Shown piece by piece: positions 1 to 64,000 of a stretch of 64,000 nucleotides of DNA. The stretch covers positions 496,001-560,000 of the forward strand of contig JAIOPC010000014.1 of NCBI GenBank assembly GCA_021414085.1, read 5' to 3'. A program made the position numbers and the translations under genes. The DNA is from Actinomycetes bacterium (GTDB lineage: Bacteria > Actinomycetota > Acidimicrobiia > Acidimicrobiales > Ilumatobacteraceae). The notes under the pieces were generated by a model. That model was not told the origin of the DNA. It saw nothing but the letters and a program-made list of their open reading frames with translations, and ran no database searches. Numbering within the stretch: the first letter of the stretch is position 1; each line of letters begins with the position of its first letter.

Positions 1-141
1 GTCCAGCAATACCAGTGGCGTCAGCGTTGTCTTGCCCGCGCCAGGGGGTGCGACCAATATCGCGGTGCCGTGCTTGCGGAGAGCAGTTGTTATCGCCGGT
101 AGTGAGTCAGCGACCGGTAGGTCGGTCGGCTGCAACCGCAC
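1..141 (-). CDS. hrpB: ATP-dependent helicase HrpB, N-terminal fragment (runs off left edge)
   Basis: Partial gene entering from the left edge on the minus strand; only the first 47 codons are in the window. The translation begins VRLQPTDLPVADSLPAITTA and reaches a Walker A loop, APPGAGKTT, followed by LTPLVLLD. This matches the start of HrpB-type DEAH-box RNA helicases, which hydrolyse ATP and whose cellular role in bacteria is poorly defined. The GTG start at 141 lies 3 bases after the stop of the upstream thioredoxin-fold gene, so the two are probably co-transcribed. The call rests on the short N-terminus only. Confidence 0.75.
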   Translation of the reverse strand, partial: MRLQPTDLPVADSLPAITTALRKHGTAILVAPPGAGKTTLTPLVLLD

Positions 142-144
142 CGC

Positions 145-633
145 TCAGCCAAGTGCCGGGGTGCCGTGGAACGGCGAGGGATCGGCTGCCACCGGAATGG
201 TGGGGGCGATCCACGACGTCGTCGCGGCGATGCTTTCCGCAACAGCGCGCCACGCCGCTGGGTCCCAGCCCTCGGCCGCCGCATGCACGCTGCCGTCGCC
301 ACGCACGAACACGAACGCGGGGAGCGTTGCGACGCCGAGCCCGCGGACAAAGCGGCGGTCCGGGTCGCAGAAGACGAGGAACTTGTCGACCAGTGGCCCG
401 AGGAACTGCTTTGCTTCGTCGGGCGTACAGGTGACGATCAGGTTGACGCGCACGTCCGCGCCGCGGAACGCCTCGAGAATCCGAGTCGCCGGCTGCAACA
501 CCCACGAGCTCTCGTTAGTGAATGGATCGAGCACAACGCTGGCGAGATGAAAGGTCGTCAGCCATTCCTCGAGCGGGCGCGATTCGCCGGAGAGAGCGGT
601 GAGGGTGGTGTCGAGTGCGACGGAGCTAGCCAC
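145..633 (-). CDS. Thioredoxin-fold protein lacking the CxxC motif
   Basis: 162 aa from a GTG start at 633; a longer frame to 714 exists but its first 27 residues look non-coding and would run to the divergent gene. The sequence has thioredoxin-like order: a beta strand (ASVVLDPFTNESSW), a helix, a second strand (RVNLIVTC), and a cis-proline-like TLPAFVFVRGDGSV segment. Where thioredoxins carry CxxC this protein has DPFTNESS, so disulfide reductase activity is unlikely. Function unknown. It lies directly upstream of hrpB and divergent from the IF-2B-like gene at 709. Confidence 0.55.
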   Translation of the reverse strand: MASSVALDTTLTALSGESRPLEEWLTTFHLASVVLDPFTNESSWVLQPATRILEAFRGADVRVNLIVTCTPDEAKQFLGPLVDKFLVFCDPDRRFVRGLGVATLPAFVFVRGDGSVHAAAEGWDPAAWRAVAESIAATTSWIAPTIPVAADPSPFHGTPALG

Positions 634-708
634 GGGGGCAACGGTAGCGCGCAGCGGCTTTCCAGGTTGCTTCCTGCCGCCCAGCGCCCTTCGAAGTAGC
701 GTCCCGCT

Positions 709-1398
709 GTGCATCCCATCGAGCGCTTGCGCTACATCGCCCGCTCGTATGGAGGCGACCCGCGAACGCTCGTCGTCGAAACGGCGTCAGCACTGCGGGC
801 GCTGGGGGCCGACCCGGCCGGTTTGGTGGTCGCTTGTCGGCGCATCGTCGAGCGCCATCCCACGTCGGGGCCGTTGTGGTGGCTGTGTGCGCACATGCTC
901 ACCGATACCGATCCCTGGGCGGTGGCGCGCCGCTTGGCCTCGGAAATCGCCGACGACCCGACGGCCGATCAATTGGCCGACGCGCTTCCACTCGAGGCGA
1001 CTGTGTGCGTGGTCGGCTGGTCGGATCTCATCGGCGAGGCGTTGCTGCGACGCGAAGACCTGAGCGTTTTGGCGGTTGGTGTTGACGACTCCGCCGATCT
1101 GCTGACGGGTGCCGTGCTCGCTGCCGACGTGGTGCTGATTGAGGCGCTCGCGGCCTCGCCAACAGAGATGCTGGCTGTGCCGGGTGCTCGCGCCGCGGCG
1201 TCGGTCGCGTATTGCAGCGAAGTTCCTGTGTGGGCGATCGTTGGCGTCGGTCGACGGATTCCCGACGTGGGATTTCAGTCGCTTGTCGGTCGGATACCGA
1301 ACCAGGGAGTTGCCGATGTCGTGCCGCTCGCGCTCTGCTCGGAGTTCTCCCCAAACGACGCGGGTTGCCCGGTAGCGCTCGAGCTCACCCGCATCTGA
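709..1398 (+). CDS. IF-2B alpha-like (eIF-2B/ribose-1,5-bisphosphate isomerase superfamily) protein
   Basis: 229 aa from a GTG start. An N-terminal helical part (ERLRYIARSYGGDP, then GPLWWLCAHMLTD) precedes a Rossmann-like part with VCVVGWSDLIGEALL, a DVVLIEALAASPTEML helix and VPVWAIVGVGRRIPDVGF. This layout recalls the bacterial IF-2B/MtnA-related proteins, but it is shorter than MtnA and I see no complete active site. Treat it as a conserved actinobacterial protein of unknown function. It is divergent from the thioredoxin-fold gene with 75 bases between the starts. Confidence 0.45.
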   Translation: MHPIERLRYIARSYGGDPRTLVVETASALRALGADPAGLVVACRRIVERHPTSGPLWWLCAHMLTDTDPWAVARRLASEIADDPTADQLADALPLEATVCVVGWSDLIGEALLRREDLSVLAVGVDDSADLLTGAVLAADVVLIEALAASPTEMLAVPGARAAASVAYCSEVPVWAIVGVGRRIPDVGFQSLVGRIPNQGVADVVPLALCSEFSPNDAGCPVALELTRI

Positions 1399-1419
1399 AT
1401 AGCGCAGTACCTTGGCGGT

Positions 1420-1884
1420 ATGGCCAACCGACGCGCACAGATCGCAATGTCCGACGACGAGGTGCAGCAATTCCTCGGCGACGGGCGAGTCCTCAACGTT
1501 GCCACCATTGGGCCGAGCGGTCATCCGCACCTTGTCGCGATGTGGTACGCACTCATCGACGGCAAGGTTCAGTTCTGGACGTTCGCGAAGAGCCAGAAGA
1601 TCCTGAACCTGCGTCGCGATCCGAAGATGACCGGTCTGGTCGAAAGCGGTGAGACGTACAACGAGTTGAAGGGCGTCGAGCTCGTCGGCAGCGGCCGCAT
1701 CATCGACGACTACGAACGAATCCTGCGCTTGGGCAAGGAGGTGGCGGTTCGCTACAACGGTCCGAGCGCCATCAGCGACGAGGTGCTGCCCTTCATCGAA
1801 GCGCAGGCCGGCAAGCGCCTGGTCGTCGAGTTTGAAGTCGACCGCGTCGTGAGCTGGGACCACACCAAAATCACCGGCTACTGA
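1420..1884 (+). CDS. PPOX-class flavin/F420-binding protein
   Basis: 154 aa, ATG start. The split-barrel pattern of the pyridoxamine 5'-phosphate oxidase-like family is visible: VLNVATIGPSGHPHLVAMWYALIDGKVQFWT, then AKSQKILNLRRDPKMTGLVE, and a C-terminal VVEFEVDRVVSWDHTKI strand. Small proteins of this family in actinobacteria bind FMN or F420 and reduce diverse substrates; the substrate cannot be told from sequence. It sits 22 bases after the IF-2B-like gene. A palindromic repeat follows its stop. Confidence 0.75.
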   Translation: MANRRAQIAMSDDEVQQFLGDGRVLNVATIGPSGHPHLVAMWYALIDGKVQFWTFAKSQKILNLRRDPKMTGLVESGETYNELKGVELVGSGRIIDDYERILRLGKEVAVRYNGPSAISDEVLPFIEAQAGKRLVVEFEVDRVVSWDHTKITGY

Positions 1885-1893
1885 AGTCCGAGC

Positions 1894-1949
1894 CGGGGGT
1901 TTGCTACACCCGGGGGGTTTCATGCCCGTGGGCGTGCACGAAACCCCCG
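1894..1949. repeat. Nested GGGGGTTTC palindromic repeat, copy 1
   Basis: Two direct CGGGGGTTT blocks are followed by an inverted GCACGAAACCCCCG block. GGGGGTTTCATGCCC can pair imperfectly with GGGCGTGCACGAAACCCCC around a GTG loop. It is the most degenerate of three copies in the window and lies in the 111-base gap between the PPOX gene and the beta-ureidopropionase gene. Confidence 0.7.
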
Positions 1950-1995
1950 ACGGTCCAGGATTTACCGAAACTTGGGCGGGGGGTAGTCTCCGGGC

Positions 1996-2838
1996 ATGGC
2001 TAACACGGTGAGGGCAGCGCTGCTGCAGACGGATTGGGCGGGCACGAAGGAAGCGATGCTCGACAAGCACGAGCAGGCGGTGCACGACGCGAAGAAGCAG
2101 AACGCGCAGGTGATGTGCTTCCAGGAGCTGTTCTACGGCCCGTACTTCTGTCAGGTACAAGAGCCGGAGTACTACGACTACACCGAAGCGATTCCCGATG
2201 GTCCGACCACGAAGCGGTTCCAAGCGATCGCTAAGGAAACCGGCATGGTGCTGGTGCTGCCGATGTACGAAATCGTGCGCACCGGTCTGTACTACAACAC
2301 CGCCGCAGTGATCGATGCCGATGGAACATTCCTTGGCAAGTTCCGCAAGCAGCACATCCCGCAGACCAAGGGGTTCTGGGAGAAGTACTACTTCGCCCCG
2401 GGCGATGGCGGCTACCCAATCTTCAACACCGCCGTCGGCAAGGTCGGCGTCTATATCTGTTACGACCGCCACTTCCCCGAGGGTTGGCGGGCACTTGGTC
2501 TCAATGGCGCCGAGATCGTCTTCAACCCGTCGGCCACCAGTCGTGGCCTTAGCGAGTACATCTGGCGTATCGAGCAACCGGCAGCCGCAGTCGCGAACAT
2601 GTACTACGTCGGCGCGATCAATCGGGTGGGTATCGAGCCACTCGGCGACGACGACTTCTACGGCCAGAGCTACTTCGTCGATCCGGAAGGCAAGTTCGTT
2701 GGCGATGTCGGCGATGCCTTCAAGCCGGAACTGATCGTGCGCGATCTCGATTTGGACAAGATCAAGCAGGTGCGCGATCGGTGGGCGTTCTATCGTGACC
2801 GCCGTCCCGACGCATACGACGACCTCTTCGAACGCTGA
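1996..2838 (+). CDS. Beta-ureidopropionase (N-carbamoyl-beta-alanine amidohydrolase)
   Basis: 280 aa nitrilase-superfamily enzyme. The catalytic triad is visible as Glu44 (CFQELFYGPYF), Lys118 (FRKQHIP) and Cys155 (YICYDRHFPEGWRAL). These contexts are typical of the branch that hydrolyses N-carbamoyl-beta-alanine (or N-carbamoyl-beta-aminoisobutyrate) to the beta-amino acid, CO2 and ammonia, the third step of reductive pyrimidine degradation. The downstream dihydropyrimidinase supplies its substrate, which supports the assignment. The ATG is in a good context and the gene heads the catabolic block. An N-carbamoyl-D-amino-acid hydrolase is the alternative if the pathway acts on hydantoins. Confidence 0.85.
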   Translation: MANTVRAALLQTDWAGTKEAMLDKHEQAVHDAKKQNAQVMCFQELFYGPYFCQVQEPEYYDYTEAIPDGPTTKRFQAIAKETGMVLVLPMYEIVRTGLYYNTAAVIDADGTFLGKFRKQHIPQTKGFWEKYYFAPGDGGYPIFNTAVGKVGVYICYDRHFPEGWRALGLNGAEIVFNPSATSRGLSEYIWRIEQPAAAVANMYYVGAINRVGIEPLGDDDFYGQSYFVDPEGKFVGDVGDAFKPELIVRDLDLDKIKQVRDRWAFYRDRRPDAYDDLFER

Positions 2839-2867
2839 CGCAACCCAAAGGACACAGTGAGCCCAAC

Positions 2868-4307
2868 ATGAAGACATTGATCAAGAACGGCAGCGTCATC
2901 TCAACCACTGGTGTGGTGCCGCAAGACGTGCTCATCGAAGGTGAAACCATTCGTGCGCTTGGCGCGCCCGGCTACTTCACGGAAGAAGGTGTCGACCGCG
3001 TCATTGATGCGAAGGGCAAGTACGTGATTCCCGGCGGCATCGATGTGCACACGCACATGGAGTTGCCGTTCGGTGGCACGTTCGCCAGCGACACCTTCGA
3101 GACCGGTAGCAACGCGGCTGCGTGGGGTGGCACGACCACGATCATCGACATGGCGGTGCAGCGCTACGGCGAAGACGTGCACCAAGGCCTCGCCGAGTGG
3201 CACCGCAAGGCGGAAGGCAACTGCAGCATCGACTACGGGTTTCATCAGATCATCGGCGGTGTCGACGACGAATCGCTGAAGGCGATGAAGTACCTCACCG
3301 AACACGAAGGCATCAGCAGCTTCAAGCTGTTCATGGCCTACCCGGGCGTCTTCTACAGCGACGACGGCCAGGTGCTCAAGGCGATGCAGACCGCTGCCGA
3401 GTGTGGGGCGATGATCATGATGCACGCCGAGAACGGCATCGCGATCGACGTACTTGTGCAGCAAGCCCTAGCGCGTGGCGAGACCGACCCGAAGTACCAC
3501 AGCTACACGCGGCCATCGCCGCTCGAGGCCGAGGCAACGCACCGCGCCATCGTGCTGAGCCAAGTCGCTGGCAACGTGCCGCTGTACATCGTGCACATGA
3601 GCGCCGGCGATGCGCTCAATGAAGTCGCCGCCGCGCGTCATCACGGTCGCAACGTGTTTGCCGAAACGTGCCCGCAGTACCTGTGGCTGACGCTCGAGGA
3701 GACGCTCGGCCTGCCGGGCTTCGAGGGTGCCAAGTGGGTGTGCAGTACTCCGGTGCGAAGCCGTGATCACGACCCGCATCACATCGGTCAGATGGGCCAC
3801 GGTCATCAGGGCGACTTGTGGAAGGGCCTGCGCATGAACGAGCTGGCAATCGTCAGCACCGACCATTGCCCGTTCTGCATGAAGGACCAGAAGGAACTCG
3901 GCCTCGGCAACTTCGCGGCGATACCTAACGGCATCGGTGGCGTCGAGCATCGCATGGAGTTGCTCTATCAGGGCGTCGTGAAGGGCGAGCTAACGCTGGA
4001 GCGCTGGGTCGAGACCTGTTGCACCACCCCGGCGCGCATGTTCGGCATGTACCCGAAGAAGGGCGTCATCGCCCCCGGTGCCGACGCCGACGTCGTGGTG
4101 TGGGACCCGAACAAGAAAACGAAGATCGGCGTCAACGACAAGCACCATATGAACATGGACTACAGCGCCTGGGAGGGCTGGGTGATCGACGGCAAGGTCG
4201 ATACCGTCTTCTCTCGCGGTTCGGTGGTCGTTGAGAACGACAAGTTCAGCGGGCGCAAGGGCCACGGCCAATACATTCGCCGCGGCCTGTCGCAGTACCT
4301 GGTCTAG
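2868..4307 (+). CDS. hydA: Dihydropyrimidinase / D-hydantoinase
   Basis: 479 aa, a usual length for the cyclic amidohydrolase family. Dinuclear zinc site residues can be placed: His61 and His63 (GGIDVHTHMELP), the Lys that becomes carboxylated at 153 (SSFKLFMAYPG), His186 (MMHAENG), His243 (YIVHMSAGDA) and Asp332 (STDHCPF). It opens dihydrouracil or dihydrothymine to N-carbamoyl-beta-amino acids. It starts 29 bases after the beta-ureidopropionase gene, so the two are likely co-transcribed. A dihydropyrimidine dehydrogenase (PreTA type), which would feed this step, is not in the window. Confidence 0.9.
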   Translation: MKTLIKNGSVISTTGVVPQDVLIEGETIRALGAPGYFTEEGVDRVIDAKGKYVIPGGIDVHTHMELPFGGTFASDTFETGSNAAAWGGTTTIIDMAVQRYGEDVHQGLAEWHRKAEGNCSIDYGFHQIIGGVDDESLKAMKYLTEHEGISSFKLFMAYPGVFYSDDGQVLKAMQTAAECGAMIMMHAENGIAIDVLVQQALARGETDPKYHSYTRPSPLEAEATHRAIVLSQVAGNVPLYIVHMSAGDALNEVAAARHHGRNVFAETCPQYLWLTLEETLGLPGFEGAKWVCSTPVRSRDHDPHHIGQMGHGHQGDLWKGLRMNELAIVSTDHCPFCMKDQKELGLGNFAAIPNGIGGVEHRMELLYQGVVKGELTLERWVETCCTTPARMFGMYPKKGVIAPGADADVVVWDPNKKTKIGVNDKHHMNMDYSAWEGWVIDGKVDTVFSRGSVVVENDKFSGRKGHGQYIRRGLSQYLV

Positions 4308-4336
4308 ACCTCAAGAAATCAACTGGAGTTGTTGGC

Positions 4337-5827
4337 ATGAATCGGATAGGTCATTGGATTGACGGCAAGGTCGTCGAAGGAACGTCAGGTCGCTCGGGCG
4401 TTGTGTTCGATCCGGCGACAGGTGCGCAGCAGGCGGCTGTCGACCTCGCTTCCGTCGAGGAAGTCGACCACGCAGTTGCGGTCGCGAAAGCGGCGTTTCC
4501 CGAGTGGCGCGCCACGAACCTCTCTCGGCGCGCCGAGGTCATGTTCCACATGCGCGAGCTCGTCGATGCCAATCGCAAAGAGATTGCATCGCTGCTGTCG
4601 AAGGAGCATGGCAAGGTGCTTGGCGATGCGCTCGGCGAAGTGGCGCGTGGCTTAGAGAACATCGAGTTTGCGTGCGGGATACCGAACCTGATGAAGGGCG
4701 GCTACAGCGAGCAGGCTTCGAACGGCATTGATGTGTACAGCATTAAGCAACCGCTCGGCGTTTGTGTCGGCATCACGCCGTTCAACTTCCCCGCGATGGT
4801 TCCGATGTGGATGTTCGCCAATGCGCTCGCCTGCGGCAACACGTTTGTGCTGAAGCCGAGCGAGAAAGATCCGTCGGTCAGCATGTTCGTGGGTGAACTG
4901 TTGAAGCAGGCCGGGCTTCCGGACGGCACGTACAACATCGTCAACGGCGACAAGGTCGCGGTCGATCGTTTGCTGACGCACCCCGACGTGCAAGCGATCA
5001 GCTTCGTCGGCAGCACGCCGATCGCGCGATACATCTACGAGACCGGTACCAAGAACGGAAAGCGTGTGCAAGCGCTCGGCGGCGCGAAGAACCACATGCT
5101 TGTACTTGCTGACGCCGATCTCGACATGGCGGCCGACGCCGCAGTCAGCGCCGCGTACGGCTCTGCCGGCGAGCGCTGCATGGCGATCTCGGTTGTGCTG
5201 GCCAGCGACGCAATCGCCGACGACCTGGTCGCCAAGATCAAAGACCGCTTGCCCGCGATCGTCGTTGGCCCGGCCAGCGAAGATGGCAGCGAGATGGGTC
5301 CGCTGATCACGGGCGAGCATCGCGACAAGGTGAAGGGCTACGTCGACGGTGCTGCCGGCGAAGGAGCGACCGTCGTCGTCAACGGCACATCGCCCAGCGA
5401 CTTGCCGGCCGACGGCTTCTTCCTGAAGCCGAGTCTGATCGACAACGCCAAGCCCGGTATGCGTTGCTACGACGAAGAGATCTTCGGGCCGGTGCTGTCC
5501 GTGACGCGCGTGAAGGGCTACGACGATGGCTTGGCGCTGATCAACTCCAACCAATTCGGTAACGGCACTGCGATCTTCACGCGTGATGGCGGCGCCGCCC
5601 GCCAGTTCGAGTTCGACGTGCAAGTCGGCATGGTCGGCATCAACGTGCCGGTGCCGGTGCCGGTGAGCTACTACAGCTTCGGCGGGTGGAAGGCGAGCCT
5701 GTTCGGCGACACGCACATCTACGGCCCGGAAGGAATCAACTTCTACACACGTACCAAGGTCGTCACCAGTCGTTGGCCCGACCCGCGCACCAGCCGCGTC
5801 GACCTCGGCTTCCCACAGAATCGCTAA
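4337..5827 (+). CDS. mmsA: CoA-acylating methylmalonate-semialdehyde dehydrogenase
   Basis: 496 aa aldehyde dehydrogenase. The active-site cysteine is Cys281 in AGERCMAISVVL, and VCVGITPFNFPAMVPMWMF and ISFVGSTPIARYIY are typical of the MmsA branch. It converts malonate or methylmalonate semialdehyde plus CoA and NAD to acetyl- or propionyl-CoA and CO2. In this cluster it would finish catabolism of beta-alanine and beta-aminoisobutyrate released by the two preceding enzymes, after transamination. It starts 29 bases after hydA. Confidence 0.92.
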   Translation: MNRIGHWIDGKVVEGTSGRSGVVFDPATGAQQAAVDLASVEEVDHAVAVAKAAFPEWRATNLSRRAEVMFHMRELVDANRKEIASLLSKEHGKVLGDALGEVARGLENIEFACGIPNLMKGGYSEQASNGIDVYSIKQPLGVCVGITPFNFPAMVPMWMFANALACGNTFVLKPSEKDPSVSMFVGELLKQAGLPDGTYNIVNGDKVAVDRLLTHPDVQAISFVGSTPIARYIYETGTKNGKRVQALGGAKNHMLVLADADLDMAADAAVSAAYGSAGERCMAISVVLASDAIADDLVAKIKDRLPAIVVGPASEDGSEMGPLITGEHRDKVKGYVDGAAGEGATVVVNGTSPSDLPADGFFLKPSLIDNAKPGMRCYDEEIFGPVLSVTRVKGYDDGLALINSNQFGNGTAIFTRDGGAARQFEFDVQVGMVGINVPVPVPVSYYSFGGWKASLFGDTHIYGPEGINFYTRTKVVTSRWPDPRTSRVDLGFPQNR

Positions 5828-5839
5828 GGGGGATCGACG

Positions 5840-6868
5840 ATGCAATTTGGTGTCGTGTTACAGACCACTCCGCCTTCGCGGCGCGTGATTGATCTCGCCA
5901 AGCGCGCCGAGAGTTACGGGTTCGACTACGTATGGACCTTCGACAGCCACATCCTGTGGCAGGAGCCATACGTCATCTACAGCCAGATTCTCGCCGAGAC
6001 GCGCAACGTCGTCGTCGGCCCGATGGTTACGAATCCGGCGACTCGCGACTGGACGGTTACGGCCAGCGTGTACGCGACGCTGAACGAGATGTTCGGCAAT
6101 CGAACTGTCTGCGGTATCGGCCGCGGCGACTCGGCAGTTCGCGTGACAAACGGTGCGCCGACAACGTTGGCCACGCTGCGCGAAAGCGTGCACGTGATCC
6201 GCGAGATGGCCAACGGACGCGCGGTGGACTACAAGGGCAGCGAGTTGCGCTTGCCATGGGCCGCCAAGAGTCGGCTTGAGATGTGGATCGCTGCCTACGG
6301 CCCCAAGGCGTTGGCGCTCGCCGGCGAAGTTGGCGACGGTTTCATCCTCCAGCTCGCCGATCTGTCGATCGCCGAGTTCACCATCAAGTCAGTGCGCGAC
6401 GCTGCCAAAGCCGCTGGACGCAATCCTGACGAGATCACGATTTGTATAGCTGCGCCGGCCTATGTGACCGATGGCAGCAAAGCGGCGCTCGAGCATGGAC
6501 GCGAGCAGTGCCGTTGGTTTGGCGGCATGGTGGGCAATCATGTCGCCGACATTGTGAAACGCTACGGCGACGATGCGCCGGTGCCGAAGGCGCTCACCGA
6601 CTACATCAAGGGTCGCGAAGGTTACGACTACAACGAACACGGTCAGGCGGGCAACACGCACGCCAACTTCGTGCCCGACGAAATCGTCGACCGCTTCTGC
6701 ATCATCGGCCCGCCGGAAGTGCACATCGAGCGCATGAAGCAATTGAAGGACCTTGGGGTCGATCAGTTCGCGGTCTATCTGCAACACGACGACAAGGACA
6801 ACACGCTGCAGGCATACGGCGAAAAGATCATGCCCGCCGTCGCCGAGCACGTGCGCGCCAAGTCGTAA
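5840..6868 (+). CDS. LLM-class (F420/FMN) oxidoreductase
   Basis: 342 aa luciferase-like TIM-barrel protein. It begins MQFGVVLQTTPPSRRVIDLA, then RAESYGFDYVWTFDSH, VVVGPMVTNPATRDWTVTAS and GIGRGDSAVRV, as in the LLM subfamily found next to dihydropyrimidinases. Cofactor may be F420 or FMN; the sequence alone does not settle it. It starts 12 bases after mmsA with a GGGGATCGACG leader. In this position it could act on a pyrimidine or hydantoin ring, possibly in place of the missing dihydropyrimidine dehydrogenase; that is inference. Confidence 0.8.
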   Translation: MQFGVVLQTTPPSRRVIDLAKRAESYGFDYVWTFDSHILWQEPYVIYSQILAETRNVVVGPMVTNPATRDWTVTASVYATLNEMFGNRTVCGIGRGDSAVRVTNGAPTTLATLRESVHVIREMANGRAVDYKGSELRLPWAAKSRLEMWIAAYGPKALALAGEVGDGFILQLADLSIAEFTIKSVRDAAKAAGRNPDEITICIAAPAYVTDGSKAALEHGREQCRWFGGMVGNHVADIVKRYGDDAPVPKALTDYIKGREGYDYNEHGQAGNTHANFVPDEIVDRFCIIGPPEVHIERMKQLKDLGVDQFAVYLQHDDKDNTLQAYGEKIMPAVAEHVRAKS

Positions 6869-6889
6869 CCCAGCGGGACGCCGGAATCA

Positions 6890-8524
6890 ATGACGTTTCC
6901 GGCGAACCCGACTTCCAACATGCACGGCGGCCTGGATTCCCCGGCCGACGAATCAGAACTACGCGGCGATGTTTTGACAGTCGCCGGCTGGTGCCTGATG
7001 GACGAGACGGCGGTCTCGCACGTCGACGTGCTCATCAACGGTGTCGAAATCGGTCGAGCGCGAACCTTTCTTGAGCGCCCCGACATAGCCGCGGTGTACC
7101 CACACCGCGATGCCCCAGTCGCCGGATTCCAAATGTTGGTACCACTGGAGGAGTGGTCGCCGAAAGCGCCGCTTGAAGTATCGGTGATCGCAACCGGCCT
7201 CGACGGACGGCGTTGGTACTCGAAGTCGAGTCGACTTCGGCGCGTGGTCGACGAGGCGAGTAGGGCCACTAGCGATCCGCGGCAACTCGACGAACAACGA
7301 AAGCTCATGCTGGCGAAGCGTGGCGCGCCTCGAGAGACACCAAAGGTAGTTGTCGTCACACACGACCTCGGTTATGGCGGCGCACAACTATGGCTGAGCG
7401 AGGCGCTCCGCCAGTTCCGGGAGCTCGACCACTTCACGTTCGACATCATTTCGTTCATGGATGGTCCGCTCCGACAGCCGCTTGAGGAAGCGGGAGCGTT
7501 TGTTCACGTGACCCCACCTCCTGCCATCAATGGTTTGGCCGCTCATGATGGTCGCGTCACTGAGTTCGCCGTGCTTTTCAGAGCTCTCGAAGCCGATGCC
7601 GTCATGGTCAATACGATCGTGCCGTTTCAGGCCGTTGAGGCTGCACACCTCCTCGGGTTACCGGTGGTTTGGGTAGTTCACGAGAGCTATGGGCTATCGG
7701 TGTTCTGCCACACTCTCTGGGGCGACGCGGTGGATTCGCGCGTTCGCGATCGGTTTGCGGAGGCCTTTGGGCTGGCCGAAGCACTCGTGTTTCAGGCAGA
7801 ACAGACTGCCGACTTGTTCAGCCATCTTTCATTGGCGTCGCGACGGCATGTCCTTGACCACGGGGTCGACATCGCTGAAATCGATGAGTACAGAAGGAAC
7901 TTCGACCGAGCGGGTGCGCGAGCACAACACGGCTGGACCGATCACGACATCGTCTTCGCTGTCGTCGGCACCTTTGACGGCAGAAAGGCACAGGCCGCGG
8001 TTGTGGCAGCATTCGACGAGGTTTTGTCGGTTCACGAAGAGGCACATCTCGTGATGGTCGGAGTGCAAGGCGGTCCCTTCGGCGATGCAGTTGCGGAGCA
8101 GGTTCGGCGCCTCGATAGCCCGCACCGAGTGACGCTTGTGCCCCTAACCCCAGACACCTACTACTGGCACGCGATCGCTGACGTAGCCGTTTGCGCGTCG
8201 GATATCGAGTCGCTACCAAGGTCGATTCTCGAAGCTATGGCGTCCGGCCAGCCGGTGGTCTCGACCGATGTCTTCGGATTGGCCACGCTCATCGACGATG
8301 GCGTCACGGGCTGGTTGACCAGGTGCAGTGACCTTCAGGGCTTGGTCGCAACGATGGACAGAGCGCTACGTTTGCAGCCCGCCGAGCGACGCACTGTCGC
8401 GATCGCTGCGCGTCAGGAGGTTGAGCGTCGCTCATCTAGCTCCTATGGCCTCGCCTTAGCGAATGCGCTGAGTGCTCTGATGGTTGATCGCAATGTGAAC
8501 CTGCAGCCGATTCTGAGTCGCTGA
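6890..8524 (+). CDS. Glycosyltransferase (GT4-like) with N-terminal accessory domain
   Basis: 544 aa. Residues about 20-115 form a beta-rich accessory domain (LTVAGWCLMDE, DVLINGVEIG, APVAGFQMLVPLEEW). The catalytic part follows, with VVVVTHDLGYGGAQLWLSEAL, a middle VVGTFDGRKAQ segment and the GT-B C-terminal signature ASDIESLPRSILEAMASGQPVVSTDVFGLATLI. It probably transfers a sugar from a nucleotide donor onto a surface glycan. It uses AGA, AGG and ATA codons (for example TACAGAAGGAAC) more than its neighbours and interrupts a metabolic block, which suggests recent insertion. No glycan cluster surrounds it. Confidence 0.8.
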   Translation: MTFPANPTSNMHGGLDSPADESELRGDVLTVAGWCLMDETAVSHVDVLINGVEIGRARTFLERPDIAAVYPHRDAPVAGFQMLVPLEEWSPKAPLEVSVIATGLDGRRWYSKSSRLRRVVDEASRATSDPRQLDEQRKLMLAKRGAPRETPKVVVVTHDLGYGGAQLWLSEALRQFRELDHFTFDIISFMDGPLRQPLEEAGAFVHVTPPPAINGLAAHDGRVTEFAVLFRALEADAVMVNTIVPFQAVEAAHLLGLPVVWVVHESYGLSVFCHTLWGDAVDSRVRDRFAEAFGLAEALVFQAEQTADLFSHLSLASRRHVLDHGVDIAEIDEYRRNFDRAGARAQHGWTDHDIVFAVVGTFDGRKAQAAVVAAFDEVLSVHEEAHLVMVGVQGGPFGDAVAEQVRRLDSPHRVTLVPLTPDTYYWHAIADVAVCASDIESLPRSILEAMASGQPVVSTDVFGLATLIDDGVTGWLTRCSDLQGLVATMDRALRLQPAERRTVAIAARQEVERRSSSSYGLALANALSALMVDRNVNLQPILSR

Positions 8525-8594
8525 TGTAGCTTCTGATCTGCCGTTTGTGATCTGGTATTGACAAGGTTTTGAGTTATTGGTGAGGGGCGCGATT

Positions 8595-9497
8595 ATGAAA
8601 GGTGTGAAACGAAAGGGGTCGCTGCGCCCGCTTATCTTCGGCGTACTCGCGCTCGCGCTGCTGCTCGCGGCCTGGGAGTCGTATCGCAACTGGATCGGCC
8701 CGTGGTTGGGTACCGAGCGCGAAGTCGGCAAGGTGCTCGGCTTCAAGCTCCTTCCGCGCGCGAACGACCTTGCCATGCCCAGCGTGTTCGACATGGGTCG
8801 CGAGTTCGGTAAGCCGCAGGTGCGCGGTAGTTCGACGAGTGTGTTCCAGGCAGTTGCCGAGGGAACGTTTAACTCGTTGAAGCTCGCGGTTGCTGCGCTA
8901 GTACTCGGAACAATCGTCGGAATCGGCGCCGCAATTCTGATGGCGCGCTTCAAGGTCGTGCAGCGCGGTCTGATGCCGTACTTGGTCATCTCGCAAACGA
9001 TTCCGCTGATCGCACTCGCTCCGTTGACGGTCACGTGGGGTGGCGAGATCAGCTTCTTCGGGTTCGAGTGGCAGAAGTGGACCTCGGCGCTCGTGCTCGG
9101 CGCGTTCTTGTCGTTCTTCCCGATCGCAGTGGGGGCGTTGCGCGGTTTCAACTCGCCCGATCCCGCCGCGTTGGAGCTCATGGATTCGTACGCCTCATCA
9201 TGGTGGAGCACTTGGCGCAAGCTTCGGCTGCCTGCCGCGGTTCCGTACCTTGCGCCGGCCATGCGGCTCGCCGGTAGCGCTGCCGTTTTCGGAGTCGTCG
9301 TCAGCGAACTCAGCGTCGGGCTCACCAATGGCGTTGGCTATCTGATCCTCTCGTACATGCAAGAGGGCACGTCGCGGCCCGCGAAGGTGTTCACCGCGGT
9401 CGCCGGGACAATCGTCCTCGGTTTGTTGATGGCGGCAATCATCAACGCCGTTGATCGCTACTTGACTCGCAATCGACCACAGGAGGAGTTGTCGTGA
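8595..9497 (+). CDS. ABC transporter permease (SsuC/ThiX-like), first
   Basis: 300 aa inner-membrane permease. I chose the ATG at 8595, which has GAGGGGCG six bases upstream, over a TTG at 8577. A first membrane helix (LIFGVLALALLLAAW) is followed by the BPD_transp_1 core, with the cytoplasmic loop around ALELMDSYASSWWSTWRKLRLPAAVPYL that docks the ATPase. It overlaps the ATPase gene by a GTGA. With the second permease at 10288 it would form a heterodimeric channel. Confidence 0.85.
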   Translation: MKGVKRKGSLRPLIFGVLALALLLAAWESYRNWIGPWLGTEREVGKVLGFKLLPRANDLAMPSVFDMGREFGKPQVRGSSTSVFQAVAEGTFNSLKLAVAALVLGTIVGIGAAILMARFKVVQRGLMPYLVISQTIPLIALAPLTVTWGGEISFFGFEWQKWTSALVLGAFLSFFPIAVGALRGFNSPDPAALELMDSYASSWWSTWRKLRLPAAVPYLAPAMRLAGSAAVFGVVVSELSVGLTNGVGYLILSYMQEGTSRPAKVFTAVAGTIVLGLLMAAIINAVDRYLTRNRPQEELS

Positions 9498-10291
9498 CAC
9501 TCGCGGTAAACGTGACGGCCGTCGACAAAGTGTTCAACGCCGGACGACCGAATCAAGTCGACGCTCTCACCGACGTGGGATTACAGGTGACGGCTGGCGA
9601 GTTCATCTCGCTGATCGGCCCATCAGGGTGCGGAAAGTCGACACTGCTGCGCCTGATCGCCGACTTGCTGCAGCCAACTGCAGGCACCATCGAAGTCAAC
9701 GGCAAGTCACCTCGCCAAGCGCGGCTCGATCAAGACTATGGAATGGCCTTTCAGCAGGCGGGGCTCTTCGAATGGCGTTCGGTGACCAAGAACATCGAGC
9801 TGCCGCTGGAGTTGAAGGGTTGGGACAAAGCCAAGCGCCACGACCGCGCGTTGGAGATGTTGGAGCTGGTGAAGCTACCCGACCGCGCCAACGCGATGCC
9901 GTGGCAGCTGTCGGGTGGTCAGCAACAGCGGATCGCGATCGCGCGTGCGCTGGCGGCCCATCCGTCTTTGCTGTTGATGGACGAGCCGTTCGGCGCGCTT
10001 GACGAGATGACCCGCGAGCACATGCAGGCCGAGCTGTTGCGCATTTGCGCCGCGACGCAAACGACTGTCGTGTTCGTGACGCACAGCATTCCCGAAGCCG
10101 TGTATCTCAGCGATCGCGTTGTGGTGATGTCGGCCGGGCCGGGCCGGATCACTTCCATCATTCCAGTGGGCCTTGATCGGTCGCGCGACGAGGGCACCCG
10201 CGAGGCGAAACGTTTCTACGACAAGATCACCGAGGTGCGTGAAGCGTTGCGCGGCAGTGAAGTTGGCGCTGGAGGGCGGGACGACCGGTGA
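9494..10291 (+). CDS. ABC transporter ATP-binding protein (SsuB/TauB-like)
   Basis: 265 aa. Walker A GPSGCGKST, a Q-loop in MAFQQAGLFEWRSV, the signature LSGGQQQR and Walker B LLLMDEPFGALDEMT are all present, followed by the H-loop VFVTHSIPEA. This is the nitrate/sulfonate/taurine/pyrimidine import class. The GTG start overlaps the stop of the first permease, and its own stop overlaps the second permease by GTGA, so the three are translationally coupled. Confidence 0.9.
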   Translation: MTLAVNVTAVDKVFNAGRPNQVDALTDVGLQVTAGEFISLIGPSGCGKSTLLRLIADLLQPTAGTIEVNGKSPRQARLDQDYGMAFQQAGLFEWRSVTKNIELPLELKGWDKAKRHDRALEMLELVKLPDRANAMPWQLSGGQQQRIAIARALAAHPSLLLMDEPFGALDEMTREHMQAELLRICAATQTTVVFVTHSIPEAVYLSDRVVVMSAGPGRITSIIPVGLDRSRDEGTREAKRFYDKITEVREALRGSEVGAGGRDDR

Positions 10292-11067
10292 GCGCAGTCT
10301 GGCGTCGACTCAAAGCGTTCTTGCCGCCGCTTGTCTTTGGCGCGCTGTTTCTCGGAGCGTGGGAAGGGTTCGTTGTCTGGCGCAAGATCGAGCCGTTCGT
10401 GCTGGTGAAACCGTCGGAAGTGTGGTCGGCCGGCCTCGACAACATGCAACGCATCGTCGATGCCATGGAGGTGACGGGCACGAACGCACTGATTGGTCTC
10501 GTCGCGGGCACGCTGCTCGGCTGCCTCGGCGCGTTGCTTGCGGCCGGGGTGCGCTGGGTCGGCGAGCTCGTCAACCCCATTGCCGTCGCCGTCAACGCCA
10601 TCCCGATCGTCGTGCTGATCGCAATGTTCACCCGCTTGTACGAAGCGGATAGCGAAACCCCGCGTCGAATCATGGCCACCCTCGCCGCCTTCTTCGTTGT
10701 GTTCGTCAACGTGTCGCGTGGGCTGCGGCAGAGTTCTCCCACTCAGTTGGAGCTCATGCGATCCTTCGCCGCATCGCCGCGCCAGCAGTTCATCAAGGTC
10801 CGCCTGCCGAACGCGATGTCGTTCCTGTTCACCGGTATTCGGGTAGCGGCACCGTTGACGGTCATCACCGCCGTCGTGGCGGAGTACTTTGGCGGCAACA
10901 GAAACGGTCTCGGAGCCAGCATCAGCGGCTTCTTGTCGATCTCGAAGAAGGATGTCGGCCTTGCGTATGTCGCGGGTGCTTCGGTGCTGGGCCTACTGTT
11001 CTTCGGGTTCGCAGCGGTCTTGGAATACGTCGCGGTGCCATGGCAACGCCGACGCGATTCCAGGTAG
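10288..11067 (+). CDS. ABC transporter permease (SsuC/ThiX-like), second
   Basis: 259 aa, GTG start overlapping the ATPase stop. Membrane segments are seen at LVFGALFLGAWEGFVVW, NALIGLVAGTLLGCLGALLAAG and AAFFVVFVNVSRGL. The EAA-type loop is QLELMRSFAASPRQQFIKVRLPNAMSFL. It is clearly related to the permease at 8595 but diverged, consistent with a heterodimeric importer rather than a recent duplication. Confidence 0.85.
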   Translation: MSAVWRRLKAFLPPLVFGALFLGAWEGFVVWRKIEPFVLVKPSEVWSAGLDNMQRIVDAMEVTGTNALIGLVAGTLLGCLGALLAAGVRWVGELVNPIAVAVNAIPIVVLIAMFTRLYEADSETPRRIMATLAAFFVVFVNVSRGLRQSSPTQLELMRSFAASPRQQFIKVRLPNAMSFLFTGIRVAAPLTVITAVVAEYFGGNRNGLGASISGFLSISKKDVGLAYVAGASVLGLLFFGFAAVLEYVAVPWQRRRDSR

Positions 11068-11100
11068 TCAACAGCAACATCAACAACAAGGGGGAAGCAA

Positions 11101-12282
11101 ATGCAACGGACACGACTGTTGAAGTCGTTGGCAATCGTCGCAGCGGCCGGTCTCGCGTTCGCCGCATGCGGCGACGACGAGAAAGACAGCAGCGACACCG
11201 GTGGGGGTCTCAACCCGACGGTGTGCGACGCGAGCAAGGGCCCGGCCGAGAAGACGAAGGTGAAGCTGCAACTGCAGTGGTTCACGCAGGCTCAGTTCGC
11301 CGGTTACTACGCGGCTGTCGCACAAGGCTGTTATGCCGAGGCCGGACTCGATGTCGAGATCTTGCAAGGCGCAGTCGAGATCGTGCCGCAGGACGTGCTG
11401 GCCAGTGGCGGCGCGGATTTCGCGTTGGCGTGGGTGCCCAAGGCGCTCGCATCTCGCGAGGCCGGCGCCAACATCGTCAACATCGCACAGATCTTCCAGC
11501 GCAGCGGAACGCTGCAGGTCAGCTTCAAAGATGCCGGGATTACCTCGGCCGCCGACTTCGCTGGCAAGAAGATTGGCAGCTGGGGGTTCGGTAATGAGTT
11601 CGAGATCTTTGCTGCGCTCGCCGCGGCGGGTCTCGATCCGGCCACCGACGTCGAGATCGTCGGGCAGAACTTCGATATGTCCGGTCTGCTCGCGGGCGAC
11701 ATCGATGCTGCCGAAGCGATGACCTACAACGAGTACGCGCAGGTGTTGGAAGCGAAGAATCCCGACACCGGCGAGCTGTACACGGCCGACGACCTGAACG
11801 TCGTGTCGTACGAAGAAGAGGGCGTTGGCATGTTGCAAGACGCCATCTGGGCCGATGGCGATCGCCTCGCCAATGACCCGGCGTACCACGACACAGCGAT
11901 TGCGTTTGTCAAGGCCTCGCTAAAGGGTTGGGCGTTCTGCCGCGACAACACGGTGATCTGCCGCGACATCGTGGTTGAGAACGGTCCGACGCTCGGCTCG
12001 GGCCACCAGCTGTGGCAGATGAATGAAGTCAACGCTCTCATTTGGCCGTCGACGCAGGGTATTGGCTACATCGATTCGGCCGCATGGGATCGCACGGTTG
12101 AGATCGCGGGCAACACCCCGAACCTCGACGGTGCGACTGTGTTGACCAAGCCGGTCGACGCCGATGCGTACACCAACGAGATCGTCAACTTCGCGCTCGA
12201 GGAGTTGCGAGCCGAGGGTGTGGATGTCGTCGGTTCGAACTGGAAGCGGATTGAAGTCACCCTGACCGAGGGCGGCGTCTAA
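11101..12282 (+). CDS. ABC transporter substrate-binding lipoprotein, NMT1/THI5-like
   Basis: 393 aa with a lipoprotein signal: a hydrophobic segment and Cys23 in LAFAACGDDE. The mature protein starts with KLQLQWFTQAQFAGYYAAVAQGCYAEAGLDVEIL, the hallmark of the NMT1/THI5 family that binds pyrimidines such as hydroxymethylpyrimidine and related compounds. An AAGGGGGAAGC leader precedes the ATG. Coupled to the permease and ATPase genes, and downstream of pyrimidine-degrading enzymes, it most likely captures a pyrimidine or hydantoin for catabolism. A thiamine-precursor salvage role is possible, but no thi genes are nearby. Confidence 0.82.
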   Translation: MQRTRLLKSLAIVAAAGLAFAACGDDEKDSSDTGGGLNPTVCDASKGPAEKTKVKLQLQWFTQAQFAGYYAAVAQGCYAEAGLDVEILQGAVEIVPQDVLASGGADFALAWVPKALASREAGANIVNIAQIFQRSGTLQVSFKDAGITSAADFAGKKIGSWGFGNEFEIFAALAAAGLDPATDVEIVGQNFDMSGLLAGDIDAAEAMTYNEYAQVLEAKNPDTGELYTADDLNVVSYEEEGVGMLQDAIWADGDRLANDPAYHDTAIAFVKASLKGWAFCRDNTVICRDIVVENGPTLGSGHQLWQMNEVNALIWPSTQGIGYIDSAAWDRTVEIAGNTPNLDGATVLTKPVDADAYTNEIVNFALEELRAEGVDVVGSNWKRIEVTLTEGGV

Positions 12283-12320
12283 TCGAAGGCAGTGATTCAC
12301 CATTTGGTGATGTAGTTGAG

Positions 12321-12346
12321 GGGCGGGTCGCTTCGGCGGCCCGCCC
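12321..12346 (+). terminator. Hairpin terminator with UUCG tetraloop
   Basis: GGGCGGGTCGC pairs with GCGGCCCGCCC around a TTCG loop, with one G-T type mismatch in an 11-base stem. It lies 39 bases after the binding-protein stop and is followed only by TTCA, so it is a strong hairpin without a long U-tract, as is common in high-GC genomes. It probably ends the catabolic/transport block. Confidence 0.7.
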
Positions 12347-12389
12347 TTCACGCGCCAGTCGTTCCAACGTTGTCGCGACAGCACCGTGG

Positions 12390-13241
12390 TTGTTCGTGGT
12401 GTTGTGGAGCACGGGCTTTATTGCGGCCCGCTACGCAACCAACGACTCCGGTCCGCTGATCTTCCTCGCAACGAGGTTCGCGCTCGCGGCTGTGATTCTC
12501 GGCGGCGTGGCCCTGGCCTCGGGAATGGCGCGCCCGTCGCGACGCCAACTGGGTGCCGCGACGGTCGCCGGGCTGGGATTGCACGCGCTCTACCTCGGCG
12601 GCGTCTTCCTGGCGATCAGCTGGGGCATGCCATCGGGCGTCAGCGCCCTCATCGCTGGACTCCACCCGGTGATCACCGCCGTCGCCGCCCGAGGTCTGCT
12701 CGGCGAGCGCTTGCGACCGATTCAATGGGTGGGCGTTGCTCTCGGCTTCGCGGGCGTGATTGCGGTGGTCGTCGATCGGCTCGCGGCCGGCGCTAGGGGC
12801 ATGTCGTTTGGGGCGATCGTCGCTTCGCTCCTTGGCGTCGTCGGCATCTGCGCCGGAACGCTGGTCCAGCGGCGCAGCGGTGGCTCGACCCCGCTGGTGT
12901 GGGGCACCTGCGCGCAGTACGTGGCGTCGGCCGCCGCGCTGATGATCGCCGCGGCCGTCCACTCCTCGCTCGGCGGGCACGAGGGGCTGCGGTTCACGCA
13001 CAGCACCGTGTTCGCGCTGGCGTGGTCGGTGTTCGTGATGTCGATCGCCGCCATTTTGATCATGCTTTGGCTGCTGAAGCGGGAAGCTGCCGCTCGGGTG
13101 AGCAGCCTGTTCTTTCTCACGCCCGCGCTGAGCACCGTCGAGGGCGCAATTCTGTTCGGCGAACGAATGGGAGCGCTGGCGCTCGTCGGACTTGTAGCGG
13201 CGCTCGGAGGGGTAGCCCTCACGCTCAGGCAAGCGCGGTAG
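12390..13241 (+). CDS. EamA (DMT-family) transporter
   Basis: 283 aa with about ten hydrophobic segments and the DMT duplicate layout: VVLWSTGFIAARYATNDSGPL at the start and a second half beginning near FGAIVASLLGVVGICAGT. GMPSGVSALIAGLHPVITAVAARGLLGERL is typical of EamA exporters of amino acids or metabolites. The start is uncertain: no ATG or GTG lies in frame upstream, and TTG at 12390 leaves a short first helix (APWLF would precede it in frame). The terminator hairpin lies just upstream, so it has its own promoter or weak read-through. Confidence 0.8.
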   Translation: MFVVLWSTGFIAARYATNDSGPLIFLATRFALAAVILGGVALASGMARPSRRQLGAATVAGLGLHALYLGGVFLAISWGMPSGVSALIAGLHPVITAVAARGLLGERLRPIQWVGVALGFAGVIAVVVDRLAAGARGMSFGAIVASLLGVVGICAGTLVQRRSGGSTPLVWGTCAQYVASAAALMIAAAVHSSLGGHEGLRFTHSTVFALAWSVFVMSIAAILIMLWLLKREAAARVSSLFFLTPALSTVEGAILFGERMGALALVGLVAALGGVALTLRQAR

Positions 13242-13250
13242 CGTGTCGCT

Positions 13251-15125
13251 GTGGTCATGACCGACAAACCCAGCGACCGGGAACCAGAGCAAATCTCGCA
13301 TGTAGTCGTCCGCTTTGCTGGCGACTCGGGCGATGGCATGCAGCTCACCGGCGACCGTTTCACATCGGCGAGCGCACTTTTCGGCAACGATTTGTCGACG
13401 TTCCCCGACTACCCAGCCGAGATCCGCGCGCCAGCTGGCACCGTCAACGGTGTGTCTAGTTTTCAGGTGCACATCTCGGATCACGACATCACCACGCCTG
13501 GCGATGTCCCCGATGTGTTGGTGGCAATGAACCCGGCGGCGCTGAAGGCCGACTTGCACCGGCTCGACCAGCACGGTTTGCTCATCGTCAACAGCGACGC
13601 CTTCGACGAGCGCGATCTACACAAGGCTGGCTACGACGCGAACCCACTGCTCGATGACTCGCTGTCGCAATACCGAGTGGTCGAGATCCCGATGACCTCA
13701 CTCACCCAAAAGGCCACCGAGCCTTTGGGCGTCAAGTCGCGCGATGCGGAACGTTCGAAGAACTTCTTCGCCTTGGGTGTCATTTCGTGGCTGTACTCGC
13801 GGCCGATTGAGCCGACAGTGAAGTGGGTCGAGTCGCGCTTCAAGGATCTCGTCAAGGAGAGCAACCTCGCCGCCTTCCGTGCTGGCTACAACTTCGGTGA
13901 GACGAGCGAACTGTTCGATCATCCCTATCAGGTGAAGCCAGCACCGTTGCCTGCGGGCGAGTACACCAACATCTCCGGCAACGTCGCGCTGGCGTGGGGA
14001 CTTGTCGCTGCCGGACAACTCGCCAAGCTGCCGGTGTTCCTGGGCAGTTACCCGATCACGCCAGCCAGCGACATTCTCCACGAACTCTCCAAGCACAAGC
14101 ATTTCGGTGTGCGCACTGTGCAAGCCGAGGACGAGATTGCCGCTGCCGGCATGGCACTGGGCGCCGCGTTCGCCGGTCATCTTGGCGTCACCACCACCAG
14201 CGGACCGGGGGTGTCGTTGAAAGGTGAGACGCTCAGTTTGGCTGTGTCGTTGGAGTTGCCGTTTCTCCTCGTCGACATTCAGCGCGGCGGGCCTTCAACC
14301 GGTCTGCCGACGAAGACCGAGGCCGCCGACTTGAACATCGCGATGTATGGCCGTCATGCGGAAGCACCGCTGCCGATTGTTGCGGCATACAGCCCCGGCA
14401 ACTGTTTCGACGCCGCGATCGAAGCGGCGCGCATTGCGCTGAAGTACCGCACGCCGGTGATCTTGCTCAGCGATGGCTACTTGGCCAACGGCAGCGAGCC
14501 GTGGTTGTTACCCGACCCGTCGACGCTGCCCGACATCTCGGTGCCGTTCGCAACCGAGACGAATCACACCGCCAAAGATGGCACGGCCGAGTATTGGCCG
14601 TACCTGCGCGATCCCGAGACATTGGCCCGGCCGTGGGCGATCCCCGGCACTCCTGGCCTCATGCATCGCGTTGGCGGTATCGAGAAGGAAGACGGGACCG
14701 GCAACATCAGCTACGAGCCCGCGAACCACTCGGCGATGGTGCACCTGCGTGCGGCGAAGATTGCAGGCATTGCCAACGACATTCCCTTGGCCGCGATCGT
14801 CGGCGATGAAGATGCCGAGGTCTGTGTGCTCGGCTGGGGTTCAACGTGGGCAGCGATCGACGCTGCTGTGCAGATCACTCGCCGACAGGGAGTGAAAGTG
14901 GCGTGGATTCATCTCACGCACCTCAATCCGCTGCCGCGCAACTTGGGCGAAGTGCTTCGCAAGTTCAAGCACATCCTCGTGCCCGAGTTGAACATGGGCC
15001 AGTTGTGCCGCATCGTGCGCGCCGAGTTCTTGGTCGACGCGAAACCTGTTACCAAGGTGCAGGGCTTGCCCTTCACCGCTGCCGAACTCGAAGTTGCGAT
15101 CAAGGGGGTACTCGCCAGTGAGTGA
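13251..15125 (+). CDS. korA: 2-oxoglutarate:ferredoxin oxidoreductase, fused gamma/alpha subunit
   Basis: 624 aa. Residues about 15-190 are the gamma domain (VVRFAGDSGDGMQLTGDRF, then DVLVAMNPAALKADL), followed by the alpha domain (LGSYPITPASDILHEL, EDEIAAAGMALGAAFAG, TTTSGPGVSLKGE, GGPSTGLPTKTEAADL). Fused gamma-alpha of this length is typical of KorA. With KorB it makes succinyl-CoA from 2-oxoglutarate, CoA and oxidised ferredoxin, standing in for the NAD-linked dehydrogenase in the TCA cycle. GTG at 13251 or ATG at 13257 may be the start. It overlaps korB. Confidence 0.9.
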   Translation: MVMTDKPSDREPEQISHVVVRFAGDSGDGMQLTGDRFTSASALFGNDLSTFPDYPAEIRAPAGTVNGVSSFQVHISDHDITTPGDVPDVLVAMNPAALKADLHRLDQHGLLIVNSDAFDERDLHKAGYDANPLLDDSLSQYRVVEIPMTSLTQKATEPLGVKSRDAERSKNFFALGVISWLYSRPIEPTVKWVESRFKDLVKESNLAAFRAGYNFGETSELFDHPYQVKPAPLPAGEYTNISGNVALAWGLVAAGQLAKLPVFLGSYPITPASDILHELSKHKHFGVRTVQAEDEIAAAGMALGAAFAGHLGVTTTSGPGVSLKGETLSLAVSLELPFLLVDIQRGGPSTGLPTKTEAADLNIAMYGRHAEAPLPIVAAYSPGNCFDAAIEAARIALKYRTPVILLSDGYLANGSEPWLLPDPSTLPDISVPFATETNHTAKDGTAEYWPYLRDPETLARPWAIPGTPGLMHRVGGIEKEDGTGNISYEPANHSAMVHLRAAKIAGIANDIPLAAIVGDEDAEVCVLGWGSTWAAIDAAVQITRRQGVKVAWIHLTHLNPLPRNLGEVLRKFKHILVPELNMGQLCRIVRAEFLVDAKPVTKVQGLPFTAAELEVAIKGVLASE

Positions 15126-16140
15126 CACGATGGTTCCAATCACGTCGAAGAAGGACTGGACGAGCGACCAAGAGGTTCGCTGGTGCCCCGGATGCGGCGA
15201 CTACGGCATCTTGCTGGCGGTGCAGATGCTGATGCCCGATCTCGGCGTGGCGCCCGAGAACACTGTGTTCGTCAGTGGCATTGGTTGCAGCAGTCGCTTC
15301 CCGTACTACATGAACACCTACGGCATGCACAGCATCCACGGTCGCGCGCCGGCGATTGCGACTGGTGTTGCGGTTGCGCGGCCCGATCTGGATGTGTGGG
15401 TGATCACCGGCGACGGCGATGCGCTCTCGATCGGTGGCAACCACCTGATCCACGCACTGCGCCGCAACGTCAACCTGACGATCCTGCTGTTCAACAACCA
15501 GATCTATGGCCTGACGAAGGGGCAGTACTCGCCGACTTCGGAAGAGGGCAAGGTCACCAAGAGCACGCCGATGGGTTCTATCGACCACCCGTTCAACCCG
15601 TTGGCGGTCGCACTCGGCGCCGAGGCCTCATTTGTCGCACGTACCCACGACCTGGATCGCAAGCACATGATGAACACGTTCCGTGCGGCGCACGCGCACC
15701 GTGGCGCGTCGTTTGTCGAGATCCTGCAGAACTGCAATGTGTTCAATGACGGCGCGTTCGACGAAGTCACGGGCCGCACCGCGCGCGAAGAGAAGATGAT
15801 CGACCTCAAGCACGGCGAGCCGATTCGATTCGGTGTCGACGGGCACAGCGGCGTCGTGATGGGCAGCGATGGTCAGCTGCGCATCGTCGAAGTCGCCGAC
15901 GTTGGGGTCGAAGCGTTGCTGGTCCACGATGCGCATCGCGCCGACCCTGGGTTGGCGTTCTCGCTCGCTCGTCTGTCGCACGACAATCATTCACCGACGC
16001 CCTTCGGAATCTTCCGTGATGTCGACCGTGGCGACTACGGCCAAATGGTTGGCGCTCAGCTTGCCGCCGCGTCGGAGAAGAAGGGTCCGGGGGACCTGAC
16101 GGCGTTGCTACGCAGCAACGGCACCTGGCAGGTCGGCTGA
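15118..16140 (+). CDS. korB: 2-oxoglutarate:ferredoxin oxidoreductase, beta subunit
   Basis: 340 aa from a GTG at 15118 that overlaps the korA stop by 8 bases; ATG at 15130 is an alternative. A CxxC pair in RWCPGCGDYGIL belongs to the 4Fe-4S ligand set. The thiamine pyrophosphate motif is GDGDALSIGGNHLIHALRRN followed by LLFNNQIYGLTKGQYSPTS. Together with KorA it forms the ferredoxin-dependent decarboxylating complex. The small ferredoxin at 43229 could be a partner, but nothing links them directly. Confidence 0.9.
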   Translation: MSDTMVPITSKKDWTSDQEVRWCPGCGDYGILLAVQMLMPDLGVAPENTVFVSGIGCSSRFPYYMNTYGMHSIHGRAPAIATGVAVARPDLDVWVITGDGDALSIGGNHLIHALRRNVNLTILLFNNQIYGLTKGQYSPTSEEGKVTKSTPMGSIDHPFNPLAVALGAEASFVARTHDLDRKHMMNTFRAAHAHRGASFVEILQNCNVFNDGAFDEVTGRTAREEKMIDLKHGEPIRFGVDGHSGVVMGSDGQLRIVEVADVGVEALLVHDAHRADPGLAFSLARLSHDNHSPTPFGIFRDVDRGDYGQMVGAQLAAASEKKGPGDLTALLRSNGTWQVG

Positions 16141-16160
16141 GTCGCTAGACGGCACGGCGT

Positions 16161-17477
16161 TCAGCCGCGGGCGATGGCTTCGCCGACGCCGATGTCGGCA
16201 CGCTCGGCAGCCGCACGGCCCGCATACCAGCCCGCTGCATCTAGTCGGCGACCTCGACGGGCAGTGGTGTTCGGAAATGCTTGCTCGTATGCCGCGTCGA
16301 CCGCAGCTTGTCGTTCGGCGAGGATCGGAACAAGTGCCGCGCCATACGTCTGCTCGGCGTCGTGGGCTATGTAGTCGCGAGCAGCCTCCAGTCGCTCGGT
16401 GATGCGGTCGGCGAAGGCGATCAGGAAGGCGCGCCGGAACGGAGCGGTGCGCAGGTGTGGCTGATGCAAGGTTGCCTGTGCAGAAGCGTGCGTCGCTTGT
16501 ACGAGCAACGACGTGAACAACACATCGGTCAGCCGAAGATCGACCGGGAAACCCATCAGGGTGCTGAACCCGCACGTCGGCCCCCACACCGCGCGAACGC
16601 CGTTGACCGAAGCGATGGCGGAAAGGAAGGTCGCCTTCTCGTCGCTGTACGGATTATCGATGTGGACTCGACGCGACTCGATTCCGGCCGCATGGGCAGT
16701 GCCCTTCGAGTGCGATGCCATCATCGCCGCATCAATGGAATGGCGCGTCATCAGTTCCTGCGCCTTGGTCGTGAAGGTTTCCGCCTCGGCTTCGAAGTTG
16801 GTGGCTTCCGCTTTGGCCAACATCGCTCTAATCAGTCGCAATGCCTTCTCGTCTACCTCGCCAGTTCTCGTACGTTCGATAAGGCCGATGTTGGTGGCGC
16901 CCCATGCACTCGGCGGATCGATGAGAACGGAGACGTGTGGCGCGCTGCGGAGCTGCGCGAGAATCTGAACGGCGGTCGTGAGCGACTCTTCTGGGTGCAA
17001 GCGTTCGACGCGCGCCCACGCGGCGAGCACGTCGCCCGTTCCACCACGTACGACATTGGCCGCTGGGTCGTACACGCCCAAGTCGTTGAGTTGTGCCAGC
17101 CACGACTGCGGAGCGCGCGTCGGCGCCTCGTGCCGCCGCGAGTGATGACCGACGAAACCCACCACCATCCGACTGGCGCGCAGAGTCCATTCGCGCTTGA
17201 CGGTGTGAACGAGATCGGCGGGCTGCCAACCGAAGTCGAGAAGGTTGTCGATCACCTTCTGCAGCCGACGTGCCACGACCGCGCTAGGCCGATCGAGTGG
17301 ATCTGATTCTTGTTCCCGCTTGTGTAGCGCATCGATGACCTTCGCGAAGTGCGCCTTGTCGGCTGTGGGACCGTGGGCGAACTCGCACGCGAGGGTGACG
17401 AGTTCTTCCACCACCGCTTGCGAGTCGTCAGTGGGTAATGGTCGTTGCGCGCGGCGCCTGTGGCTGTTCTTTCCCAT
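16161..17477 (-). CDS. DUF2786 domain-containing protein
   Basis: 438 aa. The central segment ALRLIRAMLAKAEATNFEAE followed by ETFTTKAQELMTRHSIDAAMMA is the DUF2786 signature. The rest is helical and charged, with a C-terminal region rich in Ala and Arg (AAVDAAYEQAFPNTTARRGRR). Function is unknown; there is no signal peptide or membrane segment. It is convergent with korB (20-base gap) and stands alone between korB and the aminotransferase gene. Confidence 0.8.
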   Translation of the reverse strand: MGKNSHRRRAQRPLPTDDSQAVVEELVTLACEFAHGPTADKAHFAKVIDALHKREQESDPLDRPSAVVARRLQKVIDNLLDFGWQPADLVHTVKREWTLRASRMVVGFVGHHSRRHEAPTRAPQSWLAQLNDLGVYDPAANVVRGGTGDVLAAWARVERLHPEESLTTAVQILAQLRSAPHVSVLIDPPSAWGATNIGLIERTRTGEVDEKALRLIRAMLAKAEATNFEAEAETFTTKAQELMTRHSIDAAMMASHSKGTAHAAGIESRRVHIDNPYSDEKATFLSAIASVNGVRAVWGPTCGFSTLMGFPVDLRLTDVLFTSLLVQATHASAQATLHQPHLRTAPFRRAFLIAFADRITERLEAARDYIAHDAEQTYGAALVPILAERQAAVDAAYEQAFPNTTARRGRRLDAAGWYAGRAAAERADIGVGEAIARG

Positions 17478-17525
17478 TTGGTCAGCGTCGCAGAGGGGCG
17501 CGCGAAGGTTCGGCCGGTGCCGGGC

Positions 17526-18869
17526 TTACACGGTGTACTTGTCGGCGACGCTGAGGGCGTCGTCGAGGATCGCGAGTCCTTCTTCCACTAGCTCGCGACT
17601 GGTGTTGCACGGTGGAACCACGTGCAAGCGGTTGAAGTGAGTGAACGGCCACAAACCCTTGGTCTTACACGCCGCGGCGAGCTCGACCATCGGCTCGGTG
17701 TCGGCGCCAGCCGCGTTGTACGGCACGAGCGGCTCGCGTGTTGTGCGGTCCTTCACCAGCTCAATTGCCCAGAAGACACCAAGCCCGCGCACATCACCGA
17801 CGCTGGGATGGTTGGCCATCAGCTTCTCCAGCCCTGGGCCGATCACGTCGGTACCGAGCATGCGCGCATGTTCAACGATGCCCTCTTCTTTGAAGATGTT
17901 GATGCTGGCGACAGCCGATGCGCACGCGAGGGGATGGCCCGAGTAGGTGAGGCCGCCTGGGAAGGCGCGATCTTTGAACGAGTCGGCGATGGCGCGGCTG
18001 ATCACAACGCCGCCCAACGGTAGGTAACCGGAGTTTGAGCCCTTCGCAAAACAGACCAGGTCGGGAAGCACGCCCCACTTTTGATACGCGAACCATTCGC
18101 CGCAACGAGCGAAACCAGCCATGACCTCGTCGCAGATCATCACGATGCCGTGACGGTCGCAACGGTCGCGCACTCCCTGGAGGTAACCATCGGGTGGAAC
18201 GAGGATGCCGTTGGTGCCGACGACGGTTTCGAGAATGATCGCGGCGACGTTGTTCCCGCCCTCGACCATCAACACGTCGTCGAGATGCGCAAGCGCGCGC
18301 TCGCACTCTTCGGCTTCGTTCGCACTGTGGAACGCACTGCGGTACGTGTACGGGCCCCAGAACTTGACGACGCCCGGCATGCCGGGTTCGCTGGCCCAAC
18401 GGCGCGGATCGCCGGTGAGGGTGATCGCGCCGCTGGTTGCGCCGTGGTAGCTGCGGTAATGGCTGAGCACCTTGAATCGGTTCGTGTGCAGTCGCGCCAT
18501 GCGCACCGCGTTTTCGGTGGCCTCGGCACCGCCGTTGGTGAAGAACACCATGTCGAGCCCGGCGGCTTCGCTGATCAGTCGCGCGGCTTCGCTGCGCGCA
18601 TCATTCGCGTGGAACGGGGCGACCGTGCACAGCTTGTCGGCGTACTCCTTGATCGCGGCGACGAGCTTCGGGTGTTGATGACCGATGTTGACGTTGACCA
18701 ACTGGCTGGAGAAGTCGAGAAACCTGGTGCCGTCTTCGGTCCAGAAGTGGCTGCCTTCGGCTCGGGTAACGACGGCGGGGTTCAAAGCGCCCTGCGCGCT
18801 CCACGAATGGAACACGTGCTTGCGGTCGTTCTTGAAGGCGTCTGCGGGGTGAGTGTCGAGCACGTTCAT
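17526..18869 (-). CDS. Class III aminotransferase (candidate beta-alanine/omega-amino acid:pyruvate transaminase)
   Basis: 447 aa from the ATG at 18869; the frame remains open to 18926 but the extra residues look non-coding. PLP-fold landmarks: FFTNGGAEATENAVRMAR, SHYRSYHGATSGA, MICDEVMAGFARCGEWFAY and the PLP lysine in VCFAKGSNSGYLPLGG. The HSWSAQGALNPAVV start resembles omega-amino acid/taurine:pyruvate transaminases. The pyrimidine block at 2-7 kb lacks a beta-alanine transaminase, and this gene could supply it, giving malonate semialdehyde for MmsA; substrate assignment is inference. Confidence 0.78.
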   Translation of the reverse strand: MNVLDTHPADAFKNDRKHVFHSWSAQGALNPAVVTRAEGSHFWTEDGTRFLDFSSQLVNVNIGHQHPKLVAAIKEYADKLCTVAPFHANDARSEAARLISEAAGLDMVFFTNGGAEATENAVRMARLHTNRFKVLSHYRSYHGATSGAITLTGDPRRWASEPGMPGVVKFWGPYTYRSAFHSANEAEECERALAHLDDVLMVEGGNNVAAIILETVVGTNGILVPPDGYLQGVRDRCDRHGIVMICDEVMAGFARCGEWFAYQKWGVLPDLVCFAKGSNSGYLPLGGVVISRAIADSFKDRAFPGGLTYSGHPLACASAVASINIFKEEGIVEHARMLGTDVIGPGLEKLMANHPSVGDVRGLGVFWAIELVKDRTTREPLVPYNAAGADTEPMVELAAACKTKGLWPFTHFNRLHVVPPCNTSRELVEEGLAILDDALSVADKYTV

Positions 18870-18897
18870 GGGTGGCCATGGTAGTACCGTTCGGCGA

Positions 18898-19563
18898 ATG
18901 GGAGAGATGGTCACATTCAAGAGCAATGGGCATACGTGCGATGGCTACATCGCCGGTGCTGGCCCCGGTGTGCTGGTGATTCAAGAATGGTGGGGCCTGG
19001 TGCCACACATCAAAGACGTTGTTGATCGGTTTGCGGCTGCCGGGTTCACGGCGCTGGCACCCGATCTGTACCACGGCCAGTCGAGCAACGAATCCGACGG
19101 TGCGGGCAAGTTGATGATGGCGCTCAATCTGCAACAAGCAGGTAAGGACATGAGCGGAGCGGTCGACCTGCTGCAAGAGCGATCGGGTTCCAAGAAGGTC
19201 GGCGTCGTCGGCTACTGCATGGGCGGCGGCCTTGCGCTGGTCGTCGCTTCGCAGCGCCCCGACGCCATCGTCGCGTGCGCTCCGTATTACGGCGTGATTG
19301 GGTGGGAGTCGGCGCAGCCCGATTGGTCGGCGATCTCGGCAACCGTCGTTGGCGAGTACGCCGAGCACGACGACTACGCCGGCCCGGAGCCAACCCGTGC
19401 GTTTGAGAAGAAGCTGCGCGATCTCGGCAAGGACGCCACGATGCACATCCATGCCGGCGCCCACCACGGCTTCTTCAACGACTCGCGCCCCGAGGTGTAC
19501 TCGGCCACCGACGCGGATGAAGCCTGGGAGCGTACGACGGCGTTGTTCCGCTCGAAGCTGTAG
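18898..19563 (+). CDS. Dienelactone hydrolase family protein
   Basis: 221 aa alpha/beta hydrolase. GVLVIQEWWGLVPHIKDVVDRFAAAGF is followed by the nucleophile elbow GYCMGGGLAL (Cys) and a C-terminal His in HAGAHHGFFND, giving the Cys-Asp-His triad of carboxymethylenebutenolidases. The natural substrate is unknown, since most family members are not in chloroaromatic pathways. The start is ATG at 18898, divergent from the aminotransferase with only 28 bases between. A perfect palindromic repeat follows its stop. Confidence 0.85.
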   Translation: MGEMVTFKSNGHTCDGYIAGAGPGVLVIQEWWGLVPHIKDVVDRFAAAGFTALAPDLYHGQSSNESDGAGKLMMALNLQQAGKDMSGAVDLLQERSGSKKVGVVGYCMGGGLALVVASQRPDAIVACAPYYGVIGWESAQPDWSAISATVVGEYAEHDDYAGPEPTRAFEKKLRDLGKDATMHIHAGAHHGFFNDSRPEVYSATDADEAWERTTALFRSKL

Positions 19564-19564
19564 T

Positions 19565-19649
19565 CCGGGGGTTTGCTGCAAGTTTCGGCCGGTCGGGGGT
19601 TTCGTGCCGGAATTCCGGCACGAAACCCCCGACAGCACGAAACCCCCGG
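19565..19649. repeat. Nested GGGGGTTTC palindromic repeat, copy 2 (perfect 42-base palindrome)
   Basis: Positions 19592-19633 are a perfect inverted repeat centred on GGAATTCC, with arms reading GTCGGGGGTTTCGTGCC. An outer, looser pair (CCGGGGGTTTGCTG at 19565 and CAGCACGAAACCCCCGG ending 19649) encloses it. It fills the gap between the convergent dienelactone hydrolase and mcl2 genes, where it could act as a bidirectional terminator. It is the best-conserved of three copies in the window. Confidence 0.85.
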
Positions 19650-19667
19650 CCCCGTGAGCTAGTCGCT

Positions 19668-20528
19668 CTAGGCGAGGTCGGCGATCGCGTTTGCTAGTGC
19701 CAGCACGCGCTGAGCGTTTGCGACGTGCAGGTTCTCGATCATCTTGCCGTCGACGGTGATGACGCCTCGGCCGGCGGTGGTGGCCTCCTCGAAAGCAGCG
19801 ATGACTTTCCACGCGTGCTCGACTTCCTCGGCGCTTGGCGACCACACCTCGTTGCATATGTCGACTTGGCCGGGGTGAATCAGTGTCTTGCCGTCGAAGC
19901 CCATCTCGAAGCCCTGCACGCATTCGGCGCGAAAGCTGTCGAGATCCTTCACATCGTTGAACACGCCGTCGAGGATCGTCTTGCCCGCCTCGCGTGCTGC
20001 GAGCAGCGATGCTGCCAGGTGGGGGAGCAGCGGGTAGCGATTGGCTGCGCTGTGCGATGAGCGCAGTTCGCGGGCGAGGTCGTTGGTGCCCATCACCAGT
20101 ACTTCGACGCGCCAGAAGGCGGCGATCGCACGCACGTCGAGGATCGCGGTGGGCGTCTCGACCATTGCCCAGATCCGCATGTCGGCGCGGGCGCCCGCAG
20201 CGTCGAGTCGATCGGCCACCTCAGTCAGGTACTCGACTGACGACACCTTCGGGATGACGACTGCGGCAGCGGAGGTCTGTGCGGCAGCAGCAAGGTCGTC
20301 GACTCCCCAGGGAGTGTCGAGCCCGTTGCAACGGATCGTGAGCTCGCGCGACCCGTATGCGCCCGACGACACAGCTGCCACGGCGTTTGCACGGGCCGTC
20401 GCCTTGGCATCGGGCGCGACCGCGTCTTCCAGATCGAAGATGATCGAGTCGGTTGGAATCGTCTTGGCCTTCTCGAGCGCCCGCTCGTTGGCGGCCGGCA
20501 TGTAAAGCACTGATCGACGAGGGCGCAT
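19668..20528 (-). CDS. mcl2: CitE-family (3S)-malyl-CoA thioesterase-like protein
   Basis: 286 aa from the ATG at 20528, which overlaps the mcl1 stop as ATGA; the frame is open further upstream but lies inside mcl1. RRSVLYMPAANERALEKA, DSIIFDLEDAV, VVIPKVSS, LVMGTNDLARELR and MGFDGKTLIHPGQ match the CitE superfamily, closest in my reading to the Mcl2 malyl-CoA thioesterase of the ethylmalonyl-CoA pathway. It would hydrolyse (3S)-malyl-CoA to malate and CoA. Coupling to mcl1 strongly supports this. A CitE-type lyase is the alternative. Confidence 0.82.
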   Translation of the reverse strand: MRPRRSVLYMPAANERALEKAKTIPTDSIIFDLEDAVAPDAKATARANAVAAVSSGAYGSRELTIRCNGLDTPWGVDDLAAAAQTSAAAVVIPKVSSVEYLTEVADRLDAAGARADMRIWAMVETPTAILDVRAIAAFWRVEVLVMGTNDLARELRSSHSAANRYPLLPHLAASLLAAREAGKTILDGVFNDVKDLDSFRAECVQGFEMGFDGKTLIHPGQVDICNEVWSPSAEEVEHAWKVIAAFEEATTAGRGVITVDGKMIENLHVANAQRVLALANAIADLA

Positions 20529-21571
20529 CAGTATCCGTAGGCCTTCGCGAGCTCCGGATCTCTCGCCGCCAACTGGTGCGCCAGTGATACGACCACTTTG
20601 CACTGCTTCACCGAGGCATCGTCTTCCATCTTGCCGTCGAGCATGATCGCACCGGTGCCGTCGCCCATGGCGTCGATCACACGCTGTGCCTGTTGCACAT
20701 CGGCCGGGCGCGGGCTGAACACGCGCTTTGCGATGTCGATTTGTGACGGGTGCAAGCTCCACGCGCCGACACAACCGAGAAGGTACGCGTTGCGGAACTG
20801 GTCCTCGCACGCAATTGTGTCGGCGATGTCGCCGAAGGGTCCATAGAACGGCAGCAACCCGAAGGTCACGCACGCGTCGACCATGCGAGCGATCGTGTAG
20901 TGCCACAGATCTTGCTGATAGATCGGCCGCTCGTCGCTGCCTTCTTTCGCATCGGCGCGCACGAGGTAATCGGGGTGGCCGCCGCCGACACGCGTCGTCT
21001 TCATTCGACGGTTAGCTGCCAGGTCGGCAGGTCCGAGTGACAGACCCTGCATGCGGGGCGACGCGGCGCAGATTGCCTCGATGTTGGCCACACCGCGAGC
21101 GGTCTCGAGAATTGCGTGCACGAGCAGCGGTCGCTTCAGCCCAGCGCGCGCTTCGAGTTGTGCCAGCAAGCGATCGACGTAGTGAATATCCTCCGGTCCC
21201 TCAACCTTGGGCACCATCACCACGTCGAGTTTGTCGCCGATCTCGGTGACAAGCGTCGTTAGGTCGTCGAGCGCCCACGGTGAATCGAGGCTGTTGATGC
21301 GCGTCCAGAACTGCGTGTTACCGAAATCGACGGTCTTGCCTACCTGGACAAGGCCGGCGCGCGCAGCCTGCTTGTCGGCCATCGGAATGGCGTCTTCCAG
21401 GTTGCCGAGCAGAATGTCGACCGTCGGCACCAGCGCAGGCAGCTTGGCGACCAACTTCTCGTTCTGGGGCGGAAAGAAGTGGATGACCCGACTCGGCCGC
21501 ACCGGAATCTCGCGAAAGGGGTCGGGAGCTCCGGCTGCGAGTGGCTTGAAGAAGTCACGAGGGCTTTTCAC
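20528..21571 (-). CDS. mcl1: L-malyl-CoA/beta-methylmalyl-CoA lyase
   Basis: 347 aa. Length and motifs match malyl-CoA lyases: FYKPLA-like [79 protein letters not shown] and [12 protein letters not shown]. It cleaves beta-methylmalyl-CoA to glyoxylate and propionyl-CoA, and in the reverse sense joins glyoxylate with acetyl-CoA. It forms a coupled pair with mcl2. The key carboxylase Ccr and the mutase Ecm of the ethylmalonyl-CoA pathway are not in the window. Confidence 0.9.
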
Positions 21572-21616
21572 AGCACAAGACTTTCACACGGCGTGTTCCC
21601 GGTTAGCTTTCACGGC

Positions 21617-22300
21617 GTGTTAGCGAGCAACTTCGACGCAATCCTTTTCGATGCTGGTGGCATCTTTCTGCTGCCCGACCCGACGGTGCTGGGTCCGCTG
21701 CTGGTGTACCACGGCGGTGATCCCTCGGAAGCTGCCCACCGACGAGCCCACTATGCGGGCATGGCGGCGAAGAGCGCTGCCGGTTCCACCGAGAAGTTCT
21801 GGGACGAGTACAACCTCGCCTACGTTCGCTCGATTGGCGTGTTCGATCACGAGATCGAGCTTGCGGCCGAGGTGCTCGGACGCAGCCGCAACGCCTACAC
21901 CTGGCGTTGGCCGATTCCCGAGAGCCTGAGCGCGTTGCGCAAGCTGCACGATGCGGGCATGCCGATGGGCGTTATCAGCAACGCATCGGGACAGATCGCC
22001 GAAGTGCTTGCGCGCAGCGGCATCTGCCAGGTCGGCGAAGGACCCTCGATTCCAATGCGAGTAATCATCGATAGCCACCTCGTCGGCGTTGCTAAACCCG
22101 ATCCACACATCTTTGATTTCGCACTCGATTACTTCGTCGGTATCGACCGCTCGCGCATCGCGTACATCGGCGACTCGGTCACGATGGATGTTGGCGGCGC
22201 TCGAGCGGCCGGCTTGCATCCCATTTTGCTCGACCCGCACGACGATCACCCCGGTGCCGACTTCGACCGTCTGCGCAGTTTGGAAGAGCTGCTCGCGTGA
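21617..22300 (+). CDS. HAD-superfamily hydrolase
   Basis: 227 aa from a GTG at 21617. Motif I is modified: FDAILFDAGGIFLLPD gives DAGG rather than the usual DxDGT, so the second catalytic Asp is replaced by Gly. Motif II lies in PMGVISNASGQIA, and motif III/IV in GVAKPDPHIFDFAL and IAYIGDSVTMDVGGARAAGL. The first Asp and the GDS segment remain, so phosphatase activity is possible but not certain. It overlaps the next gene by GTGA and is divergent from mcl1. Confidence 0.78.
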   Translation: MLASNFDAILFDAGGIFLLPDPTVLGPLLVYHGGDPSEAAHRRAHYAGMAAKSAAGSTEKFWDEYNLAYVRSIGVFDHEIELAAEVLGRSRNAYTWRWPIPESLSALRKLHDAGMPMGVISNASGQIAEVLARSGICQVGEGPSIPMRVIIDSHLVGVAKPDPHIFDFALDYFVGIDRSRIAYIGDSVTMDVGGARAAGLHPILLDPHDDHPGADFDRLRSLEELLA

Positions 22301-22902
22301 CCGCCCCGCGAGTCAGCGCGGCGTGGGCGAAGTGGCGCGCTGGGGTCGACTTGAACGAGTACCACGTGCGTTGGCAACGCATGGAACAACGCGGCGAGGC
22401 ATCGCACGGCGAGGCCGACTTCATCGAGTCGCTCAATCCCACGAGCGTGCTCGACGCCGGTTGTGGCATGGGCAGGGTTGCGATCGAACTGCATCGTCGC
22501 GGCATTGAAGTCGAGGGTGTCGACCTCGATGACGACCTCTTGGTGTTTGCACGCGCAGATGGTCCGCACATCACGTGGCACTCGGGTGACCTGGCAACCG
22601 CATCGTTCGGGCGTTCGTTTCAAGTAATCGCGATGCCCGGCAACGTGATGATCTTTTGTCGAGTCGAGGATCGGGCGAAAGTCGTCGCCAACCTGGCCGA
22701 GCACCTGAGCGAGGACGGGTTCTTGGTAGCGGGCTTCTCACTGACTGGCGCGGGGGAGGCGTTGACCGTGGACGAGTACGACGACGCATGTACCGCCGCC
22801 GGACTGAACCTGGTCAGTCGATTCGCAAGCTGGGAACGCGCGCCGTACGAGGGCGGCGACTACGCGGTTTCCGTGCATCGGGCAAATCGGTGGACGGAGT
22901 GA
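22297..22902 (+). CDS. Class I SAM-dependent methyltransferase
   Basis: 201 aa, GTG start overlapping the HAD gene stop. The SAM-binding glycine loop is SVLDAGCGMGRVAIELHRRG, with the acidic end of strand 2 at VEGVDLDDDLL and strand 4 in FQVIAMPGNVMIF. Substrate unknown. The tight overlap with the HAD gene suggests a shared pathway or modification step. Confidence 0.82.
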   Translation: MTAPRVSAAWAKWRAGVDLNEYHVRWQRMEQRGEASHGEADFIESLNPTSVLDAGCGMGRVAIELHRRGIEVEGVDLDDDLLVFARADGPHITWHSGDLATASFGRSFQVIAMPGNVMIFCRVEDRAKVVANLAEHLSEDGFLVAGFSLTGAGEALTVDEYDDACTAAGLNLVSRFASWERAPYEGGDYAVSVHRANRWTE

Positions 22903-22925
22903 GTTTGGTGCGGCATGCTCATGAC

Positions 22926-23204
22926 ATGTCCACGCAAGTTGCAATTAGGTTGCCCGACGACCTCGTCGGCGAACTCGATTGGCTGGTCGGCCGCTGCGAC
23001 TACTCAAGCCGTTCCGAAGCGATGCGTTTCGCAATCAACGCGCTTGTTCGCGTCGAGAGATCGCGAGAGATCGACGAGCAGTACGTAGCGGCATATACCA
23101 AGCATCCGCAAACCGAAGAAGAGTTGGCTGGACTCGACCATCAGAGCTTCGCCGACCTCGACGACGACGAAGATTGGTCTTGGCTCTGGTCGACTGTTAG
23201 CTAG
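22926..23204 (+). CDS. Ribbon-helix-helix (CopG/ParD-like) DNA-binding protein
   Basis: 92 aa. The N-terminus STQVAIRLPDDLVGELDWLVGRCDYSSRSEAMRFAI carries the strand-helix-helix pattern of RHH repressors and antitoxins. A flexible acidic tail (DLDDDEDWSWLW) resembles toxin-binding tails. No toxin gene lies on either side: a methyltransferase precedes it and mcd follows on the opposite strand. It is therefore either an orphan antitoxin or a plain transcriptional repressor. Confidence 0.75.
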   Translation: MSTQVAIRLPDDLVGELDWLVGRCDYSSRSEAMRFAINALVRVERSREIDEQYVAAYTKHPQTEEELAGLDHQSFADLDDDEDWSWLWSTVS

Positions 23205-23218
23205 TGCTCTCGCGCTGT

Positions 23219-23248
23219 CGTTAACTACACAGCCGTTAACCACACAGT
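23219..23248. repeat. Short tandem repeat spanning the mcd stop
   Basis: CGTTAACTACACAGC is followed directly by CGTTAACCACACAGT, a 15-base unit repeated with two mismatches. The second unit contains the mcd stop codon at 23236. Probably a slippage duplication; each unit carries GTTAAC. Confidence 0.6.
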
Positions 23249-24855
23249 CGACGGGCGATCACCTTTAAGCACAGCGTTTCGTCGGCACCTTCGAAGATGC
23301 TGAGCACGCGAGCATCGACGAAGTAGCGCGACACCGGAAACTCTTCGGCGTAACCCATTCCACCGTGAATCTGCATTGCCTCACGAGTGACCCACTCGGC
23401 GGCCTTACACACGTAGGCCTTCACCATCGCGGCTTCGGCGGTGCCTCCGCGCTCGTCGGTGCTCTCGGCCATCACGCGAGCGACGTGATACGCGAACTGG
23501 CGACCAGCCTGAATCAGCATCACCATGCGGCCAAGCTTCACCTGCGTCAGCTGGTAGTCGGCGATTGGTGCACCGAACACCTTGCGGTTGCGGGCGTAGT
23601 CGACGGCCGCCTCGTACGCAGCCTGCATCACACCGACGGCACGGGCCGCGGTCTGCAGTCGGCCGTTCTCGAACCCGGCCATCTGCATTGCGAATCCCTT
23701 GCCGAGTCCATCGGTCTCGCCGATGAGATTGGTCGCCGGCACCCACCAATCGACGAGCGACACCTCGTAGCTGTGCATGCCGCGGTAGCCGATCGTGTCG
23801 ATCGCACGACCCTCCATCGTTCCGACGATGCCATCGCCGCGCGCTGGCTGACTGAACGAGAACGCATGGCCCTCGCCACGTGGCTTGGGAACGATAAACA
23901 GGCTGAGACCGCGATGAGTCTTCGACGTGTCGCTGTCGGTGCGTGCCAGCAGTGCCAACACGTCGGCGCGGGCGCCGAAAGTGCACCACGTCTTGACGCC
24001 GTTGATCACATAGCCGGCCGCGCCGTCAGGCCCAGCGGCGGCCGAAGCGGTGACTTTCAGGTTCGCAACGTCGCTGCCGTAGTCGGGTTCCGTGACGGCG
24101 ACCGCAGGCATCACTTCAGCGGTTGCCAGCTTGGGCAACCATTCCGCCTTCTGATCTTCGGTGCCACCCTTGAGCAGCGCGCGCGTGAGGATTTCGGGCC
24201 GCGTGATCAGTGAGCCGCCGATTCCTAGCGAGCCACGACTCAGTTCCTCGGTAGCGACGACCATCGCGACGTACTCGTTGGAGCCACCCTCGCTGAATCC
24301 GCCGTACTCGGCCGGCACGCTGAGACCGAAGGCGCCCATCGCCGCCAGGCCCTGCACGATCTCTTCCGGTACGTCGGCGTTGGCGCGGTGCACGTGCTCG
24401 GCGTGGGGTTTGATCACTTTGTCCGCAAAACTGCGGAACGTGTCGGCGACCATCGTCATCTCGTCGTCGAGGTGCAGCGGCCCAGGTGTCTCGGCGAGTG
24501 ACGCGAGGAATTCGGGTGCTCGGAACTTTTCAAGCAGCGGGTGCGCGGCCCTCAGTGGCGCAATCTCGACACCCCACACCGACTCGCGGCCGGCGACGCG
24601 GGTGATGAGGTCGTGCACCATCTCGGCGGTGAAGGCGCAAGCGATGCGCGCTTCGACGGTGCCGCGGCTCCCGTAATCCTGCAGTGCCCGAGCTGCCGCA
24701 ACCTGCGCAGCGGCGTGGGCCAGGTCGTATGCAAGCACTTGATTGGCATCCGGCCCGCCGTTCTTGGTCAGCGTACGAATGCCCGCGTCCACCACAGAGG
24801 CCGCGAGATTGATTGCGTCGGTCGCCGCCGAGAGGTCGGCTTCAGAAATTGTCAC
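23236..24855 (-). CDS. mcd: (2S)-methylsuccinyl-CoA dehydrogenase
   Basis: 539 aa, about 150 residues longer than ordinary acyl-CoA dehydrogenases. The N-terminal helical extension (residues 1-130) and the core motifs fit Mcd of the ethylmalonyl-CoA pathway: LGIGGSLITRPEILTRALLKGG, VTEPDYGSDVANLKV, GVKTWCTFGARADVLALLAR, TIGYRGMHSYE and QIHGGMGYAEEFPVSRYF. It oxidises methylsuccinyl-CoA to mesaconyl-CoA, passing electrons to ETF. The neighbouring mcl1/mcl2 genes act later in the same pathway. Start is a GTG at 24855. Confidence 0.8.
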   Translation of the reverse strand: MTISEADLSAATDAINLAASVVDAGIRTLTKNGGPDANQVLAYDLAHAAAQVAAARALQDYGSRGTVEARIACAFTAEMVHDLITRVAGRESVWGVEIAPLRAAHPLLEKFRAPEFLASLAETPGPLHLDDEMTMVADTFRSFADKVIKPHAEHVHRANADVPEEIVQGLAAMGAFGLSVPAEYGGFSEGGSNEYVAMVVATEELSRGSLGIGGSLITRPEILTRALLKGGTEDQKAEWLPKLATAEVMPAVAVTEPDYGSDVANLKVTASAAAGPDGAAGYVINGVKTWCTFGARADVLALLARTDSDTSKTHRGLSLFIVPKPRGEGHAFSFSQPARGDGIVGTMEGRAIDTIGYRGMHSYEVSLVDWWVPATNLIGETDGLGKGFAMQMAGFENGRLQTAARAVGVMQAAYEAAVDYARNRKVFGAPIADYQLTQVKLGRMVMLIQAGRQFAYHVARVMAESTDERGGTAEAAMVKAYVCKAAEWVTREAMQIHGGMGYAEEFPVSRYFVDARVLSIFEGADETLCLKVIARRLCG

Positions 24856-24890
24856 GGTTCGAGGCTACTGAGATGTGCGATGCTGCCCAC

Positions 24891-25508
24891 ATGTCGTTCA
24901 AGGACCCAGCGTCGAAGGAGCCGGTACGGGTTTGCGTCTACTGCGGTTCGAATGAGGGCAGTTCGGAGGCCTTCGCCACCAGCGCCCGCCAACTTGGTGC
25001 TGCGCTCGCGAATCGCGGAATAGGGATGGTTTTCGGTGGCGGCAGCGTCGGCCTGATGGGTGTTGCGGCCGACTCCGCGATGCAGGCAGGCGGCGAAGTC
25101 ACCGGCGTGATCACCGAACAGCTTGTCGGCGCGGAGGTCGCCCACCGATCGCTCACCACCTTGGAGATTGTAGCGACGATGCACGAGCGCAAAGCCCGGC
25201 TGTGCGAATTGGCGACCGGGTTCATTGTGTTGCCCGGTGGCTTCGGCACGGTTGACGAGTTCGCGGAGATGCTCACTTGGAATCAACTCGGCATCATCGC
25301 CAAGCCGGTGGTGCTGCTCGACATCTCCGGCTACTGGACGCCGCTGTTCCAGTGGATGGATGATGCCGTCAAGGCTGGCTTCGTGCGACCCTCGCATCGG
25401 ATGCTGGCGCAACGAGCCCGCAACGTCGATGAGGCGATCGCGCTCGCCACCAGTCCGGTTCCGGACACGCCACACAAGTGGCTGGACCGCGACGCGGTAC
25501 GTCCTTAA
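24891..25508 (+). CDS. LOG-family nucleoside 5'-monophosphate phosphoribohydrolase
   Basis: 205 aa from the ATG at 24891. The Rossmann-like LOG fold is shown by RVCVYCGSNEGSSEAF, GMVFGGGSVGLMGVAADSAM and the catalytic signature LPGGFGTVDEFAEMLTW. Family members release adenine-type bases from nucleoside monophosphates (cytokinin activation in plants and actinobacteria). It is divergent from mcd and its stop overlaps the kdpE stop on the other strand by 4 bases. Confidence 0.88.
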   Translation: MSFKDPASKEPVRVCVYCGSNEGSSEAFATSARQLGAALANRGIGMVFGGGSVGLMGVAADSAMQAGGEVTGVITEQLVGAEVAHRSLTTLEIVATMHERKARLCELATGFIVLPGGFGTVDEFAEMLTWNQLGIIAKPVVLLDISGYWTPLFQWMDDAVKAGFVRPSHRMLAQRARNVDEAIALATSPVPDTPHKWLDRDAVRP

Positions 25509-26194
25509 CTCGCAGCGTCCGGTTCGAAGCGATAACCGATTCCGGGCTCGGTGAGAAAGAACCGCGGGCGACTCGGTTCGGGTTCCAACTTCTTGCGAAT
25601 GGCCGCCAGATGCACGCGCAGGTAGTTGGTCTCGTGCTCGTACTGTGGCCCCCATACCTGCTGCAGTAGTTGTCGCTGCGTTACCAGTCGTCCAGGATGG
25701 CGCACGAGCGCTTCGACGATTTCCCACTCGATGGGTGTGAGGTGAACAGGTTCGCCGCCGGGCAGAGTTGCGTGCTTTTCCGCCAAATCGATGGTGAACG
25801 ACGAGGTGCTGACCTTCGGCTGCTCGGGAACCGGTTGGTGACGTCGAAGCGCGGCGCGCAACCTGGCGAGCACCTCGTTCATGCCGAAGGGCTTCGTGAC
25901 GTAGTCATCGGCGCCGGCATCTAGTGCGCGCACCTTGTCGGCCTCGCCATCGCGCACTGACAGCATGATGATCGGCACAGAAGTCCAACCGCGCAGGCCC
26001 TCCACCACCGCAACTCCATCGATGCCAGGTAGTCCTATGTCGAGCAGTACGAGATCGGGTGGTCGGGCGGCGGCGTGTGCCAATGCTTCTTCACCACTCA
26101 CGGCAACGTCGACCTCGTACCCTCGCGCGGTGAGGTTGATGGTCAGCGACTTGCGAATTTGAGCCTCATCGTCGACGACCAGAATCTTCGTCAC
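25505..26194 (-). CDS. kdpE: Response regulator KdpE
   Basis: 229 aa from the GTG at 26194, which overlaps the kdpD stop. The receiver domain (KILVVDDEAQIRKSL, phospho-acceptor Asp in LVLLDIGLPGIDG, and the conserved Lys in YVTKPFGMNEVLARL) is followed by an OmpR-type winged helix (VHLTPIEWEIVEALVRHPGRLVTQ). It is the DNA-binding partner of KdpD controlling kdp transcription. It is the last gene of the operon. Confidence 0.95.
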   Translation of the reverse strand: MTKILVVDDEAQIRKSLTINLTARGYEVDVAVSGEEALAHAAARPPDLVLLDIGLPGIDGVAVVEGLRGWTSVPIIMLSVRDGEADKVRALDAGADDYVTKPFGMNEVLARLRAALRRHQPVPEQPKVSTSSFTIDLAEKHATLPGGEPVHLTPIEWEIVEALVRHPGRLVTQRQLLQQVWGPQYEHETNYLRVHLAAIRKKLEPEPSRPRFFLTEPGIGYRFEPDAAS

Positions 26195-28707
26195 GGCGTA
26201 TCGTTCGCAATCGGCAGGATGATCGTGAACGTACAACCGCCGCCGGGGGTGTCGTCCAGTTCGATCTCGCCGCCCGTGAGCTCAACGAAGCCGCGCGCGA
26301 TCGCGAGTCCCAATCCGGCACCGGTGTCGTTGGAGCGGTCACCCAAACGCTGAAAGGGTTCGAACACGCGCTGGCGTAAGTGTTGCGGAATGCCCGGCCC
26401 GCGATCGATGACGCGAAGTTGCACTTGATTCGCCACCTCTGCTGCCTCGATGCGCACGCTCTGATCGGGATCGCTCCATGCCAGCGCGTTGGAGACCAGG
26501 TTGGCGACCGACCGTTCCAACAGTGCCGCGTCAGTGAGCACCAGTGGAAGTCGCTCGCTGACATCAACGGCGACCCTTCCGGGGGGCACCGCCAACACAT
26601 CCAGCGCGGCTGCTACGACTTCCTCCATCGCCGTCGGCACGAGGTTGGCTGTGGACACACCACTCTGCAGCCGGCTCATATCGAGCAAGTTGCCAATCAC
26701 GCGATCGAGGCGATCGGCTGAGGTGTCGATGGTGCCAAGCAGGTCGCGACGATCCTCAACGCTGAAGCCGACATCCGCCGCCATCAATCCGGTAACCGAG
26801 GCTTTGATGGATGCGAGCGGAGTGCGTAGATCATGTGACACGGCTTGCAGCAACGCCGTGCGCAGCGCGTTTGCTTCCGAGAGCGACTCGATCTTCGTCG
26901 CATCGCGGCGAAGCTGGCGAGCCTCCAGGCCCAGTGAAAGTTGGTCGGCGAACGCGCGCAGAACGCCAAGGTCGTCACCGCTGATGGGACGCCCGCGCAT
27001 CACCAGCTGTGTGCTGCCGGTCGCGTCGAGCGGGAGCGCGACGCCTTCGTTTGGTGTGCTGGGCGGGTTGGTGCCGGAGGAGGTAGCCAATGTCCATCCA
27101 TCGGGTGTGCGCTCGAGGACAGCCGCCGAATCGAGCTCGAAGAGCGCGCGCACTTGATCGACGAGATCGGGGAGTGGATCGGCCGCCGTGATGATTGAGC
27201 CGGTGGAGCGCGCCAGAGCAGTGGCGTCGGCACGAGCGCGCCGAGCGTCGCGGCTCTGCCGCGCAGTTCGGTCGACGATTGTGCTGACTCCGATGGCGAC
27301 AGTGACGAATACTCCGAGTGCGATGACGTTGTCGGTGTCAGTGATTGTCCAGGTGTGAACCGGAGGGGTGAGGTACCAGTTGGTCAGCAGCGACGCGGCG
27401 ATCGATGCGAACACTCCGGGACGGACACCCCCGACCGCAGCAATGATGAGCACGAACGCGAGATTGATCAGCAGTCCGCTGCCGAGGTTGATGTGCGCAC
27501 CGAGCGCCACCAATAAAGCAGTGAGGAGCGGTACGCCGACGATGCACAGCACCCAAGCCAGCGCCTCGCGACGGCGTGGGATTGCGCTCAGCGAACGCCT
27601 CCGCCCTGACCGCACCAAGCGACTGTCGTCGGACTCGGAGTCTGACGCGATCATGTGCACGTCCACACCCGGTAGTCGTCGTTGCACCTGAGCAGACAAC
27701 GTCCCGTGCAGCGCTTCCGCGAACTTGGAACGACGCGATGCTCCAAAGACGATCTGTGTTGCCTGTTCGCTTGCGGCAAACGCGGCGAGAGTCGCGGCGA
27801 CGTTGTCGCCGACGACCTCTCGGTAGATGCCGCCCAGCTCAACGACGAGCGCGCGCTGGCGCTCCAGTCGGTCGCCTGTGTTGCTCGACAGGCCGTCGGC
27901 GCTCGCGACATGCACACCGAGTAACTCGCCGCCAACTCGGCCGGCCAAGCGAGCGGCGCGTCGAATCAGGTGGTCGCCGCCAGGTGCGCCTGTCAATGCC
28001 ACCACGACGCGCTCTCGGGTTTCCCACGCGTCCGTGATTCCCTGCTGTGCCAGGTAGCCCTGCAGTGCGTCCTCAACGCGGTCTGCAACCCACAGCAACG
28101 CCAGCTCGCGCAGCGCACCGAGGTTGCCGGGACGGAAGTAGTTCGACAGCGCAGCGTCGACTTTCTCGGCCTTGTAGATGTTGCCGTGCGCCATCCGGCG
28201 ACGCAATGCCTCGGGGCTCATGTCAACGAGTTCGATCTGGTCGGCTTGTCGAACGAACGAGTCGGGAACGGTTTCGCGTTGGACCACGCCGGTGATGCGT
28301 TCCACGACGTCGTTGAGCGATTCCAGGTGTTGAACGTTGACCGTTGAGATCACGTCGATTCCAGCAGCGAGCAGCGCTTCCACGTCTTCCCAGCGCTTGG
28401 CGTGGCGTACGCCCGGGATGTTGGTGTGCGCGAGTTCGTCAACCAGCACGACGGCCGGATGACGGCGCAAGATCGCGTCGAGGTCCATCTCCTCAAACTT
28501 GGCGTCTCGATACGTGACCTGCAGTCGCGGGATCAACTCAAGGTCGGCGATTTGTTCGATCGTCTGCGGACGGTCGTGGGTCTCCACGTAACCGATGACG
28601 ACGTCGGTGCCTCGCTTCGCGCGTCGGGCGCCTTCGTTCAACATCGCGAAGGTCTTGCCAACGCCCGGTGCCGCGCCCAGGTAGATCCGCAAGGTGCCGC
28701 GAGCCAT
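26191..28707 (-). CDS. kdpD: Sensor histidine kinase KdpD
   Basis: 838 aa, near the usual length. The N-terminal KdpD domain has Walker A GAAPGVGKT, then a universal-stress-type domain, four membrane helices around residues 390-480 (DUF4118), a GAF-like region, HisKA (LLQAVSHDLRTPLASIKASV) and HATPase_c (NLVSNALAW, GLGLAIARGFVELTGG). It senses potassium and turgor status and phosphorylates KdpE. It starts 17 bases after kdpC. Confidence 0.95.
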   Translation of the reverse strand: MARGTLRIYLGAAPGVGKTFAMLNEGARRAKRGTDVVIGYVETHDRPQTIEQIADLELIPRLQVTYRDAKFEEMDLDAILRRHPAVVLVDELAHTNIPGVRHAKRWEDVEALLAAGIDVISTVNVQHLESLNDVVERITGVVQRETVPDSFVRQADQIELVDMSPEALRRRMAHGNIYKAEKVDAALSNYFRPGNLGALRELALLWVADRVEDALQGYLAQQGITDAWETRERVVVALTGAPGGDHLIRRAARLAGRVGGELLGVHVASADGLSSNTGDRLERQRALVVELGGIYREVVGDNVAATLAAFAASEQATQIVFGASRRSKFAEALHGTLSAQVQRRLPGVDVHMIASDSESDDSRLVRSGRRRSLSAIPRRREALAWVLCIVGVPLLTALLVALGAHINLGSGLLINLAFVLIIAAVGGVRPGVFASIAASLLTNWYLTPPVHTWTITDTDNVIALGVFVTVAIGVSTIVDRTARQSRDARRARADATALARSTGSIITAADPLPDLVDQVRALFELDSAAVLERTPDGWTLATSSGTNPPSTPNEGVALPLDATGSTQLVMRGRPISGDDLGVLRAFADQLSLGLEARQLRRDATKIESLSEANALRTALLQAVSHDLRTPLASIKASVTGLMAADVGFSVEDRRDLLGTIDTSADRLDRVIGNLLDMSRLQSGVSTANLVPTAMEEVVAAALDVLAVPPGRVAVDVSERLPLVLTDAALLERSVANLVSNALAWSDPDQSVRIEAAEVANQVQLRVIDRGPGIPQHLRQRVFEPFQRLGDRSNDTGAGLGLAIARGFVELTGGEIELDDTPGGGCTFTIILPIANDTP

Positions 28708-28724
28708 GCCGACAGTGTGCCTGA

Positions 28725-29312
28725 TCAGCTCGTAAGGCGGTCGAGCGCGAGGTTCAACTCGAGCACATTCACACCAGGATCACCCAGCACCAACAGATTG
28801 CGGTCGTCGGTGTGGTCGCCGATCATCTGCAGAACCAAGGCGACATCGAGTCCGCGAACGTCAGCAACACGACTGGCCTGCAGGCGAGCATTCGCAATGC
28901 TGATGTGCGGATCGAGACCACTTGCCGATGCGGTCACTGCGTCGACCGGCACGAGCACGTCGTTGCTCAGCCCGTTCTCCGTCCGGTACTCGGCCACGCG
29001 CTCGGCGACCGCATCGAGCAGCGCAGGGTTACGCGGCCCGAGGTTCGAGCCTGAGGATGCGCCGGAATCGTAGCCAGCTCCAGCTGCCGACGGCCGCGGG
29101 TGAAAGTATTGCGGCGACACGAACTGTTGCCCGATGAGTTCCGAGCCCACCACCACGCCGTCGACTTTGATCAGTGAGCCTTCCGCCTCGTCGTTGAATG
29201 CAACCTGGCCGACAGCAGTGACGACGAGCGGGTACACCCCACCGCAGATCACAGTGAGGATGGCGAGGGCAATCAGGGCCGGCCGCAGTTGACGCAAGAA
29301 GTTCTTCATCAC
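28725..29312 (-). CDS. kdpC: Potassium-transporting ATPase subunit KdpC
   Basis: 195 aa with one N-terminal membrane helix ([21 protein letters not shown]) and the KdpC signatures [21 protein letters not shown] and [17 protein letters not shown], ending [20 protein letters not shown]. It stabilises the KdpFABC complex and assists nucleotide binding. It overlaps the kdpB stop by ATGA. Confidence 0.95.
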
Positions 29313-31399
29313 TTCACTCCCAGAGCAGTGACCAAAAGGTCGATGAGTTTGATGCCGACGAACGGAGCAACGATTCCGCCGAGGCCGTAGATCAGCAGAT
29401 TGCGGCGCAACACGTCGGCAGCGCTTTCCGCCCGGAATCGAACGCCTCTCAGCGCCAGCGGGATGAGGCCGACGATGATCAACGCGTTGAAGATGACGGC
29501 CGACAAGATTGCCGAGCGAGGTGTCTCGAGGCCCATCACGTTCATCGAGTCGAGTGCCGGCAGCACCGCCGAGAACATCGCAGGAATGATCGCGAAGTAC
29601 TTCGCGACGTCGTTAGCGATCGAGAACGTGGTCAGGGATCCGCGGGTAATCAGCAACTGCTTGCCGATCTCGACGATCTCGATGAGCTTGGTGGGATTGG
29701 AGTCGAGATCGACCATGTTTCCGGCCTCTTTCGCTGCCTGCGTGCCGGTGTTCATCGCGACGCCAACGTCGGCTTGCGCGAGCGCCGGCGCGTCGTTCGT
29801 GCCATCGCCGGTCATCGCAACCAGGTTGCCGCCAGCTTGTTCGCGCTTGATCAGGGCCATCTTGTCTTCCGGAGTTGCCTCGGCGAGGAAGTCGTCGACG
29901 CCAGCCTCGGCGGCGATCGCGGCGGCTGTCAAAGGGTTGTCACCAGTGATCATCACGGTGCGAATGCCCATCATGCGCAGCTGCTGGAAGCGTTCGGTCA
30001 TACCTGGCTTCACTGTGTCTTTCAGGCGGATGACACCGAGCACGCGCAGCCCTTCGATGACGACGAGCGGTGTTGCTCCGTCACGTGACACTGCGTCGAC
30101 GATCGGCCCAAGCTCTAACGGAACCGTGCCTCCGTTTTCAATGACGAATCGGCGCACCGAGTCGCCGGCACCCTTGCGAAGGCTGCGATCAGGGAAGTCC
30201 ATCCCGCTCATGCGTGTCTGCGCAGTGAAAGGAACCATGACTGCGTTGGTCTGGTCCGGCGCGACGAGGCCGAACTTCTCGATCGCGAGAGCAACGATCG
30301 ATCGCCCCTCAGGGGTCTCGTCGGCAAGGCTCGCCGCGAGTGCGGCTTCGGCGACGTCGCGCTCGCTGAGGTCGTGCACCGGAATGAACTCGGACGCCTG
30401 GCGCGATCCGAATGTGATGGTGCCTGTCTTGTCGAGCAGCAACGTGCTGACGTCGCCGGCCGCTTCAACCGCTCGCCCGCTCATCGCCAGCACATTGCGC
30501 TGTACGAGTCGATCCATTCCGGCGATGCCGATCGCCGACAACAACCCGCCGATGGTGGTGGGTATCAAGCACACGAGCAGTGCGACGAGCACGATCACCT
30601 TTTGCTCGGCGCCGGAGAAGATCGCAAACGGCTGCAGCGATACGACCGCAAGCAGGAAGATGATGGTGAGGCCGGCGAGCAGAATGCTGAGCGCGATCTC
30701 GTTGGGGGTCTTCTGGCGGTCAGCGCCCTCGACCAGCGCGATCATACGGTCGAGAAAGCTTTCGCCTGGACGGGCGGTGATCAACACCACTATCTCGTCG
30801 CTCAGTACCCGAGTTCCGCCGGTCACGGCGCTGCGATCACCGCCGGACTCGCGGACCACTGGTGCGCTTTCTCCGGTAATCGCGCTCTCATCGACAGTTG
30901 CGATGCCCTCCACAACGTCGCCGTCTCCCGGGATGACTTCGCCGGCGCTCACAACACAGAGGTCGCCGAGCTGCAATTGCGCCGACGGCTTCTCGATGAT
31001 CGTGCCGTCGGCCAGCCGGACTCGGGCCATCGTGTCGGCGCGGGTGGCGCGTAAGGCGGCCGCCTGCGCCTTTCCGCGCCCTTCGGCCATCGCCTCTGCG
31101 AAGTTCGCGAACAGAACCGTGAACCACAACCACGCTGCCACCAGCCCCGAGAACCAGTTCTCGTTGCTCGTGGCTGAACCAAAGTCGCGGATGAATAGTG
31201 CAGTAGTGAGAACTGAACCCACCTCGACGACGAACATCACTGGGTTGCGAGCAAGCGTCAGCGGGTTCAGTTTGCGCACGGAGTCGGCTAGCGCGCGACG
31301 AACGATGCTGCCGTCAAACAGTGATCGCGAGGCGCTTGCCCGTGTGCGCACCTTCGGCGCACGTTCCTGCTGTTGGACGCTTTCGATTGTTGTGTTCAT
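29309..31399 (-). CDS. kdpB: Potassium-transporting P-type ATPase subunit KdpB
   Basis: 696 aa from the ATG at 31399, overlapping the kdpA stop; the open frame beyond it runs inside kdpA. The phosphorylated Asp lies in [22 protein letters not shown] appears in [11 protein letters not shown], and the hinge motif is [18 protein letters not shown]. It couples ATP hydrolysis to potassium import through KdpA. Confidence 0.96.
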
Positions 31400-33129
31400 C
31401 GGGTCAGGTGCTCCACGATCGGGCCAAGGGCGAGGGCGGGAAAGAATGTGAGGCCAGCGATGATCACGACCACGCCAGCCACGAGTGCCGCGAACAGCGG
31501 CGTATCGGTCGGGAAGGTGCCCGACGTCGCCGGAACCTTCTGTTTGCGAACGAGCGACCCGCCGACGGCGAGTGCCGGGATGATGAGGAAGAAGCGACCG
31601 ATCAACATCGCGATGCCCTGGGTGGTCGTGTACCAATCCGTGCCGGTGCCGACGTACGCGAATGCAGAGCCGTTGTTGTTGGCTGCCGAGGCGTAGTTGT
31701 AGAGCACCTCGCTCAGGCCGTGAGCGTCCTGCGATTGCAACCCGCTCGTCACCGAGCCGAGCGAAACGCTCGCAGCGGCGAAGCCAAGCAGCGCCAACGG
31801 CATGGCGATGATGTACAGCACCACCAGTTTCATCTCGGCGGCCTGGATCTTCTTGCCCAGATACTCCGGGGTACGTCCGACCATCAGGCCAGCGATGAAC
31901 ACGGCAAGCAGCGCGTAATGCAGAATGCCGATCAGTCCGACGCCAACACCACCCGGCGAGATCTCGCCGAGCATCATTTGGGCCATTGGCATCGCGCCGC
32001 CGGCCGGCGTGAAGCTGTCGTGCATGCAGTTCACGGAGCCGTTCGAGGTGCCGGTCGTCGCGCCGGCCCACAGCCCGCACGCGGACGGCCCAAACCGAAT
32101 CTCCTTGCCCTCCATGTTGCCGCCGACTTGCTGAGTTGACTGCGCTTGCGTTACTCCCCGCGCGTCAAGCTGCGAGTTCCCCACCTGTTCAGCGAAGATT
32201 GAGAACATGCTGAAGAGCACCCAGAAGCCCACCATCACAGCGAGCAACACGCGGGCTTGTCGTCGCGAGCCAACCAAGTAGCCGTAAGAGACGGCGAGTG
32301 CGAGCGGAATCGCGAGAATTGCCCAGATTTCGATGAAGTTGGAAATCCCGTTCGGGTTCTCGAATGGGTGCGCCGAGTTGGCGTTGAAGAAGCCTCCGCC
32401 GTTGGAGCCGAGTTGTTTGATGGCAACCTGCGAGGCCACCGGACCACCAGGAATCTCCTGGGTGACCTGTTGTGTCGCGACTGCATCGACCGGCTTGGCC
32501 GACGTGGGACCGTGGAGGTTCTGAATGACGCCCTGTGTGATGAGCCCAAGGGCCATCACGAACGACAGTGGGAGGAGGATGCGGGTAGTCGTCCGTACGA
32601 GGTCGACCCAGAAGTTGCCGAGTGTGCGCGCATTGCGACGCGCGATACCGCGGATCAGCGCCACGGCAACAGCCATTCCAGCGGCCGCCGAAACGAAGTT
32701 CTGCACGGTGAGTCCGACCATCTGCGTGAAGTGACTCATTGTCAGCTCACCGGAGTACCACTGCCAGTTGGTGTTCGTGACGAAGCTGACCGACACGTTG
32801 AACGCGCCCTGCGGGGAAACATCGGCCACGTTGGTGGGGTTGAACGGCAGACTGCCCTGGAAACGCTGGATCGCGTACACGGCTAGGAAGCTCACGAAAC
32901 TGAAAGCGAGAAACGCTGCGGCGTAGATGTTCCACCGCTGCTCGCGCTTGTGGTCGATGCGGCAGATCTTGTAGATCGCCCGATCGATTGGCCCAAACAC
33001 CCGGTCACCCGGTGCCGATCCATCGGCGCGCGCGCCGTAAACCGCGGCCATGTACTTACCTAACGGCGGAACAGTGATCGCGAGTACCGCGAGCAGGGCC
33101 GCGAATTGAAACCATCCGGCGGGACTCAT
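31396..33129 (-). CDS. kdpA: Potassium-transporting ATPase potassium-binding subunit KdpA
   Basis: 577 aa with about ten membrane helices. Selectivity-filter segments typical of KdpA are seen ([34 protein letters not shown], and [15 protein letters not shown]). It forms the channel-like potassium pathway of the Kdp pump. Its ATG overlaps the kdpF stop (ATGA). Confidence 0.96.
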
Positions 33130-33224
33130 CAGAACCTCTCAGGTGAAATCAAGACGACGACCAGGAAGCCCGTCAGCAGCACGGCCAAGATCAGACCAAG
33201 GACGTTGTCGGCGGCGGCAATCAC
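33129..33224 (-). CDS. kdpF: KdpF small membrane subunit
   Basis: 31 aa, a single hydrophobic helix: it begins [17 protein letters not shown], continues TGFLVVVLI and ends in the characteristic SPERF. This is the usual form of KdpF, a lipid-like stabiliser of KdpFABC. GTG start at 33224 overlaps the stop of the preceding mini-gene, and its own stop overlaps kdpA (ATGA). Too short for most gene callers. Confidence 0.9.
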
Positions 33225-33346
33225 GACACCGTCTCGCTTTCCGCCGCAACGGGGTCTGGCCCGATGATGCGATCGCAGAGTGCGATGTAGGCAATGCAGA
33301 TGGCAAAGAAGCCGACTGCGATTGCGATGAATACGACGTCACGCAC
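33221..33346 (-). CDS. Single-pass mini-protein in kdp operon (paralogue 2)
   Basis: 41 aa from a GTG at 33346 with AAGGGAG about 8 bases upstream. One membrane helix (VVFIAIAVGFFAICIAYIAL) precedes CDRIIGPD and an acidic tail. It aligns with the mini-protein at 34079-34213 over V-GFFA-C-AY then C-R and G-D, so the two are paralogues in the same operon. It overlaps the DUF4118 gene by 8 bases and kdpF by GTGA. Small proteins of this type occur beside actinobacterial kdp genes; function is unknown. Confidence 0.75.
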   Translation of the reverse strand: MRDVVFIAIAVGFFAICIAYIALCDRIIGPDPVAAESETVS

Positions 33347-34082
33347 GATGAAACTCCCTTTGATAGGCGATGGCGAATTGGTCGGCGATTGCAACGGCTG
33401 CGCGCCGCTGCTCGCGGGTAACACCGACGTTCGGGTCGGTGAGAAGGGTGATCTGGCCGAGGTGTCTTCCGTCAGCCTCCACGTCGACGGCCGCGCCATT
33501 ATCGGGCAAGCTGAAGCCGTTACCGAGGAAGCGATGGTGAGTGACGTGCACGTGGCCATCGCGTTCGATGATTGGCAGCGGCCCTCGATGCTCGCCGGGC
33601 TCGAACGTCGCATCAAGTACCCCCAGCGAGTCGATCAGCGCTTCGCGACTCGCTGACCACACAGCCTCCGAGGATGCGCCAGCGGTGACGAGCGCGCCAA
33701 CCGATTCCAAGGATCGCATTGATTGCAGGTGTGAGCGACGGGTGAAACTTTGCCGCGACCTTGCCGCCGCGAGTTCGCCGACCGCGAGACCAGCACCGAG
33801 CAACAGGCCGACGGTGAGAACATCACGCCCAGAGTGAATGCGCAGTGTGAGATATGGCTTCGTGTAGAAGAAGTTGAACGACAGTGCGGCCGCGATCGCT
33901 GTACTGCCGCCAGCCAGCCGACCACCGATGGCGGCACCGCCGACGACCACCAGCACCAAAATCAGAGCTGCGTTGGCAGCGCCAAGCTGACCTCGGAGCG
34001 GTACCAGTGCTGCGGCAATGCCCACCGCGAGGCACGAGAACCCAGCGGCCACGCCAACCGAGTCACTGCGGTCGCGTGTCAT
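33339..34082 (-). CDS. Kinase-less DUF4118 membrane protein (KdpD-like sensor part)
   Basis: 247 aa. Residues about 10-105 hold four membrane helices with the DUF4118 pattern (GGAAIGGRLAGGSTAIAAAL, then NFFYTKPYLTLRIHSGRDVL), equivalent to the membrane part of KdpD. Residues 125-245 form a GAF-like domain (QITLLTDPNVGVTREQRRAAVAIADQFAIAY). There is no HisKA or HATPase domain. It overlaps both mini-protein genes (ATGA upstream, 8 bases downstream) and sits ahead of kdpF. It probably senses the same cue as KdpD without signalling by phosphorylation. Confidence 0.8.
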   Translation of the reverse strand: MTRDRSDSVGVAAGFSCLAVGIAAALVPLRGQLGAANAALILVLVVVGGAAIGGRLAGGSTAIAAALSFNFFYTKPYLTLRIHSGRDVLTVGLLLGAGLAVGELAAARSRQSFTRRSHLQSMRSLESVGALVTAGASSEAVWSASREALIDSLGVLDATFEPGEHRGPLPIIERDGHVHVTHHRFLGNGFSLPDNGAAVDVEADGRHLGQITLLTDPNVGVTREQRRAAVAIADQFAIAYQREFHRA

Positions 34083-34213
34083 CGCTTGGCCCCGTTGTTT
34101 GACTCCGATGGATCATGCCGGTCGGTCCCGACGGTTCGAGTGCAAACGAGGGTGTAGGCGACACAGAGGGCAAAGAACCCAAGCACGACTGCTGTGAAGG
34201 CGAAGTCACTCAT
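34079..34213 (-). CDS. Single-pass mini-protein heading the kdp operon (paralogue 1)
   Basis: 44 aa, ATG start. The helix AFTAVVLGFFALCVAYTLVC is followed by a basic, polar tail (TRTVGTDRHDPSESN, then NGAKR). It shares V-GFFA-C-AY, C-R and G-D with the mini-protein at 33221-33346. Its stop overlaps the DUF4118 start (ATGA). It is the first gene of the kdp operon on this strand. An ATG of the divergent gene frame shares bases with this start codon (CATG), but that longer frame is not needed. Confidence 0.72.
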   Translation of the reverse strand: MSDFAFTAVVLGFFALCVAYTLVCTRTVGTDRHDPSESNNGAKR

Positions 34214-34263
34214 GTCTCCACTACTACGCCTGCTACTTGTTGCGGGGAAGGGTCTAGACGCCT

Positions 34264-34293
34264 TCTTGACGCGGAGTGCTCGCGTCTTGATGC
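34264..34293. promoter_or_regulatory. Direct repeat TCTTGAYGC upstream of kdp operon
   Basis: TCTTGACGC at 34264-34272 and TCTTGATGC at 34285-34293 lie 21 bases apart, two helical turns, in the 112-base gap between the kdp operon and the divergent serine hydrolase gene. OmpR-type regulators such as KdpE bind such direct repeats, so this is a candidate KdpE operator. No clear -10/-35 pair was seen. Confidence 0.4.
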
Positions 34294-34325
34294 CGTCTTA
34301 CCTACTGGCTGGTACGTTCGGACGT

Positions 34326-35303
34326 GTGACCTCGCTTGATCTGGCAGCCGTTGACCGCGCAGCGGATGCGCTGTTCGCGCCTGACGCCGCTCACGGTCTC
34401 ACGTTGGCGCTGCTTGTGATGCAGTCCGGTGCCGTGGTCGCCGAGCGCTATGGAGCGCAACCCGACACCATGTTTGGCCCTGGCGGTCCTGTCGACGCTG
34501 ATACCACGCTTGTGTCGTGGAGCATGGCGAAGAGCATCACGCACGCTGCGGTCGGCATTCTGGTCGGCGAGGGTGTCTTGCACTTGAACGAACCGGCACC
34601 TGTCAGCGAGTGGAAGGGCACACCGAAAGAAGCGATCACGCTGCAGCAGCTGCTGAACATGCGGCCCGGGTTGGAGTTCGTGGAGGACTACGTCGACGAC
34701 GCGATCAGCCATTGCCTGGAGATGCTGTACGGAAGTGGCAAGGACGACATGGCCGGATACGCCGCGTCGTTGCCGTTGCTGCACGAACCCGGAAGCGTGT
34801 GGAACTACTCCAGCGGTACCACCAACATCGTTTCGCGCATCGTCGGTCAGGCCGTTGGTGGAGGCGAAGCCGGCATGGCGGCGTTCCTCCACGAGCGGTT
34901 GTTCGAACCGATCGGCATGCACTCGGCGATTCCCAAGTTCGACAGCGCTGGCACGTTCGTTGGGTCGAGTTATGTGTACGCAACGGCAACGGACTTCGCT
35001 CGCTTCGGCGAGCTGTATCGGTGTGACGGTGTCGCGGCTGACGGAACGCGGGTGCTGCCTGCGGGCTGGCGCGATCATGCGCGCACGCTGACGGCCCACG
35101 ACCCTGACGGGTTCGACTACGGCGCACATTGGTGGTTATGGCCCGATTTTCCGGGCAGCCTCGGTTGTCACGGCTACGAAGGTCAGTACACGGTGGTGCT
35201 TCCAGATCGCGATTTGGTCGTCGTGCATCTCGGTAAATCGCCAATCGAGCGCCGCTCGGTTCTCACCGACCGGTTGCGCGACATCTTTCGCGCCGCAGCT
35301 TGA
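34326..35303 (+). CDS. Serine hydrolase (class C beta-lactamase-like)
   Basis: 325 aa from the GTG at 34326. I prefer this to earlier in-frame starts, which would run into the divergent kdp leader. The SxxK motif is Ser66-Met-Ala-Lys69 (LVSWSMAKSITHA). The tyrosine motif is in VWNYSSGTTNIVSRI, and the KTG-equivalent position is VVHLGKSP. Members include esterases, D-aminopeptidases and penicillin-binding-like enzymes. No signal peptide with this start, so probably cytoplasmic. Confidence 0.82.
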   Translation: MTSLDLAAVDRAADALFAPDAAHGLTLALLVMQSGAVVAERYGAQPDTMFGPGGPVDADTTLVSWSMAKSITHAAVGILVGEGVLHLNEPAPVSEWKGTPKEAITLQQLLNMRPGLEFVEDYVDDAISHCLEMLYGSGKDDMAGYAASLPLLHEPGSVWNYSSGTTNIVSRIVGQAVGGGEAGMAAFLHERLFEPIGMHSAIPKFDSAGTFVGSSYVYATATDFARFGELYRCDGVAADGTRVLPAGWRDHARTLTAHDPDGFDYGAHWWLWPDFPGSLGCHGYEGQYTVVLPDRDLVVVHLGKSPIERRSVLTDRLRDIFRAAA

Positions 35304-35326
35304 CCAGAATCGGCTATCAATAAGGA

Positions 35327-36529
35327 GTGGCGATCGAAGCTGTTGGCCCTCCTACTGGCGAGTTGCCGCGCGTCTCGCTCGACGACACCGGTGGTCCGCC
35401 GCGCCCCCGGCACGTTCGACCCTTTCGTCTCACGCTGAAACTGCTGGCGCTGTCGATGGTGGTGTGGTTCTTTGTGCTGCCCCTCATTCCCGGCATGCGT
35501 AAAGCTGCCCACGAAGCACGCTCGGTGAACCCGGCGTTGCTGGGCGTAGGTCTTGCACTGGAGGTGGGTGCATTGATGTGCTACTCGCTGCTCACCAAGG
35601 CGGCCCTTGGCGACGGCGGCAACGGCATATCGCGTTGGCGATTGTTTCGTATCCAGATGAGCACCAGAGCGCTGAGCAGCATTGTGCCGGGCGGCAGTGC
35701 GGCGGGGTCCGCGTTGGGCTATCGCCTGATGACTCTTTCGGGTGTGCAGGGGCCAGATGCTGGCTTCGCGCTTGCGACCGCCGGTTTGACTTCCGCGGTG
35801 ATGCTGAACGTCGTGTTGTGGTTCGGCCTCATCGTGTCGATTCCGATTCGCGGCGTTAACAAGTTCTACGGCACTGCCGCGATCGCGGGCATCATCTTGA
35901 TGGGTCTAGCCGCGGCAATCGTGATCGGATTGATGGAGGGCCAGGGCCGCGCTGAGAAGATCTTGCGTTGGGTGGCACGCAAGTTCGGGCTCAACGAGGA
36001 CAGGGCCGGCGCCGCTGTTCGCCAAGTTGGCCGTCGGCTGGAAGATCTCGCGTCGGATAAGCAGCTACTCGGGCGGGTGGCGATATGGGCGGCTGCCAAC
36101 TGGGTGCTCGACGCGGCATCGCTGTGGGTCTTCCTGCGCGCGTTCGGGCCGTCGCTCGATGCCGACGCGTTGATTGTCTCGTTCGGCCTCGCCAACTTGC
36201 TGGCGGTGATACCGATCACACCCGGTGGGCTCGGCATAGTCGAAGGCGTGTACATCCCGACACTCGTCGGCTTCGGGCTCACGCGTGCGAACGCAACGCT
36301 GGGCGTGCTGACGTACCGCGTCGCCCAGTTCTGGTTCCCGATCTTGCTCGGCGGACTTTTGTACCTCACGTTGCGCGTCGGGCCGTGGAGTATCAAACGA
36401 CGAAGCGAGCTGCAACGTTTGCGCGACCTCGCTGCCGAGACGGACACCAACCGCGAGAGCGCGCTCGATTTCTCGGCGCGCTTCGAGCGCCGCCACCACC
36501 CCGATCCTGCGCACACCGACCCGCAATAG
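35327..36529 (+). CDS. Flippase-like membrane protein (LPG synthase transmembrane family)
   Basis: 400 aa with about eight membrane helices. VPGGSAAGSALGYRLMTLSGV and the C-terminal LANLLAVIPITPGGLGIVEGVYIPTLVGFG are signatures of the UPF0104/lysylphosphatidylglycerol synthase transmembrane family, thought to move lipid-linked molecules. There is no aminoacyl-transferase domain. The GTG at 35327 directly abuts AAGGA, an unusually short spacing, so the true start may lie downstream. Confidence 0.8.
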   Translation: MAIEAVGPPTGELPRVSLDDTGGPPRPRHVRPFRLTLKLLALSMVVWFFVLPLIPGMRKAAHEARSVNPALLGVGLALEVGALMCYSLLTKAALGDGGNGISRWRLFRIQMSTRALSSIVPGGSAAGSALGYRLMTLSGVQGPDAGFALATAGLTSAVMLNVVLWFGLIVSIPIRGVNKFYGTAAIAGIILMGLAAAIVIGLMEGQGRAEKILRWVARKFGLNEDRAGAAVRQVGRRLEDLASDKQLLGRVAIWAAANWVLDAASLWVFLRAFGPSLDADALIVSFGLANLLAVIPITPGGLGIVEGVYIPTLVGFGLTRANATLGVLTYRVAQFWFPILLGGLLYLTLRVGPWSIKRRSELQRLRDLAAETDTNRESALDFSARFERRHHPDPAHTDPQ

Positions 36530-36535
36530 AGTGCG

Positions 36536-37651
36536 TCAGACGGAAACGTCGACGAAAGGGTCGCCCAGTACTTCTTCGCGCAGTGTCAGTCCCAATCCCG
36601 GCGCGTCGGTCTGCGGTCGCAGGAATGAACCGTCGCGCGCCGACGGCCCGTCGACGTGTGTGATCGTCACCCAACTATCGAAGTCAACGGAGTGTGTCCG
36701 CAACCGCGCAGGCGTCGAGGCGTTGAGGTGCGCGAAGGTTGTGTCGGCGAGGTTGCAGCCCGAAGCATCCTCGACGGTCACACCGATGCCGAGCTGCACG
36801 GCAACGTCGCGAATTGTGGCCGCGGGCGTTATTCCCCCGACGCGGGTGAGCTTGATGGTCACGCCGTCGGCGATCCCATATTCGTAGGCCTGCAGTAGGG
36901 CGGCGAGCGACGTGATGCATTCGTCGATCACCATCGGACCCGCCCACGAATCGCGCAGGTGCGCGCAATCTTGGAGCGTTGCGCACGGCTGCTCGAGAAA
37001 CACGCCCGCACCATCCACGCCGAGCTCGCGCACGAATCGCCGCGCCGCTGAGAGCGAGAATCCGCAGTTGGCGTCGGCAAAGATGACGGTCTCGTCGCCT
37101 ACGGCCTCGCGCACCGCCAGCACGCGTTGCGCGTCGACGATTGGGTCGTCGCCAACCTTCACCTGCAGCCGGCGATAACCCTGGTTCAGCCGCTCGTGCG
37201 CTTTCGCTGCTGCGTCGGCGGGCGTAGCGCCCTGCACTGGTCGATACAGCGGCGTTGCCTCGGCACCGTCACCGCCGAGCAACTTCCACATCGGGGTGTC
37301 TGCGGCCCGCGCCGCCAAATCCCAGACGGCGATGTCGATCGGCGATTTGGCGTATGGATGCCCTGTCAGCGCCGCGTTCATGAGCCGATGGACGGCTTGT
37401 GGGCTACGCGGGTCGGCACCCAGCACAGCCGAGGCAAGCATCGTGACACCGGCGACTTGGCCGGCGGCGTGGTGAGCGTCGAAGGTGACACCGACCGTGC
37501 CAGATTCGCCGATGCCCATCGTGCCGTCGTCGGCGACAACACGCACGACAACCGCATCCATCCCCGTTGTCACTCGATCGCCCGCCATGCGGTAGCTGCC
37601 CTCGGCATAGGGGAGGTGTATCGACCAGCCGGTGACGCGTTCGATTCTCAT
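36536..37651 (-). CDS. Enolase-superfamily dehydratase/epimerase (mandelate racemase type)
   Basis: 371 aa from the ATG at 37651 (ATG at 37660 is also possible). Barrel motifs are visible: the second-strand lysine in RLQVKVGDDP, metal ligands Asp in IFADANCGF, Glu in FLEQPC and Glu in VIDECITS, then the sixth-strand lysine in VTIKLTRVGG. The C-terminal VTVEDASGCNLADTTFAHL recalls cis-3-hydroxyproline dehydratase and hydroxyproline-betaine epimerase relatives. Substrate unknown. Divergent from the MaoC gene with 19 bases between. Confidence 0.78.
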   Translation of the reverse strand: MRIERVTGWSIHLPYAEGSYRMAGDRVTTGMDAVVVRVVADDGTMGIGESGTVGVTFDAHHAAGQVAGVTMLASAVLGADPRSPQAVHRLMNAALTGHPYAKSPIDIAVWDLAARAADTPMWKLLGGDGAEATPLYRPVQGATPADAAAKAHERLNQGYRRLQVKVGDDPIVDAQRVLAVREAVGDETVIFADANCGFSLSAARRFVRELGVDGAGVFLEQPCATLQDCAHLRDSWAGPMVIDECITSLAALLQAYEYGIADGVTIKLTRVGGITPAATIRDVAVQLGIGVTVEDASGCNLADTTFAHLNASTPARLRTHSVDFDSWVTITHVDGPSARDGSFLRPQTDAPGLGLTLREEVLGDPFVDVSV

Positions 37652-37670
37652 GCGTGCCATTCTTGACGAC

Positions 37671-38183
37671 ATGAGCACCCACGAGCGCCCGTTTGGGCGG
37701 CACCTTGAGGACTTCGTAGTCGGCGATGTGTACAGACATTGGCCGGGCAAGACGATTACGGAGGCCGACAACCACTTGTTCTGCATGATCACGATGAACC
37801 ATCATCCGCTGCACACCAACGACTGGTTCGCTGCGCAGAGTGTGCAGGGTCGCAACGTCGTCGTCGGCAACCTGGTGTATTCGCTGGTGCTGGGTATGAG
37901 CGTTCCTGACGTGAGTGGCGCCGCGATCGCCAACCTGGAGGTCGAGACACTGCAACACAAGTTCCCGACCTTCCACGGCGACACCATCCATGCGGAGACA
38001 CGCGTGCTTGAGGTGCAGGAGAGCAAGTCGAAGCCCGACCGCGGAGTTGTCACCGTTGAGACCAAGGGCTTCAACCAAGACGGCTCCGAGGTGTGCTACT
38101 TCCGGCGGAGGGTGATGGTGTGGAAGCGCGCCTCGGCCCCAGCGCGAGCGCGGCCGTACGACACCGACCACGCTTGGGATTGA
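37671..38183 (+). CDS. MaoC-family hydratase (candidate mesaconyl-CoA hydratase)
   Basis: 170 aa hot-dog fold hydratase. Motifs: EDFVVGDVYRHWPGKTITEADN, MNHHPLHTNDWFAAQS, GRNVVVGNLVYSLVLG and VVTVETKGFNQDGSEVCYFRR. This matches the short actinobacterial MaoC proteins that accompany citE/ccr genes and hydrate mesaconyl-CoA to beta-methylmalyl-CoA. With mcd and mcl1 elsewhere in the window it would fill the missing middle step; this is inference because it is 13 kb from them. Its stop overlaps mutY (TTGA). Confidence 0.75.
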   Translation: MSTHERPFGRHLEDFVVGDVYRHWPGKTITEADNHLFCMITMNHHPLHTNDWFAAQSVQGRNVVVGNLVYSLVLGMSVPDVSGAAIANLEVETLQHKFPTFHGDTIHAETRVLEVQESKSKPDRGVVTVETKGFNQDGSEVCYFRRRVMVWKRASAPARARPYDTDHAWD

Positions 38184-39025
38184 CCCCGGACTCGGTCGCA
38201 GCCGTTCTTGCCAGGGGAGTGCCGCTACTGCGCGAACTGCCATGGCGAAGAACTCGCGATCCGTGGGCTGTTCTTGTTAGCGAGGTGATGCTGCAGCAGA
38301 CGCAGATCGCGCGCGTGATTCCGAAGTGGATTGCCTTTCTAGAGCGCTTCCCAACTGTCGCCGACTGTGCGGCGGCCGAACTCGGTGACGTACTAAGACT
38401 GTGGCAGGGCCTCGGCTATCCGCGAAGAGCGCGCAACCTGTATGAAGCGGCGGGTGAGATTGATCGGCTCGGGACGTTCCCCGACACTCTCGAGCAGTTG
38501 TTGGCACTCCCCGGCGTCGGTGCTTACACGGCGCGGGCTGTACTGACGTTTGCATTTGAGGCAGATGCAGCGGTAGTCGACACCAACATTGCTCGCGTGT
38601 ACGCCCGGGTCGCTGGTCATCGGCTGACGACCACGCAGGCGCAGGCAATGGCCGATGCCTCCTTGCCCCTCGGCGACAGCTGGCGATGGAATCAATGCCT
38701 CATGGATCTCGGCGCGACGCTGTGTCGACCCGTGCCGCACTGCGCCGACTGCCCCTTGCGCTCGACCTGCGCTTGGCAGCTGGCGGGATGCGACCCCGTG
38801 CTCGACCCAGCGGTTGGCTCCGCCGGGGTGAGCCGACCACAAAGCCGGTTCGAGGGCAGCGAGCGCCAAGCACGGGGTCGGTTGTTGAAGGCACTGACTG
38901 CGGGCACCGTCAGGGTCGATGACGTATCGAAGGTGATGCAACACCCAGCCGCGATGCGACTGGTCGAGGCGTTGTGTGCTGAAGGCTTAGTGCGCCTTGA
39001 GGGCAAGACGCTGCGGCTGCCTTAG
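38180..39025 (+). CDS. mutY: A/G-specific adenine glycosylase MutY
   Basis: 281 aa from a TTG at 38180 that overlaps the MaoC stop. WAVLVSEVMLQQTQIARVIPKW holds the catalytic Glu. The helix-hairpin-helix is LPGVGAYTARAV and the catalytic Asp is in VVDTNIARVYARV. The 4Fe-4S cluster ligands are CRPVPHCADCPLRSTC (C-x6-C-x2-C-x5-C). It removes adenine opposite 8-oxoguanine. The C-terminal NUDIX-like domain of E. coli MutY is reduced, as is usual in actinobacteria. Convergent with the selenoprotein gene, overlapping by 4 bases. Confidence 0.9.
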   Translation: MTPDSVAAVLARGVPLLRELPWRRTRDPWAVLVSEVMLQQTQIARVIPKWIAFLERFPTVADCAAAELGDVLRLWQGLGYPRRARNLYEAAGEIDRLGTFPDTLEQLLALPGVGAYTARAVLTFAFEADAAVVDTNIARVYARVAGHRLTTTQAQAMADASLPLGDSWRWNQCLMDLGATLCRPVPHCADCPLRSTCAWQLAGCDPVLDPAVGSAGVSRPQSRFEGSERQARGRLLKALTAGTVRVDDVSKVMQHPAAMRLVEALCAEGLVRLEGKTLRLP

Positions 39026-39546
39026 GGCGCTTGCGTAATGGCGGCAACGATCGCTTCGAACGCGTCGCGGGCGTAGGCGCGCATCTCGTCGTCGGTGCGG
39101 TCTTGAATTGGGTGAGGAGTAAACACCCGCGCGACATCGGTAAACCCGAGAGAGTTGGCTTGTGCGGTTGCGGCGTCGACGAATTGCGCAGACGCGACGA
39201 ACATCCCGGGCACGCCGCGCCGCTCAAGATCCACGATGTCGTGCACACTGCACGACGTACAACTGCCTCAATCGGCGAGCGCTTCAATTACAAGCGTGCA
39301 TTGCGTCGCGATTTCGTGCCGCAGGTCGACAGGTGCGGGCTTCGTGAACGTGGGCTTCTGGTAGCGACGTACCTTCGCGCCAGCATCGGCCAGTAGGACT
39401 TCGAGTTGGTCGAGGAAGATGTCGCCGCGCGGTTTGTGAATATCCAGCAGCCCAACCACTTGACCCGATAACGACGCGGGGCGTGCGAGTCGCTCGCGTT
39501 TCAACGGCGAACGTTCGCTGGTGGGATCGAGCAGTTCTCGCGTCAT
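39022..39546 (-). CDS. UGSC-family selenoprotein (in-frame UGA = selenocysteine 93)
   Basis: 174 aa when the UGA at 39270-39268 is read as selenocysteine; ordinary calling would split it into two fragments (39268-39546 and 39022-39246). The first half ends VIEALAD, the UGA follows, and the same frame continues GSCTSCSVHDIVDLERRGVP, MFVASAQF and PHPIQDRTDDEMRA. This is the UGSC family, named for its Sec-Gly-Ser-Cys motif. The Sec/Cys96 pair (U93-G-S-C96, then C99) suggests a redox centre. GAGG precedes the ATG, 10 bases after the thioredoxin-fused gene. A CGSC form exists in some species. Confidence 0.88.
39238..39256 (-). promoter_or_regulatory. Bacterial SECIS-like hairpin after the UGA
   Basis: In the mRNA, GTCGTGCA pairs perfectly with TGCACGAC around a GTG loop. 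The loop guanine is the 20th base after the UGA, inside the 16-37 base range known for bacterial SECIS elements, which need a G at one of the first two loop positions. It overlaps codons of the conserved motif region, as expected for a coding-region SECIS. Confidence 0.7.
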
Positions 39547-39556
39547 GGCGCGAACC

Positions 39557-40984
39557 TCATTCCGCGACCAGCCGCGTCACCGGTTGAGATCCCATTTCGC
39601 CGTTCACCCATCCGCCGATCATGGCAGAGAACAACCCGGCACTGCCACCGGCGTGAACAAGCAGGATTCCATCGGCGCGGAACTTGGGCAGCGTTGCGTC
39701 GCGGAACTGTTCGGGTACCCCATCGGCGATGCCGCCAGCGCCCCACACCAAGTCGGCGCCCGCCAGTTGCAGCCGTTGATGAATCTCGGCAAGCAATCGC
39801 TCACGATCCCAGCTTGCCTCGGCGCACACATGTGCGTGCTCCGGACCGATCACCAAAATCGCGTCGAAGCCGTAGACCAGCTTCGGGTTGTGCAGCGTGC
39901 GCAAGCAAGCCGCGAACACGTTGGCGAGCTCTTCGGCTGTACGCACCTTCTGGTCGACGATGCAGCGCGGCCCTTCGCCGGCGAAGACGGTGACCGCGTT
40001 GTCGGCTGGCGAGCAGCCGCGGCTGACGGCTAGCGAGGTGAACGGCGAGTCGTCCTCGCGTTCGGCGAAGCAGAAGCTGAGCTTGCCGGGATTGCCATGC
40101 GTCGCCCGATCGACCTCGCCCGGCCGACCACCACCCACGTTGCGAATGATCAACTGCACCGCGCGGCCGATGGTGAGGTTGGCTCTGTTGCCCTGGCCCA
40201 TCGCGTTCACACCACTGTTCATGCCGATGGCCCTCGTGCCCGGGCCGTTACAAACGATCACTGGCCCTACTGGCATGGTCGTCGCCAGCACTCCGTGGAT
40301 GTTGAACTCGTCGCTGCACACAGCTTCGATTGCGGCCAGCACCCATGGCAGGTACTCAGGTTTGCAGCCAGCCATCACGGCGTTGATTGCGGCCTTCTCC
40401 ACCGTCAGTTCAACGAGGTCGGGTGCGACCACTGCAACAACTTCGTCGGGTGCACGCTTCGTGCCCTGCAGCATTCGCAACACGCGCTCTGCTGTCGGTG
40501 GCATAACGGGTAAGCCATCGGTGAACCCGCGATCGAAGAGCAACTCCATCTCATCGTCCAGCTCTGCCAACTCGAGTCGGCGCGCCTTCAAGATGTCGCC
40601 GCTGAATCGTGCGCGCAGAGCGTCGACACGATCTGGGTCGACACTCAGTGATCCGCAGCCGGGGCGAAACGCGGGGAGCTCGTCGCCGAGTTGCGGGTTG
40701 CCGGTGAGCCGCCTCCACTCGTCGCGGACCCAGCCGACTGTGCGCTCGACTTCCACTCCACCCTCGACCTTGATCAGCGTTGGCACCGTCTCAATGTCGT
40801 GGTGCCAACTCACCTCCAAATCATGATCGTGAATGGCCGCAACCCCTTCGGGAAAGGTTGGGTCGTCCTGCGTGTACACGGCCGCGCCTAGATCGCTCAG
40901 CAGTGGGGCGACCATTGCGCATGTTGCACAGTCGCGTTTAACGACGACGACCAACCCGTCGGGCAACGTCTCCTGCTCGTTCAT
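39557..40984 (-). CDS. Thioredoxin-fused protein of unknown function, partner of the UGSC selenoprotein
   Basis: 475 aa. Residues 10-110 form a thioredoxin-like domain with active site Cys19-Ala-Thr-Cys22 (VVKRDCATCAMVAPLL) and a cis-Pro segment (DIETVPTLIKV). Residues about 145-475 are a separate domain I cannot name: GFTDGLPVMPPTAERVLRML, INAVMAGCKPEYLPWVLAAI, GPVIVCNGPGTRAIGMNSG, NAMGQGNRANLTIGRAVQLI and DAILVIGPEHAHVCAEASW. Conserved Gly/Asn loops and several Cys suggest an enzyme. It overlaps the hydrolase gene by ATGA and precedes the selenoprotein by 10 bases, so the three act together. Confidence 0.7.
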   Translation of the reverse strand: MNEQETLPDGLVVVVKRDCATCAMVAPLLSDLGAAVYTQDDPTFPEGVAAIHDHDLEVSWHHDIETVPTLIKVEGGVEVERTVGWVRDEWRRLTGNPQLGDELPAFRPGCGSLSVDPDRVDALRARFSGDILKARRLELAELDDEMELLFDRGFTDGLPVMPPTAERVLRMLQGTKRAPDEVVAVVAPDLVELTVEKAAINAVMAGCKPEYLPWVLAAIEAVCSDEFNIHGVLATTMPVGPVIVCNGPGTRAIGMNSGVNAMGQGNRANLTIGRAVQLIIRNVGGGRPGEVDRATHGNPGKLSFCFAEREDDSPFTSLAVSRGCSPADNAVTVFAGEGPRCIVDQKVRTAEELANVFAACLRTLHNPKLVYGFDAILVIGPEHAHVCAEASWDRERLLAEIHQRLQLAGADLVWGAGGIADGVPEQFRDATLPKFRADGILLVHAGGSAGLFSAMIGGWVNGEMGSQPVTRLVAE

Positions 40985-41865
40985 GACACAAAACTGAGGA
41001 TGCGCGCGTTAACGATCTCGGGCTGTTGGAGGTGCAAGAAGTGGCCGGAGTTTTCGATGATTTCAACCGCGACATTTGCAGGAAGCGAGGTTGCAGCTGA
41101 CTGCGCTACTTCCACCCCGATGCACCCGTCTTGGCGGCCGTGCAGATACAGCATCGGCTGGGGTGGCACGACCTGAGTGGCGTTCTGCGCGTCGTCGTAG
41201 CGCGCGTCTCGCTTTCCGCTGCCGAGCGTGGCGCGGTAGTAACCAAGCGCCGCGCTCAGGTTGGCAGGGTCGCGCAACGCCGCCTTCACCAACGGTAAGT
41301 CAGTCGCCGCGTCGTAGCCGGGTGACCATTGCGCCCACAGTCTGTCGATGAACGCGAGATCGTTAGCGGGCACCACCACGTCGGCAAGGCCGTGCAGGAA
41401 GAAGAACATGTACCAACTGTTCTGCAGCTGATCAAGGTTCGTCAGCAGTCCGAGTGCGATGGCGGTGCCGGGCGGTACCGCCATCGTGACCACCCGTCGC
41501 CACCGATCGGGTTCCAACACAGCCGCGGCGTGCGTGCCCGTCGCGCCCCAATCGTGACCGATGATGACCGCGTCGCCGTTCCCGCCCAACGCGTCGTGCA
41601 GAGCGTTGGCGTCGGTACCCAGCGCCCCCGTTTGGTAACACCCGTCGGCCGGAATCTGCGTTGGCGCATAGCCGCGCTGGAATGGTGCGATCGCACGAAA
41701 TCCGGCGTCCGCCAGCGCTGGCAAAAGGTGTCGCCAGCCGTGCGCCGTATCTGGAAATCCGTGCAGGCAAAGGGCGAGCGGGCGGCCAGCGTCTTCGGCG
41801 CCGGCTGACAAGTACGCGAATTCCACTCCGTTGGCGTTCACAGTTCCCTTTGCCAGAACGCCCAT
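40981..41865 (-). CDS. Alpha/beta hydrolase (epoxide hydrolase/dehalogenase-like)
   Basis: 294 aa. Oxyanion-hole LCLHGFPDTAHGW is followed by the nucleophile elbow AVIIGHDWGATGTHAA, with Asp as nucleophile rather than Ser, and a C-terminal His in IENSGHFLHLQQPE. An Asp nucleophile is typical of epoxide hydrolases and haloalkane dehalogenases. It is the first gene of the operon with the thioredoxin-fused protein and the selenoprotein, which hints at metabolism of a reactive or halogenated compound. Divergent from the MBL gene at 41980. Confidence 0.8.
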   Translation of the reverse strand: MGVLAKGTVNANGVEFAYLSAGAEDAGRPLALCLHGFPDTAHGWRHLLPALADAGFRAIAPFQRGYAPTQIPADGCYQTGALGTDANALHDALGGNGDAVIIGHDWGATGTHAAAVLEPDRWRRVVTMAVPPGTAIALGLLTNLDQLQNSWYMFFFLHGLADVVVPANDLAFIDRLWAQWSPGYDAATDLPLVKAALRDPANLSAALGYYRATLGSGKRDARYDDAQNATQVVPPQPMLYLHGRQDGCIGVEVAQSAATSLPANVAVEIIENSGHFLHLQQPEIVNARILSFVS

Positions 41866-41979
41866 CGCCTCAAACTAGTGGTCTGTGCCCGGCGTGCGAC
41901 ATACGTCACGTCGCTTCTCCCATTGCTCAGCCCAGCCAGGCGGGCGTAGCGTGGGTGTGCAGGGGGGGGTGGGGAAGTC

Positions 41980-42813
41980 ATGCAGGTGACGTTCTTCGGT
42001 GTGCGGGGCTCAACGCCGTGCCACGGCGACGAGATATCGAAGTACGGCGGCAACACGTCGTGTGTCGCTCTGCGCGCTCCCGGCCAGGACCCTCTGTTCT
42101 TCGACCTCGGAACTGGTGCTCGCTATTTCGGGGCTGAACTGGCAAAGCATGGAACGTTCCATGGCACCTGCTTGCTGAGTCACCTTCATTGGGATCACAC
42201 CCAGGGCTTGCCGTTCTTCACTCCGTTGCTGCGCGAAGGGTCGACGCTGGATGTCTACGCGCCGGTGCAGGACGACGGCCGCGGCGTGGCAGAAGTGATG
42301 GGCACCGTTATCCGCCCGCCTGTCTTCCCAGTCACGATCGAGCAACTTCCGGGTGCGGTTCGTTTTCACGACACCTCCGACTCGGACTTTCAGATCGGCG
42401 AGTTACGCGTGATGGCCCGCTCGGTGCCCCATGTCGGCCCGACGCTTGGTTATCGCGTGGAGTTCGGCGGGCGCAGCGTTGCGTATCTCAGTGACCATCA
42501 GCAGCCACACGACGGATCGTTCGCGGTCAGCGACGGAGCGCGCGAATTGGCGGAGGGTGTCGACTTGTTGATTCACGATGCGCAGTACACGCCAACCGAG
42601 TTCGCAGTGAAGTCGACTTGGGGACATTGCACGATGGACTATGCGCTGTGGATGGCCAAGCACTGCGGGGTCGGCAAACTCGCGTTGTATCACCACGACC
42701 CGACGCGCACCGATCTCGCGCTCGACGAGGTGGGGCGCTGCGCTCAAGCCTTTGCGAAGGCGAGCGGGTTCGAAGCGTTCGCAGCTCACGAAGGACTTAC
42801 CGTTGACGTTTGA
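41980..42813 (+). CDS. MBL-fold metallohydrolase
   Basis: 277 aa. It starts MQVTFFGVRGSTPCHGDEIS, with SKYGGNTSC, FDLGTGARYFG and the metal site SHLHWDHTQGLPFF. Further ligands are in SVPHVGPT, YLSDHQ and the C-terminal LYHHDPTRTD. This is the PhnP/tRNase-Z-like branch often annotated as cyclic nucleotide phosphodiesterase-like. Substrate unknown. A run of eight G at 41962-41969 lies before the GGGGAAG ribosome site. It overlaps the next gene by TGATG. Confidence 0.82.
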   Translation: MQVTFFGVRGSTPCHGDEISKYGGNTSCVALRAPGQDPLFFDLGTGARYFGAELAKHGTFHGTCLLSHLHWDHTQGLPFFTPLLREGSTLDVYAPVQDDGRGVAEVMGTVIRPPVFPVTIEQLPGAVRFHDTSDSDFQIGELRVMARSVPHVGPTLGYRVEFGGRSVAYLSDHQQPHDGSFAVSDGARELAEGVDLLIHDAQYTPTEFAVKSTWGHCTMDYALWMAKHCGVGKLALYHHDPTRTDLALDEVGRCAQAFAKASGFEAFAAHEGLTVDV

Positions 42814-43199
42814 TGACTAGGTCGGCGTGGGGGATTGCGGCCGCCGCCTTCGTCGCTGCGGTGTTGTTGTTAGCCGGTGTTCTGAAGCTCGCTCGTCCGG
42901 CTGAGTGGCGTGCGCAAGCGACGGGTCTCGGTGTGCCTGGGTTGCTCGCGAACGTCGTGCCATTCGTCGAGATTGGCCTCGGTGCCGGACTGCTGGTGCA
43001 GTGGCAACGACATGGCGTTGCGTGGGCCGCGGCTGGGTTGTTCGCCGCGTTTACGGCGCTGCTCGGGCTGCGCGTGGCTCAAGGTCAGCGGCCACCGTGC
43101 GCGTGCTTCGGATCCTTGAGCTCGCGCCCAATCGGTGCTGCGCACCTTGTGCGCAACGCGGTCTTCATCGCGCTCGCAGTTCTGGCGGCAACGCTGTAA
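42813..43199 (+). CDS. MauE/DoxX-like four-helix membrane protein
   Basis: 128 aa with four hydrophobic segments: AAAAFVAAVLLLAGVLKLA, VVPFVEIGLGAGLLVQW, AAGLFAAFTALLGLRVA and a C-terminal LVRNAVFIALAVLAA. The loop RPPCACFGSLSSRPIG holds the paired cysteines of the MauE branch, thought to help redox maturation of exported proteins. ATG at 42813 overlaps the MBL gene stop. Confidence 0.75.
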   Translation: MTRSAWGIAAAAFVAAVLLLAGVLKLARPAEWRAQATGLGVPGLLANVVPFVEIGLGAGLLVQWQRHGVAWAAAGLFAAFTALLGLRVAQGQRPPCACFGSLSSRPIGAAHLVRNAVFIALAVLAATL

Positions 43200-43228
43200 A
43201 CGACTCGCCCGGTAACGTCGTACCGGAT

Positions 43229-43480
43229 ATGCGGGTATGGATCGATCAAGACCTGTGCACAGGCGACGGGCTGTGCGTCGATCACTGCCCCGACGTCTTT
43301 GTGCAGCTGGAAGATGGCATTGCGTATGTTGTGCAAGATGCGCAACCGCTCAACGATCCAGGTGGCTCACGCAGTCTGGCCGATGTCGACTGGCGAGTAC
43401 GCGAAGACGTCATCCACGCGGCGACTGCCTGTCCGGGCGAATGCATCTTCATCGAAGTGGAACGAGTCAGCGCCGCCTGA
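43229..43480 (+). CDS. Small ferredoxin (3Fe-4S/4Fe-4S type)
   Basis: 83 aa. Cluster ligands are DLCTGDGLCVDHCPDVF and the distant ACPGECIFIE, the pattern of actinobacterial single-cluster ferredoxins that donate electrons to cytochrome P450s and other oxygenases. No P450 is in the window. ATG at 43229. Lies 29 bases after the MauE-like gene and could serve KorAB or another ferredoxin-linked enzyme. Confidence 0.88.
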   Translation: MRVWIDQDLCTGDGLCVDHCPDVFVQLEDGIAYVVQDAQPLNDPGGSRSLADVDWRVREDVIHAATACPGECIFIEVERVSAA

Positions 43481-43528
43481 TCAGAAGTTGATCGATCGTT
43501 CATCGTTCGCTCACATTTGGGTTGCACC

Positions 43529-44782
43529 ATGCTGCCCATGGACGAACGAGATTCCGTCAAGTGGTTGCACCGGCGTGCTGGCTTCGGGTTGCCCCCAGCG
43601 CAAATGCGCGCGGCGATCGAAAGCGGCTTTGCCGGCGAGCTTGATCGGCTGCTCGATCCTTCTGCTGTAGCGGCCGCAGGCGCTGCCGATCCGTGGGACG
43701 ACGAGTCGCTTCCGTACGACCCTATGGATGCGCCCTCACGGCGCTACGCCATTGGGCGCTGGATCGATGCGATGGTGGCCACCGAGCAGCCCTTGGTCGA
43801 TCGGATGACGTGGCTGTGGCATGGCCACTTTGTGAGCGCCATTGACAAGGTTCGTGTTGCCCGATTGATGGTCGACCAAATTCGTCTATTGCGCAGTGCC
43901 GGCCTTGGTGACCTGCGCAATCTTGTGCGGTCGCTGACCATCGATGCGGCGATGCTGATCTATCTCGACCTGCGCACATCGACCGACGAAGTGCCCAACG
44001 AGAACTACTCGCGTGAGCTGTTGGAGCTGTTCACGCTCGGCGAGGGAAACTATAGCGAGGATGACGTGCAGGCTGGCGCGGCGGCGCTGTCAGGTTGGAA
44101 CTTCGACCGCGGCGGCGGTGAAGTCGTGTTTCGCGAGCGCCGCCACGACGACCAACTGCAGACCTACCTCGGTGTCGATGGAGTGCACGACCTCGACACT
44201 GTGATCGACGCTGTGATGGCGCATCCAGCGTTGCCGACCTTCATTGCGTCCACAATCTGCGAGGAGTTGCTCGGCGAGAGCGATCCAGAGCTTGTCGCGG
44301 AACTGGCGAGTGGTTTTGCCGCATCCGGTTTCGCGGTTTCCGACCTAGTTCGCGCCGCATTGACGGCAGGCGCCGAGCGCGAGGCCGCGCCGTTGGTACT
44401 TGGGCCGCTGCCGTGGCTCGTGATCGCTGCCCGCACTACGGCGGCTCGCGTTGAGATTCCGCAAGCGGCGCTCTTGCTGCGCGTCGCCGGTCAGCTGCCG
44501 ATGTTGCCCCCCAACGTCGCTGGCTGGCCGGGCGGCGCTGCCTGGTTCAACGCCGGCAGCCTGGTCGCGCGGGCGAACCTTGCCGCTCTCGTCGCCGCCG
44601 ACGCGACGGATGTCGATGTGCTCGCCGCGGCCGAAGGCGACGACCCCGCGGCGCTCGCGGACGCACTCGGCTTGCCCTCGGCCGGTTTCGACGAGCAGTC
44701 GCGCGCGGCGCTGAGCGCGGCGCCCGCCGGGCGCGATCGTTTGGCGATCGCGCTCCTCACACCCGAATTCATGATCGCCTAA
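43529..44782 (+). CDS. DUF1800 family protein
   Basis: 417 aa from ATG at 43529 (ATG at 43538 is equally possible). KWLHRRAGFGLPPAQM at the start, RMTWLWHGHFVSAIDKV, NENYSRELLELFTLGEGNYSEDDV and PPNVAGWPGGAAWFN are the DUF1800 signatures. The family is found next to DUF1501 proteins and its function is unknown. No clear signal peptide. It is followed after 9 bases by the Tat-exported DUF1501 gene. Confidence 0.88.
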   Translation: MLPMDERDSVKWLHRRAGFGLPPAQMRAAIESGFAGELDRLLDPSAVAAAGAADPWDDESLPYDPMDAPSRRYAIGRWIDAMVATEQPLVDRMTWLWHGHFVSAIDKVRVARLMVDQIRLLRSAGLGDLRNLVRSLTIDAAMLIYLDLRTSTDEVPNENYSRELLELFTLGEGNYSEDDVQAGAAALSGWNFDRGGGEVVFRERRHDDQLQTYLGVDGVHDLDTVIDAVMAHPALPTFIASTICEELLGESDPELVAELASGFAASGFAVSDLVRAALTAGAEREAAPLVLGPLPWLVIAARTTAARVEIPQAALLLRVAGQLPMLPPNVAGWPGGAAWFNAGSLVARANLAALVAADATDVDVLAAAEGDDPAALADALGLPSAGFDEQSRAALSAAPAGRDRLAIALLTPEFMIA

Positions 44783-44791
44783 GGAGACAAG

Positions 44792-46102
44792 ATGGTTCCC
44801 AAGATTGATCGTCGACAATTCATCGGCCTCAGCGTTGGCGCTGGCGCAACCGTCGCAGTTGCGGTCGCGCTGTCATCGGGCAACGGCGGCGGAACCAGCG
44901 CCCCGAGCGCTACATCGTCCACTGCTGTCACGACTGGCACCTCCACCGGATCGACGCTGCCGTCGGCCACGACAGTGCCGTCGAAGACGAGCTCGCTCGG
45001 GGACTTGCAGTTCGGCGGCCGTCGCCTGGTCGTGGTCCAGTTGAACGGTGGCAACGACCTGTTGAACACTCTGCCGCCGACTCAGGGTCGCTATCACGAC
45101 ATGCGGCCAACACTCGCGCTGGGTGACAACGAGGTTCTGTCGCTTTCCGGTATCGATGACGCTGGGCTGCATCCATCGCTGGCGCCACTGTTGCCCGCGT
45201 GGGATGCCGGCCAATTGGCGCTGATCCGCGGCATCGGCTTCGAGGTCCCCAATCGATCGCACTTCGTCTCGATGGATCGCTGGTGGCGTGCCGACCAGCT
45301 GACCAAGCCGGGTTGGCTCGGGCGCGTCGTCGACGGGCTGGCCGACGAGCCATCGCCGCTGTTTGGAACGGCCCTCGGCGCGAGCGCGCCACTGTTGAGT
45401 GGCGCGACGCGACAGCCGACGGTCATTGGCAGCTCAGGTTCGTTTCGATGGGTCGACATCGATCCCGAGTGGATCGCTGCGCTCTCTGGGCCGGACGACA
45501 ATGGCACCGACTTGGCCGATCAGGCTCGGCACGCCTTTCTGCGCACGGTGCAGGCGGTCGACGACTTCGCCGAGATCACCGGTGGCGAGCCGACCAGCGA
45601 CCAACTCGCCGGTCGCGAGGGCGGCGCTTCGATTGCTGGCGGTTTGGCGACGGCGGCGCAGTTGCTGGCCTCCGATGCGGGCGCGCAGTTGGTCGTCGTC
45701 AGTGCGAGCGGTTTCGACACCCATGCCGATCAGCTGCCGGTGCAAGCGAACCTGCTGACCGACTTGGGGGAAGGTGTTGCGACGTTTATGGCAGCGATGG
45801 AGAGCGCAGGATTGGCCGACGATGTGTTGTTGGTCGTGACGAGCGAGTTCGGTCGCCGAGTTGCCGAGAACGGCAGCGGTGGCTGCGACCACGGCGCTGG
45901 TGGGTTTTCGATGGCGATCGGTTCCGCCGTAAAGGGCGGCATGTATGGCGAAGTGGATCTGGATGATCTGCTTGATGGCGATGTGCGCCCGGTCGTTGCT
46001 CCGCAGGCCTTGTTCACCAACTGCCTCGATTGGTTGGGTGTCGATGCGGAGGCAACGCTTGGCGAACGCGACGACTCATTGGGTCTACTGCGCACGGGGT
46101 AG
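44792..46102 (+). CDS. DUF1501 family protein, Tat-exported
   Basis: 436 aa with a twin-arginine signal (KIDRRQFIGLS, then a hydrophobic stretch GATVAVAVAL) and a Ser/Thr-rich linker at residues 30-60. The core has VVVQLNGGNDLLNTLPP, then SFRWVDI and DDVLLVVTSEFGRRVAENGSGGCDHG, typical of this sulfatase/phosphatase-fold-related family. Paired with DUF1800, as commonly seen; both are of unknown function. Ends just before the SUF operator. Confidence 0.88.
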   Translation: MVPKIDRRQFIGLSVGAGATVAVAVALSSGNGGGTSAPSATSSTAVTTGTSTGSTLPSATTVPSKTSSLGDLQFGGRRLVVVQLNGGNDLLNTLPPTQGRYHDMRPTLALGDNEVLSLSGIDDAGLHPSLAPLLPAWDAGQLALIRGIGFEVPNRSHFVSMDRWWRADQLTKPGWLGRVVDGLADEPSPLFGTALGASAPLLSGATRQPTVIGSSGSFRWVDIDPEWIAALSGPDDNGTDLADQARHAFLRTVQAVDDFAEITGGEPTSDQLAGREGGASIAGGLATAAQLLASDAGAQLVVVSASGFDTHADQLPVQANLLTDLGEGVATFMAAMESAGLADDVLLVVTSEFGRRVAENGSGGCDHGAGGFSMAIGSAVKGGMYGEVDLDDLLDGDVRPVVAPQALFTNCLDWLGVDAEATLGERDDSLGLLRTG

Positions 46103-46117
46103 GCAACGAGGGTCCTA

Positions 46118-46143
46118 ATTGTTACTATGGCGGTAGTGGAAAT
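46118..46143 (+). promoter_or_regulatory. SUF palindromic operator, site 1 (upstream of sufB)
   Basis: ATTGTTACTA-TGGCGG-TAGTGGAAAT: an imperfect 26-base inverted repeat with core TACTA-N6-TAGTG. The segment TACTAT also looks like a -10 hexamer, so a bound repressor would block RNA polymerase. Matching sites lie before sufD and before the minus-strand sufC. It is 24 bases upstream of the sufB GTG. Confidence 0.72.
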
Positions 46144-46167
46144 CCACCCGCCTGATCGGAGCACTCT

Positions 46168-49100
46168 GTGACCTCGTTCGACCTCGACCTCAGTAAGTAC
46201 AACCTGGGTTGGAGCGACTCCGACGTTGAGTACGCCTTTAAGCCCGAGAAGGGTCTCAACGAGGGCGTCATTGATCAGATCAGCTGGTGGAAGGGCGAGC
46301 CGCGGTGGATGGCCGAGATGCGCCGCCGCAGTTTGCGCACGTTCGATCGCAAGCCGATGGCCGAGTGGTTCGCCATCAACATGCCCGAGATCGATTTCCA
46401 GGACATCTACTACTACTTGCGTCCGGCCAACGAGCAAGTCAGCGAGTGGGACGACCTGCCCGAGCAGATGAAGGCCACGTACGAGAAGCTCGGCATCCCG
46501 GAAGCCGAGCGCAAATACCTAGCCGGCGTGACCGCACAGTATGAGTGCTTGCGCGGGTCGACCAAGGTCTGGACAACGCGCGGCATGCGAACAATCAAGG
46601 AGATCGTTGCCGGCGACGAAGTGTTCGCGCTGAACGAGACGACGAAGCAGATAGAGGTCGCTCGCGTTGTGGGTGGCGGTTCGTCGGGCGAGAAGGAGAT
46701 CCTTGAGATCCGCGCCGGCAGCCGCACGATCGGCGCATCCGGGAATCATCCCTTCCTAGTCCTGCGCGACGGCCTGCAGACGTGGGTCGCTGCCGAGCAG
46801 TTATCAGTCGGCGATTTGGTGGCAGTACCCACAGACCTTCCCACCAACGATGGCCGCGCTCTGTGTAGCGCGGCGGTCAACGGCCGGGGATCCGTCGTCA
46901 CCAAGGAGCGCGTCACTCACACGAGCGAGATGCTTGGCTTTGTAGATGTCGAGTCGATCGAATCTGTCGGCGTGGAGGAGACATTCGACATCGAGGTCGA
47001 GGGCCATCACAACTTTGTCGCTGAAGGCTTCGTTGTTCACAACTCGGAGGTCGTGTTTCACCGCAACCGCGATGATCTTGAGAAGCAAGGCATCTTGTTC
47101 TGCGACATGGACACTGCGTTGCGCGAGTACCCCGAACTCGTCAAGCAATACTTCGGCACGATCATCACGCCTGGCGACAACAAGTTCTCCGCACTCAACA
47201 CCGCGACCTGGTCGGGCGGATCGTTCGTGTACATCCCGGCCGGCGTGAATTGCGAGATGCCGCTGCAGGCATACTTCCGCATCAACAGCGAGAGCGCCGG
47301 CCAATTCGAGCGCACGCTGATCATCGCCGAAGAAGGCAGCCAGGTGCACTACATCGAGGGCTGCTCTGCTCCGGTGTACACGAAGGACTCACTGCACTCC
47401 GCCGTCGTTGAGATCATCGTCAAGCCATCTGCGCGCGTTACGTACACCACGATTCAGAACTGGTCGCCCAACGTCTACAACCTCGTCACCAAGCGCGCAC
47501 GTGTTGAAGCGGAAGGCCACATGGAATGGATCGACGGGAACATCGGCTGCCTCGCCGAAGGATCGACCGTCACGACGCCAAGCGGAGTGAAGCCAATTGA
47601 GCAAGTTGTTCCCGGCGAGGAAGTGCTGTCGTTCGACCACGCATCCGGCGAGCTCGTCTTCCGAACAGTCACCGCGAAGCGGTTCTCCGGTGTGCAGCCG
47701 GTGCGCGAAGTGAAGGCCGGTGCTCGGTCACTCACCGTCACCGACAACCACCCGTTCCTCTCCTATACGTACGACGAGTCGAAGGCTAAGAAGTCGGGTC
47801 GCTACCAGCTTGCCTACGTTCGCGCCGACGAACTCTCGACCGCTTTGGTGCCACGCACGAGCATCGAATACGGAAACCCGTGGAAGCTCGAACGTTTCGA
47901 CGATGCGTCCACCTTCGTCACCGCCAATCAATACGCCGCGGATCTCGGCGCGCAACGAGCGCGCAAGTCTCGTTTGCTGCTTCCAGAATTCTCGACCAAC
48001 GACCTGATGTGGCTATTCGGGTTGTTCCTGGGCGATGGCTCGCTTGAACCATCTCGCATCACCTTCTCGGTGCCCACGAGTGATCGCGCCAATGCTCGCC
48101 TGGTTTCTGTGATGGCCGAACTGTTGCCCGATACCTCTCCCGATGTTCGCGCGGATGGAGTCACGAGCCGCTGGAACTCGGTGGAACTCGTCGAGGTCTT
48201 TGAGCGCAATGGCTTCCACACCGGTGTCATGGACAAGAGCATTCCTGCGTGGGTGTTCGACACGCCGGAGTCGCAGCGCCTTGAATTCCTCGCGGGTCTG
48301 ATCGATAGCGATGGTTGCGCCCCGCGCGGTCGTCGCGGCTTGTCCTTCAAGTCGGCCAATCTCGCGCTAGCCAAGGACGTAACCAAGCTCCTCGACACGC
48401 TCGGAATTCTCGGGCACCTTTCGTCGGAAGCAGGGGGAGCTCGCCAGATCATGGGCTACGCATCGCGATCCCGCGGTTCGCACCGCGTCGACTTCACTGC
48501 GGATGAGCGAGTCGTTGCTCGTCTTTCGCCGATGCTGCAGTCGGCCGTCGCGGCGCAATCCTCGGCGAGCCTCCAGCACCATCGCACCATCGGCCGCTCG
48601 TCCATCGTGTGCCCCGATGCTCTCGAGGTGCGCAACGTCGCCGTCGGCGATCACGTCGGCGAAGTGCGCACATGGGACATCGAAGTCGAAGGGACCGGCA
48701 ACTTCGTATCGCAGGGCTTCATCGTCCACAACTCCAAGCTGACGATGAAGTACCCGAGCGTGTATCTGGTTGGGCCGAAGGCGACGGGCGAAGTGCTCTC
48801 AGTCGCATACGCGGGCGCGGGTCAGCATCAAGATGCCGGTGCCAAGATGGTTCACGCGGCGCCCGAGACGACCTCCAAGATCGTGTCGAAGTCGATCTCC
48901 AAAGACGGTGGCATCACGACCTACCGCGGCCTCGTGCGCGTCGACGAAGGTGCCTACGGTTGCAAGAGCCACGTGCAGTGCGACGCTCTCATCCTCGACG
49001 AAGACAGTGAGAGCCGCACCTTCCCTTACATGGAAGTGGGCGAGCGCGATGCGGAGATCGGCCACGAAGCCACCGTCTCGAAGATTGCCGACGAGCAACT

Positions 49101-49254
49101 CTTCTACCTGATGTCGCGCGGCCTCTCGCAAGAGCAGGCAATGGGCATGGTGGTGAACGGCTTCATCGAGCCGATTACTCGCACACTGCCGATGGAGTAC
49201 GCCGTCGAGTGGAGCCGCCTCATCGAACTGCAGATGGAAGGCAGCGTCGGCTGA
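46168..49254 (+). CDS. sufB: Fe-S cluster assembly protein SufB with two inteins
   Basis: 1028 aa precursor, GTG start. Removing intein 1 (residues 127-292) and intein 2 (461-855) leaves a 467 aa SufB, the usual length. Rejoined exteins read AGVTAQYE then SEVVFHRNRDD, and WIDGNIG then SKLTMKYPSVYLVG, both conserved SufB blocks. The mature protein is the scaffold of the SufBC2D complex that builds Fe-S clusters. Both inteins begin with Cys, end VHN and leave a Ser as the first C-extein residue. The operator upstream suggests iron-sulfur control. Confidence 0.95.
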   Translation: MTSFDLDLSKYNLGWSDSDVEYAFKPEKGLNEGVIDQISWWKGEPRWMAEMRRRSLRTFDRKPMAEWFAINMPEIDFQDIYYYLRPANEQVSEWDDLPEQMKATYEKLGIPEAERKYLAGVTAQYECLRGSTKVWTTRGMRTIKEIVAGDEVFALNETTKQIEVARVVGGGSSGEKEILEIRAGSRTIGASGNHPFLVLRDGLQTWVAAEQLSVGDLVAVPTDLPTNDGRALCSAAVNGRGSVVTKERVTHTSEMLGFVDVESIESVGVEETFDIEVEGHHNFVAEGFVVHNSEVVFHRNRDDLEKQGILFCDMDTALREYPELVKQYFGTIITPGDNKFSALNTATWSGGSFVYIPAGVNCEMPLQAYFRINSESAGQFERTLIIAEEGSQVHYIEGCSAPVYTKDSLHSAVVEIIVKPSARVTYTTIQNWSPNVYNLVTKRARVEAEGHMEWIDGNIGCLAEGSTVTTPSGVKPIEQVVPGEEVLSFDHASGELVFRTVTAKRFSGVQPVREVKAGARSLTVTDNHPFLSYTYDESKAKKSGRYQLAYVRADELSTALVPRTSIEYGNPWKLERFDDASTFVTANQYAADLGAQRARKSRLLLPEFSTNDLMWLFGLFLGDGSLEPSRITFSVPTSDRANARLVSVMAELLPDTSPDVRADGVTSRWNSVELVEVFERNGFHTGVMDKSIPAWVFDTPESQRLEFLAGLIDSDGCAPRGRRGLSFKSANLALAKDVTKLLDTLGILGHLSSEAGGARQIMGYASRSRGSHRVDFTADERVVARLSPMLQSAVAAQSSASLQHHRTIGRSSIVCPDALEVRNVAVGDHVGEVRTWDIEVEGTGNFVSQGFIVHNSKLTMKYPSVYLVGPKATGEVLSVAYAGAGQHQDAGAKMVHAAPETTSKIVSKSISKDGGITTYRGLVRVDEGAYGCKSHVQCDALILDEDSESRTFPYMEVGERDAEIGHEATVSKIADEQLFYLMSRGLSQEQAMGMVVNGFIEPITRTLPMEYAVEWSRLIELQMEGSVG
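46546..47043 (+). other. Intein 1 of SufB (mini-intein, no homing endonuclease)
   Basis: 166 aa. Starts CLRGSTKVWTTRGMRTIKEI (block A), block B at ASGNHPFLVLRD, block F TFDIEVEGHHNFVAEGF and block G VVHN before Ser. There is no LAGLIDADG motif; the linker between blocks B and F is short. It interrupts the conserved QYE-SEVV sequence. It is a class 1 splicing domain (Cys1, His-Asn end, Ser+1). Confidence 0.92.
47548..48732 (+). other. Intein 2 of SufB (full-length, LAGLIDADG endonuclease)
   Basis: 395 aa. Starts CLAEGSTVTTPSGVKPIEQV, block B at VTDNHPFLS, then two LAGLIDADG helices: WLFGLFLGDGS and FLAGLIDSDGC, with catalytic Asp in each. It ends WDIEVEGTGNFVSQGF and IVHN before Ser. It interrupts the GNIG-SKLTMKYP sequence. 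The intact endonuclease motifs suggest recent homing capacity. Confidence 0.93.
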
Positions 49255-49283
49255 GAGCAGCGAGTCCTGCAAGAATCGCGCTT

Positions 49284-50060
49284 GTGGAACAGACGCAGGA
49301 CTACGACGACAAGCTAGTTGCACTGCTTGAGGTGCTGTGGGGCGACGGCTATCTGTCACCCGGCGGCGACCACGAGACAGCGCTCGTCCTCGACGGGCTT
49401 GATCTGCGCGGCAAGCGAGTGCTTGATCTCGGTTGTGGCACCGGTGGCTGCGCCATGTTCATCGCGGCGGAGTTCGAACCTGCGGAGCTGATCGGCATCG
49501 ATGTCGAAGCCGGCGTCGTCGCGAAGGCGAACGACAACGCTGTAGCAGCAGGCTTGAGCGATCGAGTCTCCTTCCTACAAATCGAACCGGGGCCGCTGCC
49601 CTTTCCTGACGATCGATTCGACCTGGTATTCAGCAAGGACTCGATCGTTCACATCCCCGACAAGCACGCTCTGGCGCGGGAACTCTTCCGGGTGTTGGCA
49701 CCAGCGGGCGTGTTCGCCGCGAGCGATTGGATGAGTGGCAGCGACGCCCCACCATCGCCCGAGCTCTTGCACTATCAACAGCTCGAGGGCCTCGGGTTTG
49801 GGCTTGCCTCTCCCGACGTCTACTTCACTGCGCTGCGCGGCGCGGGCTTCGAACAAGTGTCGTACGTCGATCGCACCGCTTGGTTGGCGGCGCGTTCACA
49901 CGTGGAACTGGAAGACCTCGACGGACGCTTGCGTCCGGTGATCGAAGCCCGGGTTGGCCGAGAGTTTCTCGACCACGAGGTTGAGGTGTGGACTGCCCTG
50001 TGTGGCGTTTTTGACACCTGCGAACTGGGCGCTGGCCATTGGCGAGCGATCAAACCCTGA
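49284..50060 (+). CDS. SAM-dependent methyltransferase inside the SUF locus
   Basis: 258 aa, GTG start. GKRVLDLGCGTGGCAMFIA is the SAM loop, LIGIDVEAGVVAKAND the strand-2 acidic site, and FDLVFSKDSIVHIPDKHALARELFRVL the post-I region. The YLSPGG start and helix pattern resemble phosphoethanolamine N-methyltransferase-type enzymes. It lies between sufB and sufD, 29 bases after sufB. Whether it has a role in Fe-S assembly is unknown. Confidence 0.8.
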   Translation: MEQTQDYDDKLVALLEVLWGDGYLSPGGDHETALVLDGLDLRGKRVLDLGCGTGGCAMFIAAEFEPAELIGIDVEAGVVAKANDNAVAAGLSDRVSFLQIEPGPLPFPDDRFDLVFSKDSIVHIPDKHALARELFRVLAPAGVFAASDWMSGSDAPPSPELLHYQQLEGLGFGLASPDVYFTALRGAGFEQVSYVDRTAWLAARSHVELEDLDGRLRPVIEARVGREFLDHEVEVWTALCGVFDTCELGAGHWRAIKP

Positions 50061-50072
50061 CAGAATGGTGCG

Positions 50073-50432
50073 ATGCCAATGCGTCAGGAGTGCAAGCACT
50101 TCGAAAGCCGCACCTACCCGAACGGCGAAACCGTGCGGAAGTGCAACCTCGATCTGGCGCCCGATGCGCCATGGCGCTGCCCCGCCCAGTGCGCCAAGTT
50201 CGAACACCGAATGGATGCTGGCTGGACCTATGGCGCGATGGTGGCACCGCAGGCACCTGAGGAACCGCCCGGCCTAGACGACGGCTCGGCGGCGGCACTA
50301 CTCGACGAGGCCGAGGACTACGTGAACTCGGTGGGCGCACAGGTGCTGGCTGAAGTGCGTCTGGAGCAAGCGCAGCGTGAGGGCCATCCTGCGGGCGGCC
50401 GTAAGCGATTCTTCCGGCGGCGCAACGAGTAG
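50073..50432 (+). CDS. Cys-rich small protein in the SUF locus
   Basis: 119 aa, unknown family. Four cysteines at residues 7, 24, 36 and 40 (RQECKHF, VRKCNLD, RCPAQCAKF) could bind a metal or Fe-S cluster. The C-terminal half is a charged helix ending KRFFRRRNE. It lies 12 bases after the methyltransferase and precedes the second SUF operator. Its position inside the suf locus suggests an accessory role in cluster handling; that is inference. Confidence 0.6.
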   Translation: MPMRQECKHFESRTYPNGETVRKCNLDLAPDAPWRCPAQCAKFEHRMDAGWTYGAMVAPQAPEEPPGLDDGSAAALLDEAEDYVNSVGAQVLAEVRLEQAQREGHPAGGRKRFFRRRNE

Positions 50433-50464
50433 AAGTGCCGTTTTCGCCCTGTTCGCCCTGGGTG

Positions 50465-50490
50465 ATTAGTACTACGTGCGTAGTAGAATT
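50465..50490 (+). promoter_or_regulatory. SUF palindromic operator, site 2 (upstream of sufD)
   Basis: ATTAGTACTA-CGTGCG-TAGTAGAATT. The inner core TACTACG-TG-CGTAGTA is a perfect inverted repeat. TAGAAT at 50484-50489 reads as a -10 hexamer, which would place transcription start at or next to the sufD GTG at 50497 (leaderless mRNA). Same pattern as sites at 46118 and 57257. Confidence 0.75.
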
Positions 50491-50496
50491 CCAGCC

Positions 50497-51594
50497 GTGT
50501 CAGTGCCAGTCTCAGCGCCAGCTTCAAGTTCCACCACGGTGCTGCCGACTGCCGAGCAAGAAGTCTGGCGCTACAGCCGCATCGGCGAACTGGACATGGC
50601 CGCCTTTACTCCCGCGGTTGTGCGCTCCACGGTGACCGGTGCCGACACGCTTGCTCCCGCCGATTCAAAACTGGTCGACGAATTGGTGGCCAGCATGACG
50701 CCCCACGACGTGTTCGATGAACTGAACGCGGAGTTCAACGGCACCGTGGCGATCAGCGTCCCCGCCGGCAAGGTGTTGCGCGAGCCGATCGTGGTTACGC
50801 ACAACATCACAGGCGATGGCGTCGCGCTGTATCCCCGACTACTCATTCACGGTGGCGCCGACAGCGAGTTCACCGTCGTCGAGCGTTTCGAAAGCAGCGA
50901 CGACACGTACGCCTTGGTGGTGCCACGTCTGGTCGTGCACGCCTCGCAAGCGGCTCGCGTCTCATACCTGGGCGTCAACCTGCTCGGCCCGCGAGTGTGG
51001 CAATTGGCGCATCAGCAGGCAACCGGCGAACGCGACAGCACCACACTGCTCGCCACTGTTGCTTTGGGTGGCGATTATGCCCGCGTCCGCACCGATGCCC
51101 GTGTCGTGGGGCAAGGCGCCACCACCAAGCAGATCGCGCTGTACTACGCCGACGGTACGCAGATGCACGACTTCCGCACGTTGCAAGATCACATCGCTCC
51201 GCGCACAAATAGCGACCTGCTGTTCAAAGGTGCCGTGCAGGACTCTGCCAAGAGCGTGTACACCGGCCTCATTCGCATCCGCGAAGAAGCCAAGGGCTCG
51301 GTTGCGTTCCAGACCAACCGCAATCTGACGCTCAGCGCCGGGGCATGGGCCGAGAGCGTGCCCAACCTCGACATCAAGACCAACGACGTCAAGTGCAGCC
51401 ACGCCAGCTCGGTGGGCCCAATCGACGAAGAACAACGCTTCTATCTTGAGAGCCGCGGCATCCCGCCCGAGGTCGCCCAGCGACTCGTTGTGCTCGGCTT
51501 CTTCGACGATGTCCTTGCGATGTTGCCGGTCGGCGATATGCGTGGGGATTTGCGCCGGCGAGTCGAGCGCAAACTGGTCGGTGGTGCGCCATGA
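50497..51594 (+). CDS. sufD: Fe-S cluster assembly protein SufD
   Basis: 365 aa from the GTG at 50497. SufBD core motifs: VVPRLVVHASQAARVSYLGV, DFRTLQDHIAPRTNSDLLFKGAVQD, SVYTGLIRIREEAKGSVAFQTN, DIKTNDVKCSHASSVGPIDEEQRFYLESRG. It pairs with SufB and two SufC to form the assembly complex. No Shine-Dalgarno is seen; the GTG lies 7 bases after a -10-like TAGAAT, so a leaderless transcript is likely. The stop overlaps the Rieske gene (ATGA). Confidence 0.93.
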   Translation: MSVPVSAPASSSTTVLPTAEQEVWRYSRIGELDMAAFTPAVVRSTVTGADTLAPADSKLVDELVASMTPHDVFDELNAEFNGTVAISVPAGKVLREPIVVTHNITGDGVALYPRLLIHGGADSEFTVVERFESSDDTYALVVPRLVVHASQAARVSYLGVNLLGPRVWQLAHQQATGERDSTTLLATVALGGDYARVRTDARVVGQGATTKQIALYYADGTQMHDFRTLQDHIAPRTNSDLLFKGAVQDSAKSVYTGLIRIREEAKGSVAFQTNRNLTLSAGAWAESVPNLDIKTNDVKCSHASSVGPIDEEQRFYLESRGIPPEVAQRLVVLGFFDDVLAMLPVGDMRGDLRRRVERKLVGGAP

Positions 51595-51920
51595 GCACCA
51601 TTGTCTGCACCTTCGACGAACTAGCACCCAACAGCGCCACGCGATTCGTGGTCAATGGCAGCCCGGTGGCAGTCGTACGCCTCGGCGACGACGTCTACGC
51701 GATTGGCGACACGTGCAGTCACGCCGAGGTCTCGCTCAGCGAAGGCGAAGTGTGGACCGACGAGAAGTCGCTGGAGTGCTGGAAGCACGGCAGCCGCTTC
51801 GACCTTGTCACTGGCGAGCCGATCACATTGCCTGCAACGCAGCCGGTGCCGGTGTTCGTGGCACGAGTTGTCAACGGCAATGTGGAGATCGATGTGGAAC
51901 TTGCTGGCGGGGTGAAGTGA
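51591..51920 (+). CDS. Rieske [2Fe-2S] ferredoxin-type protein
   Basis: 109 aa. Cluster ligands are Cys42 and His44 (DTCSHAEVSLSEG) and Cys63 and His66 (LECWKHGSRFDLVTG), the C-x-H/C-x2-H Rieske set. Soluble, like oxygenase ferredoxins, and often found between sufD and sufC/sufS in actinobacteria. It overlaps sufD (ATGA) and sufC (TGATG). It may feed electrons to Fe-S assembly. Confidence 0.9.
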   Translation: MSTIVCTFDELAPNSATRFVVNGSPVAVVRLGDDVYAIGDTCSHAEVSLSEGEVWTDEKSLECWKHGSRFDLVTGEPITLPATQPVPVFVARVVNGNVEIDVELAGGVK

Positions 51921-52672
51921 TGAGCACGCTCGAGATCAAAGGCATCGTCGCTTCGGTGGCCGGCAAGCAAATCCTTAACGGCATCGATCTGACGGTTCGC
52001 TCTGGCGAAGTGCACGCGGTCATGGGCCCCAACGGCGCCGGCAAGAGCACGCTGAGCGCAGTGATCATGGGAAAACCCGGCTATGAGGTGCACAGCGGCC
52101 AAGTGCTGCTCGACGGCGTCGACCTGCTCGGTCTCCCCGCCTGGAAACGCGCGCAAGCGGGCATGCACTTGGTGACTCAGTACCCGAGCGAAGTGCCCGG
52201 TGTCAGCCTCACCGACATGTTGTCTGCGGCGTACGACGCTCGTGGTCGCGCTAGCGACGGACTTGCCGCGTCGGTCGCCGCCGAAGCTGATCGCATCAAC
52301 TTCCCGGTCGCACTGCTCGATCGCTCGCTCAACGTCGACTTCTCCGGTGGCGAGAAGAAGCGCAACGAAACAGTTCAACTCGCCCTGCTTGCCCCCAAAT
52401 TCGCGATTCTCGACGAACTCGACTCGGGCCTCGACCTCGATGCGCTACGCGATTGTGCCCGCCGCGTCGAAGACCTCAGCAACACCGATGGGCCGAACGG
52501 TCGGCTAGGTGTGCTCGCCATCACGCACTACAACCGTCTGCTCGAAGAACTGCTGCCCGATCGTGTTCACATTCTCGTGAAGGGTCGCATCGTGGCCTCC
52601 GGCGGCGCGGAACTGGCCGATCAGCTCGAACGCGACGGATACGAAGCGTTCACCGACGCACCCGCCGTCTGA
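51920..52672 (+). CDS. sufC: Fe-S assembly ATPase SufC (plus-strand copy)
   Basis: 250 aa from the ATG at 51920, coupled to the Rieske stop. Walker A GPNGAGKST, Q-loop LVTQYPSEVPGVSL, signature FSGGEKKRNE and Walker B FAILDELDSGLDLDALR. It is one of two SufC proteins in the window; the other is at 56484-57245 and is only moderately similar. The frame is open upstream but earlier residues lie in sufD and the Rieske gene. Confidence 0.92.
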   Translation: MSTLEIKGIVASVAGKQILNGIDLTVRSGEVHAVMGPNGAGKSTLSAVIMGKPGYEVHSGQVLLDGVDLLGLPAWKRAQAGMHLVTQYPSEVPGVSLTDMLSAAYDARGRASDGLAASVAAEADRINFPVALLDRSLNVDFSGGEKKRNETVQLALLAPKFAILDELDSGLDLDALRDCARRVEDLSNTDGPNGRLGVLAITHYNRLLEELLPDRVHILVKGRIVASGGAELADQLERDGYEAFTDAPAV

Positions 52673-53154
52673 TGAGCGAAGCACTGCACCCCAACGTCAC
52701 GCGCGTTGTCGACGCCGGTGCCGCACTGGGGTTGACGATCGCGCCGCGGCGCTTCCCAGAAGGAACGAAAACCGCCGCCGACGCCGCCGCCGCGATCGGT
52801 GTTCACGTCGGCCAGATTGTGAAGAGCTTGATCTTCGCGGTCGACGGCGAAGTCGTGCTCGCCTACGTCAGTGGCGCGAACAAGCTCGATGAGCAGAAGT
52901 TGGCGGCGGCGGCGGGCGGCGACAAGTGCGCCCGGGTCGATGCCGACGCGGTGCGCGAAGCGACTGGGTTCCCGATCGGGGGAGTCCCGCCCTTTGGTCA
53001 CACGAAGCAACTGCAGGTGTTTATTGATCCCGACCTGCTGCAGTACGAGGAAGTGTGGGCAGCCGCGGGCACGTGGACCGACGTCTTCGGTATCGCGCCC
53101 CACAAGTTGGTCGAGGCCAGTGGCGGTCTAGTGGTCGAGCTGAAGCCGGATTGA
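52672..53154 (+). CDS. YbaK/EbsC-type aminoacyl-tRNA deacylase
   Basis: 160 aa. FPEGTKTAADAAAAIGVHVGQIVKSLIF, GEVVLAYVSGANKLDEQKLAAA and ATGFPIGGVPPFGH are the YbaK/ProX signatures. It hydrolyses mischarged tRNAs such as Cys- or Ala-tRNA-Pro. ATG overlaps the sufC stop (TGATG), so it is the last gene of the plus-strand SUF arm. Confidence 0.88.
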   Translation: MSEALHPNVTRVVDAGAALGLTIAPRRFPEGTKTAADAAAAIGVHVGQIVKSLIFAVDGEVVLAYVSGANKLDEQKLAAAAGGDKCARVDADAVREATGFPIGGVPPFGHTKQLQVFIDPDLLQYEEVWAAAGTWTDVFGIAPHKLVEASGGLVVELKPD

Positions 53155-53160
53155 CCCGCT

Positions 53161-53832
53161 TCAGCCTGAGCCGGGCATCCAGTCGGTTGGGTCGCGGCCC
53201 AACTCGGCAAAGCGCTTCTTGATCCACACGGGAACCTCCATCGGCTCGCCCCTGCGGATCGACGCAACCTGCTCGCCCTCTTCGTCCCAAATGTGACACG
53301 TGTTGAGGTTGGTCGCCATGGCTCGCGCTCGGGCTTCGGGACTGGTGGCACCGTTGGCTCCGCCATCGCGTGCCGCCACCATGCGGAACGACCACATCGA
53401 CTGCACTGCGACTGGGGCCATTGCCTGCAGCAGCGCCGTTGTGTGAGTGCATCCGCGTGGGCCGCCGAACAGCTCGCGCACCTTGTGGGTGAACCCACGA
53501 GCGATCGAGAGGCCGACCAGGTTGTGATAGTGGTCCTCGATCTTCGGACATGTGCTGTGCGGGTGCGTCTCCATCACCACATTCGCAAACGTGATCTCGA
53601 GCGTTGGCACGGCGATATGCAGATCGAGGATCATGTGGTGCACCGTGAGCGGTTCGGGATCGTCCTCGATGTACAACCCCGGTGGCTTCTGGTCACGGAT
53701 CGCACCGCGCAGCCAGAGAGTGGAATCGTCCTTGTGATAGGCGCGCACCACATACGACCGCTCGTGGATCAGGTCGGTCAGCGGGTCGATGCCTGCGGGG
53801 TGTGGCGCGATGTCGTCGAAGAACTCGTGCAT
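53161..53832 (-). CDS. DUF2889 domain-containing protein
   Basis: 223 aa. RSYVVRAYHKDDSTLWLRGAIRDQKP, PLTVHHMILDLHIAVPTLEI, THPHSTCPKIEDHYHNLVGLSI and FGGPRGCTHTTALLQAMAPVA are the DUF2889 signature with several conserved His and Cys that could bind metal. Function unknown. It starts 3 bases after the nucleoside hydrolase gene, at the end of the minus-strand SUF arm, convergent with ybaK. Confidence 0.82.
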   Translation of the reverse strand: MHEFFDDIAPHPAGIDPLTDLIHERSYVVRAYHKDDSTLWLRGAIRDQKPPGLYIEDDPEPLTVHHMILDLHIAVPTLEITFANVVMETHPHSTCPKIEDHYHNLVGLSIARGFTHKVRELFGGPRGCTHTTALLQAMAPVAVQSMWSFRMVAARDGGANGATSPEARARAMATNLNTCHIWDEEGEQVASIRRGEPMEVPVWIKKRFAELGRDPTDWMPGSG

Positions 53833-53835
53833 AAG

Positions 53836-54798
53836 TCAGTCGACTGTAAGGCGCTGCAACTCGAGCGCTACTACCGCAGCGCTATCGACCTGCGTGAGAA
53901 TCGTCACGGGCCGCCGGTCGGTCCACGGCCCACCGGGCATCAGATGCCGCAAAGACGGCCATGTCTTGCCGCGCCCAACACCGTCGCCACAATCCACACG
54001 AATCGGATGAGCGACCGTCGTGTAGTGCTGCGGGGCCAGCATGTACGAGATGCAGGTGCTGTCGTGCACGTGGATGCCGTCGTTCTTGCCGCGGGCGATG
54101 TGGAAGTCGCGGTAGTGCGGCAAGATCTGTGCCGCCAACCGCGCACGTGGGTTGTCGAGCGTTGCGATAAACCCGATCTGCTCGCTTGTCATCACCGTGC
54201 GCTCGGTCACGTCGAGCCCGCACATCACGATCGGGCAATCGGCACCAAAAACGATGTCGGCAGCTTCCGGATCGTTGATGATGTTGGCCTCGGCGGCCGG
54301 TGAGGCATTGCCCGGACAGAACGCGTTGCCGCCCATAATCACCATGCCGGCGAGGTGCTTGGGTAACTCGGGGCACAGCAGCATCGCCAACGCAATGTTG
54401 GTGAGCGGACCGATTGGTACCAATGTAATTTCGCCCGGCGCTGCGAGCACCTGCTCGATGATGAAGTGCGCCGCATCCAACTGGTGGGGTCGGCGCGACT
54501 GCGGCGGCATGGAAATGTCGGCCAGCCCGTTGTTGCCATGAACAAACGTCGCCGGCCCTCGGAAGTCCATCGCGAGTGGTCGGCCGGCACCCTGTGCAAC
54601 CGGGATATCGCTGCGGCCAGCAACATCGAGGATGTAGAACGCGTTGGTAGTGCAGGTCTCGACGTGCGCGTTACCGAAGACCGTGGTGAGGCCGATGACA
54701 TCGAGCTCGGGCGACGCCAGCGCGTAGATGATCGCCATCGCATCGTCGATGCCCGGGTCGGTGTCGATAATGATCTTGCGTGGTGAAGAGCTGCTCAC
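53836..54798 (-). CDS. Nucleoside hydrolase
   Basis: 320 aa from the GTG at 54798, overlapping the sufU stop (GTGA). The calcium site DTDPGIDDAMAIIYAL, GNAHVETCTTNAFYIL, VPIGPLTNIALAM, VIMGGNAFCPGNASPAAEANI and the His in HVHDSTCISYML fit inosine/uridine-type hydrolases, which release a base and ribose. With the pyrimidine-catabolic block it could help salvage nucleosides, but its operon is SUF. Confidence 0.88.
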   Translation of the reverse strand: MSSSSPRKIIIDTDPGIDDAMAIIYALASPELDVIGLTTVFGNAHVETCTTNAFYILDVAGRSDIPVAQGAGRPLAMDFRGPATFVHGNNGLADISMPPQSRRPHQLDAAHFIIEQVLAAPGEITLVPIGPLTNIALAMLLCPELPKHLAGMVIMGGNAFCPGNASPAAEANIINDPEAADIVFGADCPIVMCGLDVTERTVMTSEQIGFIATLDNPRARLAAQILPHYRDFHIARGKNDGIHVHDSTCISYMLAPQHYTTVAHPIRVDCGDGVGRGKTWPSLRHLMPGGPWTDRRPVTILTQVDSAAVVALELQRLTVD

Positions 54799-55241
54799 GA
54801 CTGGGCGAGCGCTTCCAGCAAGGTGTTCCACGACAGCGTCGCGCACTTGATGCGCACCGGGTACTTGACGACACCCTGTAGTGCCTCGAGGTCGCCGAGC
54901 TTCACGCTTGGGTCGGGCTCGATTGGGTTGCCGTCCTCGTCGGGGATGCTCATCATCCCTTTGAAGCGCCGCACCAGCGCGCGCACCTCGGGCAATTTCT
55001 TGCCCTTAATCGCCTGGCTCATCATGCTCGCCGAACTCTGCGAGATGCTGCAGCCCTGCCCGCCAACCTTGACGTCCTTCACAATGTCGTTCTCGACCTG
55101 CAGATACACGTCGATTTCATCGCCGCACAGAGGATTGTGCCCAACGGCGTGCGCTGCCGGTGGAGGAAGCTCGCCGCGGTTGCGCGGTGTGCGGTGGTGA
55201 TCGAGGATGATCTCGCGATATAGGTCTTCCAGGCCGGGCAT
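54795..55241 (-). CDS. sufU: Fe-S assembly sulfurtransferase SufU
   Basis: 148 aa from the ATG at 55241, with AGGAGG eight bases upstream. Ligands Cys39 and Asp41 (NPLCGDEIDVY), Cys64 (GGQGCSISQSSASMM) and Cys133 (RIKCATLSW) fit zinc-bound SufU, which accepts persulfide from SufS. The insert between Cys64 and Cys133 typical of SufU is present. Follows sufS by 10 bases. Confidence 0.93.
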   Translation of the reverse strand: MPGLEDLYREIILDHHRTPRNRGELPPPAAHAVGHNPLCGDEIDVYLQVENDIVKDVKVGGQGCSISQSSASMMSQAIKGKKLPEVRALVRRFKGMMSIPDEDGNPIEPDPSVKLGDLEALQGVVKYPVRIKCATLSWNTLLEALAQS

Positions 55242-55251
55242 GACGAACCTC

Positions 55252-56487
55252 CTATGAACCGAAGATATCGCTGGCGCTGTCGAGCGCGTCGGCCAGCGTG
55301 TCGACATCGGCTGTGTCGTTGTACAGGTAGAAGCTCGCGCGAGCTGTGGCGTTCACGCCCAGCTCGCGCATCAAAGGCTTGGCGCAGTGATGTCCGGCGC
55401 GCACACACACATTGCGCTGATCGAGCACTTGGCTCAGATCGTGCGGATGGATACCACGGAACGCAAGGCTGAAGGTCGCGCCGCGGACTTCGACGTTGGT
55501 GGGACCGTGCAGTGTGATGTCGTCACCAAACCGCTCGCGCAAGGTGCGCATTGCGTAGCTGGCGACCTCGATCTCGTGCTGGCGCACGTTGGCCATTCCG
55601 AGGTCGGTGAGAAAGTCGATCGCAGCACCCAAGCCGACGGCCTCGGTGATTGGAGGAGTGCCGGCCTCGAACTTCGCCGGCAACTCGGCGCACGTGAAGC
55701 CATCGAGGCGCACGTCGAGGATCATGTTGCCGCCGCCCAGGAACGGCGGCATTGCCTGCAACAACTCTTCGCGCCCCCACAGAACACCAATGCCGGACGG
55801 CCCGCACATCTTGTGGCTGCTGAAGGCGATGAAGTCGGCACCCCACGCCTGTACGTCGGTCACGTTGTGCGGCACGTACTGGCACGCATCGACAACGGCG
55901 ATCGCGCCGGCCTTGTGCGCGGCCGCGCACAGTTGCTGCACCGGAGTGATCGTGCCCATCACGTTGCTCATGGCGGTGAACCCGAACACCTTCGCGCCCG
56001 CCAACAATTCGGGAAGGGTGGTGAGATCGAGCTGACCATCGGCAGTGAGTGGCACCCAGCGCAGCACGATTCCTTTGTCCTGCGCCAGCATCTGCCAGGG
56101 CACGATGTTGGCGTGGTGTTCCATGTGCGTTAGTAACACGACGTCACCTGAGCTCAGGTTGGCGCGACCCCACGAGTAAGCAACCAGATTCAAGGCCTCG
56201 GTCGCATTCTTGGTGAATACGACCTCATGTGCGCGTCGAGCGTTGATAAAGCGCTGCACCTTCTCGCGCGCCCCTTCAAAAGCATCAGTTGCTGCGGCTG
56301 CGAGGTGATACGCACTGCGATTGATCGGGGCGTACGACTGTTCCATGAACGTCGTCATCGAGTCGATCACCGATTGCGGTTTCTGCGAGCTGTTCGCTGA
56401 ATCGAGGTACACCAACGGCAGGCCGTTGATCTCGCGCAGCAACAGTGGAAACTGTTTCTTGATTGTCGCTGCGTCGAGCGTGCTCAC
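55252..56487 (-). CDS. sufS: Cysteine desulfurase SufS
   Basis: 411 aa. PLP lysine in DFIAFSSHKMCGPSGIGVLWG, catalytic Cys in CVRAGHHCAKPLM, and VYLDSANSSQKPQSVIDSM (Ser replaces the more usual Ala) mark SufS. It removes sulfur from cysteine and passes it to SufU. Overlaps the upstream sufC stop. Confidence 0.95.
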   Translation of the reverse strand: MSTLDAATIKKQFPLLLREINGLPLVYLDSANSSQKPQSVIDSMTTFMEQSYAPINRSAYHLAAAATDAFEGAREKVQRFINARRAHEVVFTKNATEALNLVAYSWGRANLSSGDVVLLTHMEHHANIVPWQMLAQDKGIVLRWVPLTADGQLDLTTLPELLAGAKVFGFTAMSNVMGTITPVQQLCAAAHKAGAIAVVDACQYVPHNVTDVQAWGADFIAFSSHKMCGPSGIGVLWGREELLQAMPPFLGGGNMILDVRLDGFTCAELPAKFEAGTPPITEAVGLGAAIDFLTDLGMANVRQHEIEVASYAMRTLRERFGDDITLHGPTNVEVRGATFSLAFRGIHPHDLSQVLDQRNVCVRAGHHCAKPLMRELGVNATARASFYLYNDTADVDTLADALDSASDIFGS

Positions 56488-57245
56488 CTGAACGCCTCGT
56501 ACCCCGAGGCTTCCAGTTGCGCGGCAAGCTCCATTCCACCGGTGGCGACGATGCGACCGTCAACCAAGATGTGCACGTGGTCGGGCTGTACCTCGTCGAG
56601 CAGTCGCTGGTAGTGCGTGATCAAGACAACGCCCATCTCGGGTCGGTCGACGCGAATCTCGCGGATGCCCTTGGCTACGGTGCGCAGCGCATCGATGTCG
56701 AGCCCCGAGTCTGTTTCGTCGAGGATCGCGATCTCGGGTTCCAGAATCGCCATCTGCATAACTTCGTTGCGCTTCTTCTCGCCACCGCTGAAACCCTCGT
56801 TCAGGTAACGATCGACGAACGAGCTGTCCATGCCCAAGCGCTTCATCCAGTCCATTGTGGACAGACGCAGCTCGAGCACGCTGAGGTCGACGCCCTTGCG
56901 GGCTGACAGCGCTTGGCGCAGAAACTGGATGACCGACACGCCGGGGATTTCCTGCGGGTACTGGAACGCAAGGAACATGCCCGCTTTGGCACGCACGTCG
57001 GTGGGCCAATCGGTGACGTCGTCGCCCTGAAAGTAGATGTGACCGTCGGTGACTTCGTATTCCGGGCTAGCCAACAGCGTGCTCGCCAGCGTGCTTTTGC
57101 CCGAGCCGTTCGGGCCCATGATTGCGTGCACTTCGCCGGCGTTGACCGTCAGCGAAATGCCCCGCAGGATTTCGTCTTTCAAAGCAGCAGCATCGTCGGA
57201 AACGGGCCGAGCGTGCAGGTTTTCGATCCGAAATAGCTCGCTCAC
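56484..57245 (-). CDS. sufC: Fe-S assembly ATPase SufC (minus-strand copy)
   Basis: 253 aa, GTG start. Walker A GPNGSGKST, LAFQYPQEIPGVSVIQFLR, FSGGEKKRNEVMQMAI and IAILDETDSGLDIDALRTVA are canonical SufC, closer to the general consensus than the plus-strand copy. It begins the minus-strand arm sufC-sufS-sufU, under the operator at 57257. Which SufC joins SufB/SufD cannot be told from sequence. Confidence 0.94.
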   Translation of the reverse strand: MSELFRIENLHARPVSDDAAALKDEILRGISLTVNAGEVHAIMGPNGSGKSTLASTLLASPEYEVTDGHIYFQGDDVTDWPTDVRAKAGMFLAFQYPQEIPGVSVIQFLRQALSARKGVDLSVLELRLSTMDWMKRLGMDSSFVDRYLNEGFSGGEKKRNEVMQMAILEPEIAILDETDSGLDIDALRTVAKGIREIRVDRPEMGVVLITHYQRLLDEVQPDHVHILVDGRIVATGGMELAAQLEASGYEAFR

Positions 57246-57256
57246 GGTCTCAGTCT

Positions 57257-57282
57257 ATTTCCCCTACGGCCATAGTGGAAAC
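57257..57282 (-). promoter_or_regulatory. SUF palindromic operator, site 3 (upstream of minus-strand sufC)
   Basis: On the minus strand GTTTCCACTA-TGGCCG-TAGGGGAAAT. It shares ACTATGGC, GTAG and GGAAAT with site 1 at matching positions and gives an almost perfect TTTCC/GGAAA outer repeat. It lies 12 bases upstream of the sufC GTG. Confidence 0.72.
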
Positions 57283-57299
57283 CCCACTGACCGGGATGT

Positions 57300-58676
57300 T
57301 TACGGCTTTCGATACGAGGCCAGATCGTCGAGCAACCCCGCCAGCGCCTCGCCTGTCGTGTGCGGATGTACCAAACAGATGCGCAGGCATGGCTCGCCGC
57401 GCCACGTCGTGGGCACCACCAGCCAACTTCCTTCGCGTGCGCGGCGCTGGCTCCACTCCAGGTATTGGTCGCGGGTCCAGCCATTGGCGGTGAAGAGCAC
57501 GACCGACAGCTCCGGTTGCAACAGCAGTGTGAAACCAGGGCGAGCCTCCACGGCGTCGGCGAACTCGCGCGCAGTGGTGATTGCCTTGTCGACCGCCTCT
57601 GTGTACGCACGAGTGCCATACGTGACCAGCCCAAACCACAGCGGCAGCCCGCGGGCGCGACGCGACAAGTGGTACGCGTAATCGCTGGGGTTCCACTCGC
57701 CGCGGTTCACGGCGTCGAGGTACGCGCCATGCTGGGCGTGCGTGCTCGCGGCGGGTGCAGGGTCGCGATACACGAGTGCGGCACAGTCGTACGGCGCGAA
57801 CAACCACTTGTGCGGATCGACGCCGAAGCTGTCGGCGCGCTCGATGCCGTGAAAACGCTCACGGGCTACTTCGCTGCAGAGTGCAGCAAGTCCGTAGGCG
57901 CCGTCGACGTGCATCCACAGTTCACGTTCGGCGCACACGTCGGCAATGCCGTCGAGCTCGTCGATTGCGCCGGCGTTGGTTGTGCCGCCGGTGGCGACGA
58001 CTGCGAACACGTGGCTCGCCTTGCCCGCGTCGCTGTCCAGCGCGGTACGCAACGCGGTTGCCGTCAAACGCCCACGCTCGTCGGTGGGAACTGGCAGCAC
58101 GTCGACGTCCATCACCTTCGCTGCCGCGCGCACCGACGCGTGCACCTCGTCGGTCGCCGCAATCGTCAGTCGATCAGAACGGCCGTGTCGTTCTCGATAC
58201 ACCTCGCGTGCGGTCACTAACGCGCTCAGGTTCGCTGCCGACCCGCCGGACACGAACACACCACCAGCGCTCGCCGGGAATCCGGCAAGGTCCGCGAGCC
58301 ACCGCAGCGCTTGGTTCTCGGCCGCGATTGCGCCGGCGCCTGCCTCCCAGTTGCCTCCAAAAATCGAGGATGCGCTGACGACGAGGTCGAACATCGTCGA
58401 GGCGATCGATGGCGCCGTTGGTACATATGCCAGGTTCATTGCGTCGTCCATCGGGCGGCAAGCCGGCATCAATACGTCGCGGAACAACCGCAGTGCCTCC
58501 AAACCACCCGAGCCGTTGGGAGTGATGGCGTGCTCGATCGCCGCGTGCAACTCTTCGGCCGGATGGGCGCCCCAGCGCTTGTCTTTCGGTGTGCGCAGCC
58601 GCTCGATCGCATAGCCGATCACGCTGTGCGAGAAGAGGTCGGTCTCGTCGTCCCAGTTGTGCATCGATCGCGTCAT
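57300..58676 (-). CDS. Group II PLP-dependent amino acid decarboxylase
   Basis: 458 aa. PLP lysine in DSFGVDPHKWLFAPYDCAALVYRD, with VFVSGGSAANLSALVTAREVY and LWMHVDGAYGLAALCS. Family members decarboxylate aromatic amino acids, glutamate or diaminobutyrate; substrate unknown. It follows the SUF operator region and precedes no close partner. It is only 6 bases after the desaturase frame end on the same strand. Confidence 0.87.
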   Translation of the reverse strand: MTRSMHNWDDETDLFSHSVIGYAIERLRTPKDKRWGAHPAEELHAAIEHAITPNGSGGLEALRLFRDVLMPACRPMDDAMNLAYVPTAPSIASTMFDLVVSASSIFGGNWEAGAGAIAAENQALRWLADLAGFPASAGGVFVSGGSAANLSALVTAREVYRERHGRSDRLTIAATDEVHASVRAAAKVMDVDVLPVPTDERGRLTATALRTALDSDAGKASHVFAVVATGGTTNAGAIDELDGIADVCAERELWMHVDGAYGLAALCSEVARERFHGIERADSFGVDPHKWLFAPYDCAALVYRDPAPAASTHAQHGAYLDAVNRGEWNPSDYAYHLSRRARGLPLWFGLVTYGTRAYTEAVDKAITTAREFADAVEARPGFTLLLQPELSVVLFTANGWTRDQYLEWSQRRAREGSWLVVPTTWRGEPCLRICLVHPHTTGEALAGLLDDLASYRKP

Positions 58677-58682
58677 TGAGGG

Positions 58683-59642
58683 TCAGGCCTGCTGCAACGT
58701 GTTGGGCCGACTGCGCAGTGCGCGCCAAATGGCCGGATAGGACGGGTACTCGAACGTGCTGTCCAGGTAGCCAGCCTCGCGCAACGCGGCGTTCAGCTTC
58801 GGCAGGCTACGGAAGGGGATGCCCGAGTCGACGTGGTGCGGCAAGTGCAAGCCGATCCGATACGGAACAAGCATGAAGCGAGCGATCGGATGTTGCTGCA
58901 CGGCGTGCGTGGTTTCGCGGCGATCCGACGACATCTGCATGCCGCCGTGTTCAGCAATCGACCGCAACCGATTAATCAGCCGCCAGACGGTCAAGTACGG
59001 CGCGAGCCAGAAGAACGGGTACAACCACCAGTGACCGCTGATGATCGCCGCCGAAAGCAGGATCGCCTGCGTCAGCATGATCTTCCAGAAGGTCCGGCGC
59101 GATCGTTGATCCTTGCTGCGCGCAGTTGCGAAGACGTCGCGCAACAGCCGAAGACCAGTGCGACCGGTCGCGTCGCGCACCAACTTGCGCCGAAAGCTGG
59201 CGCGCGCGATCGGGTAACCGACATACAGCGCAATGTCTGGTTCATCGGGACCGAACTCCTGGCGGTGATGCGCCGCGTGCACGCGTCGGTAGCCGTCGGT
59301 GTTGGTGAGCGATGGGTAACCCAGCAACCAGCGGCCGACGAAGTCGTTGAGCCGTTTGTTGCGGAACAGCAGCCGGTGCGCGGCCTCGTGCATCAGCGAC
59401 AGGTACTGCGCGAATGTGCGACCCAGTAACATGAAAGTCAGCGGCCAGATCCAAGGCGCTAGAGCAACGGTGGCCCACAGAATCGCACCGGTCTGCGCGT
59501 ACAGGAACAGCACCGATCCGGCATTGCGCCACGATGGAATGCGGCGTAACTGCTCGCGAAACGCAGGCTGCGGTCGCCCATCGGCCCGAATCAACTCGGT
59601 CTCACTGCACGTCGGCAGCAAGGCAGGCACCATCCCCGACAT
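58683..59642 (-). CDS. Fatty acid desaturase family protein
   Basis: 319 aa from the ATG at 59642; the open frame continues upstream but through a palindromic repeat and the MBL gene. Three His boxes: LMHEAAHRLLF (HxxxH), RVHAAHHRQEFG (HxxHH) and LHLPHHVDSGIP (HxxHH). Membrane helices at residues about 55-95 and 190-225. It introduces a double bond or hydroxyl into a lipid chain using a di-iron centre. Confidence 0.85.
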   Translation of the reverse strand: MSGMVPALLPTCSETELIRADGRPQPAFREQLRRIPSWRNAGSVLFLYAQTGAILWATVALAPWIWPLTFMLLGRTFAQYLSLMHEAAHRLLFRNKRLNDFVGRWLLGYPSLTNTDGYRRVHAAHHRQEFGPDEPDIALYVGYPIARASFRRKLVRDATGRTGLRLLRDVFATARSKDQRSRRTFWKIMLTQAILLSAAIISGHWWLYPFFWLAPYLTVWRLINRLRSIAEHGGMQMSSDRRETTHAVQQHPIARFMLVPYRIGLHLPHHVDSGIPFRSLPKLNAALREAGYLDSTFEYPSYPAIWRALRSRPNTLQQA

Positions 59643-59668
59643 GCGCCCGATTGTACGCCCGCTTCTCA

Positions 59669-59756
59669 GTCGGGGGTTTCGTACCGCCGCGGGTTCTGCG
59701 GGGGGTTTCCTGCCTGGAAACAGGCAGGAAACCCCCGGGTGCAGGAAACCCCCGAC
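59669..59756. repeat. Nested GGGGGTTTC palindromic repeat, copy 3
   Basis: Outer arms GTCGGGGGTTTC (59669-59680) and GAAACCCCCGAC (59745-59756) are perfect. The inner hairpin GGGGGTTTCCTGCCTG / CAGGCAGGAAACCCCC (59701-59716 and 59721-59736) has a 16-base perfect stem and a GAAA tetraloop. It fills the gap between the desaturase start and the MBL gene stop. Confidence 0.85.
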
Positions 59757-59767
59757 CTTGGAGGTCG

Positions 59768-60382
59768 CTACCAGCCGCGCGTTACCCATTCTTGGAGATG
59801 CGGGCGCTCGGTTCCGATGGTGGTGTCGGTGCCGTGGCCGGGCATCACGATCGTGTCGGCCGGCAGTGTGAAGAGCTTGTTGTCGAGCGAGTCGATGATC
59901 GCGGCGAAGTCGCCACCTTCGTACTTGGTCGCCCCCGGCCCGCCCGGAAACAGCGTGTCGCCGGAGAACAGAATCGGCGCGCCCTCCACGTGGAAGCTGA
60001 CCGAGCCCGGCGTGTGCCCCGGATTGTGAATGGCGTGCAAGCGCAGTCGTCCGACCTCGATGACCTCGGCATCGTCGATGAAGACGTCGTAACCGACGGC
60101 CTTCAGCATCGGCGCATCCGCGGCGGTGACGGCAACTTCGTAGCCCGCCTCGCGCATCGCCGGCACTGCTTGGATGTGATCGCCGTGGCCGTGTGTCTCG
60201 AGTACGCGCCGCACGCCGAGTCGCTGGCACAACTCGAGCAGTCGCTCGTGCTCGTTCGCGGCGTCGATCAGGATCGCGTCGCCGGTTTGCACGCAACGCA
60301 CAACAAACACGTTGTTCTCGAATGGACCCACCACAACACGGTGGATTTCCATTCGGCTGTCATTCCAATGCATCGTCGTCAC
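59768..60382 (-). CDS. MBL-fold hydrolase (glyoxalase II-like)
   Basis: 204 aa; starts at 60382, 60373 or 60352 (MEIHRVVVGPFENNVFVV) are possible. Metal site THGHGDHIQAVPAM, then HNPGHTPGSVSFHV and FSGDTLFPGGPGATKYEGGDF. This is the glyoxalase II/persulfide dioxygenase-like branch, without the ETHE1 features that would be decisive. Divergent from the amidase gene. Confidence 0.83.
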   Translation of the reverse strand: MTTMHWNDSRMEIHRVVVGPFENNVFVVRCVQTGDAILIDAANEHERLLELCQRLGVRRVLETHGHGDHIQAVPAMREAGYEVAVTAADAPMLKAVGYDVFIDDAEVIEVGRLRLHAIHNPGHTPGSVSFHVEGAPILFSGDTLFPGGPGATKYEGGDFAAIIDSLDNKLFTLPADTIVMPGHGTDTTIGTERPHLQEWVTRGW

Positions 60383-60405
60383 CGCATCAAACTATCCTTC
60401 GCAGC

Positions 60406-61788
60406 GTGGCTGCTAGTGATCCGACCCTATGGACAGCGGTCGAACAAGCTGCAGCCATTGCTCGCGGCGAGCTCGGAAGCGAGGAACTCCTCGACCAGTG
60501 CCTCGAGCGCATCGAAAGAGTCAACGCGGATGTCAACGCTGTGTGCACGCTCGCTGTCGACCCTGCGCGCGATCGTGCCCGCCAAGCAGACGCCGCCACG
60601 GTGCGCGGCGAGTCGTGGGGGCCGCTGCACGGTTTGCCGATCACCATCAAGGATGCGATCGCGACCGCGGGCATCCGGTCCACCGGCGGTGCCACACAAC
60701 TGCGCGACAACGTTCCCACCACCGACGCGCCGGCCGTCGCGTCGTTGAAAGCTGCTGGCGCGATTGTTTTCGGCAAGACGAACCTCCCCGAGTGGAGCGG
60801 CGACTTCCAGTCGTTCAACGACATGTTTGGCACGACCAACAACCCGTGGGATCTTGCGCGCACGCCCGGCGGGTCGTCGGGCGGCGCGGCCGCAGCCGTC
60901 GCGTGCGGGATGACGAGCTTCGAGCTCGGCACCGACATCGGCGGTTCGGTGCGCGTGCCGGCGGCTTTCTGTGGCGTGTACGGCCACAAGCCCAGTTGGG
61001 GTCTCATTCCGACATTCGGCTATCTCGATGAACCGCGCAGCTGCGACGGCGTCGGGGGCGTCGAAAGCGACATCAACGTGTTTGGCCCCCTCGCTCGCGG
61101 TGTCGATGATCTAGCCCTCCTTGTCGACGTGCTTGCTCGGCCCATAGCGGAACCATTGCCGCCAACGTTGAAGTCGCTTGCTGGACTTCGCATCGCGGCA
61201 TGGATCGACGAACCCGTGCTGCAGATCGACAACGAAATGTCGACGATGCTGCACAGCGCGATGGATGGTCTCGCCTCCGCCGGCGCGCTCATCGAGCGTG
61301 GCGCGCGACCCGCGCTCGACGTCGATGCTGCGTGGCGAATGGGCACGCGTCTGATCGGCGAAGCCACGACGGTGCACTCGGCTGAGGAACTTCCCGGCGC
61401 GCTCAGCCATCGTCAGTGGATGCTGATGCACCGCGAGCGAGCCAGGCTGCGGCTGGTGTGGGCAAAGTTCTTCGAGAGCTTCGACGTACTGATGTGCCCG
61501 GTCACGTTGTTGCCAGCAATCAAGCACGACCAAACCGGAAACTGGGCGACGCGTCGAATCACAGTGAACGCCGTCGACCGGTCGTACGTCGAGCTAGAGG
61601 GTTGGCCAGCGTTGATCGGCAGCGTGTACCTGCCGAGCACGGTTGTGCCAGTGGGTCTCACGTCGTCGGGCTTGCCGATAGGCATACAAATCGTCGCGCC
61701 CTATCTGCACGACCGAACGTCTCTCAAGGTGGCCGCGCTGACGGTCGATGTAACAGGCGGATACACACCGCCGCTCATCGTCCGCTAA
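60406..61788 (+). CDS. Amidase (amidase-signature family)
   Basis: 460 aa from the GTG at 60406. Ser-Ser-Lys triad: Lys in LPITIKDAIAT, cis-Ser in TPGGSSGGAAAAVA and nucleophile Ser in ELGTDIGGSVRVPAA. KTNLPEWSGDFQSFNDMFG is typical of the broad amidase group. Cytoplasmic, substrate unknown; not GatA by context because gatB/gatC are absent. Confidence 0.87.
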   Translation: MAASDPTLWTAVEQAAAIARGELGSEELLDQCLERIERVNADVNAVCTLAVDPARDRARQADAATVRGESWGPLHGLPITIKDAIATAGIRSTGGATQLRDNVPTTDAPAVASLKAAGAIVFGKTNLPEWSGDFQSFNDMFGTTNNPWDLARTPGGSSGGAAAAVACGMTSFELGTDIGGSVRVPAAFCGVYGHKPSWGLIPTFGYLDEPRSCDGVGGVESDINVFGPLARGVDDLALLVDVLARPIAEPLPPTLKSLAGLRIAAWIDEPVLQIDNEMSTMLHSAMDGLASAGALIERGARPALDVDAAWRMGTRLIGEATTVHSAEELPGALSHRQWMLMHRERARLRLVWAKFFESFDVLMCPVTLLPAIKHDQTGNWATRRITVNAVDRSYVELEGWPALIGSVYLPSTVVPVGLTSSGLPIGIQIVAPYLHDRTSLKVAALTVDVTGGYTPPLIVR

Positions 61789-61819
61789 CCAGCAAACACC
61801 GCACCGGAGTTCCATCGTC

Positions 61820-63562
61820 GTGAAGGCCGCCCTTCAGTCACCGCCGACTCGTGGCAGCGCGCGTCTGCTCAAGTGCCTTGGTGCGTCGATCCTTCTGGGC
61901 ATGCTCGTCACGGCGATCACAGCCGCGCCAGCCTCGGCAACGCCGCCCACCTACACCGGTCTCGTGCCTGCTCGGTTGCTCGATACGCGGCCGGGTTCCA
62001 CGACTGTGGATGGAATGTTCGTGGGTGGCGGGCAGGTTGGTGCTGGGTCAGTTGTGAGTGTGCCGGTTCTGGGGCGTGGTGGTGTGCCGTTGTCGGGCGT
62101 TGGTGCTGTGGCTCTCAACGTGACGGTGGCTGCGTCGACGGCGAATTCGTTCTTGACGGTGTTTCCGGCCGGGGCGTCGTTGCCGACGGCGTCGAACTTG
62201 AACTTTGCAGCAGGGCAAACGATTGCGAACATGGTGATTGTGCCGGTCGCTGCCGACGGCAAGATCAGCGTCTTCAACAGCGCTGGCCAGACGCACCTGA
62301 TTGTCGATGTGCTCGGCTGGTTCGCCGACGGCGCCGGCTATGTGGGTGCTGCGTCGTCGCGCCTGCTCGATACGCGGCCGGGTTCGGCGACCGTGGATGG
62401 GATGTTCGTGGGCGCCGGGCAGGTCGGTGCTGGGTCGGTCGTGAGTGTGCCGGTTCTGGGACGTGGTGGGGTGCCGCTGTCGGGCGTTGGTGCTGTGGCT
62501 CTCAACGTGACAGCCGCCGCGCCGACGGCGAATTCGTTCTTGACGGTGTTTCCTGCCGGGGCAACGTTGCCGACGGCGTCGAACTTGAACTTTGCGGCTG
62601 GGCAGACGATTGCCAACACGGTGATCGTGCCGGTCGGTCCCGATGGACGCGTGAGCCTCTACAACAGCACTGGTCAAACGCATTTGATCGTCGATGTGCT
62701 TGGTTGGTTCGAGGACGAAGCCGCCTATGCGGGGTTCTCACCAGCTCGTCTCCTCGACACGCGCGTCGGCGGTGGGACCGTTGATGGACAGTTCGCGGGT
62801 GGCGGCCAGGTTGGGCCCGAGTCGGTGTTGAGTGTGCCGGTGTTGGGTCGTGGCGGCGTGCCCGCGTCGGGTGTCGGCGCAGTCGCAGTCAACGTGACAG
62901 CCGTGCAGCCCTGTGCGAGTTCGTTCTTAACGGTCTTTCCGGCGGGGTTGTCAGTGCCGACGGCGTCGAGCTTGAACTTCGGTGCTGGCCAGACGATTGC
63001 GAACACGGTGATCGTGCCCGTCGGTTCTGACGGAAAGGTCAGCCTCTACAACAGCACCGGTCAGGCCGACCTGTTGGTCGACGTGCTCGGCTGGTTTGCG
63101 GGCAACCCGATCAGTGGCGGGTCGCCGGTAACGGTCACCTCAAGTGGAGGTTGCGGACCGACCGGCGCTCCCGCGTCCCCGGTTTCGCAGGAGTGCACAT
63201 CGCTGACGAACGCGCATCGTGCGGCGGCGGGCGTTGCTCCGGTGACAGTGAGCCTGACGCTCAACGCTGCGGCGCAGGGTCATAGCGACTACCAAGCCGC
63301 GATCAAGACGATGACGCACGATGGTCCGTACGGCAACAGTCCCGGCACCCGCATGAGCAACGCCGGTTACTCCTGGCGCACGTGGGGCGAGAACGTGGCG
63401 TACGGCTACATCGACTGTTCCGCTGTGATCACCGCGTGGATGAACAGTCCCGGTCACCGCGCCAACATGTTGAACCCGGCATACACGAACATCGGTATCG
63501 CCGTCGCGGTCGGATCAAATGGTTACAAGTACTGGACGATGGATCTGGCCGCACCGCGTTAA
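61820..63562 (+). CDS. Secreted CAP-domain protein with three beta-rich repeats
   Basis: 580 aa. Signal peptide with cleavage likely after APASA (residue 40). Three near-identical 129 aa repeats start at residues 45, 174 and 303 (each with ARLLDTRPG-like or SRLLDTRPG start, VPVLGRGGVP, LNFAAGQTIAN and VDVLGWF). A C-terminal CAP/SCP domain (residues about 455-580) has ECTSLTNAHRAAAGVAPV, TWGENVAYGY, SPGHRANMLNPAYTNIGIAVA. Repeat units 1 and 2 are nearly identical in DNA. Likely exported, cell-surface or matrix protein. GTG start. Its TAA and the next gene's stop overlap on opposite strands. Confidence 0.88.
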   Translation: MKAALQSPPTRGSARLLKCLGASILLGMLVTAITAAPASATPPTYTGLVPARLLDTRPGSTTVDGMFVGGGQVGAGSVVSVPVLGRGGVPLSGVGAVALNVTVAASTANSFLTVFPAGASLPTASNLNFAAGQTIANMVIVPVAADGKISVFNSAGQTHLIVDVLGWFADGAGYVGAASSRLLDTRPGSATVDGMFVGAGQVGAGSVVSVPVLGRGGVPLSGVGAVALNVTAAAPTANSFLTVFPAGATLPTASNLNFAAGQTIANTVIVPVGPDGRVSLYNSTGQTHLIVDVLGWFEDEAAYAGFSPARLLDTRVGGGTVDGQFAGGGQVGPESVLSVPVLGRGGVPASGVGAVAVNVTAVQPCASSFLTVFPAGLSVPTASSLNFGAGQTIANTVIVPVGSDGKVSLYNSTGQADLLVDVLGWFAGNPISGGSPVTVTSSGGCGPTGAPASPVSQECTSLTNAHRAAAGVAPVTVSLTLNAAAQGHSDYQAAIKTMTHDGPYGNSPGTRMSNAGYSWRTWGENVAYGYIDCSAVITAWMNSPGHRANMLNPAYTNIGIAVAVGSNGYKYWTMDLAAPR

Positions 63563-64000
63563 GCGGAAGGGCGCTCGCCCTGAACCGCCGGCCGGCCAAC
63601 ACCCGGTACCCCAACGACTAGCACGTTCTTTCCCATGAATCGCCGAGTCAATGGCGTCACAAGTCGCGAGATCGGCAACACGATGCGCTCGAAGATCCAC
63701 AGCAGCCGTGGCGACAACGACGACACGCCACCGACCCGTCCGCCCGCGAAGTAAGCGATCGCGCCGACCGGGTCGAGATATTGCGCGTGCACGACGTCGT
63801 AGCCAGCGGCCCGGAAATCTCGGGAGAGGCGGGTGGTGACGAACCGGCGCCAATGGCCCGACATGCGATCGATCTCGCTGTACAGCGCCTCGTGTGCCGG
63901 GCCGAACACCACGAGTCGTCCATCAGGTGCGCACCTAGAACGGGCGGCGACGAGTTCCGGAATCAGATCGCGAATGTGTTCCGCGGAGTTGCAATACAAG
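63559..64000 (-). CDS. Class I SAM-dependent methyltransferase, C-terminal part (runs off right edge)
   Basis: Only the C-terminal 147 codons are present and the start is beyond 64000. YCNSAEHIRDLIPELVAARS, CAPDGRLVVFGPAHEALYSEIDRMSGHWRRF, TTRLSRDFRAAGYDVVHAQYLDPVGAIAYF follow the post-motif I region of methyltransferases near glycan clusters. It is convergent with the CAP gene, their stops sharing TTAA. Confidence 0.72.
   Translation of the reverse strand, partial: LYCNSAEHIRDLIPELVAARSRCAPDGRLVVFGPAHEALYSEIDRMSGHWRRFVTTRLSRDFRAAGYDVVHAQYLDPVGAIAYFAGGRVGGVSSLSPRLLWIFERIVLPISRLVTPLTRRFMGKNVLVVGVPGVGRPAVQGERPSA

Follow-up and report, generated by a model that had tools for sequence, protein, structure and literature searches.

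A UGSC-family selenoprotein gene beside a conserved thioredoxin-domain partner that carries a second selenocysteine site in related loci

The locus described here raises the question of whether an in-frame TGA on the reverse strand of the window (the whole 64,000-nt stretch of DNA that was analyzed) is read as selenocysteine (Sec), and of what the resulting protein might do. The gene (39022..39546, − strand) is a single 175-codon frame that runs from the ATG at 39546 to the TAA at 39022 and encodes 174 aa, its sole interruption being the TGA at 39270-39268 (39268..39270, − strand), which is codon 93 and forms a UxxC pair with Cys96 three residues on. A preliminary description had proposed one 174 aa frame with ALAD-U-GSCTSCSVHD at the join, and the coordinates, frame, length and motif were all reproduced, as were the two truncated ORFs expected around the UGA, which the ORF list gives as 92 aa (39268-39546) and 74 aa (39022-39246). 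Membership in the UGSC family is likewise borne out by two profiles above their curated cut-offs, Pfam PF24696 “UGSC family” (residues 4-171, E 2.3e-45, 155.2 bits against a cut-off of 25) and NCBIfam NF041046 “UGSC family (seleno)protein” (residues 28-170, 163.9 bits against 125). Since a single profile spans both halves and runs through the TGA in each case, the continuous reading goes beyond chance.

Within this known selenoprotein family the window gene is nothing unusual: it agrees with PF24696 and NF041046 in profile, motif, Sec codon and SECIS-type hairpin, Cys forms of the family exist, and the protein itself shows no difference from them. With 255 sequences in Table 2 of PMC2398784, UGSC proteins rank with the most frequent selenoproteins of the Global Ocean Sampling data, and the available text of that paper assigns them no function. 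The new elements of the present work are a module formed with a partner gene, the second Sec site in that partner, and a stand-alone tail protein related to it. Of the two cysteines said to lie beside Sec93, Cys96 proved to be family-wide (Cys at the third residue past the Sec site in 124/124 readable copies, a set of mostly close kin), while Cys99 is not conserved across the family (Cys at the sixth residue in 104/124 of the same set). Sixteen diverse sequences give the invariant positions as P8, K64, residue 93, G94, C96, D103, G111 and H145, again without Cys99. The effect of the TGA on routine annotation can be seen in a Paracoccus ferrooxidans relative, which is annotated as two “hypothetical proteins” flanking its TGA.

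The machinery for reading UGA as Sec is present in the same genome. The preliminary description had pointed to selA, selB, selC and selD as genes to look for, and all four were found in the window genome (3.2 Mb, 97% complete): one tRNA-Sec with anticodon TCA (UCA in the RNA), which scores 67 bits and so exceeds the Rfam cut-off, and protein matches over cut-off to SelA (400.6 bits), SelB (273.6 bits) and SelD (311.1 bits), with SelA and SelB adjacent on contig 10. At the level of the order (148 genomes) UGSC occurs in 68 genomes and SelA in 89, with both in 64, UGSC only in 4, SelA only in 25 and neither in 55 (Fisher 4e-16). The four UGSC genomes lacking SelA comprise one with Cys-type copies only, two drafts (84% and 78% complete) and one with a marginal UGSC match; of the 65 genomes classed as TGA-type, SelA is present in 63 and missing from two, which are these same drafts. 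The other sampled genome of the window's genus has no match to UGSC, the partner or SelA. The genes are also found side by side, in the order selA-selB-partner-UGSC in four Acidimicrobiia-type loci and partner-UGSC-selA-selB in five gammaproteobacterial-type loci.

The codon at the Sec site in relatives agrees with the proposed Sec at this UGA. Over loci L020-L149 we obtained 126 UGSC copies (the readable profile matches plus two TAG loci, from 129 matches), in which the codon is TGA in 116, TGC in 6, TGT in 2 and TAG in 2, so that 8 copies carry Cys. Three of the 129 matches have no readable motif, two being split by TAG and one ending at a contig edge, and two apparent “TGC” rows come from the downstream halves of the TAG loci, which were counted as TAG instead. 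Close relatives, in which a normal stop or a broken frame would have counted against this reading, keep the TGA in an intact frame. Among the matches listed for the 68 of 148 genomes of the order that have the family, nearly all contain exactly one TGA. Outside that order, all three haloarchaeal copies that were read have Cys. The two TAG codons (L087:7662-7664 and L099:7662-7664, from Blastococcus and Geodermatophilus) are followed by the hairpin described below, and their hosts are Candidatus Blastococcus massiliensis and Geodermatophilus obscurus. The source cited for UAG-encoded Sec in Geodermatophilaceae is reportedly Mukai 2016. UAG-encoded Sec in UGSC-motif proteins of this family is described in the available text of PMC5330540.

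Downstream of the UGA, a bacterial SECIS-type hairpin, GUCGUGCA-GUG-UGCACGAC (39238..39256, − strand), begins eleven nt past the TGA and has a stem of 8 bp, a 3-nt loop that starts with G and lies 19 nt from the UGA, and a local energy of −12.6 kcal/mol. These values fall within every limit quoted for bSECIS elements in the Figure 2 legend of PMC13188914, as far as that source was available (loop of 3-9 nt with G in the first two places, stem of 4-16 bp, 16-37 nt from the UGA, MFE of −7.5 or lower). All 8 pairs form in 71/116 TGA copies, and 99/116 have 7 or more, compared with 8 pairs in both TAG copies and 1-6 pairs in the 8 Cys copies; these counts, like the codon counts, overstate the number of events because related copies are not independent. 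The pair 15-27, which joins two third codon positions, is kept in 113/116 TGA copies (GC 73, GT 24, AT 10, CG 6). The stem is also stronger than its synonymous recodings (on average, −12.6 vs. −7.9 kcal/mol), and a rank of 0.05 or less against such recodings is reached by 59/116 TGA, 2/2 TAG and 2/8 Cys copies. No signal emerged when the 70-nt region surrounding the UGA was folded as one piece (z −0.36), and under a 48-nt codon null TGA and Cys copies could not be told apart (mean z −1.05 vs. −0.92), whereas the test specific to the hairpin performed better. An Rfam scan returned sub-threshold matches only. The SECIS signal sits in the local hairpin and not in the wider region. With these results in hand, we regard it as nearly certain that UGA codon 93 is decoded as Sec, with the tRNA-Sec and SelB of the host cell reading it and the downstream hairpin assisting.

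The upstream neighbor of the UGSC gene, absent from the preliminary description, belongs to the same unit. This partner gene (39557..40984, − strand; 475 aa) ends with its stop 10 nt before the UGSC start; it has no Pfam match, and in NCBIfam it finds a thioredoxin match below cut-off only (18.9 vs. 96.8 bits). An alpha/beta-hydrolase gene (40981..41865, − strand) shares 4 nt with the beginning of the partner gene and is probably in the same transcript, and relatives of it stand upstream in 5/80 named loci. A predicted model of the partner (73 sequences, pLDDT 92.0) places a thioredoxin-fold domain at residues 1-96 (40697..40984, − strand), which matches thioredoxin chains at Z about 8 and holds a CATC motif (C19, C22) whose two cysteines are kept in at least 90% of the 73 aligned rows. 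It is followed by a linker motif, PGCGS, around Cys110 (40655..40657, − strand), and by a C-terminal domain of roughly residues 132-475 (39560..40591, − strand) with Cys207 in the sequence NAVMAGC. This last domain is common to long, short and fused partners, the short ones being without the thioredoxin domain and also without the Cys110 linker. With thioredoxin and the TlpA/ResA-type oxidoreductases the partner shares the fold of residues 1-96 and the CxxC motif; it differs in lying far under the NCBIfam cut-offs and in continuing into a PG-Cys/Sec linker and an undescribed domain. The whole-partner model gave no usable fold match for the C-terminal domain, and a class I fumarase that was considered as a relative was rejected as too poor a match (E 2e-4, TM 0.23, rmsd over 15).

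Partner and UGSC travel together. A partner match was present on 30/30 close UGSC stretches (in one of which, L044, read wider as L061, about 1.1 kb lies between the genes) and on 20/20 further stretches picked for diversity, L061 included. Each of the two families occurs in 68/148 genomes and both occur together in 66, leaving 2 and 2 genomes with one alone (Fisher 5e-37). UGSC without partner is seen in one genome with a marginal match (G018) and one draft (G063), and partner without UGSC in one draft with a strong match (G055) and in G108, where the match (7.7e-4) is absent with the longer profile. Copy numbers of the two are correlated as well (Spearman rho 0.94) and are equal in 51/70 genomes that have either; UGSC is present in at least two copies in 42 of these 70, with a maximum of 10. 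Starting from the partner, 75/80 named loci kept by the partner-profile scan have UGSC on the fetched stretch, and of the remaining five, three stop at a contig edge and two have none nearby (L073:4371-5498 and L139:704-1930, from genomes that both have SelA). Gene order varies among loci: UGSC lies about 3.9 kb from the partner in L083, the two genes are divergent in L106 and L114, and in six fused genes they share one frame. A separate partner match (G051:C1:1354250-1355296) contains one in-frame TAG.

A fusion of UGSC to a second conserved domain, Unknown_1, with a conserved Cys, was reported from the Global Ocean Sampling data (PMC2398784) and resembles these fused genes in joining UGSC to a second conserved domain. 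Judging from the available text, Unknown_1 is probably the C-terminal domain of the partner; that text speaks of no independent partner gene, no thioredoxin domain and no Sec in the second domain.

The linker residue of the partner is itself a Sec site in part of the family. In five loci of our first sets a TGA falls exactly at partner Cys110 (PG-U-GS), and a search of 397 genomes of the order gave, among the matches listed, at least 16 partners with one TGA, all from one family (f54). Two of the 16 were already among the five, and the other 14 all have TGA at residue 110, which brings the total to 19 loci. The UGSC gene beside the Sec-type partner is also TGA-type in the 14 f54 loci and in L039, L049, L121 and L130; in the betaproteobacterial locus L145 the partner has Sec and the neighboring UGSC has Cys (TGC). 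A hairpin that pairs nt 13-20 with nt 26-33 past the TGA is common to 18/19 Sec-type loci, with 8 pairs in 12/18 and 7 pairs in 6/18 and with an exchange of C-G to U-A at pair 18-28. The same register in 79 Cys-type partners yields 8 pairs in none and 7 pairs in 10, and we used the exact register because a loose SECIS test is unspecific (39/79 Cys partners pass it). For a tree of 118 partners the residue-110 motif and the next 15 residues were left out; in it the Sec-type partners form a clade of 18 plus L145, whose nearest row (L116) has Cys; the distribution of Cys and Sec at residue 110 needs two state changes, and the starred branches force two. SelA was found in 11/11 genomes checked, that of L145 included. 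Ordinary gene calling would break partners with TGA at Cys110 in two. We did not find the Sec sites of the partner or of the tail proteins described below in Table 1 of a 2026 review (PMC13188914), in Pfam or NCBIfam families above cut-off, or in the available portions of selenoprotein papers and of the literature that names UGSC.

The first half of the partner also exists by itself. Eleven stretches (L246-L256) are covered by the long partner profile in its thioredoxin part and linker alone, having come from weak partner matches in genomes without UGSC (the exceptions are L256, which has UGSC, and L254, with a marginal UGSC match); since the 237/397 genomes matched by that profile include such thioredoxin-part-only matches, this figure is not a count of partners. 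All eleven stand-alone thioredoxin-like proteins end in PG-U plus 6-8 residues and then a stop. In 10/11 the hairpin is inside the published bSECIS limits and lies across or near the stop, with L248 failing at −3.9 kcal/mol. These proteins suggest that the partner may combine a Sec-tailed thioredoxin and a substrate-type domain in one fusion. The tail proteins, homologous to the partner's first half, occur in 9/12 genomes with a full-length or long GRDB match vs. 2/136 others (p 1.6e-10), the count of 2 being a minimum, since genomes that have a true partner were read at their first match only. In the nine genomes the tail-protein and GrdB genes are on different contigs, and the GrdE-type domain PF09338 is also present at two of those GrdB loci.

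The UGSC protein itself shows a weak profile likeness to the PrdB/GrdB selenoproteins (PF07355), which like UGSC have Sec in a UxxC motif. Comparing the UGSC profile with 25 PrdB-like selenoproteins of the same order aligned Sec on Sec (E 6.5e-4, score 31.3), at an HH-suite probability of 27.6% over 68 columns, while 19 control families gave E 0.072 or higher and scores of at most 20.0; an earlier PrdB profile of 7 sequences matched more weakly (probability 9.3%, E 0.0035). The differences are that PF07355 has no match at E 0.001 in the window genome and that no GrdE-type subunit was seen beside UGSC; the partner's C-terminal domain resembles neither. As to the pyruvoyl-forming subunit of glycine and proline reductases (GrdE/PrdA, PF09338), the partner gave no Pfam match. 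Across the order PF07355 has matches in 52/148 genomes, and PrdB-like selenoproteins (VLLVPV-U-PVCH, then GIPT) are common. Many PF07355 matches are short proteins ending at an in-frame TGA where the model stops (loci L162-L169 and L224-L243).

The genomic surroundings give some indication of how such a pair might be used. Thioredoxin genes adjoin it on plasmids, with the order trxB-trxA-partner-UGSC in Arthrobacter, partner-UGSC-trxB in Roseovarius, and trxB upstream in Variovorax; trxB was present in 3/9 and trxA in 1/9 annotated stretches (10 were fetched from 24 matching records, nine of them annotated). Some short partners, which have no thioredoxin domain of their own, stand on plasmids after trxB-trxA, before trxB or after trxB. 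The surroundings of diverse UGSC copies look catabolic, with short-chain dehydrogenases, amidohydrolases, luciferase-like monooxygenases, a hydantoinase, CoA-transferase and enoyl-CoA hydratase named from the 25 commonest of 81 families (81 ORFs scanned), and with TRAP or tricarboxylate transporters and isocitrate-lyase-family genes on plasmids. The neighbor clusters across the 80 named loci mostly mirror close kinship, selA/selB excepted.

Taken together, the Cys-linker pattern, the trxB/trxA neighbors, the catabolic settings and the possible kinship to PrdB favor a thioredoxin-fed reductase acting on small catabolic substrates. We consider it slightly more probable than a coin toss that UGSC and its partner make up a two-subunit enzyme of this kind, resembling glycine and proline reductases, with the following mechanism, and the stand-alone tail proteins raised this estimate slightly from an even chance. 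The UGSC protein would be one half of the enzyme, with Sec93 as the catalytic nucleophile and the C-terminal domain of the partner holding the substrate that it attacks. Resolution of the selenium bond would then fall to Cys96, yielding a Se-S bridge, and re-reduction of the enzyme to the thioredoxin domain of the partner (C19/C22), with linker residue 110, which is Cys or in some lineages Sec, serving as a mobile arm. The gene, the Sec signals, the machinery, the coupling to the partner, the thioredoxin fold and neighboring thioredoxin genes, and Sec110 in relatives are computed results; from them we infer the physical complex, the direction of electron flow, the nucleophilic chemistry, the substrate and the redox role that the preliminary description had thought likely.

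The same motifs could be read differently, as those of a thioredoxin-linked antioxidant or disulfide-repair pair that acts on general oxidants or proteins and not on a small catabolic substrate, since pairs of this sort commonly have UxxC and CxxC motifs along with thioredoxin genes. We judge this unlikely, though it deserves weight, given that a genome may hold up to 10 diverged UGSC copies with partner copies tracking them, and that the neighbors are of catabolic type, with transporters and isocitrate-lyase-family genes on plasmids.

The predicted fold of the UGSC protein brings in another alternative. A model from 71 sequences (pLDDT 91.8, pTM 0.86) has alternating strands and helices (E30 H41 E58 H73 E85 H94 E114 H120 E140 H152), with Sec93 predicted to lie between strand 85-91 and helix 94-109. 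Fold matches are mostly Rossmann or flavodoxin-like, with no thioredoxin among the matches listed, and to that extent the model looks unlike the thioredoxin fold supposed for UGSC in the available text of PMC2398784. Sequence searches against solved structures gave a best E of 0.077 for UGSC and no relative for the partner. The best fold match is chain H of 8s7v, from the methyl-coenzyme M reductase activation complex (VIA Z 12.4, rmsd 3.0 over 130 residues, 12% identity; next 10.6), which is presumably Mmp7, a protein whose McrC-like domain holds Fe-S clusters according to the available text of the 8s7v structure paper. This match might suggest that UGSC serves in electron transfer to, or activation of, a metal or Fe-S enzyme, as in that complex. 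Such a role appears quite improbable to us, as Z values of 9 to 10 are common among unrelated Rossmann-like chains, the identity is low, and no Fe-S or nickel enzyme is prominent among the annotated recurring neighbors. That the TGA is an ordinary stop between two short genes or within a decayed one, as the plain ORF list would have it, we hold to be extremely improbable with the post-TGA part conserved in 116 TGA copies, Cys at the same site in 8 others, a hairpin under selection and the Sec machinery present.

Returning to the two-subunit thioredoxin-fed reductase, a broader joint reading can be offered tentatively, at somewhat less than even chances. UGSC and its partner may represent an undescribed class of such reductases in bacteria (with a Cys form in haloarchaea), remote kin of proline and glycine reductase, with many substrate-specialized copies per genome. 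The partner might then be a new selenoprotein family whose origin is a thioredoxin-like protein bearing a mobile PG-Sec tail; elsewhere this protein would stand alone and serve GrdB-type reductases. Sec might also have moved between subunits in evolution. The near-constant partner, the thioredoxin links, the catabolic settings and the second Sec site turn an orphan motif into a candidate two-component enzyme that is open to tests with purified proteins.

Two further genes may be recorded here. The window also encodes an enolase-superfamily protein (36536-37792, − strand) whose best NCBIfam match is cis-3-hydroxy-L-proline dehydratase (289.8 bits against a cut-off of 500). On a Vibrio europaeus plasmid (L223:3001-8288), a 561-aa protein (5323-7008) begins with a UGSC match of borderline strength (24.9 bits; the cut-off is 25), also matches the partner, and adjoins genes for aconitase X, a DUF126 protein and an enolase.
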